Part shown: positions 1 to 64,000 of the stretch, piece by piece
How positions within the stretch are numbered: the stretch's first letter is position 1
Layout of the letters: every line of letters starts with the position of its first letter
From: Cenococcum geophilum 1.58
Taxonomy: Eukaryota; Ascomycota; Dothideomycetes; Gloniales; Gloniaceae
Length of the DNA stretch: 64,000 bases
NCBI GenBank assembly: GCA_001692895.1
Contig: KV748229.1
Location: forward strand, 867,112 to 931,111
Direction: 5' to 3'
Notes under the pieces: model-generated
Told to the model about the DNA's origin: nothing
Database searches by the model: none
What the model saw: only the letters and a program-made list of their open reading frames with translations
Program-made: the position numbers and the translations under genes

Positions 1-497
1 CCAAGATAATCACAGCTAGAAAAGTCTATTAGGCCCGTGAACTTCCTAATCGCGTCTTCCTGACAGCTATTTGGCGCGGCACCCTCTGTGTTAAGACCTA
101 ATACGGCTTTAATTGTCATGCGGACCGCAACCTCGTCCTTTGCTAAATTTGCATGAGGCGTATACACAGCTAGGTTATCGGCGAGACAGGCATCTTCGAC
201 CTCTTTTTTAAACGCATCAACGTGATTATCGGCTTCAGGGAGACCTGTAATTGAAACAGCGACGGTGCGGACCATATCTGGAGGTGGCAGGATTGACGGA
301 TCAAGCCCGTAATCGACTGCACAGCTAACCACGATTTGAGTGCTAGCTCGAGGTAAGAGAGATTCGAAGGCTTTCGCTCCTATGTCCCCAATGAGGTCTC
401 TAGGAGGGAACATTCCGCCTATTTCGTTTCTACCCGCGTTGGTGAAGGCGAGAAGGTAGGTAAGAAGGAGAAGCAATGATGATTGCCGGTGATGCAT
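1..497 (-). CDS. secreted protein of unknown function, 5' part only
   Basis: A reading frame on the minus strand opens with ATG at 497 and stays open for about 165 codons to the window edge, so only the N-terminal part is present. The first ~20 residues are a clear signal peptide: MHHRQSS followed by a leucine-rich core and an AFTNA cleavage-like site. The mature part contains several cysteines (for example VVSCAVDYG and NSCQED), as expected of an extracellular disulfide-bonded protein. No family is recognised. The start is the first Met and directly precedes the hydrophobic core. The gene is divergent from alpha-actinin, so both promoters probably lie in the ~550 bp between them. An effector or cell-wall role is possible but not shown. 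Confidence 0.6.
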   Translation of the reverse strand, partial: MHHRQSSLLLLLTYLLAFTNAGRNEIGGMFPPRDLIGDIGAKAFESLLPRASTQIVVSCAVDYGLDPSILPPPDMVRTVAVSITGLPEADNHVDAFKKEVEDACLADNLAVYTPHANLAKDEVAVRMTIKAVLGLNTEGAAPNSCQEDAIRKFTGLIDFSSCDYL

Positions 498-1050
498 TGT
501 AACGGTAATCGATCGGAAAACTGTTAATGGCTAGGATGGATGGCAGTTGTGGAGGTTATTACGATAAAAAAGGAAAGACGCTGGCCCGGACAGAACTGGT
601 GGGCGTACTTGCTGATTCTTAAATATTTCCACAAACGGTGAAAACTGAGTGTTGCCTGCACTGCCCTAAGGCTAACCAAGCAGAAAATCTTTGCGCGATT
701 GGCGTGAATTGCGCAAGACGGATTAAGGCGTTTGTATCCTCTTGTCCCCTAGTACTCCTTTTTGAGACGGCCACTATCGAAGGCATTTAACAATAGTTAT
801 TCTGACAATAGTTATTGCTAAAGTCTGATAATGGGACGGGTGGTTAAGTGTCGTTCCCGTTGCTGGTTGGTTGGTTGACAGGCGCAGCGACAGGCCCCTG
901 CTGACTGCCAAAGCCAATCCCAGGCGGCCTTTGTTGTGGCCGCAAAACACATCACCATCGACTCCCACCGTAGCGCTGCCTTCATTCATACATGCCTCCA
1001 CTACTTGCTCTCTTTGGCCATTCATACACTGCAGATGAGATTTTTTCAGC
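498..1050. other. divergent intergenic region
   Basis: About 550 bp separate the secreted-protein start (497, minus) from the alpha-actinin start (1051, plus). Short open frames on both strands overlap each other and show no family features, so they are treated as chance. A near-duplicated ACAATAGTTATT-type motif occurs at about 790-815. No RNA gene was recognised. Confidence 0.5.
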
Positions 1051-3280
1051 ATGGCACCTCTCGAGCAGCAATGGGTCAAAGTTCAGCAGAAGACCTTCAC
1101 GAAATGGTCCGCTGTCCCCCGCCGCAGCACATTGTGCGTAGCAACCACTGACTTCCTACTGCAGGCTCAACAGCAAACTCAAGGCACGAAATGTTGAAAT
1201 TCAAGACTTAATCTACGACCTTTCCGACGGTGTGAGTGCTTGTCCGAATCCTCCATCCCTTCTAGCGCAATTATCCGATCCACCCACCGCTGTTTCCTCA
1301 AGTCCCGACGTTGATAGAAACAATATTAGGTTGTACTTATACACCTGCTCGAGATTCTTGGACAGGAATCTCTTGGACGATATGCCTCTCAGCCGAAGCT
1401 TCGCGTCCAACGGTTCGAAAATGTCAACAAATGTTTGGATTTTATTAAGGGTCGAGGGATACAAATGACAAATATTGGGGCAGAGGATGTTGTCGATGGC
1501 AACAGTAAAATTATTCTAGGTTTAATATGGACTTTGATTCTTAGATTTACAATTAGCGATATCAACGAGGAAGGGCTGAGTGCTAAAGAGGGGTTATTAC
1601 TCTGGTGTCAGAGAAAGACGGCCTGCTATGACGAGGTGGAAGTGCGCGACTTCTCTACAAGTTGGAATGACGGCTTAGCCTTGTAAGTCGAAATCAGAGC
1701 TTCCCCATAGAATGAAACTAATCGGGAACCCCAGTTGCGCTCTCCTAGATATACACCGGCCCGATCTCATTGATTACGATAGCTTGGATAAGAACGACCA
1801 CCGAGGAAACATGCAGCTCGCTTTTGATATTGCCTCGAAGGAAATTGGTATCCCAGACCTCTTAGATGTGGAAGATGTATGCGACGTTGCGAAACCCGAT
1901 GAACGCTCCCTTATGACCTATATTGCCTACTGGTTCCATGCCTTCTCGCAAATGGAGCGGGTTGAAAATGCTGGCAGGAGAGTGGAGAAGTTTGTACAAA
2001 ACATGCAAGGAGCATGGGAAATGCAAAACTCGTTCGAAAGGAGAATGCGGGAACTGCTCCGACAGATTGCAGAACAACAGCGAAAATGGGAGGAGGCTGA
2101 ATTCTTGGGAACATACGCGGACGCAAAAAACCAGGCAGCCGAGTTTACGGCGTATAAACGGAAGAACAAACGGGCGTGGGTAGCTGAGAAATCGGATCTG
2201 GTGGGGCTTCTGGGTAATATCAAGACAAAACTCAGCACGTACCGACTGCGACCGTATGAACCGCCGGCAGAATTAAGTCTAGAAGCGCTTGATATTGCAT
2301 GGGCGGGCCTTATGCAAGCGGAGAGAGAACGAAGCCAAATCATCAACGAAACCATTCGAGAGTATGCATATCTCTCGTGCTAATATTGAAGACGTACTGA
2401 CTTTGCTTGTAGTATTAAAAACGCCCTTCGGAAATCTTTTGCTGATAAGGCAAACGATTTCGCACTTGCTCTGAACACACTGTCAATCTCGATATCAGGC
2501 CTAGAAGGGGATGTAGAGGACCAGCTGGAACATACTCAACAACTCAGCAAGAGTCTTCAACCCCTAGATCAGTTCCTGAACATAATAGCTTCGATAGACG
2601 AACAATGCCAAGAGGCTAATATTGAGGAAAATGACTATACTACCTACACTTACGATGAGCTCGAGTATGAGTTGGGCCTCGTTAGATCGAGTGTCTCAAA
2701 GAAGTTGGCGTTCCTTGAAAATCAGATGGTCGCTCGAAACATGACAAATCTGACTCCGATACAGCTGGAAGAATTTGAGTCGGTTTTCAGACATTTTGAT
2801 CGCGATCTAAGTAATTCGTTACACGAACTAGAATTCTCAGCAGCATTGGCCAGCTTGGGACTTGTGTACGATGAGAACGAGATGCATGCAAAGTTTCGTC
2901 AGACGAGTGGCGGGAGAGATTATGTCACGTTTGAGCAGTTTATTCGTTTCATGGTGGATGAAACAGAAGACCAAAACACCGCGGAGCAGGTCTTTGAGAG
3001 CTTCAAGGAGGTTGCTGATGGAAAGGTGAGTTACGGGTTAAAGTCAAATTTACGCGTTTTCCGTTCTAACACTACGCAGCCTTATGTGACCGAATTGGAT
3101 CTCCGACATTCTCTTGTGCCTGACGAGGTTATTGAGGATCTGCTTAAAACTATGCCAGAACACAAAGGTCCAGATCTTCAGGAAGATCGTGATATTCCCA
3201 AGTTCGACTACATTACCTTCATGGAGAACTTTATGGGAGGACTACCAACAAACGGAGGAATCAACGGCCAGCGTCACTAA
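1051..3280 (+). CDS. ain1: alpha-actinin-like actin-bundling protein
   Basis: Six exons are inferred: 1051-1106, 1165-1231, 1330-1682, 1735-2361, 2413-3025 and 3080-3280. They join in phase to 639 codons (638 aa), the usual size of fungal alpha-actinin. The N-terminus carries the actin-binding pair of calponin-homology domains: CH1 starts at WVKVQQKTFTKW, and CH2 contains LLLWCQRKTACY and HRPDLIDYDSL. A spectrin-like helical rod follows (roughly residues 240-480, rich in E, K and Q). The C-terminus is an EF-hand module with FRHFDRDLSNSLHELEF. In fungi this protein crosslinks F-actin in the cytokinetic ring and at septa. All introns are 50-100 bp with GT...AG ends. The start is chosen because MAPLEQQW leads straight into CH1. 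The assignment is firm; exon edges rest on phase and conservation. Confidence 0.93.
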
Positions 3281-4986
3281 ATTGGAGCACAGCATACAAA
3301 AATGACCCTTTAACGGTGGGTTACATAAGGTTTTGGGGATTTGGCGTTGGAGCTTGTTTATTTGCACTGCATTGGAGCGGAGCGGTGCATTTTGGAGGTC
3401 GTATCTTTTTGGGCGACCACTCGAGTTTGTATACACCCGCTTCTTTATTTAGTGATATCCCTGCTAAACTTTCTAATGTATATTCTTTGCCACAGAAATG
3501 TAGGAACTAGCGGTGTCTAGTGGTCTCTTGTGATCACTCAAATACAGCCTGGTGTAAGCATGTTGGTTGTACTCGGGATTCGTTCTAGGTTAGTGCGAAA
3601 AGTATTTGGAAGCTGGTCCTGCAGAAACCCGGTGTTCGGGGCTGAGCTCTGAGATTACCTGGGTTTCTTGATCTGCTTAAGCATTTCAATTTTTGTTAAC
3701 TGAGTATCATAATAAGAGGGTTTTCCTGCAGGTTTAGTAGCAGGGAAGGCGTGTGGAGCTTTTCGAATGTCCAGGTCTATTATTCAAATACTCTTCGCGT
3801 TAACAGGCTCTAGACGCGAGCAGATCTAAAGGTGGTTGCTTGTGAAGAGTGTAGATAAGCGAAAGAGAAACGGATGCCAGAAGTTCTGTTACTGGTTTGG
3901 AAGGACGCTGAAGGGGGAGAGATTACTCTTGTTAATGCAGCAGCGTTTGCTGCGGACTTATTAGAAATGTCAAAGAGAAGTGTGTACCATTTTGATGGGG
4001 GGGATGACAGTGAACGGCGGCTGGGTGAGTACTTTGCGTTACTGTCGGATGAAATATTTGGTAAAGTCCTTGTTTCAGGGCTATCCTGAATCAAGTAGCC
4101 CCCTAGGGTGAAACGAACGAAGCGGCCGACTAGTTTGCGCCATTGAGGGCACGAATGATCCTCACAGCCGCTATCCCAGAAATTGGAAGTCCGTACCACT
4201 CAAGCTTTCAGGCAGCCAAAGAGGCGCGCGAATGCTGCCGGCCTTCACGTCGCGTTCCCCGGCTTTGAAACGGGCTCGATGAATTGTCGTCTGCCTTCTG
4301 CATTTTGTGATTCAGTGCTGCTGCTGCTCGTCAGCGGAGAATTTCGCTCTTTTGCCTCTTTCCGTGCTACAAGGGGGGCACCTACAAATCTGCCAAGACG
4401 CTACCCCTTGTATTCGCGCGTCCCGCTCTGGCATTGGAGGCGCGCCCTAGCTTCAGCCACCCTGTTCACTCCCACTCCAGGATTCCGCCCCAATCACGTG
4501 TTTTGCCTGCCACTGCTTTAACGTCGCTAAACTTGTGTGAGGGGGCTCGACGCGAGTCGACTGGCTGCTGAGATACTTGAGCAACGCCTACGACTACCAC
4601 TCACCTACACGCTCCCACCTCCCGCTATCGCCACCTTGAAGAGAGAGAGAGCACCTCCTGCCTTGTTGTGCTCTCAATGCTAGCCTCACCGCCCTAGACT
4701 GTTTGGCTCTACTATCGACTGCAGCCTGTCCGCCTCTCGCTCTTGTTAAAACCCTCAGTGCACTCCAGCTCCTCCCTCCACGCTCGTTAACGCCGTCACA
4801 ACCGCCTCGCAAAAAATCTGGGACCTATACCGAAAACTACTGCAGCCTTTGCTGCTAGCCTAGCTGCTGGGTAGCGCATTCGCGCGGTCGCGTTTTGTCC
4901 GTCGCGACCCCCCACTTTTACAACCTCCGGAGAGGCCTTCAAAACACCCGTAATCTCCTAATCCTGTACTCACCCTGTACCTCAAA
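3281..4986. other. intergenic region with long pyrimidine-rich leader upstream of cla4
   Basis: No gene is supported here. Small frames at 3810-4199 (minus) and 3874-4089 (plus) lie on top of each other and resemble no family. From about 4580 to 4830 the plus strand is strongly C/T-rich (CTCCC, CCTCC and CTCTC runs), typical of promoters and long 5' leaders of highly conserved filamentous-fungal genes. It ends just before the cla4 start at 4987. Confidence 0.45.
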
Positions 4987-7861
4987 ATGTCTTCCAACCA
5001 ACCCACGTAAGTCTCTCAATATCTTCTGTTTGAAGCTGTCTCTCGTCATGGAAGATATCTTCAGAAATACTGTGTGAACTGACCGGGACTCATATCCACC
5101 CGTCACTGTATCTCAGGTATGTGATGACTGGGGCCTCAGGCAAGTGCTGATATTCTTCCGCGGCCTAGAATTTATAGTCGTGACCAGTTCATGAATCCTG
5201 GTCCGGCACCACGCCCGCCTACCGAACGCCCCCGCCTCGCCCTTACACCCAACACCAACTTACCCGGCAACATGTCTAGCCTCAGCTTGCAATCACCATC
5301 ATTTAATAATTCATCGACCTCAGCATTGCAACGAACACAATCCGAGAAGCCAGCCGGTGGTGCTCTTCAGGTTGTGAAAGATGGTTGGGCTAAAGTTAAA
5401 AATGAGGGTCTTTTCAAAGGAATTCTATGGTCCGATAAATTCCTTGTTCTTCGAGAGTTCCAACTAGATTTTATGAAGAGCAACAATTCCCCGAAGGTGT
5501 CGTTTACGATCCAGCTCCGTGACGTAACAAGCATTACGAGGTCCGAGATCTACCCGTACTCCTTCGAGATTACACGAGCCACAAACACATCGAGCGGAGC
5601 ATCTCCACCTCGTGATGCTCCCACCAAAGTAATTACTTGTAAAGTAAGCACCGACGATGAAGTTTATTCCTGGATTGATTGCATTTACCAACGATGCCCG
5701 AGCATGGGTGGGGTAAGCAATCCAACAAACTTTACCCACAGAGTACACGTTGGATTTGATCCTACAAGTGGAGCTTTCGTTGGCCTTCCGGTTGAATGGG
5801 AGAAGCTACTTACGGCTTCTGCAATCACCAAGGACGATTATGCTAAGAATCCCAAGGCCGTTCTGGAGGTTCTCGAATTCTACACCGAAAAGCTCGTCAA
5901 GCGCTCTGAGGATCCCGCCGCCTATCCAAGCTTAACACCTACCCCACCAGTCTCTTCAGGATCAGAAAAGCAGCTTGGATATGCCACTGGTGGGAATTCT
6001 ATCGCTCCTCCACGTCCCGGACCTCCCAACGGTTTTCAACGTAAAGATAGTTACAACCAATCTCGAGAGAACACCCAGACTCCACCTCCCCAGTCTGGAT
6101 ATTCATCGGCTAGCGAGAAGTCGTCTAATTCATACCAACAAGCACAGAATGATGCTCGTGCTGAGGAAGAGAGACGTCGACGCCGAGAAGAGGAGGCCCG
6201 AACGCAGCGTGAGCGTGAACGTGAGCAACAGCGACGAGAACAGGAACGTCGCGAACGCGAACGCGAAGAGCTAGCTATATACAACGCATCTCTACCGAAG
6301 ACCAAGACCCCAATCGCTAAGCAAGAAATCGGTGGATATGGCGGCGATGACTCGAAAGATCCGAGCCCATCGGGAGGTCCTGCACGCTACAATCCATCTC
6401 GCCCTGCCCCATCAACACCAGGTGCTCCCCGAGATCGACAACAACCGCCAGGCTCACTTCGCCAAATGGCCGCCCAGAGACCTGCTCCATCAGCACCGTC
6501 AACTCAGAACAACGGAAATGCTTATCCCAAATCTCCGTCAAAGCTCCCCACTTCATCAAATGGCCAGCGCCCTACTCAGTCTGGTGCCAGGTATCCTGCA
6601 GGATCTAATGGACAATCGACACAAGCTCGTGCTCCTAACAGCAGCGGGCAACCAGGGCAAACCCGCCTTCCCAACGCTACAGCACCAAAACCACTGAACG
6701 TGGCCACGAAGCAACCGACGGGGGCTCCAGTTAATGATGCTGTGAAGCAGGCCGAAAAAGCCCTCACTAGCAAGAAAGAGGAACCCGGCCGCAAGGATGT
6801 CCGCATGTCGAGCATGTCAGAAAGTGAGGTCATGGCTAAACTACGAGAAGTTGTTTCTAAGGATAAGCCCTTGGATTCGTATAACAAGCAGAAAAAGATT
6901 GGTCAGGGTGCATCTGGATCTGTTTACGTTGCTAGAATCCGAGAAGGTGCCACATCGCCAACGGCACGCAAAATTCTGAATGAGAACGGCCCAAGAGCGC
7001 AGGTGGCCATCAAGCAGATGGATCTGCGTAACCAGCCTCGAAAGGAGTTAATCGTTAATGAGATTATTGTCATGAAAGACAGCAAGCACCCCAACATCGT
7101 TAACTTCTTGGATGCTTTCTTACAGGAAGAGCATTCAGAGCTGTGGGTTGTGATGGAATTCATGGAGGGTGGTGCTTTGACGGATGTCATTGACAACAAT
7201 CCTTCGATTAGCGAGGATCAAATCGCTACCATCTGCTTAGAGGTAAGATCGACTGCAGGAATATCGTTATCGGAACTTTTTCTAATTTACTGGTAGACCT
7301 GCAAAGGCCTAGAACATCTGCACCAGCAGAACATCATCCATCGCGATATCAAGAGCGACAATGTCCTGCTGGACGGCCGGGGAAATGTCAAGATCAGTAA
7401 GTACACTTGAAGTGTTTTTGAAGGAATAAGAGTCTAATGTTAATCTAGCGGATTTTGGCTTCTGTGCGAAGCTCACTGAGCAGCGCAGCAAGCGTGCGAC
7501 CATGGTCGGTACACCATACTGGATGGCACCGGAAGTTGTTAAACAGAAAGAGTACGGCAACAAGGTCGACATCTGGTCACTGGGTATCATGGCCATCGAG
7601 ATGATCGAGTCCGAGCCACCATATCTTAATGAAGAGCCATTGAAAGCTCTCTACCTGATTGCGACGAACGGTACTCCTCGCCTAAAGAAGCCCGACAAGC
7701 TCTCTAAGGAACTGAAGGCTTTCCTTAGCGTCTGCCTTTGTGTCGATGTCAAGTCCAGAGCCAGCGCGAGTGAGCTGATGAGCCACGACTTCTTGAAGTG
7801 CGGATGCAGCTTAGCTAGTCTAGCACAGCTCCTTAACTTCAGGAAGAACGGCAGCCATTAA
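4987..7861 (+). CDS. cla4: PAK-family serine/threonine kinase Cla4 (PH-CRIB-kinase)
   Basis: Four exons (4987-5006, 5169-7242, 7297-7396, 7449-7861) join in frame to 869 codons (868 aa). The first exon encodes only MSSNQP plus two bases and is joined by a 162-bp intron to [12 protein letters not shown]. Domains in order: a PH domain (about residues 60-180, [16 protein letters not shown]), the Cdc42-binding CRIB (about 190-250, with [20 protein letters not shown]), a long Pro/Gln/Ser-rich linker with a charged Arg/Glu segment, and a Ste20-type kinase (about 580-850). Kinase landmarks are the glycine loop [10 protein letters not shown], the VAIKQMD lysine, [17 protein letters not shown] and [13 protein letters not shown] domain plus CRIB identifies Cla4/Chm1 rather than Ste20. 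It acts downstream of Cdc42/Rac in polarity and septation. The last ~25 residues are Ser/Leu-rich. Confidence 0.95.
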
Positions 7862-8831
7862 GCAGCCCTAGCCAAAATAATCCTTCCCCCTCTACTTTTC
7901 CATAGGCTCTCGATATCCACTTTTGGGTTTCCTAACTCCGCTATTGCGCCGCTACTCACTATGGGCCATGTCAATTGGTGAATGGCGTCTGGCGGCAGGC
8001 GGTTCTCTATTTGGGCCTCGACTTATTTTGGCTGTCATCTCCTTTTGGTTCAAAGCGACAGCAGTAGTGCGCTGTTGCCTCTGAGAAACTTGCATAAATA
8101 TCCTTATTTCATGCCACGGCCTCAGGCTTTCGGGTTTTTCCAACTATTGTTCTTCCTGCCTTGGGTGCGGCGGCTGCGGCTCTTTGTCTTTGCGGTTTCC
8201 AGTCAAATTCGTCCTTGATCGTATTGTGCTCGCATATCTCGTTTTCGGCTATAGCTGGCTGCGCGTCTCTGGGTTTTCTGTTGCGTAGGTGGCAAAGCGG
8301 TGGCCGGAAGACGGAGAAGGTAGGTCGAGGATGCAGCATGCATGAGATGAAATGGACGGAATTGCACATTCATGGGCTGTTTTGTTCTTTTGATTGTGTA
8401 GCGAGCGCCTTCTATCGTTCTTCCCTTGGATGGACGAAAATGGACTTTTTTTTCTGGAGTGGTTGTTGGGAACAAGCTATGTTATCAAAGGGTATAGCGA
8501 TGGGTGACATAGAGATGATAGAGATGAATTGATGGGTTCGGATGGTGTTACCTTCGAGTGTTTTGGCCAGCGTGATGTGAGTCCTGCCGGTCACGCTTTG
8601 ATGCCTTTCATTCCACTACGTTTTGTTTGATTAGGGAGAAATACATTATCGGTGTGACATAATCTCCAGTGACCCTTCGAGATTACTATCTGACCTATGT
8701 TGGCCATGTGCAGCTACTCTAAAATTGTTAATTATCTTTTAAGTATACTAACACTCCTGAGGTCTCTTCCACCGTATGCTCGTTAAATTTTAAACCGCCT
8801 TCACAAACAGTATTAGCGTTTCCATTTATGT
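7862..8831. other. intergenic region, convergent 3' ends
   Basis: This separates the 3' ends of cla4 (plus) and the HeLo-like gene (minus). Frames at 7982-8532 occur on both strands over the same bases and have no recognisable domain. It most likely holds 3' untranslated sequence; I see no RNA gene or repeat. Confidence 0.45.
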
Positions 8832-10073
8832 CTAGCTAAGTTTAGGTTGTTTTTGTCGGGCATAGGCGTTCTCAACCGGCGTTAGAGTCCCTTGTATGCC
8901 TGCCGTGGCAATGCTCCTTGATGCTTCAGAGCCATATCCTGAAGTGAGTTTGGTGATCTCAGCAGTCAGTTGCTCGCTAGCTTTAATTGAAGCTTCCTGG
9001 ACGCGATTCGTCTGGCGAAGTGTGTCTATGAGCGACTGTATAACCGTCTCCTGGGATTGCCCTTTGCGCTCGTTAGGTTCGCCCATTCTCAGTCTGCTTC
9101 TTTCCACTCTACCCCGGTTCATGTTTTCGATGGCACTCATTTCTAATCTCTTGTAGGCCGCGGGCGTGGCGTACAATGCTATGATGATCACAGTGCTAAC
9201 AATAAAGATGATAAAAACATCCCGAGAGTCATTTCTTCCGCCCTGGGTGTCTAGGTGCCGCGTCCATAGAAATCCGAGATAGACCCCAAGACCTAACAGG
9301 AATGACCCTAGGGCGATGTTGATCATAGATGATGGGGCACTCATAACGAGAGCCGAAAATAATGAGGCGAATCTTGGAATTTGCTGTCGGGCTTGCTCCA
9401 TGTCCGGCATGCTCGGGAGGTCCTTTTGATGTTCAGGCAGATCGTATGTCTGGGCGCCAGCGGGCTGAGCTGCTTGTTGAAGCTTTTTGATGCCTTCGAC
9501 TGACTCAAGCATCTTCAAAGTCTCCTCGTCCGGTCTGGTGAGCCAGTCCCGGATGTCTTCTGCTCGATAAAGAACTCCCACGGTTCTCTGTAGTAGGCAA
9601 GCAAAATACACTGAGAGAGAACCGGAGATTAGACTCGCTATCCAAAAGGCGCGTGCAACCCAATGAGTTTCGCTAAGGAATGGTAATGATAACGCAGTGA
9701 TCGCGACTTGAGCAATGATAGCACCCTGTTTGGTTGGGGGACGTTTAGCTTATGCGCCTCCCTAAGCATTAAGAAAGGAAAAGCTTACTGTAACTGCAGT
9801 CATGTTGCAATCAGAGATATAAGAGTTCCTAAAAGCAATCACTACTTCATCGTCACCTGGGAAAATCCGATCCTCGACCAATTGTACTCGCTGGAATACG
9901 TCCGGCATCAGGATCTTCACCATTAATGTAGGAAAGCTGCCATAGTGCGTGCGGAGCCTTGCTTCTGCGGGCTGTTGGAGGAATTGGATGGATTTCCGGA
10001 TTCCGTAAAAAATTTGAAACCCAAGGGATGCAGCACCTATAACACTGCTCACAACGCTGATTGGATCTGCCAT
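8832..10073 (-). CDS. membrane protein with HeLo-like / STAND-type fungal N-terminal domain
   Basis: Two exons, 10073-9789 and 9725-8832, join in phase across a 63-bp GT...AG intron to 393 codons (392 aa). The N-terminus MADPISVVSSVIGAASLGFQ is the signature of the helical HeLo-like domain that heads many fungal NLR/STAND proteins. I chose this Met over one nine codons upstream for that reason. After ~90 residues come hydrophobic segments (AQVAITALSLPFLS and WIASLISGSLSVYFACLL), then two more membrane helices (SSMINIALGSFLLGLGVYLG and VFIIFIVSTVIIIALYATPA). The tail is charged and Gln/Ser-rich, with possible coiled coil. No nucleotide-binding or repeat domain follows, so this is not an NLR. 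HeLo domains can form membrane-active helical bundles in incompatibility reactions; whether this protein does so is inference. Confidence 0.6.
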
Positions 10074-10650
10074 TTCAATTCGTAATTTAGGATAGAACAC
10101 TGCGAAACGAGGCTACAAAGGTTAAGACAAACGCTGCGAGATCCGGATTACAATTTATAGCGGGCTCTTCTTCACCGGTGTGCCTTGTTGGACACGCAGC
10201 TGAGGTTTGGAGCTGATAAGGCTGATGCGGTGAAAGCCCAGCCTTGCTAGCCTCAGCCTTACCAGCCAGCATCCTCAAATGGGATGGATTTGCCGTCGTC
10301 TATCCACCAAATATACGAGCCGTTTCAACGATTTATTTACCCATCTATATACTGCATTTCAAGTTTAATAGTCAGCATTCCACAGAGGTGCCCAGAACTC
10401 CAAGAAAGCCGCTGGAAGAAATAAGTCCGATCCATGTTCCTAACTAACACATTCACAGCTACTTATAAAAAAGAGGCAGGACCCCAAGTCCCAAAGCGCC
10501 TAGTAATGCATGCCCGTACTGGAAACCGCAAAGCCCGCAATTCCCTATCCGGGGAACAACACGGACCAACCAGCCCAAAAAAACTCCCGACCCCCTTTCC
10601 GACCACTTCAACGTACAACCCATCCTTTTCTTCCCTTCTTTTCCGCCCAT
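10074..10650. other. intergenic region
   Basis: About 580 bp lie between the start of the HeLo-like gene and the stop of caf1, both on the minus strand. The region should hold the HeLo-like gene's promoter and the caf1 3' UTR. Short frames here look like chance. Confidence 0.4.
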
Positions 10651-12305
10651 TTACTTCCCGCCGTAAGTGAAATTCCCAAAGGCCCCGCCGGGCGTCACCA
10701 TCCCGCCGCCATGCCCCTGAGGCCCTGGCGTGCTCGCCAAACCAGCCGGATTCGTCGTCGGCGTGCTCGGTCCTCCTCCTCCGCCCTCACGATGCGTGTT
10801 CGGGGTACCGCCGGTATGGAAGCCCATCATGGCGCCATTCATGGTGCCCTGCTGCTGATACCCTCCGGCGCCTTGCGCGGCTAGCACGGCGGCCTGAGCA
10901 GCCGCCGACGCAGGCGCACCGACGCCGGTGAGGCCCCACATCTGGCCGTTCATCTCGTCCGGGATGGAACCGTCGAAGATCTTCTTGCGCAGCTCCCAGA
11001 AGACGGCGCCGGTCAGCCAGGCGTCGCTGCCGGCCGAGTGCTGCGCGCCGACGCGCTGGCAGCCCAGCTCGTCCGCGAGGTCCTGGAGCCCGCTCTTTGT
11101 GCCGAGGTTGTTGAGGATCGTGGTCGCCTGGCTGCCGATGGCGCCGCGCATGACGAGCTTGTTGGCGTGCCGCCACAGGAACTTGACGTCTAGCAGCCGC
11201 GGGAAGAATATGTTGACTAGCGCGCGGTACTGCTCCTCGTCTGTGGGCAGCTGGCGGCACCACAACATTTTGACTAGGTAGGCGAAGTCGTAGCCCGAGT
11301 GGAAGGATATCCAGTTTACGTCTGTGTTGAGGGTGAGGCCGGAGGTGATGAGCAAGGAGCCGAATTCTAGTGGGTTAATGCCTTGGGCGGCGTGTTTCTC
11401 AAAATCGGCGCCAGACTTTTTGAGAATCGAGATGCTTTCTTCGTTGTACATGTCGTCCTCTAGAGAGAACTGGAAGTTGAAAGTCCAGGTGCAGGGGCAC
11501 ATGATTAGGTTGTTGGCGTATTGCGGACGGGAAGGAACGCCCAAAGCGGATGAGTCTAATTGCGAGGGTGGAACGTCGCCGGTGAGGGAGAAAAGGGTTA
11601 TGCCTAGCTGAATTATTTTGAGCAGATCGACGTTGCAGCGGACAGTTTGGTAGTGGTAGGATGCTTTGGTTTGGAACTCGCCCATGGGCCGGGCGACGAC
11701 GCCGGGGAATTCAGTGTCCTGTGTCCAAATTCAGCCTCCATCAACACAAACCTATAAGTCCTATCAAGCGACAGAACTCGCAGCTATCTCCCTTCGGCTC
11801 CCCAATCTTCGTCTCTTGATATCTCCCAGTGATAATAAGGACCGAGATAACTTACCATACTAATGTACGGATACTGATCCACTAAACCCCTCAAAATCTC
11901 CATTTCCTGATGTAGATTCCCCCTCCATACCTCTCTAATCCTCTGCCCCATTCCCTTCCCGCCATCCGCTGCCCGTCCCATTGCCGCCTCTTGCTGCAAC
12001 TGCGCGCCATGCGCAAACCCCATCTGCGCCGCATGACTTGCTAAACCCGTCCCTCCTGCTCCTCCCAGCCCGCCCGCGCCTAGTCCTCCCCCTATACTTG
12101 TATTAGCGCTAGGGAAGTTATTCTGATTCGGACCAAAGAGGTTCAGGTTATGAGGTGGGTTCCCTCCACCACCGAAGCCAGGGTGTGCGAGGTTCTGCTG
12201 GTGAGGCTGCTGCAAATGCAGTTGTTGATGAGGTGGGTGGTTGGGAAGGTGGGCGAAGGGATTGGAGAGATTGGAGCCCGGAAAACGGGACACGGTTGGT
12301 GGCAT
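10651..12305 (-). CDS. caf1: CCR4-NOT deadenylase subunit Caf1/Pop2
   Basis: Two exons, 12305-11856 and 11718-10651, join in phase (450 + 1068 nt) to 506 codons (505 aa). The N-terminal ~100 residues are low complexity, rich in His, Gln, Pro and Gly. The catalytic DEDDh nuclease fold follows: IREVWRGNLHQEMEILRGLV leads into the first acidic pair in DTEFPGVVARP. That motif sits exactly at the exon 2 start, which supports the splice. The next motif is SFHSGYDFAYL, and the last is AQHSAGSDAWLTG, giving the catalytic His and Asp. The C-terminal ~100 residues are Gly/Pro-rich, as in filamentous fungi. The enzyme shortens mRNA poly(A) tails within CCR4-NOT in the cytoplasm. It is divergent from the NDUFB3 gene. 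Confidence 0.94.
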
Positions 12306-12741
12306 TGTTGTGTGCTACCGAAGGTGTAGATGAGAGCGCCGTCGGGGAGATTTGCGATGAGACGCGTTCATCCGGGGTGTTGGAAATTATTCGAGGGCTG
12401 GATGGACTGCAGAAGCTTTGTGGTGTTTGTGAGAATGATTGAAAGCTGTAGAGCTGGGTAGAGAGGGTCGTGGTGAAGGGCGTGGTGGGTGGGGAGTCCA
12501 GGTGCGTGTTTGATGCAGAAGAGAGCGGAAGGCTTGAAGCTGGTCAGTGCGGACTTTGAGGTGCTCATCAAGCGAGCCGACGGAGAAGCTTCAACGAACG
12601 ACCGCGACGCAAGCCATATCGACTTCCCTCTCTTCCCATCGCCGGGAAGAAAATCCTGTGCGTATGATACTTATGTTTACATATCGACTAAAGATTCATC
12701 ACATCAAGACCAATTGCTGACTCACTGTGCCTAGCATCACA
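12306..12741. other. divergent promoter region between caf1 and ndufb3
   Basis: About 435 bp lie between two divergent start codons. The caf1 side is G/T-rich on the plus strand. A splice-acceptor-like TGCCTAG lies just before the NDUFB3 ATG, so a 5' UTR intron is possible. No other feature was recognised. Confidence 0.4.
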
Positions 12742-13057
12742 ATGGCACCACGCCCCTCCGTCACTGGTTTCGACCCTAAGAAGTTCGCCGCAGCAGGTGG
12801 TCATCCAAAGAATGATCCGTGGGCAAGAGCGTGAGTCTCTTTAATTACTTGGGGTTATTTCTACGGCGGGCTGAAGTGGAAATGCTGATGCCTACCGCAG
12901 AGAGGCATGGCGATATACCGGCCCTTTCACCCGCTTCAACCGATTCAAAGGCGCGTTCCCTGGTCTCGGCATAGCTACAGTGGCATTCGCGGGATATTTG
13001 GTGTATGAACAGATGTTCTTACAAGAAGAGCATGGTCATGGGGAGGAGCACCACTGA
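12742..13057 (+). CDS. ndufb3: NADH:ubiquinone oxidoreductase B12 subunit (NDUFB3-type)
   Basis: A small two-exon gene: 12742-12830 and 12901-13057 join across a 70-bp GTGAGT...CAG intron to 82 codons (81 aa). The protein begins MAPRPSVTGFDPKKFAAAG and contains NDPWARAEAWRYTGPFTRFN, the conserved W-x-R-x-E-x-W-R core of the B12 accessory subunit. A single membrane helix follows (FPGLGIATVAFAGYLVYE), then a His/Glu-rich tail ending HGEEHH. Length and layout match fungal B12 subunits. It is an accessory subunit in the membrane arm of respiratory complex I, in the inner mitochondrial membrane. Neither exon alone is long enough to stand out, so the gene is easily missed. Confidence 0.88.
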
Positions 13058-13547
13058 GGAACAGACCCACTAGAGGATATTTCGGCGCATCGGAGGCACG
13101 GGATTGGTTAGATATCATTGCTGCAATGGTTGTATATATGGGAAAAGTTATCAAGCAGTGAGAGGCTATTGGGGGAGGGAAGCTGATCACTAGATTTGGG
13201 CCCTCGTAAACTCTAGTAATGAACGAGAGGGCATGTATCATTGACCCCTAGCATAGCGGAATGATCGGTGTTTACGTCAGGTGCATTATCTCAGACAAAA
13301 TATCTTTTGAAGCGCCAAATATCCCGGCCGGCCGGCCGTCCCGAAAGACAAAATTGTTGTGAGCTCAAAGGTCTGGATTTGAGTCTATTCCCTACTTTTA
13401 TCACTTACAGTGCAGATAAAGACGACCGAGCAACATACACGCTTCATATAGATGAATAGGATACGGTGAGCGAACATCAATAATGATGCACATCTAACAT
13501 TTGAAATGCAGTGAAGATCAATTTCATTGGTATCAATGCAAGCCTCT
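13058..13547. other. convergent intergenic region
   Basis: About 490 bp hold the 3' sides of ndufb3 (plus) and rpf1 (minus). A CCGGCCGGCCGGCC self-complementary run lies at about 13323-13337. No coding feature is supported. Confidence 0.4.
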
Positions 13548-14801
13548 TTACATCTGGAACCTCGTCCGTACTTTCTCCATCCCCGCCTTCCATTCCCATT
13601 CCTGTCCACTTGTCCTCTGAATTCCCCTGTCGATTCTCCTTAGCTTCAAAGTAAATCTAGGGCCTAACTCCTGAAGGCCAGCTCTGATATCTTCAACACC
13701 CTTCACGACCTTCCCATCCGTCCCTACCACGCTCTTCTCAGTAGACCTCTTTTCTCTAAACACATACCGATGCCGGCGCAGGAAAATGTAATCACGCTGG
13801 TTATGTAACGTCACAACTTGTCTACCAGCGAGCTCTGGCTGGGGTGGGAACATTGTGCGGAAGAGATGTGCAGTCAGTAGACCTAACGGCGTGCGAAAGT
13901 TATTCAGAATGAGTTCTGGAAAATGGTTTGTTGGGTTGCCGTGGCCAGGTAACCTCCTGCCATCGACCCAATTGGAAATGGTAAAATGGAACATAGGACC
14001 CGATGGCAGGTGTACAATATCTAAACCCGCCGGCCGCTTTTGATCTTCCATAAGCACGATCAACGTCGTGTAGCCTCTATTTGAGGCAAATTTCGAGATC
14101 TCGCGGACGGAGAACTTGTGTCCATAATGATGTGCTGTACGGCGGATAAAGGTGCTGTTAGGAAATAATGAGGTAAGAAGCGAGCCTTCATTATAGAGGG
14201 TGCTGTTAATGGATGTCGTGATGAGAATTTTTGGTTCCGGGGGCGGTTTAAAGAGTGTAGGAAATTTGGAGAGTAGATATTCAGGACTGAGGTCGAGGTT
14301 AGTGCCTGTTGAAGTCGTTGGACTGGTTGCGCGATTAGTCGGAGTAGGTTGCAATTTGCGCTTCCGCATGGAGGATTTATCGTCAACATCGGATGCCTCA
14401 TCACTATCCTCATCTAACATGCTATCCGCATCGTCTTCCACTTCGTCCACTTTCTCGCCATTTATTGCGGCTGCATCTTCTATGTCATTATTCGTATCTG
14501 CTGTCTTCTGCCTCTTTATTCGGTCAACATCAACAGCAAGCCCCAACGCATCCCCTTCATCCCCACCAATACCATCCCAAGTTCTTTTCTGGTCGATGGT
14601 AATTGGCTTATTCCGGGCCTGTCTCTCTTCGCGCAGCCTAGGATCCTTCTCCTCTTCTCTTCTCCGACGAAACCTCTCATCCCTTTTGATGCTATCCCTG
14701 GCTTTCTTTTGCTTTATGTGAAAATCTCGCCGCTTCGCCTTATTTGCTGTCCTGAAGGGGAGCGCAGACTTGGAGGAAAGAAATGTTTTAGAGGAAGCCA
14801 T
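13548..14801 (-). CDS. rpf1: ribosome production factor 1 (Brix domain)
   Basis: A single uninterrupted frame of 417 aa. The N-terminal ~70 residues are strongly basic (KRRDFHIKQKKARDSIKRDE), as in nucleolar rRNA-binding proteins. A long acidic Asp/Glu/Ser linker follows, with a KRQK-type nuclear signal. The Brix/IMP4 domain begins at about residue 180 with PKILITTSINSTLY. Family landmarks are RRTAHHYGHKFSVREISKFA, HLPSGPMFHFTISNWVDG, NFRTPLG and LHNQRDYIFLRRHRYVF. The C-terminus ends EWEWKAGMEKVRTRFQM, close to other Rpf1 proteins. Rpf1 is needed for 27S pre-rRNA processing and assembly of the 60S ribosomal subunit in the nucleolus. Confidence 0.95.
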   Translation of the reverse strand: MASSKTFLSSKSALPFRTANKAKRRDFHIKQKKARDSIKRDERFRRRREEEKDPRLREERQARNKPITIDQKRTWDGIGGDEGDALGLAVDVDRIKRQKTADTNNDIEDAAAINGEKVDEVEDDADSMLDEDSDEASDVDDKSSMRKRKLQPTPTNRATSPTTSTGTNLDLSPEYLLSKFPTLFKPPPEPKILITTSINSTLYNEGSLLTSLFPNSTFIRRTAHHYGHKFSVREISKFASNRGYTTLIVLMEDQKRPAGLDIVHLPSGPMFHFTISNWVDGRRLPGHGNPTNHFPELILNNFRTPLGLLTAHLFRTMFPPQPELAGRQVVTLHNQRDYIFLRRHRYVFREKRSTEKSVVGTDGKVVKGVEDIRAGLQELGPRFTLKLRRIDRGIQRTSGQEWEWKAGMEKVRTRFQM

Positions 14802-15294
14802 ATTCTGTCTCGGAGATGAAGGCGATCACGATAATAGGCCGCTTAGTGGGCGGGATATGCAATTGGCGAGAGGAGAAGAAGCCAAACCCCCCAAACAGGA
14901 ACGGGTCGTGAACTTGATTGACGTAGCTGTCAGTAAATCATTTAAAGTAAAACCTGGAACTTGGCTGTTAAGGCTATGAGATTCCAGCCGTATTTCGTGC
15001 GCTCGAGATTTGTGTGTACAGAAAAGATATATAATTTCCTCAAGAAGGTAGGATAGCTCGTGCTAAATAGTTTGGCCCTTGGCCTCGCGGGCGGAAGCTA
15101 CGACGTTTCGATGTTTCATGGTAAGGCGTGGAAATAATTTTTGGAGTTGTCCGGAACTTTGTTCTGCCGAAGTTCTGGTGATCCGGTTTGAGAATTGAAA
15201 AAGTCACAGAAATCCCTCGGACAGTAATAGCTCCCACTCTACTAATTACTAACTCCTTCTCTTCCCCTCTCATCCAAGGGAGATATAGAGGTTT
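14802..15294. other. divergent intergenic region
   Basis: This lies between the rpf1 start (14801) and the glycyl-tRNA synthetase relic (from 15295). Short overlapping frames show no domains. It presumably holds the rpf1 promoter and the former promoter of the relic. Confidence 0.4.
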
Positions 15295-17861
15295 ATGCGC
15301 CAGCTTTGTAACCTGTTGCGCTTCAGTTGCACCAAGCAGTTTCCTCGCGTCCAGCGTAGCGTTGCTCTCCAAGTTCGAACCTTCAAATCAGCACATGCCT
15401 CATTTCAGCATGACGGCCCGTATAAAGAAGCCACCATGGCCTATGCCATGATGATGAAGAATGGTAGGCCCTTCGATAGAGCTTCTCTTGAGTATCTCAT
15501 GCGCAGGCGACTGTAAGACATCCAAAGACTTATTTCTGAGCGGGGTCTAATGACCGTAGCTTCTACACTCCCTCTTTCGAAATATATGGCGGTGTATCTG
15601 TAAGCTGTCTCACTATCGCCTTGTTCTTTTACTTCGCTAATAGTTTATGAAGGGTCTCTACGACTACGGACCTCCTGGAACCTCTCTTCAGGCCAATATA
15701 GTCGATACGTGGAGGAAACATTTTGTTCAAGAAGAGGATATTCTTGAAGGTATGTGGCATGCAGCTATAATTAGGAACGACAGCTAACAGTGTAAAGTGG
15801 ATTGCACAACGTTGACACCCTATGAAGTCCTTAAGACCAGTGGCCATGTAGACCAATTCTCCGACTGGTTATGCAAGGACCCTCAAACCGGAGAAATCTT
15901 CCGTGCTGACCACCTAGTTGAAGAGGGGCTCGAATCTCGATTAAAAATTAATATGGAAGCCTGGAGCCAACAACATGAAGGGGAGCATAGACCCGAAAAT
16001 GAAAAAGAAGAAGGCCAAGGCTGTTAAACTGGATAATGCTGTATTTCAGGAATACGAAAAGGTTCTCGCAAAGGTGGGGCTAACTCGGAATATTTCGCTA
16101 ATGTGGGCTAACTAATGCTAGATTGACAATTACAATAGCGAAGAACTCGGTGTCTTGATGAAGAAGTACGATATCAGAAGCCCCGCCACTGGCGGCAAAA
16201 TACTTTCGCCAGTTGTGTTTAATCTCATGTTTCAGACATCGACCGGACCATTGTCCAATAACCCTGCTTATTTAAGAGGCGAGACCGCTCAGAGTCAATT
16301 TTCGAACTTCCAAAAACTTTTTGATTTTAACAATGAGGCCATGCCCCCCCACCCAAATTGCATCTGCTTCAATTGGAAAATCCTTCCGAAATGAAATCGC
16401 CCCAAAATCGGGCCTGCTTCGAGTTCGTGAATTCCTTATGGCTGAGATTGAACATTTCGTGGACCCCGAGGGCGGAAAGAAGCACCACCGCTTCGCTGAG
16501 GTCAAGCATATTAAGCTAGATCTTCTGACTCGGGACGTCCAGCTTACTGGCAAGAGTCAGGTTCAGGTTCAGTCCACCCCGATTGGGAGGGCCGTTGAGA
16601 CCGGGATTGTTGACAACGAGACGCTCGGCTACTTTCTTGCATGAGTACAGCTCTTCCTTGAAAATTGGCGTAAATAAAACGAAGCTCCGATTTAGGCAGC
16701 ACATGCAGAACGAAATGGCGTATTATGCTACAGACTGCCGGGATGCGGAACTATTAACAAGCTATGGTTGGATAGAATGCGTTGGATGCGCTGATCGAAG
16801 TGCACAATTTATCAGTACACACTGAGCGAACAGGTGCTCCTTTACTGGTCAGGGAAGCACGCAAAGAACCGCTTCAGATCGAAGAATGGCAGGTCGATCT
16901 TGACCGGAAAAAATTCGGCCCAAAATTTAAGATAGAAAGACAGTTGAAGATGCAATTAAAGCCCTCACCGAGGACATGCGAGAAAAGCTTTCAACCAATT
17001 TAAAGAACAAAGGCAAAATTATCATTGATGTAAATGGTGTTGGTAATGGCAAAGTAGAACTAGACAAAGATCTCATCAATATCGAGAAGCGTACTAGGAT
17101 TGAAAACCGATGGGAATATATTCCCAACGTAATTGAATCTTCCTTCGCATTAGGCGTATTCTATGCGTAAGTCCTCTACTCCTGATATGCTGACGGAGCC
17201 CAAGATTGATTGAACATAACTTCTGGGTTCGCCCAGAGGATGAATCCCGTTGCGTAAGCTCAGTCCAGTCAGTATGCCAGTACAAAGCATTCTAATCCCA
17301 ATGCAGGTCATATCCTTCCCTCCAATCACCGCTCCAACAAGATACTCATTGTGCCGATCTCAACTCAAGAATGGTGGGCTCCTACTGTGCGAAGGCTTTC
17401 AAATAAGCCTCGCGCCCTCGGTATCTCTAGCCGTGTGGGCTACTCCGCCACGAGCATTGGCAGACGCTACGCACGCAATGACGAGCTCGGTACTCCATCC
17501 GGCTTCACCATAGATTTTCGTATGTATTCATAACGTTCCATATTGCGGAGAAAGACAGCTAATGCGTTACGGTTATAGAATCTCTCAAGGACAGCGCATT
17601 CACGTTAAGAGATCGTGACGTAAGTTCCATCATACGATTCTGATATAATGATGAGGAAACTGCTGACTTCCCGATGCCTTGCAGACGATGAAACAAGTAC
17701 GCGCAAGCGAAGAAGAGATTTGCAAGGCGATCCGGAATCTGACAGAGGGCACTGAGACGTGGCAGGATGTAGCAATGAGGTTATCAGCCTCTAAACGCCA
17801 GAAAGTGGATAAGATAAATCCGGCGTCTGAGCTTTGTATTATACATGTACCTTGTGGTTAG
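15295..17861 (+). pseudogene. grs1: glycyl-tRNA synthetase copy, broken by frameshifts and a stop
   Basis: The alpha2-type glycyl-tRNA synthetase can be followed almost end to end: [137 protein letters not shown] and GRRYARNDELGTP. It opens with an Arg-rich, mitochondrial-type leader at 15295 and keeps short introns with good splice sites. The frame changes near 15990, 16345, 16660, 16805, 16935 and 17348, and a TGA sits at 16642-16644 where the family has Arg. Class II motif 3 reads SSFALGVFYA and lacks the usual Gly-x-Gly-Arg. Neighbouring genes are intact, so this looks like real decay. A functional copy must exist elsewhere. Confidence 0.88.
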
Positions 17862-19697
17862 CCGCGCGTGTTGTTGGCTAAATGCGGCCCGATCCAACGT
17901 TTTGGAAATGTATTAGCAGTTGCCTGCTAGGCAATTTTGACCTTTTCATGATTGCCACGACCGATACTGACTCGTACCTCCCGAGAACATCACGTCGACA
18001 ATAGATCGCATGCATAGAAGGCGGTTGCTGTACTCCCCTTGGGCTTACAGGGCTCACCGGTCGCCGCTCAAATCGCTCAGTTTCCACTTCGCCCAAGGAC
18101 AAGCAACACGCAGCTGCTTCCTCCCGCTTCCCCAGCAAGCACTTTCCCTGTTCCTGATTGCCAACTTGTACGGACAAAACCCCAGCGATGGTGGTGTTCC
18201 TCGAGGGCAGCAGCAAGATGTCCGGTTCAAGCCGTGTTCAGGGCCCCGAGGAACGCCCCCGAGACACAAGATGCTCGGGCAGGCCCAGCAGTCTCCAAGC
18301 AACCCCCAACATCCCCCAACACCCCGGCACGGTCGAAGGGCCAATAAGGGCAGTTACCGCGCGCGGGACGAAAGCACGGGGGTGCCGGATTAGGCCAGCG
18401 TCCGAGCGCGGGTTGTTGACTGACAGCACTTGCACAGGCTGTGATAGGGTGCATGCCCCTGGGGTCGCGGATTTGCTGGGAATTCTGGAGACTGCGGGTG
18501 CTTCGGCTAGGCAGAATGGCCTGCAGCCATATGCTGCCCTGGTGGGCAACCCGCGATCCACGACAGTTTGCTACACGCCTAAGTCCGGGGTGTTTCTCCA
18601 GCTAACGAAGGCGAGGTGCGCATATCCCGCCATGTTCCCTTGGAACCAGCAGCCTTCCCTCCAGCCCGATCATGCATCATTTCACTGCTGCTGGCCGACG
18701 CATTGCGGCTTTTTATTGGGTTGGGCTCGACTGGCAAGGCCTGGCGGAGCGCAGGGACACTCGAGCGGGCTTGCTTGCATTTCGCCTGGCCTTGTGGCAC
18801 AACCCCTCTACTAACTGTCATCAAGGAGTCCAGGACGCTGCAGGCGTGCAGTTGTGCAGTTGTGCAGTACTTTTTGGGGCCTCGTCTCCTCTGATAGCGC
18901 ACGCTGGACATATTGCGCTTGACGTTACGGTGCAGAGTAGCCATCGCTTCTATCTATTTTGTCTAATCTACGCAAATTCCACTCGTATCTCGCATCTTCT
19001 GAATTCTCCTTCACGTGAATGTAATGGCATTGTCGCATTGTCGTGCTGGGTAGACTTGCTAGTTGCTGGTTGCTGATTACAGGTGCCTGGGTGTGTGGTT
19101 GGGGTTCTCCAAAACGCTGGGGGGGTTGTGCTTCTGGACTTGTGGGCTTGTGGGCTTCGGTGTTTTCTGTGCTTCTCTGCTTCTGGGCTTTCAGTGCTTC
19201 GTACTTCTGGTCTATTCTTGCATATCCATGCATTGCTCGCATTACTTGCATCTCCAATTTTCCATTCTGTCTGCCCCGTTGTGGCTGAATGATCAAGACT
19301 ATTGTTTGCTTAGTCTACAGCGAAGGCTGAACATTTCATCTCGTCCTCCGCTATATTTGTTTGCTTTCTACATCCACTGTGACTTTATCGAACTGTACTT
19401 TACTCCGGTTCTCGGAGAGGAAGAGATATTTACCTAGCCGGCATACGAGACATACCCACCTACCCATCTTCCTACCTACCCATACCTCCCTGAGTCAGGT
19501 GCAGAAAGGGCGACCTGCAGCACTCATACTGCCTACTGCGTCACGCTATATTCTCAGCGCCATCTCTGGCTCCAAACGACTTACAAGTCTAATCATAGCT
19601 CCAAAATCTGTGGGTTACTATTTCGTCCTTCGTGATAATTTTATGAGGACAACGAGGGACGTTGAAACTAGTTGTACTGGCTCCCGGACCCGTGGCC
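17862..19697. other. long GC-rich intergenic region with overlapping chance frames
   Basis: From about 18000 to 18900 the sequence is GC-rich, so open frames exist in most phases on both strands (the longest is 18158-18814, plus). None has a domain, a signal peptide or a consistent exon pattern, and they contradict each other. From about 19050 to 19400 the plus strand is T/G-rich; from 19440 to 19560 it is C/T-rich with repeated CCTACC motifs, which fits a promoter and long 5' leader for the LaeA-like gene starting at 19698. Confidence 0.4.
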
Positions 19698-21387
19698 ATG
19701 GAGGAGGACCCGCCACCACCCGACAATCCGGCAGATGCTCGTACAGCCACACAGAAACGCGGAAGGGGAGACTCGGAGTCGTCGGGCACTTCCACATCGT
19801 CTATGTAAGACAATCGTTTCTCTTTCCCTCCAATTCTATCGAACTGTCCATCGTTGCCTTTTCTCCCCTACTTCTCAGCGCTATCTTCAAATTCACATGC
19901 ATTTACTTGGTATCCCACGGCACTAGTCTCGCACCGACACAAACCCGCACAGCGACCTATTACTTTCCATCTCCTCCATTCCCTGACCTCGTAAAGCATG
20001 CTAACATCCTATTCCTAGAATCTCAACCCGCACCCTACACTCCACCGATCTAACTACCGTCACTGAAAACTCCCGCACCTATCCAAATGCTTCATACTTC
20101 ATGCCCTGTGATGCTGCCGAGCAAACTCGCTTATCAGTTCTCCACCAAGTCTACCTTTCTGCACTTTCAGGTGCGCTCACAACCGCACCTATCACTGCTG
20201 CCGTTACCCGGATCTTGGATCTTGGCACTGGGCCTGGCGACTGGGCTGTTGGAATTGCCGACCGTTTTCCCTACGCAGATGTCGTGGGGATTGATTTGGC
20301 AGTGTGGGATGTCGAAGCCGTGGAATTGAGCGGGAGGGAGAGGAGTGGCACTTTAGGTACAGAAGTAGAGGAAAGGGGGGTGCGATGGGAAATTGACGAC
20401 TTGGATATATGGAGTATGGAAGGTGGAATAGATGAGTCTCAGGTAGGGATAGAGGCGCTAGAACTAAAAGCGAGCAAGAGAAACGGTCAAGAGCAACGTA
20501 TTATAAATACCACAGAGGACTCCTCAAAACACAAGAATGCAACCACAGCCGCCGCCGCGCGAAGCACAGGGAGCACTACCACCCAACACACCGACGGATC
20601 TTCTCAGCAAGCACCAAGCCTCTCCTTAAAAGGCAAACAAAAACAAGCCGTAGAAGCCTCCACTCCACCTCCACGTTTCGACCCACACACCCTCGAAAGT
20701 TTTGTAGAGCCCCCCATCGGCTGGAACTTCTCCGAGCCTTTCGATTTCATCCACCTTCGCGGTCTCAAAGGCGCCTTCGCAAACTGGCCCGCCGTCTACA
20801 AGGAAATCTACAAAAGCCTTGCTCCAGGCGGCTGGGTGGAAGTTGCAGACTACGAGATCGAAATCCACGAGCCCGACGACAGCCCAGCATCCGCCTCCTG
20901 TTCTACCACCGCAAAAGGGAAGTCTCGGAAAGTTCCTGCGAAAACATTCCCGAACTTAAGAGTGCTCTACAACGCGACCGTGCAAGCGGCTCGAACCTCT
21001 GGTAAAGCACTCGGAACCGCGCACATCACGACGTCCCTCCTCGAAGCAGCCGGCTTCACTGACGTCCGCACCACGCAGGTTAATGTCCCAATCGGAACCT
21101 GGCACGAAGACGAGAAGCAGAAAGCGATTGGCAAGATGTTTCTTGTATGCGTCATGGAAGGGCTAGAAGCAACATGCCTACGGCTACTAACAAGACATGG
21201 AGGCGAGGTCGGGGGTCCACCGTGGAGTGCGGCGCAGGTCAGAGAGGCATGCGACAAGGCGAAGCAGGAACTACTGGAGGTGGGGACAGTCCGTGAGGGC
21301 GGAGGGAAGAAAGGGCCTCTGGCGGGGGAAGGATGGTGTGCACAGTTCAAGTGGGCCGTAGGGCGACGAAGTCGGAGTGGGCGCTGA
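19698..21387 (+). CDS. LaeA-like SAM-dependent methyltransferase
   Basis: Two exons (19698-19804 and 20019-21387) join in phase to 492 codons (491 aa). The N-terminus is Pro/Ser-rich (MEEDPPPPDNPADAR), as in LaeA-type proteins, and leads into SRTYPNASYFMPCDAAEQTR. SAM-binding motif I is RILDLGTGPGDWAVGIADRF at about residues 100-119, followed by VVGIDLAVWD. A low-complexity Thr/Ser/Gln/Lys insert of ~70 residues (about 170-240) separates motif I from the second half. That half carries FDFIHLRGLKGAFANWPAVY and LAPGGWVEVADYEIEIHEPD, both typical of the family. LaeA acts in the nucleus with velvet proteins to control secondary metabolism. This could be LaeA itself or one of its many paralogs, and the unusual start and insert favour a paralog. 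Confidence 0.8.
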
Positions 21388-23943
21388 CAGCGGGGTTGGT
21401 AGAAGCGGAGACGATTAAGCGGTGGGACCTCCCGGATGCGCTAATTAGCTGCTACTCTCAACAGCCCTTGAAGCGGTGAAAGAGATGCATTTGGAGGTTG
21501 CTTCTCCCTCTCGCACTTTTTTACATCCAGTGCCGTGTGGAGATGCGGGCCTGAGCGGTCTGTATTATGCGAGAGGGTGCATGAGGTGCGGGACTGCTTG
21601 CCTCAAAGGACAGAGTGTACATGATTAATGCATTGAACGATTACATATGTATGATAGGTAAAGGGGGGCCTTAAAAGACTCTACGAAAAGGAGGGTGGGA
21701 CAGCATTGTGCTTTCGCAAGTTCAGGAATGCTTTTTGTCATCTATGGTCTGATCTAAAATCCCATGTACTTTCTGAACAGGGTTTTGCCGCGAAGTTACT
21801 CTGCAGTCCGCTTAGGATATGCAGACTCGGCAAATGGTTGTTATAATACAAGGAAATGATGCCAGCCAGGATATGTCGAGATGAGATGCAGTACATTACA
21901 CTTGCTACAACCTCCCAGCTCAGAATCCAGCTAAACATTTGTGAACACTTCTTAACCAAACTTCGAACCCAGATACCGGTACTCGAAACTATTCAGAATA
22001 TACTTTCAACAACGGACCTCCTTACGAAACCCCATATTCAGGATCTGGCTATCCAATCTCTAGCAACCATCCCAGACAAAGACGATTGTCTAGTTTCTAC
22101 CTTCATCTCCACCCCAGTGTCTCTGAATGCCCCACTCTCTTAAACAGCCATTTATTCATTCCTGTTGAGTATGTCCTTCCTCTGATAGAGGTCATCCAAC
22201 GCATATCGCAGCTTATCATAACAGTGCTAATATTCCGCAATAGGAAAGAGTATTAGTACATTTCCTCCATACACTCGTTCTAGTCCACCACCGTTAATAG
22301 AGATATACAGAGACAAAATTGCTAGGCAGAATACCTTTGGGAAGCTAGAACAAATTCTGAGTGTAATTTTCTCTGGAGTTGCATTTATTTAAGTATGTTT
22401 GTGAACAAGCCGTTCTGCTAGTCATCTAATTAAAATCTAGGAAGGAGATGAAATTACCAAGTGCGTTGTGTCCAACAGACGGTGCCTCCCGCTATCCAGC
22501 TCTGCTAAATTACGCATGACATTGAGACCGTCGTAGCTCTTCCAATTAGATGTTTCGTTGGACAGTTATGGATGATAAATTACGGTATTAAGTAGGGTTG
22601 TAATTAACTCGGCAAAATGTAACTTGTTCGCATGTGGTGCTCTGTGGTCTGCGGTGACACTCAAAGAAACCCTATAAAAGGGTTGTCAGCATGTATATTT
22701 CTCCATTAACTAGGGTAATATTCAGCGAGTATCCTGACATTTATATCATCGGTGGTCCCTTGCTGAGGCGGTTTCCTTTCTGAGATATTACTGCTGTAGT
22801 GGGGCGCAAGGTGAACTCATCTACAAGAGCAAGGAGTGCTCAGTCAGCCATTCGCCGGCACATTGATCTTTGGCCTGCGCATACCCTAGTCTGCATTATT
22901 ACAAGGGTTTGTGATGATCCTAGTTAAGAAAAAGATTATCAAAGCAGGATGAGCCACTGGCTTCCGAGAAGACTGTGTTGGAGTGGGTGGATGTGCCTCG
23001 CTTGATTCATCTCTTTCACCAGTACCAACTGGTCGAATCAAATCAGAACAGCTCCAAATAATTGAAAGCGTTTAACTCACTACTGGATTGATGTTTGTTA
23101 TTGGCGTTGATAAGGCAGGATTAAGGTTTCTCGATTCGATCCCATTGGTGGTGTGTCTCCGATCGTGATCAACCAAGCGCTGCGAAGCGTCTTTGGCTTT
23201 CGAGGCTTATCTCTTCACCAATCAAGCTTAACTCTTGGGTCGGATCACCACGGGTATCACCTAAATGCGGGCGTGCGGGGTTGCAAGGCTGTGATCATGT
23301 AAGCGAAATTAAGGTGAAATTGATTGGTTGCAGCCCCTGAGGCCGACGCGGCCGACACCACGTTTTAACGAAAACTGTTCCTTCTGGTGTGACTTAAGAG
23401 CCTGCATGCACTCAATACAGCTCCGTGCTGATAACACGAGGTGAGTGGCACTTTGTAAATCCAGCCTCCTACTCGTCGCTTTTGAGCTATGGCGTTGCCT
23501 CAGGGCCCTCCCGTTGGTAAAGCGATGGACGCCCCTATGTTTCCTGACTCACGGCCAGCTTGGCCAACCAAGCTTCTGGTTTTTACCGCTGACCGAGAGA
23601 CTGAAAATCCAGGTACGCGAAACAGTGATTATCCATTGGCCCTGGGGACCAATGTGCACGTGCCGTAGGGATGGCTCTCGGAACTTCGCTGTCACAATGC
23701 GGGTTCCTCTACAATGCATGTTCTCACGATGCAAGCCGACCTTTTCAGCCTACATTATCACACCAAACTCGACTCAAAAGGCACCAGCTGAGCACGGGCT
23801 TTCCACATCCTCTGCAACATGACATCCAGGCACTTCTATGCAGTGTGGCCGTTATCACCCTCAAAAATGGAGATCCAAACCAGCCTTCTCTGCGAAGAAA
23901 CAATATTCTCGTTTTTCTTCATTCATTTACCGTTGCCTCGGCC
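21388..23943. other. long intergenic region without a supported gene
   Basis: About 2.5 kb of fairly AT-rich sequence. A 95-codon frame at 21856-22143 and frames at 23445-23943 have no recognisable domain, and those at 23671-23943 merely extend upstream of the signal-peptide Met at 23944. I looked for tRNA-like B-box sequences and found none convincing. Confidence 0.4.
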
Positions 23944-25993
23944 ATGAAGCTTCTTCTTCCAATCTTTATTGCTTTTCCTGCCATCGCTCTCGCAAGTGGG
24001 CCATACACGACCACCGTTGTTCCCTGGAAGCCCAAAAATGCTACGAGTGTTGATGTAAGTACAGTTTACTATTTATCGGATCGTACCAATGGCATTGTTC
24101 ACATTGTCGACCTCTCATCTGCCACAGAGACAGGTAGTATATCAGGCTTTGTAGGGGCTCACATTGTTAATGGGACATTGGATAAGCCAACGTCCGGTCC
24201 AACTGGCCTTCTCGGAATCCCGGGCCACAATGAACTATTCGTGGGAGACGGTGATGGCACTGTGAAGGTGGTCGATCTCAGCAGTAACAAGGTCGTTGAC
24301 AAGGTCCAACTCGAGACCAAGAAGCGCGCAGATGAGATGACCTTTGACGCCAAGCACAATCTAGCAGTTGTCACAGGCCCTGACGACGATATCGCCTCCA
24401 TCTGGTTCATCTCAGTTACGGACCGTAAAATCGTTTGGCAACATGACGTTCCCCAATGCCACGAACGGAGTCGAGAAGCCAGCATGGAATCCAGTGCTCT
24501 TATCAATATCGAATATTGATTACTGAATATTCAATATTGAATATTGAACGTCAAATTCAATATCAATACGATATGTTCAATACTGAAAGATATTGAATAT
24601 TGAATATTTTTAGAGTTAAGGTGGCCTTACAATACGTGCTCGTTTCAAATTTGTTAGGTAAACCCATAGAAAGCAAAAATTACCGAACATTAAATTAAAT
24701 CTTGCTAGTCATTGCGCACAATTTTTATACCCCCCAGAGCTCAACCCCCCGTACACTCTACCTTTAATTAACGCCATGCCTCCCTCATCTACCGACGTAA
24801 TTAGGGATGATGATACATCCTCCTCTGCTATTTCAGAGCTTAATTCTAATTGATTTACCCACTCTAGCGGCGACGACGACGACGCGCCGAGCGACTCTAC
24901 ACCAAATGTAACCACCCCAAAGTTGCCTCGTAAAAGGCGCTGGTTAGCTACTTCTACGTGGCAGCTTTCTCGCGATCCTCTCCCTTATAAAGCTATTCGC
25001 GAAGGCAAGAATCGAATATGGTACTGTTCAATGTGGGCTTATGGCGACGAATGTGGTACAAGAGGCTTTGGAGGCCTTGGCAAAATCTAGAGAGCAGTCG
25101 ACATCTACTACACCACGCCAAGGATCACGAAGGTGATAATGGTGAGAGAGCAGTCGCAAGAGAGTAGCTATTTTGAAGCTTTACTAGAGCCCAGGGGTGT
25201 ACGGAGCCTACTTTCGGATGGAGCGCTATGCTGAGGCTGTACTGTATTCAATATTCAATATCTTTTCAATATTAATATCAATATGGCCTTTTACGAATAT
25301 TGAATATTGATAAGAGCACTGATGGAATCCCACAGGCGGCCTCCTCTACCTCTCAATACCTGAGACCAACGACAATCCGGCGGAGAAATTGATGTGATTG
25401 ACCCATCGACATTCAAATTCACTAAGATTCTACCCGTGCCCGAGTGCAGCAGCCACGGCATTGCGTTCGGCCAAATCCAGCAGCTCTTGCTAGGATGCAG
25501 CCAGGACTCCATCCTCGCGTTCAGTGTCTCCCACACACTCATCATAGACGTCACGACAGGCAACATCACCACAACCATCAACGCTGTCGGCGGTGCAGAC
25601 GGCGTAGTGTACGACCCCACCGCCAACTACTTCTACGTTGCAAATTACCAGGATCAGGTCAACGGCAGCAAGACCGGCGCACCGGACCCAAAGCTTGCCA
25701 TCATCGACGCCGGGACGGGTACGCTGGTTCAGACTATCACTACTGATAATATTACGGCCCAGTCTGTGGCGGTGGACCTGAAGTCGAATAAATTGGTGGT
25801 CCCGATTGTGGCGAAGGGAATTGTGATTTACGACTTGAGTAACTCGAACTTCACGCCGTCTGGTACGCTGTCTGCAACTGGAACAAATGCACCAGTCGTT
25901 ACAGCAACAAGCTCAGGAGCGGCGAGGGGTAGCTTGGTGTCAGTTGTTGCTGTGATTGGTGCTGCTATTGTTGCGGGGGCACTGTGGGTTTGA
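23944..25993 (+). pseudogene. secreted beta-propeller-like (YVTN/SMP-30 type) protein interrupted by a hAT element
   Basis: A signal peptide (MKLLLPIFIAFPAIALASG) at 23944 starts a protein with propeller-like blades: YYLSDRTNGIVHIVDLSS, LFVGDGDGTVKVVDLSSNKV, later IDVIDPSTFKFTKILPVPEC, GGADGVVYDPTANYFYVANY and AKGIVIYDLSNSN. It ends with Ser/Thr residues and a hydrophobic tail (VSVVAVIGAAIVAGALWV), suggesting a GPI anchor. It resembles fungal lactonase/YVTN-repeat surface proteins. An 830-bp transposon at 24492-25321 splits the gene. Independently, a probable extra C in the CCCC run near 24452 and a missing base near 25377 shift the frame between these points, so the gene seems non-functional even without the insertion, unless those two are sequencing errors. 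Substrate unknown. Confidence 0.8.
24492..25321 (+). mobile_element. non-autonomous hAT-type DNA transposon
   Basis: An 830-bp insertion bounded by perfect 18-bp terminal inverted repeats, CAGTGCTCTTATCAATAT, and flanked by a perfect 8-bp target duplication ATGGAATC (24484-24491 and 25322-25329). An 8-bp duplication with CAGTG-type ends is the hAT hallmark. Both ends carry many short AATATTGAATATT palindromes, likely transposase-binding subterminal repeats. Inside, from about 24776, a broken frame begins MPPSSTDVIRDDDTSSS. It later reads RIWYCSMWAYG and, in another frame, RHLLHHAKDHEG, which looks like a BED-type zinc finger (C..C..H..H) from the N-terminus of a hAT transposase. The catalytic part is missing, so the element needs a helper in trans. 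Confidence 0.9.
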
Positions 25994-26022
25994 ACTAAAA
26001 GATTCTCATCTGGCGTGCAATA

Positions 26023-26360
26023 CAGTAAAACCTCCTTAGTACGATATGGGGTATATAACGATATCCTCTGTATTACGATCTGCACTCCTTAATCAAGCCT
26101 TTTTTAGTGTAATATTACGATAATCTGACTTTTGACAATATCGTTAGGCACCCACCACCAATATCGGTATAACCAGTAGAGAATTTGTATGGGAAGGGGC
26201 CCTATTTATCCCGCGAGGTAGACATCCTAAGCCTTTTTAGACATTAAGCCCTTCTCTTTCCTGCTTATTCACCCAACACGTGACTCCTGATATAACAATA
26301 CCATTGGTATTACGATACGCTCGGCCGAACAAACCGTATCGTACTAAAGAGATTTTACTG
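26023..26360. mobile_element. TA-flanked MITE, pogo/Fot1-like
   Basis: A 338-bp element has ~24-bp terminal inverted repeats: CAGTAAAACCTCCTTAGTAC on the left and CAGTAAAATCTCTTTAGTAC on the right (two mismatches), both continuing GATA. It is flanked by TA on both sides (26021-26022 and 26361-26362), the target duplication of Tc1/mariner-superfamily elements; CAGT ends suggest the fungal pogo/Fot1 branch. There is no coding capacity. It sits 29 bp beyond the stop of the broken propeller gene. Confidence 0.85.
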
Positions 26361-26749
26361 TAGCAGCTTTGTGTATTAATTACTTTCTTGTAATTCCTCG
26401 TCCAATTGTATACTAGTCGGCCTAGTGAAATTCTGTAATTAAACCTTTCTTTTATTGGCTAGCCCCACGAAGTGTGGGCCCCCAGTCTTAGCGTAGAACA
26501 GGAGTTCGCCCGAGACTCCTGTTCCGCCTGATGCGATCTAGGGCGCTAATCTCACTCCTGTTAAGGCGGGACTTGGCCCACAATTATCTTCTGCTTATCT
26601 GTCTCCAACGAATTCGGGCTTCTCGATGGAACTTCCAGTCGTATCAGCATCACACGAAATCGAGTAGGTGGGCGGTCTTGTTCTTTTCGATCACGTACGA
26701 CACATCTCCGTTGTCGTATGAATGAGTAGCTCATTCTGATTTGCGTCAA

Positions 26750-28340
26750 ACACCTACTACATCCTTGGTGTCTCTTCTTGGTGGAGTTTCAAAGAGTCTC
26801 GAGAAGGAATACACTCGAAATGCATCTTACGAAGCGTTGTCCAATCTGGCGAACATAATCTCTTCCTCGGATATACCTATGGATCATTGGCGGTTTCAGC
26901 CACAGCTAGTGGAAATTACCACGGTTTTTATCCCCATTCCCAGCCTTCTACCTCAAAAGCTTTGCGGGAGTATCCAAAGCATCCCCGTCCAATTAACACG
27001 AGGTCCACATCTAGATAATATCTTGGCGCACCCGGCTGCCAACTCAGCGTCCCAAATGGAACGAGTCACCACCGCGGGCAGTATTGGAGTTGGGGGCAAG
27101 GATGGATATTGTTAAATACAGGGGTCATGTGCCGAGGCCAGTTTGACTCCCCCAAGCCAGATGTTTGTGAGACAAGAAGCGCTGAGACCGAGGTGTTTGG
27201 CAGGAGAGAGGAGTTGGATGAGTGTTGTTGGACTAAGGTTAACATGTGTTAGAGTGAGACATTTTAGTCCCCTGGAAGCTGGTGGGTATCGGCGTTGAGG
27301 TGGTGTGTGCCGTCTACGCTAAGGTACTTCGGATTGGGGCAACAGGAGACTATGTCGAAGATGCCGAAAGCGTACCTAACGTTTGGATAGAGCTGCTGGA
27401 GGCTAAAAAGTGGAAATTCTTCATCTCCGTCGTTACCGCCATTGGCCTGTCTGACATAACTTTCCGCTCCATCCGGTCCAGTAACATCGGTTACCTCGAG
27501 ATGCAAGTATTGTAACCTGCTGAGCAATGTATCTGGAAGCGCACGGGGAAGCTCTACAAAGTCATGGGAATATGGTAATGAAAGCTGAGATTCTTAAGGT
27601 GTTCGAAACTTGATGCGCCGAGCCCTTCCGCAACGCTTGGGTCACCTTTGCCAGATGTGCGAGATTCAGTACCAGCTCCATGGGTGGGAATCTGCGGCCT
27701 CTGTGGTGCTCTGCTGCCTCATTGCTCATCCAGATATTTATAAATACTTCTAAGCTCTCAAGCCTCGAAGGTTTAGACAGGATATACGGGAGCTTTTGGA
27801 CGAAGGGTAATATAGAATCTTCATTTACCATATCATAGTGGCTCTTCTTGTAGGTGTTATTGGCTCTTAAATCGAATTTGACTCATCCGATCACCGGCGC
27901 TGCTATAGTGGTCGTGCGTAATATTAACCCATTTATAGCAATTTAGACCTGGTGACCACTCCCGAAGTGCAGAGCTCCATACCATCTGTACGTGGCGGAA
28001 AACAGCATGGCTGGCAGCTTGGTGGAAGACTTTGGGTGTTAATCTGGGGTCGAGTAGTGTACCGACGTTTTCCCAATGTATCCCTCCAAAAGTTTGGTGC
28101 TGCGAGGCACGCTTTTGGGTACTGCGGACGCTTCGTGCCACATTCCTCTGAAAATTGTCGCTGTCGACCAAACATAGGAGGTGAGACAATCTTTATTCCT
28201 ATTTTGGTTGATACACATCCTTCGAATATAGATTTCTCTTTTTCTTTCAATGGAAAGAGCTGGATAATATAATCGTGTCAAGTATGGAAGCTGCGTTGGA
28301 CATACTTCATCGTACAACTCGAGTAGGGGGTAACTCAATC
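26750..28340 (-). pseudogene. degraded F-box/LRR-like gene relic
   Basis: Fragments in several minus-strand frames read like a fungal F-box protein with leucine-rich repeats: LLELYDEVCPTQLPYLTRLY at the 5' side (about 28330), LESLEVFINIWM at about 27750, LSRLQYLHLEV at about 27520, CPNPKYLSVDGTHHL at about 27340 and AKHLGLSASCLTNIWLGG at about 27190. Stops and frame changes separate the pieces, and no splice pattern rescues them. No family can be proven; the F-box/LRR call rests on the N-terminal LYDEV-type start and leucine periodicity. It could instead be a diverged gene of unknown type with introns I cannot resolve. Confidence 0.35.
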
Positions 28341-28506
28341 ATTGTAAAGTCTCTTAGCAAATCTTGAATGGCAATTGATCTTATTGGAAAACGGCTATTC
28401 TGAGAGGCGCCGGGGCAATTACTTATGCAGCACAAAATCGTGAGCCGAGGTGTTTTAGGCAAGACAAGAGTTCGCGGAGCCCTCAGTCAGCGTTGATTCC
28501 GCCGCT

Positions 28507-29582
28507 TTAGATAGCAAGGAAACCAAAAAGGCTCAGAATAAGTACCCCGATAGAGGCGCCTTTCTGGCTGTTTCGCACTATACCAACCCTAGCACCGCCT
28601 GTCTTAATAGGCTGCCCGGCTGAAATAGTCTTAGTGAGGAGTGGTGCGGTTGTCGTTGTTCCAGTCCGCAACACCGACGTCGACGACGCGGTTGGGAATG
28701 GTGTGGCATCCGCCTTCCACGTGCTAGAGGTGTCCTTGAAACGAATGGAGTTGCCATTTATGTACCTGAAATGCGGCATTGAGGAATCCGAGGTATCGAG
28801 CTCAAGCTGAGGGTACCCAGCTGTGAAATTGGTGATACAGTCGCCGGTGAAGGAGAGTGTCATCGAGCTATTGGTAATATTTGTAGTGATGGACGCCGTG
28901 GCTGTAGAGTTGGAGAAAGTTACGCTATATGTGAAGAGGGTGGAATCACTCCTGTTTTCCATCATCAGTGTCATTTAAATCATCTGATGATATGATATAC
29001 ATGTCCGAGATGAGCAAGGAGCCGGGAACATACCAGGTGAAATGACTCGACTAATCAACATTCGCATCGTAACAAAAACTCAATAAATTAACTCCATTTG
29101 TTGCACTTCTTTCTGTCATACTATTTACCCAACTAGTCTGGTCCCCACTGACATTATAACCATCTTCCTGGCCTACTTTAACTTTCTCTATTTTGGACAT
29201 ATTCAAATTCAACAACTCTTCTCCCACAAAGTGGTAATCGAACTTTATGAGCCCACAGGGTGTTCCATCGTCTGCCCAACACGCATATGCTGCTGCTGTA
29301 AAGTCGAGGTTGTAGATGCTGTCATTGGCGAAGGTAAAAAATCCTGAATTTAGGCCGGAAGTGAGGTGATAGGGTTCGAAGAAGAATGGATTGCTGTCCC
29401 ACGGCGGATTGACACCAACATAAAGATATGATTGAGCGAAAGGACCAAGCGCTTGTTGTGAACAGTATTTGTTATCGGTTTCAGGTTTCAGTTGGGTAGG
29501 ACACGGTTGCGCTAATGGTGCCGTTGAAGGCGAGGTACTGGGAGCCCGCTTCGTCTTCAGTGGCATAGGATGCAGCCACAAG
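28507..29582 (-). pseudogene. GPI-anchored-type secreted protein, two inactivating lesions
   Basis: The main exon (29582-29034) starts in a frame reading LVAASYATEDEAGSQYLAFN. A direct duplication of GGTTTCA (29477-29483 and 29484-29490, plus strand) then shifts the frame by seven bases; the protein continues as DNKYCSQQALGPFAQSYLYV in the next frame. An in-frame TAG at 29051-29053 follows DANVD, and the coding sense resumes as SSHFTW across an intron (donor after 29034, acceptor before 28951) into SDSTLFTYSVTFSNSTATAS. The last exon, to 28507, has many N-x-S/T glycosylation sites, a Ser/Thr stretch and a hydrophobic end (GASIGVLILSLFGFLAI), all typical of a GPI-anchored wall protein. The signal-peptide exon was not identified. 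Function unknown. Confidence 0.6.
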
Positions 29583-29954
29583 CTGCAGACACGTCAAGGG
29601 TAAGGATTAGGTTGAATGACAGACATAGTCGCAGTCATCGTTAAGTTTGAAAAGTAAATATACACGAGGCCGTTGAATAAATAGGACAGGAGGAAAACTA
29701 CAGAAATGAGAGGATGGCTCCCTAAGAATACTTTCCTGGCGACTGAGTTAAATTAATATCAGCGAAGTAGCCTCGTATCTGCCTCATCCAACAATACGGG
29801 AGATGCGATTTTGAGGAGGTGGCTTGTCGGAATCTACAGGTTAGAAATAATAAGAAATATCGGCGAATTACACTAGTTTCGATAAAATGCTGCGTTCGTC
29901 AGCATCGTTCTTGGTTTTCAGAGTCGCACAACTTCAAAGTCACAATTTCATATT

Positions 29955-30141
29955 GTAAGAGCATGGAGCATAAAGACTGCATATAGGGAAATTTTGCTAG
30001 ACGAGAACTTCAAAATTTTAAGTCGTTTTGCGAGGCGTCCTGGTCACATCTGCGTACACAAGGTACCGCCATAGTAGGACTTAGCGAAAATCGCGAAAAT
30101 CAAAGTTCCCTATATGCAGTCTTTATGCTCCATAGTCTTAC
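29955..30141. repeat. 187-bp inverted-repeat element (MITE-like)
   Basis: Arms of 36 bp at 29955-29990 and 30106-30141 are inverted copies with about two mismatches; both contain GGAGCATAAAGACTGCATAT. The ~115-bp centre has no frame. No clear target duplication is visible, so transposon origin is likely but unproven. Confidence 0.6.
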
Positions 30142-30194
30142 TGTCGTACCCATCCATACGAGTCACCTCGATCGCGATCAAATCGGCCCCTCTA

Positions 30195-30416
30195 CAGCTT
30201 GTACGAGCTCCGGTTTCTCCCCGGTACACACGCAATTTCGCTAACAATTAAGTGCACCATCCAACGTAGACACTGTACACTTACCAAAAAGGTTATGCAC
30301 TCCCAGGCAACGTATATGCACTTACAAGAGAGGTAAAATTTTAAGCTTAATCGTATGTGCAAGGAAGCGAAATTGCGTGTGTACCGGAGGGGAGAAACCG
30401 GAGCTCGTATAAGCTG
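30195..30416. mobile_element. 222-bp MITE with TA target duplication
   Basis: Long inverted ends of ~48 bp: the left begins CAGCTTGTACGAGCTCCGGT and the right, reversed, begins CAGCTTATACGAGCTCCGGT. They differ by one base and a 2-base gap. TA flanks both sides (30193-30194 and 30417-30418), which points to the Tc1/mariner superfamily. There is no coding capacity. Its ends differ from the MITE at 26 kb, so it belongs to a separate family. Confidence 0.8.
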
Positions 30417-30448
30417 TATCTAGGCAAACAATCGGCAATTCGTGCTAC

Positions 30449-30468
30449 GTATGTATGTATGTATGTAT
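30449..30468. repeat. GTAT microsatellite
   Basis: About five tandem copies of GTAT in otherwise AT-rich intergenic sequence. Confidence 0.8.
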
Positions 30469-30966
30469 ATTCTATTATGGCCATGCACCATCTAGGGTAT
30501 GGGCCGTTACAGAGCGCTAACTAAATACTTCCTGCCATCAACATGCATGCTCCAGTTCAGAAGCCAACTATGAGAACTATGAATCCATTACCTAACACCA
30601 TGCTCAACCAAGGAAATAACAATTCGTGCTACAAGGGTGTGGCCGATGCGGGTCGGCCGTCCACTTTCGGGTAGTTTTATTAATAAACATTTTGCTATAG
30701 ATCTAGAAGTTTTTAGAAGCTTCTCTCTGTAAAGTGGCAAATAACCCAACTATATATTCGCCCTTACCCCTAGGCCCCTTTATGACATAGAGATTTAAAG
30801 TATATTTGTACTGTTAAAATGTATTAATATTAGGGCTAGAAGTCTAACAAGCTCGTAAGAGCTAATCATAAAGTGTGCATTACCATTAATTACTATCAAT
30901 TATAAGTAAGCCTTAGTTAGTTTGAGGTATAGACCGTCTTTTTTTTTAAAAAAAAAAAAAAAACAC

Positions 30967-31104
30967 TTAGGTAGAAGCAAAGCAATTCTCAAAAGTATAT
31001 GTAGTGGCGCCTGTCGCTGCGTCCCAGAGCTGTACTGTATCGTCGCCCAAGGCCAACGCAACCAGCTTGCCGTCTGGTGAAAAGGCGATAGCCTTAACAG
31101 ACGT
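30967..31104 (-). pseudogene. orphan WD40 repeat unit downstream of the HET gene
   Basis: On the minus strand the sequence reads SVKAIAFSPDGKLVALALGD then DTVQLWDAATGATTYTFEN and stops at 30967-30969. This is one complete WD40 unit (FSPDGK...VQLWD). It starts at the very end of the repeat tract of the HET gene but in a different frame, so it cannot be translated with it as the sequence stands. WD40 arrays are a common C-terminus of fungal NLR and HET proteins, so this is either the last unit of an older C-terminal domain or a piece brought in by recombination. Confidence 0.7.
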
Positions 31105-31119
31105 CGCCCCCTCTTCAAT

Positions 31120-33265
31120 CGAGTCATCATTTCTTTGTCAAAATTCCTTGCAATCTGGGCCACTGCCCCATCAGTGATCAGGACATCGCCCCCTCTTCGA
31201 TCAAGTAGAAGTGTCATTATTTCTTTGCCACCCCCCTCCCCATTCCCCGCCACTGCCTTAACCACCCCTTCAGTGATCGGGGCGTCGCCCCTCTTCGATT
31301 GAGTAGAAGTGTCATTATTTCTTTGCCACCCCCCTCCCCATTCTCTGCCGCTGCCTTAACCACCCCTTTAGCGATCGGGATGTCGCCCCCTCTTCGATCA
31401 AGTAGTAGAAGTGTCATCATTTCTTTGTCAAAATTCCTTGCAATCTGGGCCACTGCCCCGTCAGTGATCGGGGCGTCGCCCCCTCTTCGATTGAGTAGAA
31501 GTGTCATTATTTCTTTGCCACCCCCCTCCCCATTCCCTGCCGCTGCCTTAACCACCCTTTCAGTGATTAGGATGTCGCCCCCTCTTCGATCAAGTAGAAG
31601 TGTCATTATTTCTTTGCCCCACTCCCGATTCCCTGCAATCTGGGCCACTGCCCCATCAGTGATTAAGGCATCGCCCCCTCTTTGATTGAGTAGAAGTGTT
31701 ATTATTTCTTTGCCCCACTTCCCCCAATTCCCCGCTGCTGCCTTAACTACCCCTTCAGTGATCGGGACGTTGCCCCCTCTTCGATTAAGTAAAAGTGTCA
31801 TTATTTCTTCGCCACCCCACTGATTCCCCGCCGCTGCCTTAACCACCCCTTCAGTAATTGGGACGTCGCCCCCTCTTTGATCGAGTAGAAGTGTCATTAT
31901 TTCTTTGCCCCACACCTGGTTCCCCGCAATCTGGGCCACTGCCCCATCTGTGATCGGGGCGTCCCCCTCTCTTTGATTAAGTAGAAGTATCATTATTTCT
32001 TTGCCCCACCCCCCCCAATTCCCTGCCGCTGCCTTAACCACCCCTTCAGTGATCAGGACATCGCCCCCTTTTCGATCAAGTAGAAGTGTTATTATTTCTT
32101 TGCCATTCCACCCTCTCCCTGCCGCTACCTCTACCACCCCTTCAGTAATTGGGACGTCGCCCCCTCTTCGATTAAGTAGAAGTGTTATTATTTCTTTGCC
32201 CCACCCCCAATTCCCTGCTGCTGCCTTAACCACCCCTTCAGTGATTGGGACGTCGCCCCCTCTTCGATCAAGTAGAAGTGTCATTATTTCTTTGCCACAC
32301 CACCCTTGATTCCCCGCCGCTGCCTTAACCATCCCTTCAGTGATTAGGACATCGCCCCCTCTTCGATCAAGTAGAAGTGCCATTATTTCTTTGCCACCCC
32401 ACCCTCTCCCCGCCGCTACCTCAACCACCCCTTCAGTGATTGGGACATCGCCCCCTCTTTGATTAAGTAGAAGTGTCATTATTTCTTTGCCACCCCACCC
32501 CCAATTTCCCACCGCTGCCTTAACCACCCCTTCAGTAATCGGGACGTCGCTCCCTCTTCGATCAAGTAGAAGTGTTATTATTTCTTCGCCACCCCACCGA
32601 TTCCCCACCGCTGCCTTAACCACCCCTTCAGTAATCGGGACGTCGCCCCCTCTTCGATCAAGTAGAAGTGTTATTATTTCTTCGCCACCCCACCAATTCC
32701 CCACCGCTGCCTTAACCACCCCTTCAGTGATTGGGACGTCGCCCCCTCTTCGATTAAGTAGAAGTGTCATTATTTCTTTGCCACCCCACCCTCTCCCCGC
32801 CGCTACCTTAACCACCCCTTCAGTGATTGGGACGTCGCCCCCTCTTCGATCAAGTAGAAGTACCATTATTTCTTTACCACCCCACCCCCAATTCCTCACC
32901 GCTTCCTTAACCACCCCTTCAGTAATTAGGACGTCGCCCCCTCTTCGATCAAGTAGAAGTGTTATTATTTCTTCGCCACCCCACCGATTCCCCACTGCTG
33001 CCTTAACCACCCCTTCAGTAATTGGGACGTCGCCCCCTCTTCGATCAAGTAGAAGTGTCATTATTTCTTTGCCACCCCACCCTCTCCCTGCCGCTACCTC
33101 AACCACCTCTTTAGTAATTGGGACGTCGCCCCCTCTTCGATCAAGTAGAAGTGTTATTATTTCTTTACCCCACTCCCTATTCCCTGCTGCTGCCTTAATT
33201 ACCCCCTCAGTGATCGGGACATCGCCCCCTCTTCGATCGAGTAAAAGCGTCATTACTTCCTTAGA
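31120..33265 (-). repeat. coding tandem array, ~22 copies of a 93-102 bp unit
   Basis: Units share an almost invariant core (plus strand CGCCCCCTCTTCGAT followed by AAGTAGAAGTGT) and differ mainly in the short segment between the AAGN and KEIM motifs (WGWGG, REWG, GEGGG, RGWGG variants). Unit length is a multiple of three, so copy-number changes keep the frame. One unit has a duplicated Leu codon (AGTAGTAG at about 31400). High identity between copies points to recent unequal exchange or gene conversion. Confidence 0.85.
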
Positions 33266-35147
33266 TGATTGTGCAATCCTAACTACCTCTTTTTCTGTAA
33301 TCTGAGTGGCGTGCTCTTTTCGCTTAAGTAGATCCGTTATTACCTTTAGCTCCTCTATCCCCTTTAATTCCCTTTGATCCCTATAAGCTGACACTAGGTT
33401 GGCAAGTGTATGAAATGTGTCTAAGTGTTCCTCCCCTTGCACACATTTTCTTATCTGTATTACTTGCAAAAGCAATTCCTCTGCCTCCTTCCATTGCTGG
33501 CTTTTTTTGTATATTATCGCGAGTTTATCTATAAGTTCCAGTGTGCGTAGATGCTCTTTTCCAAATGCCCTTTTATAGCCTTCTATTGCTTCTTGAAGCC
33601 TCTTTTTAGCCTCTTTATACTCTTCCAAGTCCTCTAATATTAGCGCGACATTATACAGTCTTGTCGCTTTTCTCATGTAATCTTCCAACTCTTTTGGACA
33701 GCGCTCCGGGACTTGTCCATTTGCTTCTATTAAGCTTTCATATTCTTCTTGATCTTGTAACCTGTCTGAGGCCTTTTCCCAGTTCCAGACAAGCAGAAAG
33801 TCACGCAAGAAGCCTGGCCATCTATCACTGTCACTCTCCGTTCCTATGGTCTCCGAAAAAGTAGCTGCTATCATAGTAATGGCAAAATGATCTTTATATG
33901 GTCGGATGATTGTAGGTTTTGAAGCTCCTTGTAAAAGGCAGACGATGTCACCCTTCTGGACGGATTTTGCCGAAGCCTGGAGGTTCCAGTGAGCCTTACA
34001 TTCTTTGGTGTGTCCTAGGTGTTGCGATATATTCTTAAAGTTAATATTCACGTTCTGTTTGCCATCCTGATCTCTCTCTGCCGAGGACACCTGGCCAAGA
34101 ACATACCCTCTGCTATTAATTATTGCCATCTCCTTATCGTTCCAAGTCTCGACAGATACCTGCTTGTTAAGAAGGAACTTGACAAGTCGCTGCAAGAGTT
34201 CCTTCCATGAAACCCGATAGTCAGGAGATAAGCCAGCTGCGCTAAGATCATCTGAGCTCATGCCGAGCAATGCATATATCTTGTCGTGGCGGTTGGTAGC
34301 CTCGTGGGTATGGTACATATCTATCAGCTCGCCTAGAGGGCATATGTCTAAGGAAACCCTCCCCGGCCTACTCGATACGTATTTAGGCCGGAATATTGCT
34401 TCCCTTATAAGGTAGGTTACTGAACGGATTAGGCCCTGCAAGTCTGAGCGAGTTCCACGGAAACCTTTTAATAACTCTAAACCTGAGCAGAATGCGTATC
34501 CATCAATCTCCGTGGGACCACACGAGATCATGATATACCGAGCTGCGGCCACTTCTTGCAGTACCTGTATGGACCTTTTAGTAATTCCTACGGATGTTGT
34601 CGAACGTCTGCTGCCTTACCCAGATGCGCCGAAACCACGGTCGTTGAAGCAGTGGGAGAATTGCTTGCTGGATCATTTCTTTATTTGAAGTATTCGTGGG
34701 CTTGCCTGCAGCGCGTATTGCTTCAAGCGCTATATCGCTATCGTCTGCCCTCTCTCCAAGCCAAACAATTACACGGCTTGCTTTACCATAGATTTTCGCC
34801 ATAGACTGAATCTGGTGTTCTTTCTCTTGTTTATCTTCTTGGTTGATGCAAACAGCATCTACCCAAATGATTCGTGGAATATCGCGATCTCGAAGACGTA
34901 ATAACGCGGCGTGAAGGTTTAGCGTAACGGCCAAGTATTGATTGTCTATAAAAATAGACTGACGCTTGTCTGAACCGCCCCATACGTAAGATAATGCCTC
35001 GTACGGATAAGTCGCTTTATCCGATTCTCGTAGGGCGTGCTCAAAGAGTTCGCATCGTATATTCGCCGTGTTATTTTCGTTTGGCATTAGGCGAAGCAAG
35101 CGAATGTTAGACATTTGTGAAAGCGGAGAATAACAGTACTGAGACAT
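31217..35147 (-). CDS. HET-domain protein with TPRs and ~21 near-identical ankyrin-like repeats
   Basis: Two exons, 35147-34620 and 34564-31217, join in phase across a 55-bp intron (RRIW | VLQEVAAARY) to 1292 codons (1291 aa). The HET domain occupies about residues 15-200: YEALSYVWGG, IIWVDAVCINQEDKQEKEHQ and KIYGKASRVIVWLGE. A conserved HET-associated region follows (NRHDKIYALLGM). At about 480-600 are TPR-like helices of the kinesin-light-chain type (YKEAKKRLQEAIEGYKRAFG, WKEAEELLLQVIQIRKC). The C-terminal ~650 residues are a tandem array of about 31-34 residues per unit, consensus KEIMTLLLDRRGGDVPITEG plus VVKAAAGN. HET proteins trigger cell death on contact with non-self hyphae. A missing C near 31287 shifts the last units, so the protein ends out of frame, and two further units lie beyond. 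Confidence 0.88.
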
Positions 35148-35694
35148 GGCGCAAGATATCGTACCTAGAATCTTGAACTTGTGCAGATTTGATAGTCCTG
35201 ATAAGTAGTGTAATGAGCCAAGTTGTTGTCTGCGATTAAGTGCATGCTTCTGGCACTGCCACCCCCGCTAAGTCGCCAGCACATCTTCGTGGCCTTACGC
35301 CGCGAGAAAGATTCTTACACCCACTTGCGCTAGCAGGGAGGGCAACCCGCACCGGCCACACCCTTGTAGGCCTCTCACGCTAATATCCCTTACCCTTTCG
35401 AAGCGGCGTATTTGACTGTTCCGAATAACTAAACACCTTGAGCGGAATTAAGCCATTTTAAGAACTATGCTCGTCTCTAGCAGAGAGAATGACACATTGA
35501 ACAGTAATAGAGCTGTCTCTTTGACCATGGAGATGCCACTATCAAATATCCCCCGCAACGGTGGCGTCCACACGGTAGTAGCCGTGCGGGAACACCAGAA
35601 TCAGAAGTACGTGCAATCAATCAATATATTTTTATCAACCATGCTTTCTAATCGTATCTCTAATGATATAGACTTTGTTCCACTGACTTAATAC
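35148..35694. other. intergenic region upstream of the HET gene
   Basis: About 550 bp, presumably holding the HET gene promoter. A 74-codon plus-strand frame (35467-35691) has no recognisable feature; it may be diverged 5' sequence of the adjacent piggyBac relic. Confidence 0.4.
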
Positions 35695-36065
35695 CTATTC
35701 CACCAACTCGGAAGGCCAAAAAACCTCTCCCGAAGCCCCGGCCGCTGCCCGCATTCGAACCTCTGCGGGTTGAGGGTTACGACTCCTGTGGCACCCCAAA
35801 CCTCCCTCCCTACATCGATCCTCACGACGCCTTTACTATATTTAAGCCGTTCTTTACGGATGAGATCCTGGATAAGCTTGTAGAGTGGACAAATAAGTGC
35901 GCAGAGCTTTATCCACTGAGGAGGACACTAGGCGGTTGCATCGCCCCCGCATAGCTGCCGACATGCAAGGAGGAATTGTCACCTGCTTTAGTGTGCTTAT
36001 TCATATGGGAATTACTATAGAATCAGCCATCGAGGATTACTGGGTGCTTGTGAGCCAGGTGGCGT
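35695..36065 (+). mobile_element. piggyBac-like transposase relic
   Basis: A frame reads PLPKPRPLPAFEPLRVEGYD, then FTIFKPFFTDEILDKLVEWT and NKCAELYP before a TAG at about 35953. After a frame change, VLIHMGITIESAIEDYW follows at about 35990-36042. This is the N-terminal part of the fungal piggyBac-type (DDE_Tnp_1_7) transposase, including the conserved FFTDEI..LVEWTN block. The catalytic domain is not present and no terminal repeats or TTAA duplications were identified, so only a fragment survives. Confidence 0.65.
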
Positions 36066-36731
36066 AGGCCTCGATAGATTGAGTGTATATAGGAATATTG
36101 TATTGCAATCGACAGATATCATCCACCTCATATTTCTCAGCACACCCCTAGATCCTATTGATCCTATTGGCTAAGCCTTATCGATAACGTGTGGACGAAT
36201 TTTGCCGTTGCAGGGGATACGTAAGAATCCGTCTGGCGGCGGTTCTAGCTCTTTCTTTCGGATTGGCATGGCCTACAAAGCTTTCTTCACGCGTGTAACG
36301 CTTATCTCCCAGCAGCCGGACCCAACCAGTAACGCAGCAGCTCTCTAGGCGAGTGTTTTGTTCGTGGTACTTCTTGTCCACTCTGCGGGGAAGAAGCGGA
36401 GAGAAAGCGTCGATCTAACCATTTTAGGTGATAAAACCCGAGCATGTCTTATCGTTATCATCGGCCTTCGCCCACCGACGCGGGCTTGGGAAAGCACTGC
36501 GAATTGTGGAGGAGGGGTAGCTCCATTATCGTCGTCCATGCACCATAGTAGGAATAGAAATAAAATCATTTTCAGTCAAATCCGCTCCGTTCTTTTTGTG
36601 CACCTTTGGCTAATAAATTGCTCTCTTTCATATAATCCCATCTGCTTATCTTCGTAGTCCCAAAGCTCTAGAGCTATTTCCTAGGCTTTCTAGATACCCA
36701 CACCACCGAGAATCCACCGCAATTCCACATC
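36066..36731. other. intergenic region upstream of amine oxidase
   Basis: Overlapping frames on both strands at 36178-36657 lack domains. The last ~150 bp is T/C-rich and probably contains the amine oxidase promoter and leader. Confidence 0.4.
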
Positions 36732-39033
36732 ATGGTCTTAGACCGTCTAAAGCAGGTAGCTGCGCACGTTACAGGGCAGGCAGATCCTCCTTACCCATTC
36801 GACCCACTATCTGAGACCGAAATCGAAAAGGCTGTTGCCATCATTCGAAAAGAGCATGATGGCCCCTTTTTCAATGCCGTCACGCTATGGGAACCACGCA
36901 AGGCAGAAATGATGGCATGGATCGCGGACCCGAGGAACGCTCCCAGGCCACATAGGATAGCTGATGTGGTAGCTATTGGGAGAGGGAGCAAGGTATATGA
37001 TGGTATCGTGGATTTGGACGAGGGTAGGATAGTGCAATGGGAGTTGACCGAGGGTGTGCAGCCATTGGTATGTGACGGAACACAGCATAGGCAAGTTTGG
37101 GATTGACTCAAGATTCTAGATCACCATGGAAGACCTTCAGATTGTGGAATTGGTGGTACGGAAAGATCCCAAAGTTATTGAGCAGTGCGGGATAATTGGC
37201 ATTCCCCCAGAAGATATGCATAAGGTGTACTGCGACCGTATGCAGAGTCCTTCCCAAAGCTTCCTTCAGAGGAATACTAATTCCATATATAGCCTGGACA
37301 GTCGGTTATGATGAGCGTTTCGGCAGTAATGTTCGCCTCCAACAAGCTCTAATGTACTACCGCCCACATGTCGATGATAGCCAATACAGTTATCCTCTCG
37401 ACTTCTGCCCAATTTTCAACGCCGATACTCAAGAAATAATTCACATTGATGTCCCTGAGGTCCGGCGCCCTATCAACAAAGCACCCCCGAACAATTATCA
37501 TGCCGCAGCCATCGAAGCTGAAGGAGGATTCCGCAAGGACATCAAACCAATCAACATTTCTCAGCCCGAAGGTGTATCTTTCACAATGGATGGCCGTATT
37601 ATCAGCTGGCAGAATTGGAAATTACACGTCGGATTCAACTACCGTGAGGGGATGGTTCTTTCAAATATTACCTTCAATGATAAAGGCAATGAGCGGCCCG
37701 TTTTCTGGCGCATGTCGCTCGCTGAGATGGTCGTCCCGTATGGTAATCCAGAGCACCCACACCAGCGCAAGCACGCGTTTGATCTAGGCGAATACGGCGG
37801 TGGCTACATGACCAACTCGCTCAGCCTAGGCTGCGATTGCAAAGGCGCAATCCACTACCTGGATGCAGCCTTTGTGAATCGTGCCGGTGCACCCACAACC
37901 ATCAAAAATGCCATCTGTATCCACGAAGAAGATAACGGTATTCTCTTCAAGCACACAGATTTCCGTGACGATTCCGTAACCGTAACGCGTGCCCGCAAGC
38001 TCATCATCAGCCATATCTTTACCGCCGCAAACTACGAGTACTGCGTCTATTGGATCTTCCACCAAGATGGCACTGTCCAGCTTGAGATCAAGCTTACCGG
38101 CATTCTGAACACCTATGCCATGAATCCAGGCGAAGACCTCCACGGGTGGGGTACGGAAGTCTACCCGGGCGTGAACGCGCACAACCACCAGCATCTTTTT
38201 TGTCTACGTATTGATCCAAATATCGATGGGCCGTCAAATACAGTCTTCCAAGTTGATGCGGCTAGAGGGCCAGGCGAGGTTGGCAGCAAGGAGAACAAAT
38301 ACGGTAATGCATTTTACGCAAAGAAAACGCGGTTCGAGACTGTGGAGCAAGCGATGAGCGATTATGACGGAAGCAGCAGCAGAACGTGGGAGGTGTGCAA
38401 CGAGAATAAGCTGAATCCCTACAGCCACAAGCCGGTCAGCTACAAGCTAGTGAGTAGGGAGGTCCCGACGTTGTTGCCGAGAGAAGGAGGGTTGGTGTGG
38501 AAGAGAGCTGGGTTCGCGAGGCACGCCGTGCATGTCACGAAATGTAAGTTTGGACTAGTTCAATCTAGCCGGTAGATCTTCTGGGCGGTACTGACCAAAT
38601 CGCAGACGACGACTCCCAAATCCACCCGGCCGGCCGCCATGTCCCGCAAACTTCCGGCGAGCCCTCCGCTGGCCTTCCCGCCTGGATTGCTGCCAACCCC
38701 TCCGCTTCCATTGCCAACACCGACGTCGTCCTCTGGCACACTTTCGGCATAACCCACTTCCCCTCTCCTGAGGACTTCCCTGTCATGCCCGCTGAGCCCA
38801 TGACGCTTCTTCTACGGCCTAGGAATTTCTTCACCAGGAATCCGTGCCTCGATGTCCCGCCTAGCTATTGTAGTGTGCCGAGTGGAGTCAAGCAGGGCGG
38901 CGCCTTGGTGGATAGGTTGAGTAGGTTAGCGTTTAGTGAGGGGACGGCTGGAGCAGCGGGAGGTGTCGCGGGAGGGGCTGGGTGTTGCGGAAAAGGGTCA
39001 GGATTGTCAATGTCAGGGGACTTGTACGTGTAA
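36732..39033 (+). CDS. copper amine oxidase
   Basis: Four exons (36732-37067, 37120-37237, 37293-38543, 38606-39033) join in phase to 711 codons (710 aa), the normal size. The N-terminal domain begins FDPLSETEIEKAVAIIRKEH. The catalytic domain has the general base Asp at about residue 315 in AFDLGEYGGGYM. The cofactor motif N-Y-E-Y lies at about 398-401 (TAANYEYCVYW); its first Tyr is converted to topaquinone. Copper ligands are the H-x-H of NHQHLF and a later His in HTFGITHFPSPEDFP. The enzyme oxidises primary amines to aldehydes, ammonia and H2O2, letting fungi use amines as nitrogen. No C-terminal peroxisomal SKL is seen (it ends SGDLYV), and the Gly/Ala-rich tail is unusual. No signal peptide, so probably cytosolic or peroxisomal. 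Confidence 0.94.
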
Positions 39034-39777
39034 GAAGTGAGATTTTTTAATTGAATTAGTTTCTGGAAATGAGATTGTATGTTTGGAGTCGGAAGGCATG
39101 ATACTGCCCGGATTGGATGCGAAAAGCGCTCGGTAGATATTTCGGTTTTTAGTGCGAATGTGAATAGGCGGGCGCTGGAATGGGTTAATGGAGTATGTAT
39201 CGTATAGCTGGTAGCAGAGATGTCTTTCGTCCATGATAATATCTGGAGGCACTTGCTTGACATCTGATGGAGATGCCGGAACTTTCAGTCTTCTGAATCT
39301 TCTATTACGTCCTTGAAGTTAGCTAGAAATCCTGAATGCCAAGAATTTGTCTAAAGGCGTCCAATTGAAGGTATCGAGGCGCGAGCTGGTTAGCTGATAA
39401 TTGGAGATGTTTCTGAGGGCCTTCAAAAGGGTGCATTAGGCCCAAAAAAACCCCAACCCCGAAGGGTTTCAATGTCTTATCTAAAGTACTTACGGCATGG
39501 TATCGACGCTAAGAGTCGCGCCTCGTATCTGGAACATGTGCAGCAGATCGCCTCGGCCCGGTGGAAAAATCCTGGAAGAACGGACCTACCATCTTCGAAG
39601 CTGTGGCATGACGCCTCACGTCAACATCAGGAAGCTATCAAGGATGCGCGGATATCCACCGACTTCACCTTTTCAACATTCGTTACTTATACTTGGCACT
39701 ACCTTTTGGTAGACCTCTCATTTCTCCACAATTGGTTCCTTGAAGGATGCCAACAATATTGCACTCCATCTATCAGT
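39034..39777. other. intergenic region
   Basis: This lies between the amine oxidase stop and the mitochondrial carrier start. An upstream ATG at 39472 is in frame with the carrier and would add 102 residues, but that segment has no carrier features and I treat it as non-coding. Confidence 0.4.
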
Positions 39778-40933
39778 ATGCCGCGCGCCCTTCCGCCAAT
39801 CGAGGGCAAATCGGGCACCAACATCTCGCCCTCCGTCGTGGAGACAGTCGCAGGCTTCACTGCTGGCGTAGTGTCGTGTCTGGCCGTTCATCCTCTGGAT
39901 CTTCTCAAGAACCGCCTTCAGCGTATGCGTTGGCCCACGCGCTCTGTGGAAACAGAGGGCTTACAGTTCCGCAGTCAACACGAAGTCGGGGTCGAAACCC
40001 GGTGACTCATTGCGCATTATTCGTAATGTGGTTCAAAACGAAGGAGGTGTGAGAGCCTTGTATAGAGGACTATGGCCTAATATGCTTGGGAACTCGTTAG
40101 GCTGGGGACTCTACTTCTTATGGTAAGCCATTTCCGGCTAGTGCTTCTTGTGGCAGCCGAGATAACTATCTAGGTACCGGAACTTAAAGGATCTTATGCA
40201 GTCGCGCCGTGGAAAAGATGAGCGCCTTTCGTCCGCAGAGTTCTTCACTGCATCTGTTATCGCTGGTGAGCATATGGATCATATCTCGTCTGCGCTACCC
40301 TTCTAACTACCTCAGGACTGCTCACTGGAGCTTGCACCAATCCGATATGGGTCGTTAAGACCCGCATGCTGGAGCGTGGCTCTAATGATCCAACTGCTTA
40401 TAGAGGCATGTGGGAAGGTTTCCGGCACATTTATGCGACGAAGGGTTTGAAAGGACTCTGGGCAGGGTTTACCCCCTCAACACTCGGCGTAGCTCATGGA
40501 GCTGTGCAATTCGCTATATATGAGAAGATGAAGCACCGTCGCGGCGCAATGATCGGTGGAGAGTCGGAGCTGTCGAATTGGGACTATATATACATGAGCG
40601 GTGGATCTAAACTGCTTGCTGGAGGGATTACATATCCTTATCAGCCTGTCCGGGCACGGATGCAGACGTATGACGCAGCTCGCACATATTCCGGGTTACT
40701 GGATGTGCTGAAGAAGACTTGGAAGAATGAAGGGTTCCTAGCGTTTTATAAAGGGTACGTATTTCCCGGTTTTCACAAAAAGCGTAAAATATTAGCTGAT
40801 GCGTCGACGTAGCGTGATCCCAAACACGGTCAGGGTCATTCCAACCACCATTGTCACATTCGTCGTGTACGAAAATACGAAGATATACCTCCCGAAATTT
40901 TTTGATGAGGAGATGAGCCATGAGGAAGATTAA
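39778..40933 (+). CDS. flx1: mitochondrial FAD/folate carrier (Flx1-type)
   Basis: Five exons (39778-39922, 39975-40122, 40174-40265, 40316-40754, 40813-40933) join in phase to 315 codons (314 aa), the standard length of a mitochondrial carrier. The three repeats are visible: VVETVAGFTAGVVSCLAVHP followed by LDLLKNRLQ; ASVIAGLLTGACTNPIWVVK followed by TRMLER; and MSGGSKLLAGGITYPYQPVR followed by ARMQTYD. Each has the P-x-[DWQ]-x-[LVP]-[KR] type signature. The second one, NPIWVVKTR, has the Trp characteristic of the FAD/folate/NAD subgroup. The protein sits in the inner mitochondrial membrane and most likely moves FAD or folate. A longer start at 39472 is in frame but less likely. The last intron is 58 bp. 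Confidence 0.88.
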
Positions 40934-43900
40934 AACATGCGAGCACGACTGCAATCCATCCCGACTTTCAGACGCGTATTTATGCTACTATTTACATACA
41001 AAGTGTGGCATTGGAAAAGCCTTGTATGATATATAGATTTGGATGGATTCAGACGGATTTAGATGATTGAGGATTTAGGGTTACGAGATACGTACGGCCG
41101 TTTAGGATCTTCGTTTGAGCGTGGTATGAATGGAATACCTCGTTATACCCTTAACTGAATCATGGAAAGAAATCGTCCTAGAAAAAGATCGATATGTTAG
41201 TAATTAACATCCACTTATAGGTGACAACTTCAACCATCATTTCTTTATTGCGTCTCTTTCTTTCTTCACGAACCTGCCCTAGCTCTTGATCCATGTGGTT
41301 TCTCCTTTCCGGGGTTGCTAACAAGCAAGTCTTGATTAGCAACCAAGGCCCATACGGATTAGCAAACAAGTCGAGGAACGCGCAAGTCAACAAGCAAAGC
41401 TTGTTGCTCAAACAAATTTGCTTCGTCTATGTCACGTATAAAGAAAGTCGAAGGATCGGTTCCCTGGAAATTTCAAAAATGCGCGCCGCTCTATTCATCT
41501 TGTGGTTGGCAGCTTATAACATCCACCTGCTAACGACTGAATCACAGGATAGATAACCCAGCAGATTTGGCCAGTCTGAGACAAACACAGAGAGGCTAAG
41601 GATTGCCACTCGACTGTGAATTGGTCGTAACATTATCAATTTATCCCAAGATTATTCCCCAAACAACCCCTCATCCTATTAACGGGGTCGGCTCTTTTTT
41701 TCCAAGTCTGGCTTGTTGATCTGGACTTCAGTATACCCCAACTAGAACACCCTTTACGGTATATTTACCAAAATTTCTCCGGTCTTTCTCGAGATATTCT
41801 TTAAGATTCACCTCTAGCCCACACGCTTAATTCATAGGGGGATCAGTCATAGCAACCGGCTAATGCTTTTGAGTTTCTAGCCCACACGTTTCCCACTCTC
41901 TATACTTTTACCTTTACCCTACGGAGGCCCCAGTCGACAGTTATTCAGCATTTGTATTGGAACACTATGCCACTCAACAAGGGGTTTGGTCGAGTCAAGC
42001 AGTATTTGGGCATTCCTGGTAGTCCGACTTCCGTACAGATCCGCGAATCCAGGACCAGACAACAGGTTATTGTACCGCCTGCATTCCTAAGGCGAAATCG
42101 GCCGAAGTCTCCTGCCCCATCAGCAACCCTCCAGCCTAACGGGCTTATCTCCCATTCAGCCTCGCCGAATCCAGCCCCTTCGCTTCCAATCCTGCCAACA
42201 GTTCGCATCTTCGTGTTAATTACCAAGGAACCGTTGAGCAATTTTCTGACATGGTACTTCTATTTCGACCTTGTCGAGCTCCCCATATTGCCTGCCGAAT
42301 GATGTAATTATCTGCTAAAAATGGACATGCGCGAATGGATTGTCCTTGGGAATTTTCTGAGAAGTAACAAAATTCCTAGCCTTGGTAACTTGGACAGCGT
42401 TTGCACTGCACTGGGTGTAAGTAAGCCCTTTGTTCGCTTTCGCATCATTAGGGTATCCGAAGCTCGACAAATGAAGTTCAACGAAGTTGTGAGAGCTTTC
42501 AGGTCCATAGAGGGTAAAGCTATTAAAGAAGAAAAGATCCTAGAAATCGTATAAGAATAGCTCATGGTGGGCAAGCAGACTGTAGAGCCGTTGGAACTAA
42601 GCAAGGGGGAAATCTTCGAAGAATGGCAGCACGAAATCTTAACGAGCTACGCAATTCCTGCAACTTGTTATAAACCCTAGGTTATTTATGCTGCAACGGC
42701 GGATGGGTTTGCAGACGGAAGCCTTTTAAGACGACATACTCCGAGTAAAATATCTTCACACTGCTATGCAGCAAGAGCGATCGGTTCCATTAGAGCTCTA
42801 TAGCATTGACATGGGTCCTACCTTGATTCTCGCGCGCGGAGATCTCTACAGCTAACACAACTCAACCGTAAATCCCTAGCGATATCACTTATGGATGATG
42901 AAGTTTACTCAACGGCGCAACTTCGTCACGAAAACTGTCATCTAAAGGCCAGTTGCGATGCTGGAGAAAGAAAATAAGCAGTTGAGGGCCAAGAGCACAA
43001 GCAGATTCTCATCTATTCAGTCTCCCTCCGCCTCTATACCAGCGCGTAAGCCTGTACAGGGTTTATCGAGACCGCTCCGGCAACGCCGACAGCTTCAGAC
43101 CTACCTTTCAATAGGGCGTCTCCAACAAGGTCTCGGCCAAATCCCATGAATCTACTCGTTCATAGTGCGGCCATCCCTGGGCCAAGCATGCAGAGGTCTC
43201 CTTCAAAGAGAACAAAGCATGTTTCACTACCACTACCCCAGAAATCCATCCCTCTTGAGGGCTCTTTGGGCACTCATCTGCTTGTACCCGAACCATTATT
43301 TTCCAAAGTGCTGAAGCAACCATCCTCGCATGAGTTCCTACGCTCCAGTGAAGGGACAATTGATCGCCGTTGAAGTCAATCGACGAATGCGCTGGAGGCT
43401 TTTCAGACTCGATATGAAGGGATTTTACCGGTACGGAACAATGAGGGGTCCTCATCTAGAACTATGGATTTCCCTGCTTACAGAGGGTTGCCATCCCCGT
43501 CTCTGTTCAGAAGAGATGAAATCTCACAGCTTTATGAGAGTCTTTCGCATCAGAAGTAGCTGCTGGCTACGTCTGCGTCGGTCTGATTTTTGGACAACGG
43601 GTTTGTTACCAAAAGGCGAGCAAGAAGCGTTTGCTATGGTTTGGGAGCGCGTTCCTCTGGTTTTCATGATATTATTGGGGTTTTCTGAACTAAGGTGTTA
43701 AGGTTCCGGAAATGTCTCTCACAATATCAGCCAAGGCGTCCCAAGACAAAAGGTTATATAATTGGGGTGGGAAAACTTCTCTTGCATTTTGTCCTAGTGA
43801 GCGATAGTTGGCAGGATGAACATATTCAAAGAGAAATTTTTGTTATTGCAGCTTGCCAGGTAACGAAACGTTTGGGGAAAAGGAAATATGTCTAAAGGTA

Positions 43901-44228
43901 GGTTACACGCGCAAACCATACGAAGTCCGGTGAAGCGCCGTCATTGGTCCTGTGATTGGCTCAACCAGTTCATCTTCTGTGTCAGCCCTGCGACACCTCG
44001 TGAATGCAGCTCAACTCAACCAATCTTGCATCTTCACTCCCAAGCCTCGCCTAAGTTTTTGTTTTGCTTCTCAAGCCTCGCTCACCTCACCTCGCCTCAC
44101 ATGCAGCCCAGCTTCTTTAATCCAGTGTCTTGTCACTGCATGTCATTGCATATTATTGCCGCTCATCACCTTTGATTGCCTTTCAATCTACCGATGACCT
44201 AGACAAAACAGCTCCCTCCGCTTACAAT
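40934..44228. other. 3.3-kb region without a supported gene
   Basis: Frames at 41952-42302, 42321-42554, 42958-43149 and 43146-43701 are short, lie in different phases and have no recognised domain. The piece at 42321-42554 (LDSVCTALGVSKPFVRFRII) looks protein-like and may be an eroded exon. I cannot link the pieces by splice sites. From about 43960 to 44170 the plus strand is C/T-rich, as expected for a fungal promoter. Confidence 0.35.
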
Positions 44229-44235
44229 TATAAAA
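44229..44235 (+). promoter_or_regulatory. putative TATA box of the U-box/VWA/E2 gene
   Basis: TATAAAA lies 104 bp upstream of the ATG at 44339, after a pyrimidine-rich stretch. Its position suits a core promoter with a short leader. Confidence 0.45.
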
Positions 44236-44338
44236 GAGCTCACAGCCCCGCTGCTAAGTCTACACTCAGGTGTAGCCTTGCTCGCACCTGGGCAGCCCCA
44301 CGAGATTGATAGACCACCCCACTACCCCGCAATCCACC

Positions 44339-47300
44339 ATGGAGAGATACAAGGTCACTGTGACCATTGATAGAAAAGAAACTCGTCTTCTCATCCCGAT
44401 GCTACCAGCCTCACCAGTCTCGTCCTTAGCCACTCAAGTCAAGTTGCGTATCGGCCGCCTTGGTATCGAGACAAATTCAACAGGATTCACTCTCCACCTT
44501 GAGCAAGCTGACGGTCCGATCCTTGATGCTGACGATTTGCTATCTGATGTACTTCCAAATCCGAAGAATGAGAGGCTCTATGCTACTCCCTCTCACTTCG
44601 AGCTTGGTCCTAACCACCCTCATAGTCATCAGGTCAGTCCACTTTAGAACCAATGACATATTCATGCAAAGACGGATGGGCCAAATGGTTCTTACTCCGT
44701 TTTTAAACCCTTATTAGAACAAGGCTGACACATTTGCAAATACAGACGTCACATGACACCAGTTCCCGAACTTCAGGAGGGGCAGAGCCAATTGGAAGTT
44801 ATGAAGAGCTCAAAGTACGGGTCATTACTCCCACTTTGGCTCGAGCTGAGAAAGACTTCCGCTCAATCCCACTGCTTCCCGGCCATACCATCACCACAAA
44901 TACTACGCTTCGGGAACTCAAGACTAATATCGCGAAATATCTTGGCGTATCCACGGCTAACGATCTCCATGAATATGATGATTTGGAATGCAACTGTTCT
45001 TTCGCACGACATATCGACGAGCGTGGAGGTTTGAATCAACCAGATGTAGAGACTTTGCAAGCAATGACCAGCCTCATCGTGGTTCACGGCAAGAACAAGG
45101 TCACCTGTCTTCAGACACCAAATAACTCCAAAGCATTATTGCTAGACCAGGTTCGCATCCAGCTCCCACGTCAGACCTTCGGAAAGAAAACTCTAGTTAT
45201 TGGTGGCCTCGAGGCTCCAGATAGCATGCAAGTACCGTTCCTTTGTTGAGTCAGTCTATTGTTAATTCTCCACCACATAGGTATTTGAAACTCCCTGTTA
45301 TCTCGATATGTTCTCCAAAGCGCCATGGTGAACACAGCCGATCAAGTCTCCCAGAAATAGGGACCTCGTCTCCATATGTGCCAAATCCTCGAAATATTAC
45401 TTTCCTAGACCTCCACACGGCGGAAGCGCCGATTGAACTGTCTCCGGCTAACATGGATCTTACAATGGATCAACTGTGTCTTAAAGATTGCACTATTAAC
45501 GGCGTGCTTAATATCTATACTGTCGAGCGGAAGGCTTTTCAAGATAGTGCAGAGGAATCTTCTGGCAAGGATGGCATTTTCGGGGACAGTGCTGCTTGGG
45601 TACGTGCATTTCGTCCATTTAGGGGACATCTTGCTACCCATTCTAACATAATCTACGTTCTATACAGCAAGATTTATGCTCATCAGCTAATCTGTTTTCC
45701 GTAGGAGCACCCGGTTTCTCAGTCAGAACGTGGTCGAGCTATGATGCTGTCTTCTCTTCGTGTCTTTGCCGAGCTCGTTGGTGCTAAAAACATGGAAATT
45801 CCTTCGCAAGACGCCATCTTGCATATTTTCAATTTGCTTACGCGATTCCCTCCAGCTGTTAGAACAGTCCACATTCTGATGAGCGGCAAGTCACCTCGGT
45901 CATGTGAGCGCGCAGCCCTAACTCAAGCTCTCTATGAAGTTCTTAAAGATGTGGTACCGCGACCTCTTATCAAATCTAACAATGGTCGAATCTTTGAGGG
46001 AGCTCGTCTTTTGTTCGGCCTTGTTATGGAGAAAGCCAAGCATTTAAAGATTTCTGCTAGGGACCAGGATAGTTCGCCTTACATGAGCTCCATGAAAGTT
46101 CTTGATCTTCGAAACACATTTACGATGGAGCCCATCGCGAGACCTATTCAGACAGCTGATGGCTTGGTTGAAGAAGGATTCTACGAAGCGCTCCGAGATG
46201 GCGGGGTTTTGAACTGGACTGATGGTATGAAGTTACCTCCGCTGCTGGCTATAGATGCAAAGACAAAAAGAACGGTTCTATTGTGTGGAGGTGTAATCTC
46301 ACAAGTCACAATATTTGACATGGACTCATTAAATGCCATGACTCGATATGCCGATGGTGGGGACGTAGATCGAGTTATTGTTTCGAAAGAACTCGCAGAT
46401 ATTCAGCACCTTGCAGCCCTATGTAGCCGAAATAAGCTAGGGGTTCTACCACCGTCGACTCTCCCATCCGCAGAACATCCTGCATTAACCTTGGATCGCG
46501 AAGGCCTCCTTGCTGTCTACGTTGGAAGGCCTGCCTGTGCTACTCCCGGAAAAGATATCGCTATCTTTCGGCCAACTAGGGGCGGAGAAGAGCATGTTGA
46601 TGTTTCCATCATAACTCAGCTTTTAATACCGATTCTTGAGAAACGAAATGCAGACGGAACGGCAATATTCGACGCCTTTGGGGATCAGAATCGACAGCTT
46701 AAGGATCCCGACGAAATTATTATGCTATGTGTTGACTGTAGTGGCAGCATGATGGAACCGAGTGACTTCCTCGAAATTTCAGGTGGAGACAGTCCAACCA
46801 GCTCTGATATAGATGGGTTTCTAATCGAGAGCGAGGATGAGGATTCGATGAGTGTGGATGACGGTGAAAACGCTATCGGTTTGATGACGCTTGACGAATT
46901 GAAAGGTGAGATTCCAATTAGTTCTAGCATGGGGGCGGTTCAACGTTCCACGTTGGCGACTATTATATCACAACAAAAGCTGATAACGAATAGCCTGGCT
47001 TGGGGAGTCCGACTCATTTTCCGACATGCTGTTAATCGTTAGGAGTGGGGCGACTACCTCAATTCGTCGCAGAAATGCTCAGAAGGTTCTCCAGATCATG
47101 AGTGGACTTACGTCTCAAGAATTAAAAGGACTAACTGCACAGTTGGGGAAACTAAAGATCACCTCCACAAGGCACCAGTACCGTAGTCAAGCTGAGTCTT
47201 TGGAGAGTAGAATTGCAAAGCTCAAGGATCTAAATGCGCACCTAAATCGACAAAGGGACCTGGAAGCGCTTTGTGATTTTTTAGTCTACCGCGCTGAAAA

Positions 47301-49784
47301 TTCCGAGATTCTCGATGAGCCACTCACTTGGAGAATAGGGGATGCAGTACCACGAGTGCCGAAGGCAGTACCAGATACAACATCCAGCGCTCTGGCTCGA
47401 GTAAAATATTCCATCCCACCTGAATATCTCTGCCCAATCTCGCAAGAGCTTCTTGAAGACCCTGTTATTTCTTGCGATGAGTTCACTTTTGAACGTAAGA
47501 ATATCGAACGATGGTTTCAAATGCGTCAATCATCGCCACTTACGGGACTGGCACTGGAAAATACAGACTTACGGTACAACGGAAGAATTGCCAATGCCGT
47601 CAAGACTTGGGTTGAGGCAACTGATATTCTTGACGCAGCTAAATCTGCTGCGTATCCGGATACGTCTTTACTAGAAAACGCCCAAGCATCTAATGATGCA
47701 GAGGTTTACAAAGTAGAATTCCTAGGCCCCTTGGGGTCTTTCAGCACACTCATCGTCCCATCCCTTACTCTTGAGGACCTCTACCTGGTAGCTTTCAGGG
47801 GGATGAAAGGACGACATGTCAAGTTTGAACTACACAGCAAGAACACGTTTCTGGAGCCATCCGAAGACCTGTCAATCGCATCGACTAACGTTCGCAATGA
47901 ATCCGTTGTACATATAACTGTTCAAGATAGCCCATCAGCCGCTAATTCCGCCAGTGCGGGCGCTGGTGCTGGCTCAAACCGTGAGTTCGAAGAATTGTGC
48001 CTTGTGAAAATTTACCATGGTTATAGCAACGTCGTAACTTCGTATTGGGTCCCTATAACGACGACAAAAACATTGGCCTCTGTCATTTTCCGATACTGGA
48101 CGGAGATGTTCAAACGCGGCTCTCCAATACCCCAGGAATTTGTCTTATGGACAAATTTAGTTGACGAAGGAGATTCAAGGTTCGTTGGCCAAACGCAAGA
48201 TCACTGGGAGCCTCTTTCAAAGTTTTTCAACCCCTGGAACGCTACCGGGAAGCTACGTGAGGAGTTGGTTTATGATAAGAAGAACCGCACCGCAAACGAT
48301 GACTCTGACGACGAAGAGATGGACGAAGACGTTGATCAAGCTCAGCCGCTAGTTCTAAAGATCGATTTGGGCTATGAACCATCTAAGCCTAATACTAAGA
48401 CACTCTCAAGGCTGGATGTTTTGAAGCAAATGTTCGATGCATTTGTCAATAGGCTTCTGGCGTACAATTTTCAGACCCATATGGGATTGATCACATTTCA
48501 CTCTACTACGAAAGTGTCTCAGAGTATAACTCACGCTGTCGAGAATTTTCGGCATAAGCTCAATGATATGACGGCTTCAGGGGACACCTCTCTATGGGAT
48601 GCACTAGCACTCGCCAATGATCAGTTGAACCAATACGCTTCGAAGTTCCCCTCCGCTAAGAAGCGAATTATCTGTCTTTCAGACGGCATGNACACGAACT
48701 CGGATAAGCGTGCGCATGAAATATCTTATAGCCTTTTGCAAAGCAAGGTTGTTGTAGATTCGTTCTGTTTAGGAGATGTAGATAATGAGGATCTCCGAAC
48801 AGTCGCCTACTTAAGCGGTGGATATAAGTTTCAACCAGAGTCCCTTGAACAGGCAATGGCAATTTGTGAGATGGAGCCAGTCCTCAGTCAGTTGGAACGC
48901 CCTGACATCGTTCTACCACGTGCATCCCAGGTTCACACATATGATACGCAGTTGAGGTTCATTTGGGCCAGAGAGAAAGCAATTCCAGAGACTGTCACTC
49001 GCGATGAATTCCCCGAGCGCAAGACGCATCCGAACTTCGATGATCGTTTCGTTGAGCTTACTACTATTGTGAAGTCGAACAGTTCCAGCACCGGTAGATC
49101 TTGGACTGGCTTGAGTTCGGACCGCTCGAATGCGAACCTGAGGACGAGTAGAATATTGACCGAGATCCGCAATATCGTTGCCAATCCCCACCCCCACTAT
49201 GACATCTACGTTTCAGAGTCGAATATGGCGTTTTGGAAGGTTGTGATGCAGGGTGTAAGTATCAAAGAGCCGCACTTTGTACATACCTATTGGTCCTAAC
49301 TGTCTCATAGCCGCCAGAGAGTGCTTATGCTGATGGAGTGTTCGTACTCTACCTTGACATGGAAGAAAATTACCCTGCTTTCCCGCCAAAGGGCCGATTC
49401 AGCACTCCGATTTACCATCCGAATATCAATCGTCATGGCAGGATCTGCCATAGCATCCTGGATCGTATGTATCAGTCTCGCTTTATGACACTATTTGACA
49501 TGTGCTGATTCTGGAAACATAGGTAACTGGACTTCTGACACCACAAACCTCCAGGTTATCAATACGATCTACTCACTCCTTCTTGTCCCCGAATTTAGTG
49601 ACCCAATGTGAGTATTTTCTTCCTTGCTGGCGAATATTTTTCGCTGACATCTGATAGCAACGCTGTGGTTACCCTTGACTACCATTGGGACGAGGTTCAA
49701 TTTAAAGACGAAGTCAAAGAACATATCATAAAGCACGCTACGACTACAAGGGCAGAATGGAGGGCGGTGCTTCTCGAAGAATGA
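44339..49784 (+). CDS. giant E2-E3 hybrid: ubiquitin-like folds, split VWA, U-box and C-terminal UBC domain
   Basis: Inferred exons: 44339-44632, 44746-45227, 45281-45599, 45705-49254, 49311-49464, 49523-49607 and 49658-49784, about 1,670 aa. In order: a beta-grasp ubiquitin-like fold (residues ~3-80, YKVTVTIDRKETRLLIPM); a second (~118-220); a mixed region; the VWA MIDAS start (IIMLCVDCSGSM, D709, S711, S713); an acidic segment and coiled coil; a U-box (~933-1005, IPPEYLCPISQELLEDPVIS); another ubiquitin-like fold (~1031-1108); the rest of the VWA (FDAFVNRLL, GDTSLWDALALA, RIICLSDGM); and an E2 domain (~1510-1670). The E2 keeps YHPNINRHGRICHSIL, so the HPN motif and Cys1594 are present. Oddities: the second intron uses GC-AG; the frame moves by +1 between 46985 and 47042; base 48691 is N. 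Substrate unknown. Confidence 0.82.
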
Positions 49785-50456
49785 GAGTTGCGTATCTAAT
49801 GCCGTATATGGGATTTCCCACATCTGGCTATGCTAAACGTATTGCAGTTGATGGTGGTGGTAAGTACTGATTGACAGCATAGATCATGGATAGTTCTGCG
49901 CAGCGCGGCGGCTGAGTCGTCGGGGATTGGTGGTTTCTGTTTAGCTAGCTGGAGCTGATGAATGAGCATGAAGGTCGTGGGAAAAAGGGTACCTCTTCTC
50001 TTAAGGTTTAAACGCCTGTCTTTCGACTCTAGCGCATGTGAAATTCTATTCATATTTTCCCATTCTGTTCCGCACAAATGGCAGAGTCGTGATTTATTTG
50101 TGTTGTGGACGGTCCGCTAACTAAGCGGAAGCTTATCGGGCCTCGACACAGGGGTTCGCGTTTGAGTCGTTACTAAAAATACACAAGGTTGACTGAGCCA
50201 TGGATTTCAGATTGGAGCCGAGAATTTCGCAGCCATGGCTGTGTCGAACCGGATTCGGAAGACAATTCGTGGGTGGACGCTCAGCTCTGTGAGGCTGAAA
50301 ACACATTCACCTCCCTCTTCTCATGCTACTGGCTTTCTGTCATTACCAGCTCACCTTCCCTAGACCTCTTTTCTTATCATTACACCGTTCCTTCTATCTC
50401 TAAACACCTCCCTGACGACCAGACGTTCACTTCGCTCCTGATTCCTCATACTCGAG
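49785..50456. other. intergenic region
   Basis: This holds the 3' side of the E2-E3 gene and the promoter of the MARVEL gene. A plus frame at 50189-50563 overlaps the MARVEL start in another phase and shows no domain. Confidence 0.4.
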
Positions 50457-51532
50457 ATGCGGATCCCGCAGAGTTACATACAGAAATGCAAGACCGTCGC
50501 ACACGTTTTCCAAGCCATCTTTATCTTCATTGGGGGATGCATCACTCTGGCCGTCTTTACTAAGGATGGGACAACCGGTGGAGCATCGAAGTGGTACTTT
50601 GCCTTGGTATACATCTCCTTCTCAGCTCAGCGTTTATCGCTAACAAGAGCCCTGGCAGTGTTTTTTGACCATCCCGGCCCTTATATACCTCGTCATGGTC
50701 CCAATGTGGACTCGAGCTATCAGATTCGCAAATGCGTATGCCTTCGTTGCAGTTGATGTCTTATACACAAGTAACACTAGCTCCATACCAGCTTTGATAT
50801 TCAGATATGCTGAGTGTTATCGTTAGTCTTTTGGTTTTCAGCCTTTATCGCGATCGCATTTTGGAACAGCAAAGGTATTCGACAGGGTGCCATAGATAAG
50901 AAGATTGACAAGAATTCTGGTAATTGCACTACTTTCGCGTACGGCCCGGAGGGCAAGTGCAAGCTCAGCCGTGCGACATTTGGCTTCGGTGTTGTGATCT
51001 GGTGAGCCTTCCATCAATTCGTCTCAAATGCCCAGACCCCATTTGGGATTGCATCGAGTTCGAATTGAATGGTCGCTAACTCGGACGCTTTGTCTACAGG
51101 ATCCTCTTCGTCATCACTAGCTGCATCTCTGCCTACTACCTCGTCAAATTCCGCCAGACTGGTGAAATCCCCGGCCTAAAAACAGACCCTCACCAAGCTG
51201 CCGGTGGCATCGAAGCTCAGACCAAAGATGCCTGGTCCGCCGATACACACGAGATCGATCACCCGAACGACGTCGAAGACGAGACACGTACCGAGCGGGG
51301 TGGGAACCAAGAAGAGGACGAATACGCTCTGTTACACTCTACAGATACCGATGAGGGAAGACACCCTGGTCGGCCGCTGAGCTGGGGCGAGGATAGGTAT
51401 GGAGGCCAACCAGCACCACCGTATGGGGCATATGAGGAGCAGCATATGCCAAGTGCAGTGAGCCCAGGGGGCTATGAAGAATATAGACAGGGCGGCGCGA
51501 ATTATAGCTTTAGCGGGGGCGAGCATAGATAA
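50457..51532 (+). CDS. MARVEL-domain four-helix membrane protein
   Basis: Four exons are inferred: 50457-50606, 50659-50770, 50827-51001 and 51100-51532, giving 290 codons (289 aa). Membrane helices in order: VFQAIFIFIGGCITLAVF; LTIPALIYLVMVPMW; AFVAVDVLYTI running into WFSAFIAIAFW; and FGFGVVIWILFVITSCISAY. The loop between helices 3 and 4 has two Cys (GNCTTFAYGPEGKC) and is probably extracytoplasmic. The spacing and the W-F-S-A-F-I-A motif match fungal MARVEL proteins, which lie in the plasma membrane or secretory vesicles. The ~120-residue tail is hydrophilic, acidic and Pro/Gly/Tyr-rich. An alternative acceptor at 50649 would add three residues to exon 2. Precise role unknown. Confidence 0.8.
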
Positions 51533-52010
51533 TTGACCTAGAACTAGGGCACTTGTAAAAGTTTGGTTGGCTTTGGCATGAGGGCCATCGAGGAGGTCTA
51601 AGCGTGTACCTGAGAGGAGCAAGGAGTAGAGTCTTGGAGTTTCTTGGGCATCTTTTCGACATCCTAGGCGCTTTAGCGACGTATCTTGTGTTTTTATCTT
51701 GGTGTCTCCATATAGGGGATGTTGGACGTGGAGTGGAGTAAGAAATCGCTCTCTGGTATATCAATGGATTAATCTAGAGATCCTGATTTGCAAAGATCTA
51801 AGGAGAGTTAGAGAACCAATGGCTCGCTAACCGTGTGCTATTGTTGTGCTTACTGCTATATTTCTGTTTCTTACAGGCCTATTCTATCCGATCTGTAACC
51901 CCATTTCAGCAGATCTCTCGCCTCGATGTCCTTTTCTTTCTCCATCAACTCATCGACATCCCAAGTTGCCGAGAGCAGTCTACCATTCTGCCACATCCTC
52001 TTCTCTTTCG
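51533..52010. other. convergent intergenic region
   Basis: 3' flanks of the MARVEL gene (plus) and the SDR remnant (minus). Nothing else is recognised. Confidence 0.4.
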
Positions 52011-52790
52011 TTAACCATACACAAAAACTGCCCAAAGCATCTGATCATTGACAAGATCTATGAAGGCATAAGAAACTCTTCGTTTCAGCGCTGGGAATAA
52101 TAAAAACCCAACTTACATTTCTTGAAGCATTCTGGACTCCCCTTCGCCATCTCCGTAGCCACGGCTCCCGGATGTACTGCCACCGCAAACAACCCCTCAT
52201 TCCCGTACTGCTCCACTAAGAACTCGACGAATCTGCTCTGCACAGACTTACTCAGGCAGTACCCTGTGTTCGCAATGGGCCCTCTGATGATACACGCGGC
52301 CATTGAGCCTATGGCAATGAACGATTTCACACCACCTTCGGCTCTTCGAAGGAGCGGAGGAAAATAGTGGGCAGCGATGCATGTTCCTTGAATATTAACA
52401 TCAAATGCTCTCTGGAAATCTGCAGGATCACCGTCCTCGACACGGAGGATAACGGGGCTGGAGAAGCCGGAGTTGGTAACCAGTACGTCAAGCTTGTCAA
52501 ACTCCCTTGTTACGCAATCAGCTAAGTTAGCTACACTATCCGCCAAAACGATATCGCAATCCACCTTCAGCGTGCGGATGGAGGGGTTGATATCTTGCAC
52601 GTGGCGCTCTACATCTTCCAATTGATCCGCAGACCACGCAGCTAGAACGAGGCTGCTGGCACCAGCGAGGGCGTATGCGTATGCAATTGAAGCACCAATG
52701 CCATAGGAGGCTCCAATGATGCAGACCACGAATGGGATGGGAGTGTGACCCCAGCGGGGTCTGTAGACGTCGTGGGCTTAGAGTGGATTG
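52011..52790 (-). pseudogene. short-chain dehydrogenase/reductase with damaged 5' end
   Basis: The main frame (52729-52117) encodes a classical SDR: cofactor loop IIGASYGIGASIA, a central NSGFS in place of the usual NAG, active-site Ser in FIAIGSMAA and the Tyr-x-x-x-Lys pair in YCLSK, then VAVHPGAVATEMAKGSPE. An intron (52116-52091) leads to a short last exon ending at 52011. The 5' end is the problem. The frame has no ATG before the cofactor loop. The expected N-terminal leader (TDNFTTTIHSKPTTSTDPAG) lies just upstream in another phase, after an ATG followed by a TAA two codons later. I see no intron that repairs this, so the gene is probably inactive although its catalytic residues survive. 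Substrate unknown. Confidence 0.55.
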
Positions 52791-53575
52791 TTGTGGTGAA
52801 GTTGTCGGTTAAGCGGACATTTGGGGTTCTCGGGGGTATTTTGAAGCTTATTTTATCTGTTTGAGACCTGGACTCTAGGTGTGCCGAGTAGTTTGTATAG
52901 CCAATTGCGTTGTGGAGGTGGGGAATCAGGGTCCGAAGGGTCGTGACCCCGCGCTTGGACGCGAATCCTCCAAGCGCGTCGGACTATACTTTTACGTCAC
53001 GCTCATTTTGAGGTGAACTATTGCTCCAATCACCTTTATCTTTATCCGATCATACAAAAAGATATCTCGGGGACTATTATACAGTACCAATGAGGTGTTA
53101 GTAGAACTGCCGGCTATGTATGCTTTTTCTTAGTATTAGATGTCCGGAGATTCTCTTGGAATGATTTGCAGCTTATTCATCTGGACCGCTGAAGTTTTTG
53201 ACAGGCTTCTTCCGCATGCTTGAATATCACCCTGCCTTGTGGCTTTCAGCGCCCAATATTCATGTTCATCTGGACTCTGTGCCGCTGCATCCCATGGTTC
53301 TCGTACGGCTGTCAAATGCTTCGTAAGCGCTCCAGTTCTGTCTTCCGGTATCTATTCTTGACCACGCCTTCGAAATGGGGTAAGGCCTACTTAATATAGA
53401 GCTCTCTGAAAACATCTTTGAAGCATCTTAGGCATCTTAACTACTAGCCAACCCATTTTGTGAAGCACTCTTGTTGTGGTAAACGATATCAAACATCGAC
53501 CTTCGAATCTGTTATAGACGCTACTGAATTACCAGATTATTTCCACTAGTTATCGCCGACTCTGAATTAACCGTT
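52791..53575. other. intergenic region
   Basis: About 785 bp between two divergent genes. No frame with recognisable features; presumably promoters. Confidence 0.4.
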
Positions 53576-55043
53576 ATGGAAGCTGCTAGCAAGCCGGAGC
53601 AATACGACGCACTTATCGTTGGAAGCGGTGCTGCAGGAAAATTCATTTCTTGGAGCATTAGTTCTACCGGAAAACGTGTTGCACTTGTAGAAAGACGCTG
53701 GGTGGGCGGTTCTTGTCCAAACGTTGCTTGCCTACCAAGCAAGAACGTCATTCACTCCGCAGCGATAGCACATGATGCTCGCAATTCGGTCACATCTGGA
53801 ATGTTACTTTCCAGTACACCTCAAATCGACATGGCCGTTGTCCGAGAGCGAAAACGGGAGATGGTCCGAGGATTAGTCGAAATGCACGAAGGTAGCTTCA
53901 AAGGTAGCGGTGTAGAATTCATTTGGGGGTAAGATATTAAAGGATGTTACAATTAGTCTCCTTTTAATAATTAACTCTACTAGCAATGCTAAATTTATTG
54001 CCCCGAAGACTATTGTGGTCGAGACTTCAGATAGCAAGACGCGAACTCTAGCTGCAGAAACCATCATTATTAGCACTGGCTCTCGTGCTACTATTGATGA
54101 CACTCCAGGCCTCAGGGAGTCAGACCCACTTACCCACATAGAGATTCTGGAGATGGATAAAATCCCCACGCATCTCGTCATCCTTGGCGGTGGCTATGTT
54201 GGTCTTGAATTTGCCCAGGCTATGCGACGTCTTGGTTCGGATGTCAGTGTCGTTGAACGCAATAACCGTATTCTAAAACATGAAGACGAGGACATTTCTT
54301 CTTCGCTCACAGATATTCTAAAGCGGGAAGGAATCCGTTTCTATCCCTCTACTACCGTCTCAAAAGTTACTGGACGTTCTGGCGAGTCTATCGCGCTCAC
54401 TGGTAAGCGGTCTGATCAGCCATTTGAGATCACCGGCAGCCACCTCCTTGTAGCCAGCGGTAGGACACCGAATACCGATGGCCTTGGTCTTGAGTCTACT
54501 GGCGTATCTTTAACACCGAAGGGCCATGTCCAGGTCGACGAGTACCTCCGCACTACCTCACCAGGTGTCTTCGCTGTTGGAGACTGCGCTGGTTCTCCCC
54601 ACTTCACTCACATAGCCATCGACGATTTCCGCATTGTCCGAGACTTCCTAGCAGGCAAGACACCACTCCGTTCAACTACAAACCGCCAAGTTCCCTACAC
54701 TCTCTTCACCTCACCAGAACTGGCCCACGTCGGACTGAGTGAGGATGCCGCACGTCGTGATGGCATACCATACCGACTTTCTAAGCTCGATATGAAGTTT
54801 TTCCTTCGAACCCGGACGCTAGGTCAAACGGAAGGCTTTGCAAAAGCGCTTATTAGCACTACCGACGACAAGATCTTGGGTTTTACAGCGTTAGGCGCCG
54901 GGGCGGGGGAATTGCTGACGCCGGTACAGTTGGCCATGGCGGCTGGCTTGCCGTATACCAGCTTGGGGGACCTGATTGTGACGCATCCCACACTGTCAGA
55001 GGGATTAGCTGACTTGTTCTCAGCGCCTCCACAAAAGATATAA
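53576..55043 (+). CDS. class I pyridine nucleotide-disulfide oxidoreductase, mercuric-reductase-like
   Basis: Two exons (53576-53928 and 53984-55043) join in phase to 471 codons (470 aa). Landmarks: the FAD-binding loop YDALIVGSGAAGKFISW; the redox-active disulfide GGSCPNVACLPSK (C-x4-C); ISTGSRATI; the NAD(P)-binding loop LVILGGGYVGLEFAQAMRRL; the second FAD motif VFAVGDCAGSPHFTHIAIDD; and the dimer-interface His-Glu pair in THPTLSEGLADLF. This is the class I family of glutathione reductase, lipoamide dehydrogenase and mercuric reductase. The wide C-terminal similarity and the lack of an organelle leader favour the mercuric-reductase-like branch. The N-terminal metal-binding domain and C-terminal Cys-Cys pair of true MerA are absent, so mercury reduction is not implied. 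Confidence 0.88.
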
Positions 55044-55429
55044 GAATGATGCATATGTTATAAGATTTTGAGAGGTTTGATGTGCGGGAGTTAATATCTT
55101 CATCTATCTTGTTGAGTATAAGTTAGGAATTGTTGACTTCGGATCTAGAGACTTCAAATTTAGCGCGTAATATCTACTCTTAACATTATAGTAATTTGAG
55201 ATTACTCTGGCATGTGTTAAAGCCAACCCCAAGAATAATTATGCTTAAGAACATGCAGTATACAGCGTGTTATTTCTCCAGACTGAAAGCAAAAGAATAC
55301 AATTGAAATACCTGCCTATAAATCTGACTGTCTAGCCCAACCCATGAGCCTGTCCTACACTCCAAACGCCCGAAATGCAAGCCAACGCAGCATCTTCCTA
55401 CCTATGCGATACAAAACGCACGTCGGAAT
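55044..55429. other. convergent intergenic region
   Basis: An AT-rich gap of ~385 bp between the stops of the flavoprotein (plus) and sec72 (minus). No features are supported. Confidence 0.4.
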
Positions 55430-56038
55430 CTACCTTCCCTTTTTTAAAAGAGCAGCGTCGATATCCTTTTTCAGTCCCAGCAAATCCTGCTCACTAGCCT
55501 CAAACTCCAACGACTGCCCAATCCAGTCTCGCGCCTCCTCCAACCTTCCCATCTCCAGCAAACACTTCCCCCGCCTCCACCACGCCTTTGCGTTCCCGAC
55601 CTTCTTCATTTCCACACTGCATTCCGTGTCAACTGCGCCCTCCGGCCATTGCTGCAACGCCATGTGCGCCTGTGCACGATTTGCATAGAGTCCCGACACC
55701 TCCTCCCGCACCAGTCCCGACGGCTCCCAGGCGGGCCGACCCAGTGCCATATCAATGCCCAGGCTATACATGCGGATGGCGTCGGCGTGCTGGCCTTTGC
55801 GGAACGAGGTATTGCCCGTTTCGCGGAGCTTGCTCACTTGCGCGCTGCGTTTTGGGTTGACTGGGACTGGGGGCGGAGGAATGCCGTTTGGAGAGTCTAC
55901 GTTGAGGAGAGAGCGGTGTAGGGTATTGAGTTTGGCTAGTTCATCTTTGAGAGCTGACGGGGGGGTAGTTGTGGAGGATATGGCTTTGCTGGTTGGATCG
56001 AGGTGGAGGGGGAGCAGGGTGAAGGTTTCTTCTTCCAT
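55430..56038 (-). CDS. sec72: ER translocation complex subunit Sec72 (TPR protein)
   Basis: A single 202-aa frame. The N-terminus MEEETFTLLPLHLDPTSKAI matches fungal Sec72, followed by a Pro-rich stretch (GIPPPPVPVNPKRSAQV). A tetratricopeptide domain spans about residues 65-185: KLRETGNTSFRKGQHADAIR, SGLYANRAQAHMALQQWPEG and AWWRRGKCLLEMGRLEEARD. The end is LLKKGR. Sec72 binds Sec71/Sec63 on the ER membrane and recruits Hsp70 during post-translational protein translocation. Length and domain position agree with the family. The neighbouring sequence upstream (56237 on) belongs to a transposon, so the promoter is confined to about 200 bp. Confidence 0.88.
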   Translation of the reverse strand: MEEETFTLLPLHLDPTSKAISSTTTPPSALKDELAKLNTLHRSLLNVDSPNGIPPPPVPVNPKRSAQVSKLRETGNTSFRKGQHADAIRMYSLGIDMALGRPAWEPSGLVREEVSGLYANRAQAHMALQQWPEGAVDTECSVEMKKVGNAKAWWRRGKCLLEMGRLEEARDWIGQSLEFEASEQDLLGLKKDIDAALLKKGR

Positions 56039-56704
56039 AGTGGGTGGGTTGATCCTTGGTCAAGTAAAGGTATTGGGAGGCGAATGGTTCCCCCTGAGAG
56101 AATTGATAGCTTGGGCATATGTTGCTGGTGCGACAAATGTGGTGTGGAATCTTTCAAAAGGACACCTCACATGGAAATCGATATTCAATTGTCTTTATTA
56201 CAGAATGAGTAAGCAAACGTTATTTAATTACGAAGGTTACCTCAGCGAGCTCAGACGTGATTTTTTTAGCTAGCGTCGGAATAACCTACGCCGTCTTCCG
56301 AATTGCAAAATCACGTCTGAGAGGGTTTGGCGAGTTTTGTTAAAAACGTAAGTAAAATCCACAAAACGGATATTGCGGATATTTAATTTATTTATTCACA
56401 CAACGCGTTATTATTAAACCCTATAGTCACATTTTTTTTAAGACTTAGGGCTTCTAAATAGTATCAATTTTATTATACGGCTATTGCTTAGTCCTAACAT
56501 TAATTTCGTTAAAGTTAAAAAACGCGTTATTAAAAGCGTAAGCATATATTATATCTTATTAAATAGTCTGCTAATATAGATAAAATTATACAGATATATA
56601 GATATCTACTACTTAAAGCTATTGCAACACCTAGTAGGTGCTATAGTTGGGTCCTTCCTTAAAAATATCCTCCCTTGGCCCGGAGTGTCTCTGCTACTAC
56701 TAGG

Positions 56705-57248
56705 GGGCAGAGCCTCGTGCAGAGCCTCGTGCAGAGCCTTAGTAGAGCTTCGTGTAGAGCTTAATGCAGGGCTTCGTGTAGAGCTTCGTGCAGAACCTTA
56801 GCAGAGCTTCGTGCAGAGCTTCGTGTGGGGCTTCGTGCAGAACTTCGTGCAGAGCTTCGTGTAGAGCTTCGTGCAGAACCTTAGCAGAGCTTCGTGCAGA
56901 GCTTCGTGCAGAGCTTCGTGCAGAGCTTCGTGCAAAGCTTCGTGCAGAGCTTCGTGCAAAGCTTCGTGCAGAGCTTCGTGCAGAGCTTCGTGCAGAGCTT
57001 CGTGCAAAGCTTCGTGCAGAGCTTCGTGCAAAGCTTCGTGCAGAGCTTCGTGCAGAGCTTCGTGCAGAGCTTCGTGCAAAGCTTCGTGCAGAGCTTCGTG
57101 CAAAGCTTCGTGCAAAGCTTCGTGCAGAGCTTCGTGCAAAGCTTCGTGCAGAGCTTCGTGCAGAGCTTCGTGCAGAGCTTCGTGCAGAGCTTCGTGCAGA
57201 GCCTCGTGCAGAGCTTCGTGCAGAGCTTCGTGCAGAGCCACGTGCAGG
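56705..57248. repeat. 12-bp minisatellite, AGAGCTTCGTGC type
   Basis: Roughly 45 tandem copies of AGAGCTTCGTGC with variants (CAAAGC for CAGAGC, AACCTTAGC units near the start). Because the unit is divisible by three and lacks stops, several frames on both strands stay open, for example repeating Ala-Leu-His-Glu on the minus strand. I do not regard these as genes. Confidence 0.9.
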
Positions 57249-57419
57249 CGTACAGACGTGTAACTGTGCAGACGTGCAGACGTTCGTACGGGCGATTAAT
57301 TGCAGAGACGTTTGTAGAGACGATTGTATGGCGTTCGTACGGGCGTTCGTACGGGCAATTGTAGAACCTTCCTAGTATATTAGCGGCTGCTGTAGTAGAG
57401 CTTTGGAGCTCTATATAGC

Positions 57420-57690
57420 TTCGAACAGAGCCTCGAGCAGAGCCTCGGGCAGAGCTTCGAGCAGAGCTTCGAGCAGAGCTCGAGCAGAGCCTTCGAGCAG
57501 AGCCCCGAGCAGAGGCTTCGAGCAGAGCTTCGAGCAGAGCTTCGAGCAGAGCCCCGAGCAGAGCTTCGAGCAGAGCTTCGAGCAGAGCTTCGAGCAGAGC
57601 TTCGAGCAGAGCCCCCGAGCAGAGCTTCGAGCAGAGCTTCGTGCCGGAGCCTCGTGCGGGGAGCTTCGTGCAGAGCTTTTGCAGAGCTCC
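57420..57690. repeat. 12-bp minisatellite, AGAGCTTCGAGC type
   Basis: About 20 copies of a sister unit, AGAGCTTCGAGC, with CCCCGAGC and CCTCGAGC variants. It differs from the first tract by one core base. Between the tracts (57250-57365) is a third short array of CGTTCGTACGGGC units. Confidence 0.85.
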
Positions 57691-58717
57691 GTGCAGGTCT
57701 CCCCCTGAGCTTCGTTCCGCAGAGGCTCTCGCAAAGCTCTACGCAGAGGGCTGGCGGCGTGGGCGTAAGCGTTCAGCGTTGGTGTTTACTGCGCGGCTCG
57801 GCGGTGCAGAGGTAGAATTAGGGCCTCTACGGCGACGAATTCCTCTTAACGTCGCGCGCGGTAATAAGGAGCTGAAGATCTCATAGCTTTATAGAGTAGG
57901 CTTTTCTCTATAATTTGGTGTAATTTTTATATTAATAGGTATTGTGGGAGGGTAGATCAATTTCGTTAAAGTTAATAAGGTCTTCTTATATAAACCGTGT
58001 TTAGGTTTTCTATAAATCTCGCCAAAGGCCCTCAGACTAAGAAAACGATTACCGTCCTAAATCAGCTTAGCGGACGGTGCGGATATTCCTATATCCGCAA
58101 TCGATTTCTTAGTCTGAGCTTCTGAGGTAATTACGAAGGCCGGGTTTGAAAATCGGCCAATTTTTTAAGCGAGTATTTTGCGTATTCCAGGCCCGCGATA
58201 ACAAATAAATAGCAATTGCGCCTTGAATTTAACTATCGCAAAATTCCATAGAATAACCAATCTGCTTCTTCTCTATCGCATAATACTTTAATTAAGAATT
58301 TTGGGTGTTGGGTTGAAATTGCATACGAATTCCAAAAGGTAGAGATTTTGATGGACGGTTTTCAAGTGCGTACAGGTCGGCCAGACCACGCTAAAAGGTC
58401 GGCCCGATAGGCGAAACCTCCGCCCGCCACACCAAACCCCACCCTTCCCCTCCCAACCTGACCCTACCATCCACCCTATCTTTTCTTATATATCTATCTT
58501 AATGTCAGAACGTTAATCATATGACGTGGTCACGGGACCACGTAGCGAGGTTAGCTAACCTGACCTTGGAGCAACCCCTTACTTCTAGTAAAAACAATCA
58601 ACTACCAACTTCAACACCACATACGTACCACTATAAGTGATATTCGTGCACGTTAATAAAGCGAGTTATACCAACACTAATCAGTAGACGTATAAATTAG
58701 GAAATACGTAATAGCAA

Positions 58718-59010
58718 AGCTTAAAACCACGCATTAGCTTAACTACTAACGCGTTAGATCGCAGAGCTATCACCCTATTTTAGTTAAAGGAGAAAGCTAC
58801 GTTACCCTTAAAGCTTAAGACTACGTATCAGCTTGCTAACGCGTAAGATCGCCTAGAGAATCATATCTTTACTTAGAGAGAGCTACGTTACCCCTTAAAG
58901 CTCAAGACTACGCATTAACTTAACTGTTAACGCGTTAGATCGCCTAGAGGACCTCAAAGCTTAAGACCACATATTAACTTAACTGCTAACGCGTAAGATC
59001 GCCTAGAGGA
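58718..59010. repeat. four degenerate tandem copies with TAACGCGTTAGATCGC core
   Basis: Copies begin near 58718, 58811, 58898 and 58956, each with a GCTTAAGACTACG-like start and a TAACGCG(T/TA)AGATCGCCTAGAG end. Spacing varies from about 58 to 93 bp. They lie within the putative LTR/leader. Confidence 0.6.
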
Positions 59011-59113
59011 CTATATCTTTGCTAAGAATCGTCTTTAATCTTTAGTCTTCAAAAACTATAGATTTGTTAAGGGGACACGCACACACCCTTATACCCTTAC
59101 CTTTACACCCCCG

Positions 59114-59152
59114 ACCTTAACCTTAACCTTAACCTTAACCTTAACCTTAACT
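59114..59152. repeat. CTTAAC hexamer repeat
   Basis: Six tandem copies of CTTAAC. This differs from the usual fungal telomere repeat (CCCTAA), so it is a simple microsatellite and not a chromosome end. Confidence 0.8.
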
Positions 59153-59165
59153 TCTAAATAACGAC

Positions 59166-62100
59166 TACCCTTATATACAAAGACACGATAATATAAAAAT
59201 TGACTAAAAGGAAAGAATTGCTAAATACGGCTACGGAATCAACTTGGAGACGGCTATAAATAACGATCTAGCGGAGTATATGGAGACTAAGATGCACCTA
59301 TATACACGGCATAACCTTATAGACTTTTCACTGTAGACAGTATATTAGGAAGACTTTAAAGACTTTATACTAAAGCTCTTTAAACGAGTACAATCTAAAA
59401 CTAAAGTAGGAATCTATAACTACCTAGTTAAGAGAGGAGTATACGTTATTAAGTAAGATAAGAGGCATACCCTTAGCAAGGTGCTAACGGACGTCGCCTA
59501 TAAAGAAGAGTTTTATAAATAGACGGATAAGGAGCTTATTACGGCCCTTATAGAGGTAAAGCTAATAATTATAATAACTCTATAAGACTAACTTAATTCG
59601 ACCTTAGACAAGCTTACTATACCTCTAGCCCCACTACTAGGTACTCTACTAACTCCACTAGCTATTTTAGCCGCTATACTACCAGCTACTTCGGTTGCTG
59701 CACCGCTAGCTACCCTAATTACAGCACCGCTAGCTACCCCGGTCGCTGCCCCCGCTACCCCTACTACCCCCCCCAGATCTACTCTAATTGCTACACCGCC
59801 AGCTACTCCAATCGCTACCCCTATTAACCTCGCTACCCCTTCTAGTCCTTAATTCTCCAATTATAACCAAATCTACGCTCTTATTAACCAACTACTATAG
59901 CTAAGAGAGTAGTAACTACAGCAGCTATAGTAACCGCAGCAGCTATATATATATATACTACCCGAACCAGCTATACCTAGCGTAGAGTAAGGACCTAAGC
60001 AAGGATCTAGATATAATAAGGAGGTAGCTATAATTATAAAGATCTATATAGACGACTAAAAGTACAATAGAGTTAACGATAGCTTTAACTTTAAGCTAAC
60101 TATCTTCTATAATATTTGTAAGAGATCTAGCTTACCACTAAAAGGCTACATAGTAGTATTCCCTAGTATACTAAAAGGGCTTGCTTAGGACCACTACTAT
60201 AATAGCAACCTTAAGTTAAGACCTTTTACTAAAGCCTACAACTATATATAACAGTTCTTTAAAGGGCCAGAATACTACCACAAGAATCTTACGGAGTAAA
60301 ACAGTATAACCCTCTAAGGAGTTATAGATAAGAACCCTAATAAGTTAATCTATTAGAACTTCTAACTACTTATAAATAAGCTGCTAAAGTAACGCCACGG
60401 ACTATACCTAAACTTCTATACGAACCGTATTTTTATAAATAAGCTGGTTACTGCTTACTAGGGAGTACTAGTATGCCATATTACTATCTCCAACCCTTTA
60501 GAAGACCTCTCTTAGTTAATTAGCAAGCTATAATCCTCTATTATTATATAGGAAAAAGAACACCCCCTATAGGCCTTAATAAGATCGTCTCATTAAGCCT
60601 TCTTTATGGATTAACGCTATTACCGAAATAACCAAAATCGAAACCAAAACACTAATCACTATAGCAGTAATCGCCCCTATAGAACTAACGGTAGACTAAA
60701 GGCCAAGTGCTACGTCTGTAAGAAGAAGAACTGCCGTTTATAAAAACATATAGAGGAGGAGCGTAATCGGTCCAGAGACAACTATAAGAGACGTTTTATT
60801 AATATTAAGGGCCGCAATAAGGGCAACTTTAACAACCACTTTAAATAATATATTGCCGTCTGCGAAAGAGATAAAGAGGATAACTTAGACTTTAAAGCCT
60901 ATATATACGACGCTAACGACTCTAAAAGCGATGCCGGAGAACCTAACAATAGTTCTACCTATATCACTACCTTTAGAACACTTACTATAGAGAAAGTAAC
61001 CTCTATAAGCGTAGAACTAGCCAATAAGGCTTATATACACCTGCTTACGGCTTTAGAACTCACTACGGAGTCCATTACAGAACCTTATATAGAGACCGAC
61101 CCATTTGCCTACAGTACGGCTACAGCCACAGCGTCATAATACACCTTAACGGTCTTTATGGGAATTATAATTGATATAGGTGCTTCGCGCAAGTCTATAG
61201 CTAGCTACGGTTAATTCTAAGCTCTATAGGCCGTAGACAAGTCCGTAAGTCTTAACACGTTAACTAAGGGCTAAGTAACTGTCTAATTCGGGATTAGAGC
61301 CTCCACATCTATCGGAACTATAGACGTTAACAGCCCTATAGGCAAGGTACAATTCCATATCATTAAAGCAGATACTCCCTTCCTACTTTACTTAGCAGAT
61401 ATGGATAGACTCTATATTAAATACGATAACCTAAAGGACGTCATTATTACTCGCACTAAAAGGGTGCCAGTAGTTAGACAATTTGGCCACCCATTTCTCT
61501 TATAAAGCTTCTCCTTACAGTCTTATTTAGTTAAGTCTTTTAATATAAACCCTTGCTACTTAACTAACGTAGAACTACAACGTCTACACCGTTAATTTAG
61601 TTACCCGTTAGTTAATAAACTACAAAAGCTTCTTAATAAGGCTGGCTACGGCTATAACACTAATAGATCCGCTATTAAAGAGCTAACTAGACTCTGCTAC
61701 TATTACTAGAAGTATAGCAGATCTTTAGGTAGATTTTGCTTTACCCTATAAAACGACGTTAATTTTAATTACAATATTATCGTCGACATTATATATATTA
61801 GCGGCTCCCCCCTACTATACGTAGTTAATAAAGCAACTTAATTTCAAGCTGGTAGATAGCTACGAGATATTAACGCCAAGTACACTTAGGACATTCTACG
61901 GATGTGCTAGATTAATAGCTACTTAGGACTATTAGACCTAATCACCACAGACGCCGGAAAGAACTTTGTCAGCAAGGAGTTTAAGCACTACGCTGCCACT
62001 ATAGGAGTAACCATAAAGTTAGTTCTAGTCGAATCACACAATTCTATTAGAATGGTAGAGCGCTACTATAGTCCGCTACGACGAGCCTACCAAATCATTA

Positions 62101-64000
62101 TAACTAAAATCCCTAAAATCAGCAAGGAAATAGCCCTATAAATGGCCTTTAAAGCTATTAATAATACAGCTGGCCTAGAAGGCCTAGTCCCTACACTCCT
62201 AGTCTTCGGAGCCTACCCCTAAATGGTTAAATCGGACGCGCTATTACCTTTAGTTACACAGTAAGCTGCGGCTATTAAGAAAGCAATAGTGGAAATCTAG
62301 AAGCTATAAGCTAAACAATAGATCGCTAACGCTCTTAATATGCAAAACGGACCATGAACTAACGCTATTTACGGCCTCCTACCTAGTTCGCCTATCTTAG
62401 TCTAGAGAGAAGGCAATACTAGCTAGAGTGGTTATTGGGATAGGCCATATACGCTACTTACCGTTAATAGTAAGACCTACACCGTAAAGCTACCGAATAG
62501 GCCTACGACCTTCCGCTCTATAGTCGTAAAACCTTACCTACTGGACCTATAAGACCCAGTTAAACCACAAGAGCCTGTCAAATCAGCTAAACTAGTACCT
62601 TTACTAGCTAAACCTCAATCGTTACCTAAAGCTAAACCACAGCTACCGCTAAAGCGAGGCAGAGGTCGCCCCCGTAAATACCTATTACTTACAGCTATTA
62701 TAGACACGACTACTATAGACGCTACAATAGATATAGGTGCTTTTATAGGTAATATTGCAGATATTGCTAATATCGCTATCTACTTACAGAACGATAATAA
62801 CACCTAATTTAGTGCTTTATAACAAAAGGAGGTTATAGGCCTACTTAAGAAAGGCGTCTTTAAGATTATTAAGCTACGCGATATGCCAAAGGGGGTCAAA
62901 CTCTTTAACTTACAGTTTGTCGATAAGATTAAAAATAAGGAAACCGATAGAGCCTTTAAGAAATCACGACTTATTATATAGGCCTATAATAATTTAGAGA
63001 AAGAGCTAGTTCTTACTTAGTCACCAATAATTTAACGGGTTAGCCAGCGGCTAATTCTCTATATCGCTGCTATACTACCGTAGACACGACTCTACCTCTA
63101 AAACATCTTATAAGCCTATGTCCAGTCTACTATAAACCTAAACCATAAGTTCTACGTACGACCACTACACAAGCTAAATAAACAATTAGGAATTAATACG
63201 GACTCTATTCTAAAGGTTATAAAGCTACTTTATAGAGTACCTAAAGCTAAAAACCACTGGTTTAAGACCTACTATTTATACTACGTTAATTAGCTGCGAA
63301 TAGACTAGTCTACGTACAACCCTTACTTGCTCTACAGCGATAAGCCTTTCGGAATTGTCGGCCTATAGACTAATAATACACTATTCCTTATAGATAATAC
63401 CTTTATAGAGGCTAAACAAAGCGAACTATATAAGGCCAAATTTATAGCTAAGAAGCGAGAGTAATTAACCGCTAATATACTAATCAAGTTTAACGGAGGA
63501 CTTATTTAATTAATATAAGATAGGAGTATTACGCTAACGTAAAAGCGCCAGTGTAAGAACCTTAGTGTGGTTAATACTACGCTAGTAGATAGTACTAGCT
63601 CCAGAGGAGTTACGCGTGGCCTACTTACGCTAAAGGACTAGTATATCGCTTAACGCGCCAGAGGAGCCTATATCGCCTTAGTCTGTTAGCCAGAGGCCTT
63701 ATTTAACCTATCCTTTACTACCTAGGTAATTAACCTAGTTAAAGATAATATAAAGAGTCTTAATAAGTAATTAAGCTGGCAGATTAAGAACGTAAATAGA
63801 GGCCTAAAGTTCGTTAAGTTAGACGTTAACATCTTACAACTCCTAGTATTTACGGACGCTTCCTTCGCCAACAATAAGGACTTATCTTTATAAATTAGCT
63901 ATGTACTTATATTAGCAGACGCCTTAAATAAGGCAAATATCGTCTACTAGTCCTTAATTAAGTGCAAAAGAGTTACTAGGAGTGTATTAGCTTTAGAGTT
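59166..64000 (+). mobile_element. Ty1/copia retrotransposon with RIP-type mutations, truncated by window end
   Basis: One long reading frame can be followed for ~4.8 kb with nonsense codons but no frameshift that I could find. Order: gag-like protein; CCHC-type zinc knuckle (KCYVCKKKNC at ~60709); aspartic protease site (IDIGAS at ~61170, normally D-T/S-G-A); integrase with first Asp in IIVDIIYI (~61783), second in LITTDAGKNF (~61944) and Glu in RMVERYYSPLRRAY; reverse transcriptase; and the start of RNase H (LLVFTDASFANN at ~63838). Integrase before RT defines copia. Dozens of TAA/TAG codons fall where Gln or Trp is expected, and the RT active-site Asp pair reads Asn-Asn (~63371). These are C-to-T and G-to-A changes, the RIP signature. 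The element is inactive. Confidence 0.85.

Follow-up and report, generated by a model that had tools for sequence, protein, structure and literature searches.

A predicted Cenococcum geophilum protein joining E2, U-box and VWA domains in one chain, with the U-box apparently lodged within the VWA domain

The 64,000-nucleotide stretch of Cenococcum geophilum 1.58 analysed here (contig KV748229.1; hereafter the window) contains a gene at positions 44339-49784 of the forward strand, whose predicted product of 1640 amino acids combines an E2 (UBC) domain, a U-box, and a VWA domain. Their presence in one predicted chain is well supported, as all three scored above their Pfam cut-offs and share one reading frame; the first-pass annotation, which had claimed a single polypeptide with these parts at this place, was correct in this respect. 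The gene looks intact, with known domains in an unusual arrangement. Our preferred description of the protein is that of a VWA-E2 enzyme whose VWA domain harbours a U-box module. The first-pass annotation had noted neither this split of the VWA domain nor the two paralogues that join VWA and E2 and have no U-box; the self-contained ubiquitination machine that it proposed is a candidate function. Its anatomy is supported by the sequence, from which we infer the charging, binding, and transfer steps considered below. Tentatively, and somewhat short of an even chance, we regard the protein as a large multidomain E2 of a small VWA-E2 family, which would ubiquitinate a protein held by the VWA domain with the U-box aiding.

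The gene model comprises eight exons and seven introns without internal stops. Six introns are of the GT-AG type and one is GC-AG (donor GCAAGT). An apparent frame change near 47042 is accounted for by the 88-nt intron 46906-46993, which has the donor GTGAGA, a branch-like CTGAT, and the acceptor TAG. Among the candidate introns enumerated under the conditions of matching phase and a stop-free frame, and scored with hand-made weights, this one ranked first (score 3.9, runner-up 0.5). The alternative intron 47031-47082, with the weak donor GTTAAT, was dropped in its favour; a donor at 49469 and other boundaries for exons 2 and 3 were dropped owing to stops in the reading frame. A single window base, at 48691, is N. 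Both the Pfam searches and the paralogue-profile searches were rerun on the final 1640-residue model. The features are summarized in Table 1.

Table 1. Features of the gene and its predicted product (window coordinates)
Feature	Position	Strand	Residues	Remarks
Exons 1-4	44339-44632, 44746-45227, 45281-45599, 45705-46905	+		Gene model, splice sites
Exons 5-8	46994-49254, 49311-49464, 49523-49607, 49658-49784	+		Gene model, splice sites; stop TGA
N-terminal beta-grasp/Par3-N-terminus-like domain	44351..44557	+	5-73	Common to both paralogues; weak
Paralogue-shared segment	45477..46025	+	325-472	5.5 bits
Shared segment ending in VWA strand 1	46461..46760	+	618-717	DCSGSM metal motif at its end
Metal motif DCSGSM	46734-46751	+	709-714	
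Insert	46761..48393	+	718-1232	Between VWA strand 1 and helix 1; includes intron 46906-46993
U-box domain	47413..47619	+	906-974	Pfam and PDB matches
Two beta-grasp candidates in insert	47707..48282	+		Queried as 47707-47931 and 47980-48282; unmatched
Remaining VWA domain	48394..48837	+	1233-1380	Pfam match, metal-motif residues
Metal-motif Thr and Asp in remaining VWA	48586-48588, 48682-48684	+	Thr1297, Asp1329	
E2 (UBC) domain	49150..49724	+	1485-1621	Across four exons; Pfam UQ_con

The E2 domain matched UQ_con with an E-value of 5e-32 and 110.9 bits (cut-off 27) over profile positions 1-139 of 140. Among solved structures in the PDB, it matched Ubc13 (6.6e-24) and UBE2D1 (1.8e-22). The HPN and Cys of active E2 enzymes, read earlier from the DNA, are indeed in place in the stretch HPNINRHGRIC, with HPN at residues 1555-1557. 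The catalytic-position residue is Cys1565 (codon 49446-49448) in the final model, not Cys1594 as given before. HPN and this Cys are kept in all three family members described below.

The E3-docking loops of the fused E2 depart from the usual pattern. Aligned to Ubc13, YPA replaces YPM and WTSD replaces WSPA, at positions that are established contacts to RING and U-box domains; a hydrophobic residue after YP and S-P-A after the Trp are usual in E2s rather than defining. Loops were read across the genome with a profile built from the three family members and an E2-ended protein in which a HeLo cell-death domain is joined to the E2 (itself a further E2-ended protein of this genome). Within the 15 E2 loops that were readable, some of the 38 E2 match rows being unreadable, the Pro two places after the loop Trp was present in ten of the 12 loops outside the family and in none of the three within it. 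Because two E2s outside the family are also among the five Pro-less loops, membership in the E2 fold stands. The replaced docking residues make it doubtful that ubiquitin is transferred inside a single chain through the standard contact: the fused E2 seems capable of carrying a modifier, yet ill-suited to that contact.

The U-box matched its Pfam profile with an E-value of 3.6e-13 and 49.9 bits (cut-off 21.4) over positions 1-70 of 73, and 'U-box domain-containing protein 12' among the solved structures at 6.7e-9. Aligned with U-boxes of solved structures, it retains CPI and the later Pro. Both YHPNINRHGRICHSIL and FERKNIERW, which fits the pattern F-x-R-x-x-I-x-x-W, were found in the predicted protein. 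Profile searches with UBC and U-box models, proposed in the first-pass annotation, placed both domains above the Pfam cut-offs.

A search of the organism's own genome (177.19 Mb in 162 contigs) with the large exon as query revealed two further loci, on contigs 83 and 30, so that the family counts at least three members. The paralogue models of 1228 and 1035 amino acids share 36% identity over 921 residues of the first. Both contain a VWA and an E2 domain above the Pfam cut-off; in each, a single open frame covers the VWA domain and the E2's first half, and neither had a U-box among its Pfam matches at E-values up to 1. A profile of the two paralogues matched five segments of the window protein in collinear order, namely residues 15-102 (13.2 bits), 325-472 (5.5 bits), 618-717 (21.3 bits), 1233-1482 (112.4 bits), and 1482-1635 (151.9 bits); the best of 200 shuffled sequences reached 2.3 bits. 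Of these, the segments with 5.5 and 13.2 bits are weak. From the third segment to the fourth, the profile advances from position 664 to 694, while the window protein advances from residue 717 to 1233. VWA strand 1 carries the metal motif DxSxSM, and the break lies directly behind this motif.

At this break, the window protein has 515 residues, the U-box included, where the paralogue profile has 29 positions. A single genome fits a gain of the insert here or its loss in the paralogues alike. Of the metal motif, D709, S711, and S713 lie upstream of the insert and T1297 and D1329 downstream; the DxSxS-T-D motif is kept in all three family members. In the full protein, Pfam VWA_2 matched residues 1237-1330 from profile position 19 onward (E-value 6.5e-9, 36.8 bits, cut-off 27). 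When the two halves were joined, the match covered profile positions 1-106 of 107 and its score rose to 54.7 bits. The remaining domain reached 36.4 bits from profile position 18 with its own upstream residues (before 1232). Six other stretches of 19 residues from the protein, put in their place, gave 37.0-40.4 bits; these controls were non-random, five being among the best scorers in a joining test with the two-paralogue profile and one overlapping the top scorer of that test. The latter test did not discriminate (joined 107.0 bits, remaining domain alone 102.2, other 19-residue pieces at most 109.1).

Two other placements of strand 1 were considered. When the three proteins were aligned with MAFFT, strand 1 of the paralogues fell on VLKIDLGYEP, shortly before residue 1232, and not on DCSGSM, a placement that would make VLKIDLGYEP a degenerate strand 1. 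This stretch gave zero gain in the VWA_2 score, as the 36.4 bits against 54.7 with DCSGSM indicate. A second VWA domain after DCSGSM was set aside in favour of one split domain, as the third paralogue-profile segment ends on this motif. One split VWA domain is preferred because of the VWA_2 gain with DCSGSM and the shared segment ending there; we consider the Pfam joining result and the collinear break stronger evidence than the MAFFT and paralogue-profile tests.

The beta-grasp assignments fared less well. At least three such segments had been claimed. The N-terminal one is weakly supported: Par3_HAL_N_term scored 26.1 bits with the N-terminus alone (cut-off 21) and 20.2 bits, below the cut-off, in the full protein. 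In the PDB, a profile of the three family N-termini matched N-terminal domains of Par3 with E-values of 2.3e-4 to 1.1e-3; its matches to ISG15 and Tonsoku were weaker. For the two candidates in the insert, no Pfam family was matched, the best PDB E-value was 0.82, and comparison with the protein's own N-terminal domain gave no match, which leaves 'at least three' unproven.

In the mechanism we place first, Cys1565 of the C-terminal UBC domain would receive ubiquitin, or a relative, from E1, and the VWA domain with its complete metal motif would bind a partner or substrate. The U-box would hang from the loop between VWA strand 1 and helix 1. In VWA folds this loop adjoins the metal-binding face, so a VWA-bound protein would be held near the U-box and would be the most likely ubiquitination target. 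The U-box may either help the fused E2 through a non-standard contact or bring a second E2, and the N-terminal Par3-like domain may allow self-assembly.

Ranked second, and plausible at around a third of our confidence, is a U-box that works solely in trans by recruiting an ordinary cellular E2, with the fused E2 acting E3-free or only on itself. UBE2O acts without an E3. The CPI and later Pro kept in the U-box fit such a division of labour, as do the missing docking Pro and hydrophobic residue of the fused E2 and the fact that the paralogues keep the E2 although they are U-box-less. Nothing speaks directly against it, but the retention of U-box and E2 in one chain hints at joint use. First place stays with an E2 targeted by its VWA domain, whose U-box is either unusual or recruits a second E2.

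It is unlikely that the protein is a product of domain shuffling, a scaffold or a decaying copy incapable of ubiquitin transfer. The weak N-terminal similarity to the paralogues and the altered E2 loops point that way, and no relatives were found in viral, phage, and prokaryotic sequence collections; by their description, these collections are non-fungal, so a fungal relative is not expected in them. Against it stand the open frame of 1640 residues with consistent splice sites and the conservation of HPN, Cys, and metal motif in three of three family members. More unlikely still, in our estimate, is a bolder elaboration, in which the protein would be a single-chain ubiquitin charge-and-transfer device. 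It would hold a protein captured at the VWA metal face beside the U-box built into this face and the terminal E2. As an effector with a terminal E2, of which this genome would have several (the HeLo-E2 protein being another), it would act in programmed death or in the recognition of non-self in fungi. That a U-box/VWA gene and an E2 gene were falsely joined is barely credible: three introns do interrupt the E2 part, but exon 46994-49254 spans from upstream of the U-box through the remaining VWA domain into the first 35 E2 residues (by the whole-protein match; taken alone, this E2 piece was absent from the Pfam matches at 0.01), and the single open frame that covers the VWA together with the E2's first half in both paralogues likewise speaks against it.

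If the E2 and U-box of the VWA-E2 protein cooperate, one chain would perform the work of two enzymes, and its E2 would be engaged without the standard docking residues. A U-box module in the VWA ligand loop would show the grafting of a ligase beside a binding site, and members of the family that have or lack the U-box insert provide a natural comparison.

Among known systems, UBE2O and BIRC6/BRUCE share with the window protein a very large size and a UBC domain close to the C-terminus. To our knowledge they have no U-box and no VWA domain, unlike the window protein. In the available part of PMC2964712, the BRUCE-like family is given as a further family of multidomain E2s. According to the same partial text, fungal clade 6A PARPs end in a UBC domain with a catalytic Cys; they and the window protein are thus both fungal multidomain proteins with this ending, but the clade 6A proteins have a PARP catalytic domain where the window protein has VWA and U-box. 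In bacterial vWA-MoxR systems, as far as the accessible part of PMC7159879 describes them, Ubl-conjugation genes with a Ubl-E2 fusion are included, so that VWA and E2 parts share one functional setting there as well; however, VWA and E2 lie in separate genes, and the E3 is of RING type with no U-box.

VWA and U-box in one chain are reported for Mb_UBOXa of the choanoflagellate Monosiga, for Naegleria, Trimastix, and others, and the combination is called ancient (PMC3087547, partial text). For U-box proteins of Chlamydomonas, too, VWA is given as one of the extra domains (PMC4378952, partial text). The likeness to Mb_UBOXa, drawn from domain names, is the U-box and VWA in one chain; the window protein differs in its E2, none being mentioned for Mb_UBOXa in the excerpt of PMC3087547. 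Among the matches listed from open-licence PMC, mostly titles and abstract beginnings, no description of E2, U-box, and VWA in one protein was found, and the accessible portions of PMC11354881, PMC4327156, PMC9815663, and PMC12881547 do not mention the combination; the architecture may well be on record in a domain database. The pairing of U-box and VWA is already known, and what appears new in the predicted protein is a VWA-E2 with the U-box placed in its VWA domain.

E2 fusions are also encoded elsewhere in the genome from which the window derives. Two paralogues of the window gene, L009 (contig 83) and L010 (contig 30), encode VWA-E2 fusions without a U-box, and in the contig 83 protein the E2 is followed by a long Ser/Pro-rich tail. 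In a further gene, at locus L043, HeLo (4.3e-43), the domain of prion inhibition and propagation, shares one frame with a C-terminal E2 (4.4e-38), in which the HPN motif, the Cys and the WSPA loop, whose residues usually dock E3, are all kept. HeLo match rows numbered 18 in this genome, and the E2 fusion was examined for the L043 protein alone.

Coordinates of the features described
Feature	Location	Strand	Remark
GC-AG intron, donor GCAAGT	window 45228-45280	(+)	within gene 44339-49784
HeLo-E2 fusion	L043:2415-4214	(-)	contig 25; single 599-aa open frame
TPR_12/DUF7104 frame	window 31166-34615	(-)	1132-aa frame

When the two VWA halves of the window protein were joined without the U-box-bearing insert, the sole PDB match below 0.01 was the VWA of the proteasomal Rpn10 (0.0068), a sequence match too weak to be used as evidence.

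The TPR_12/DUF7104 frame carries TPR_12 and 19 DUF7104 stretches, underlain by a DNA tandem array (31166-33259; 96-base unit, ~21.6 copies). It is similar to the repeat-bearing end that NLR-like proteins have in fungi.
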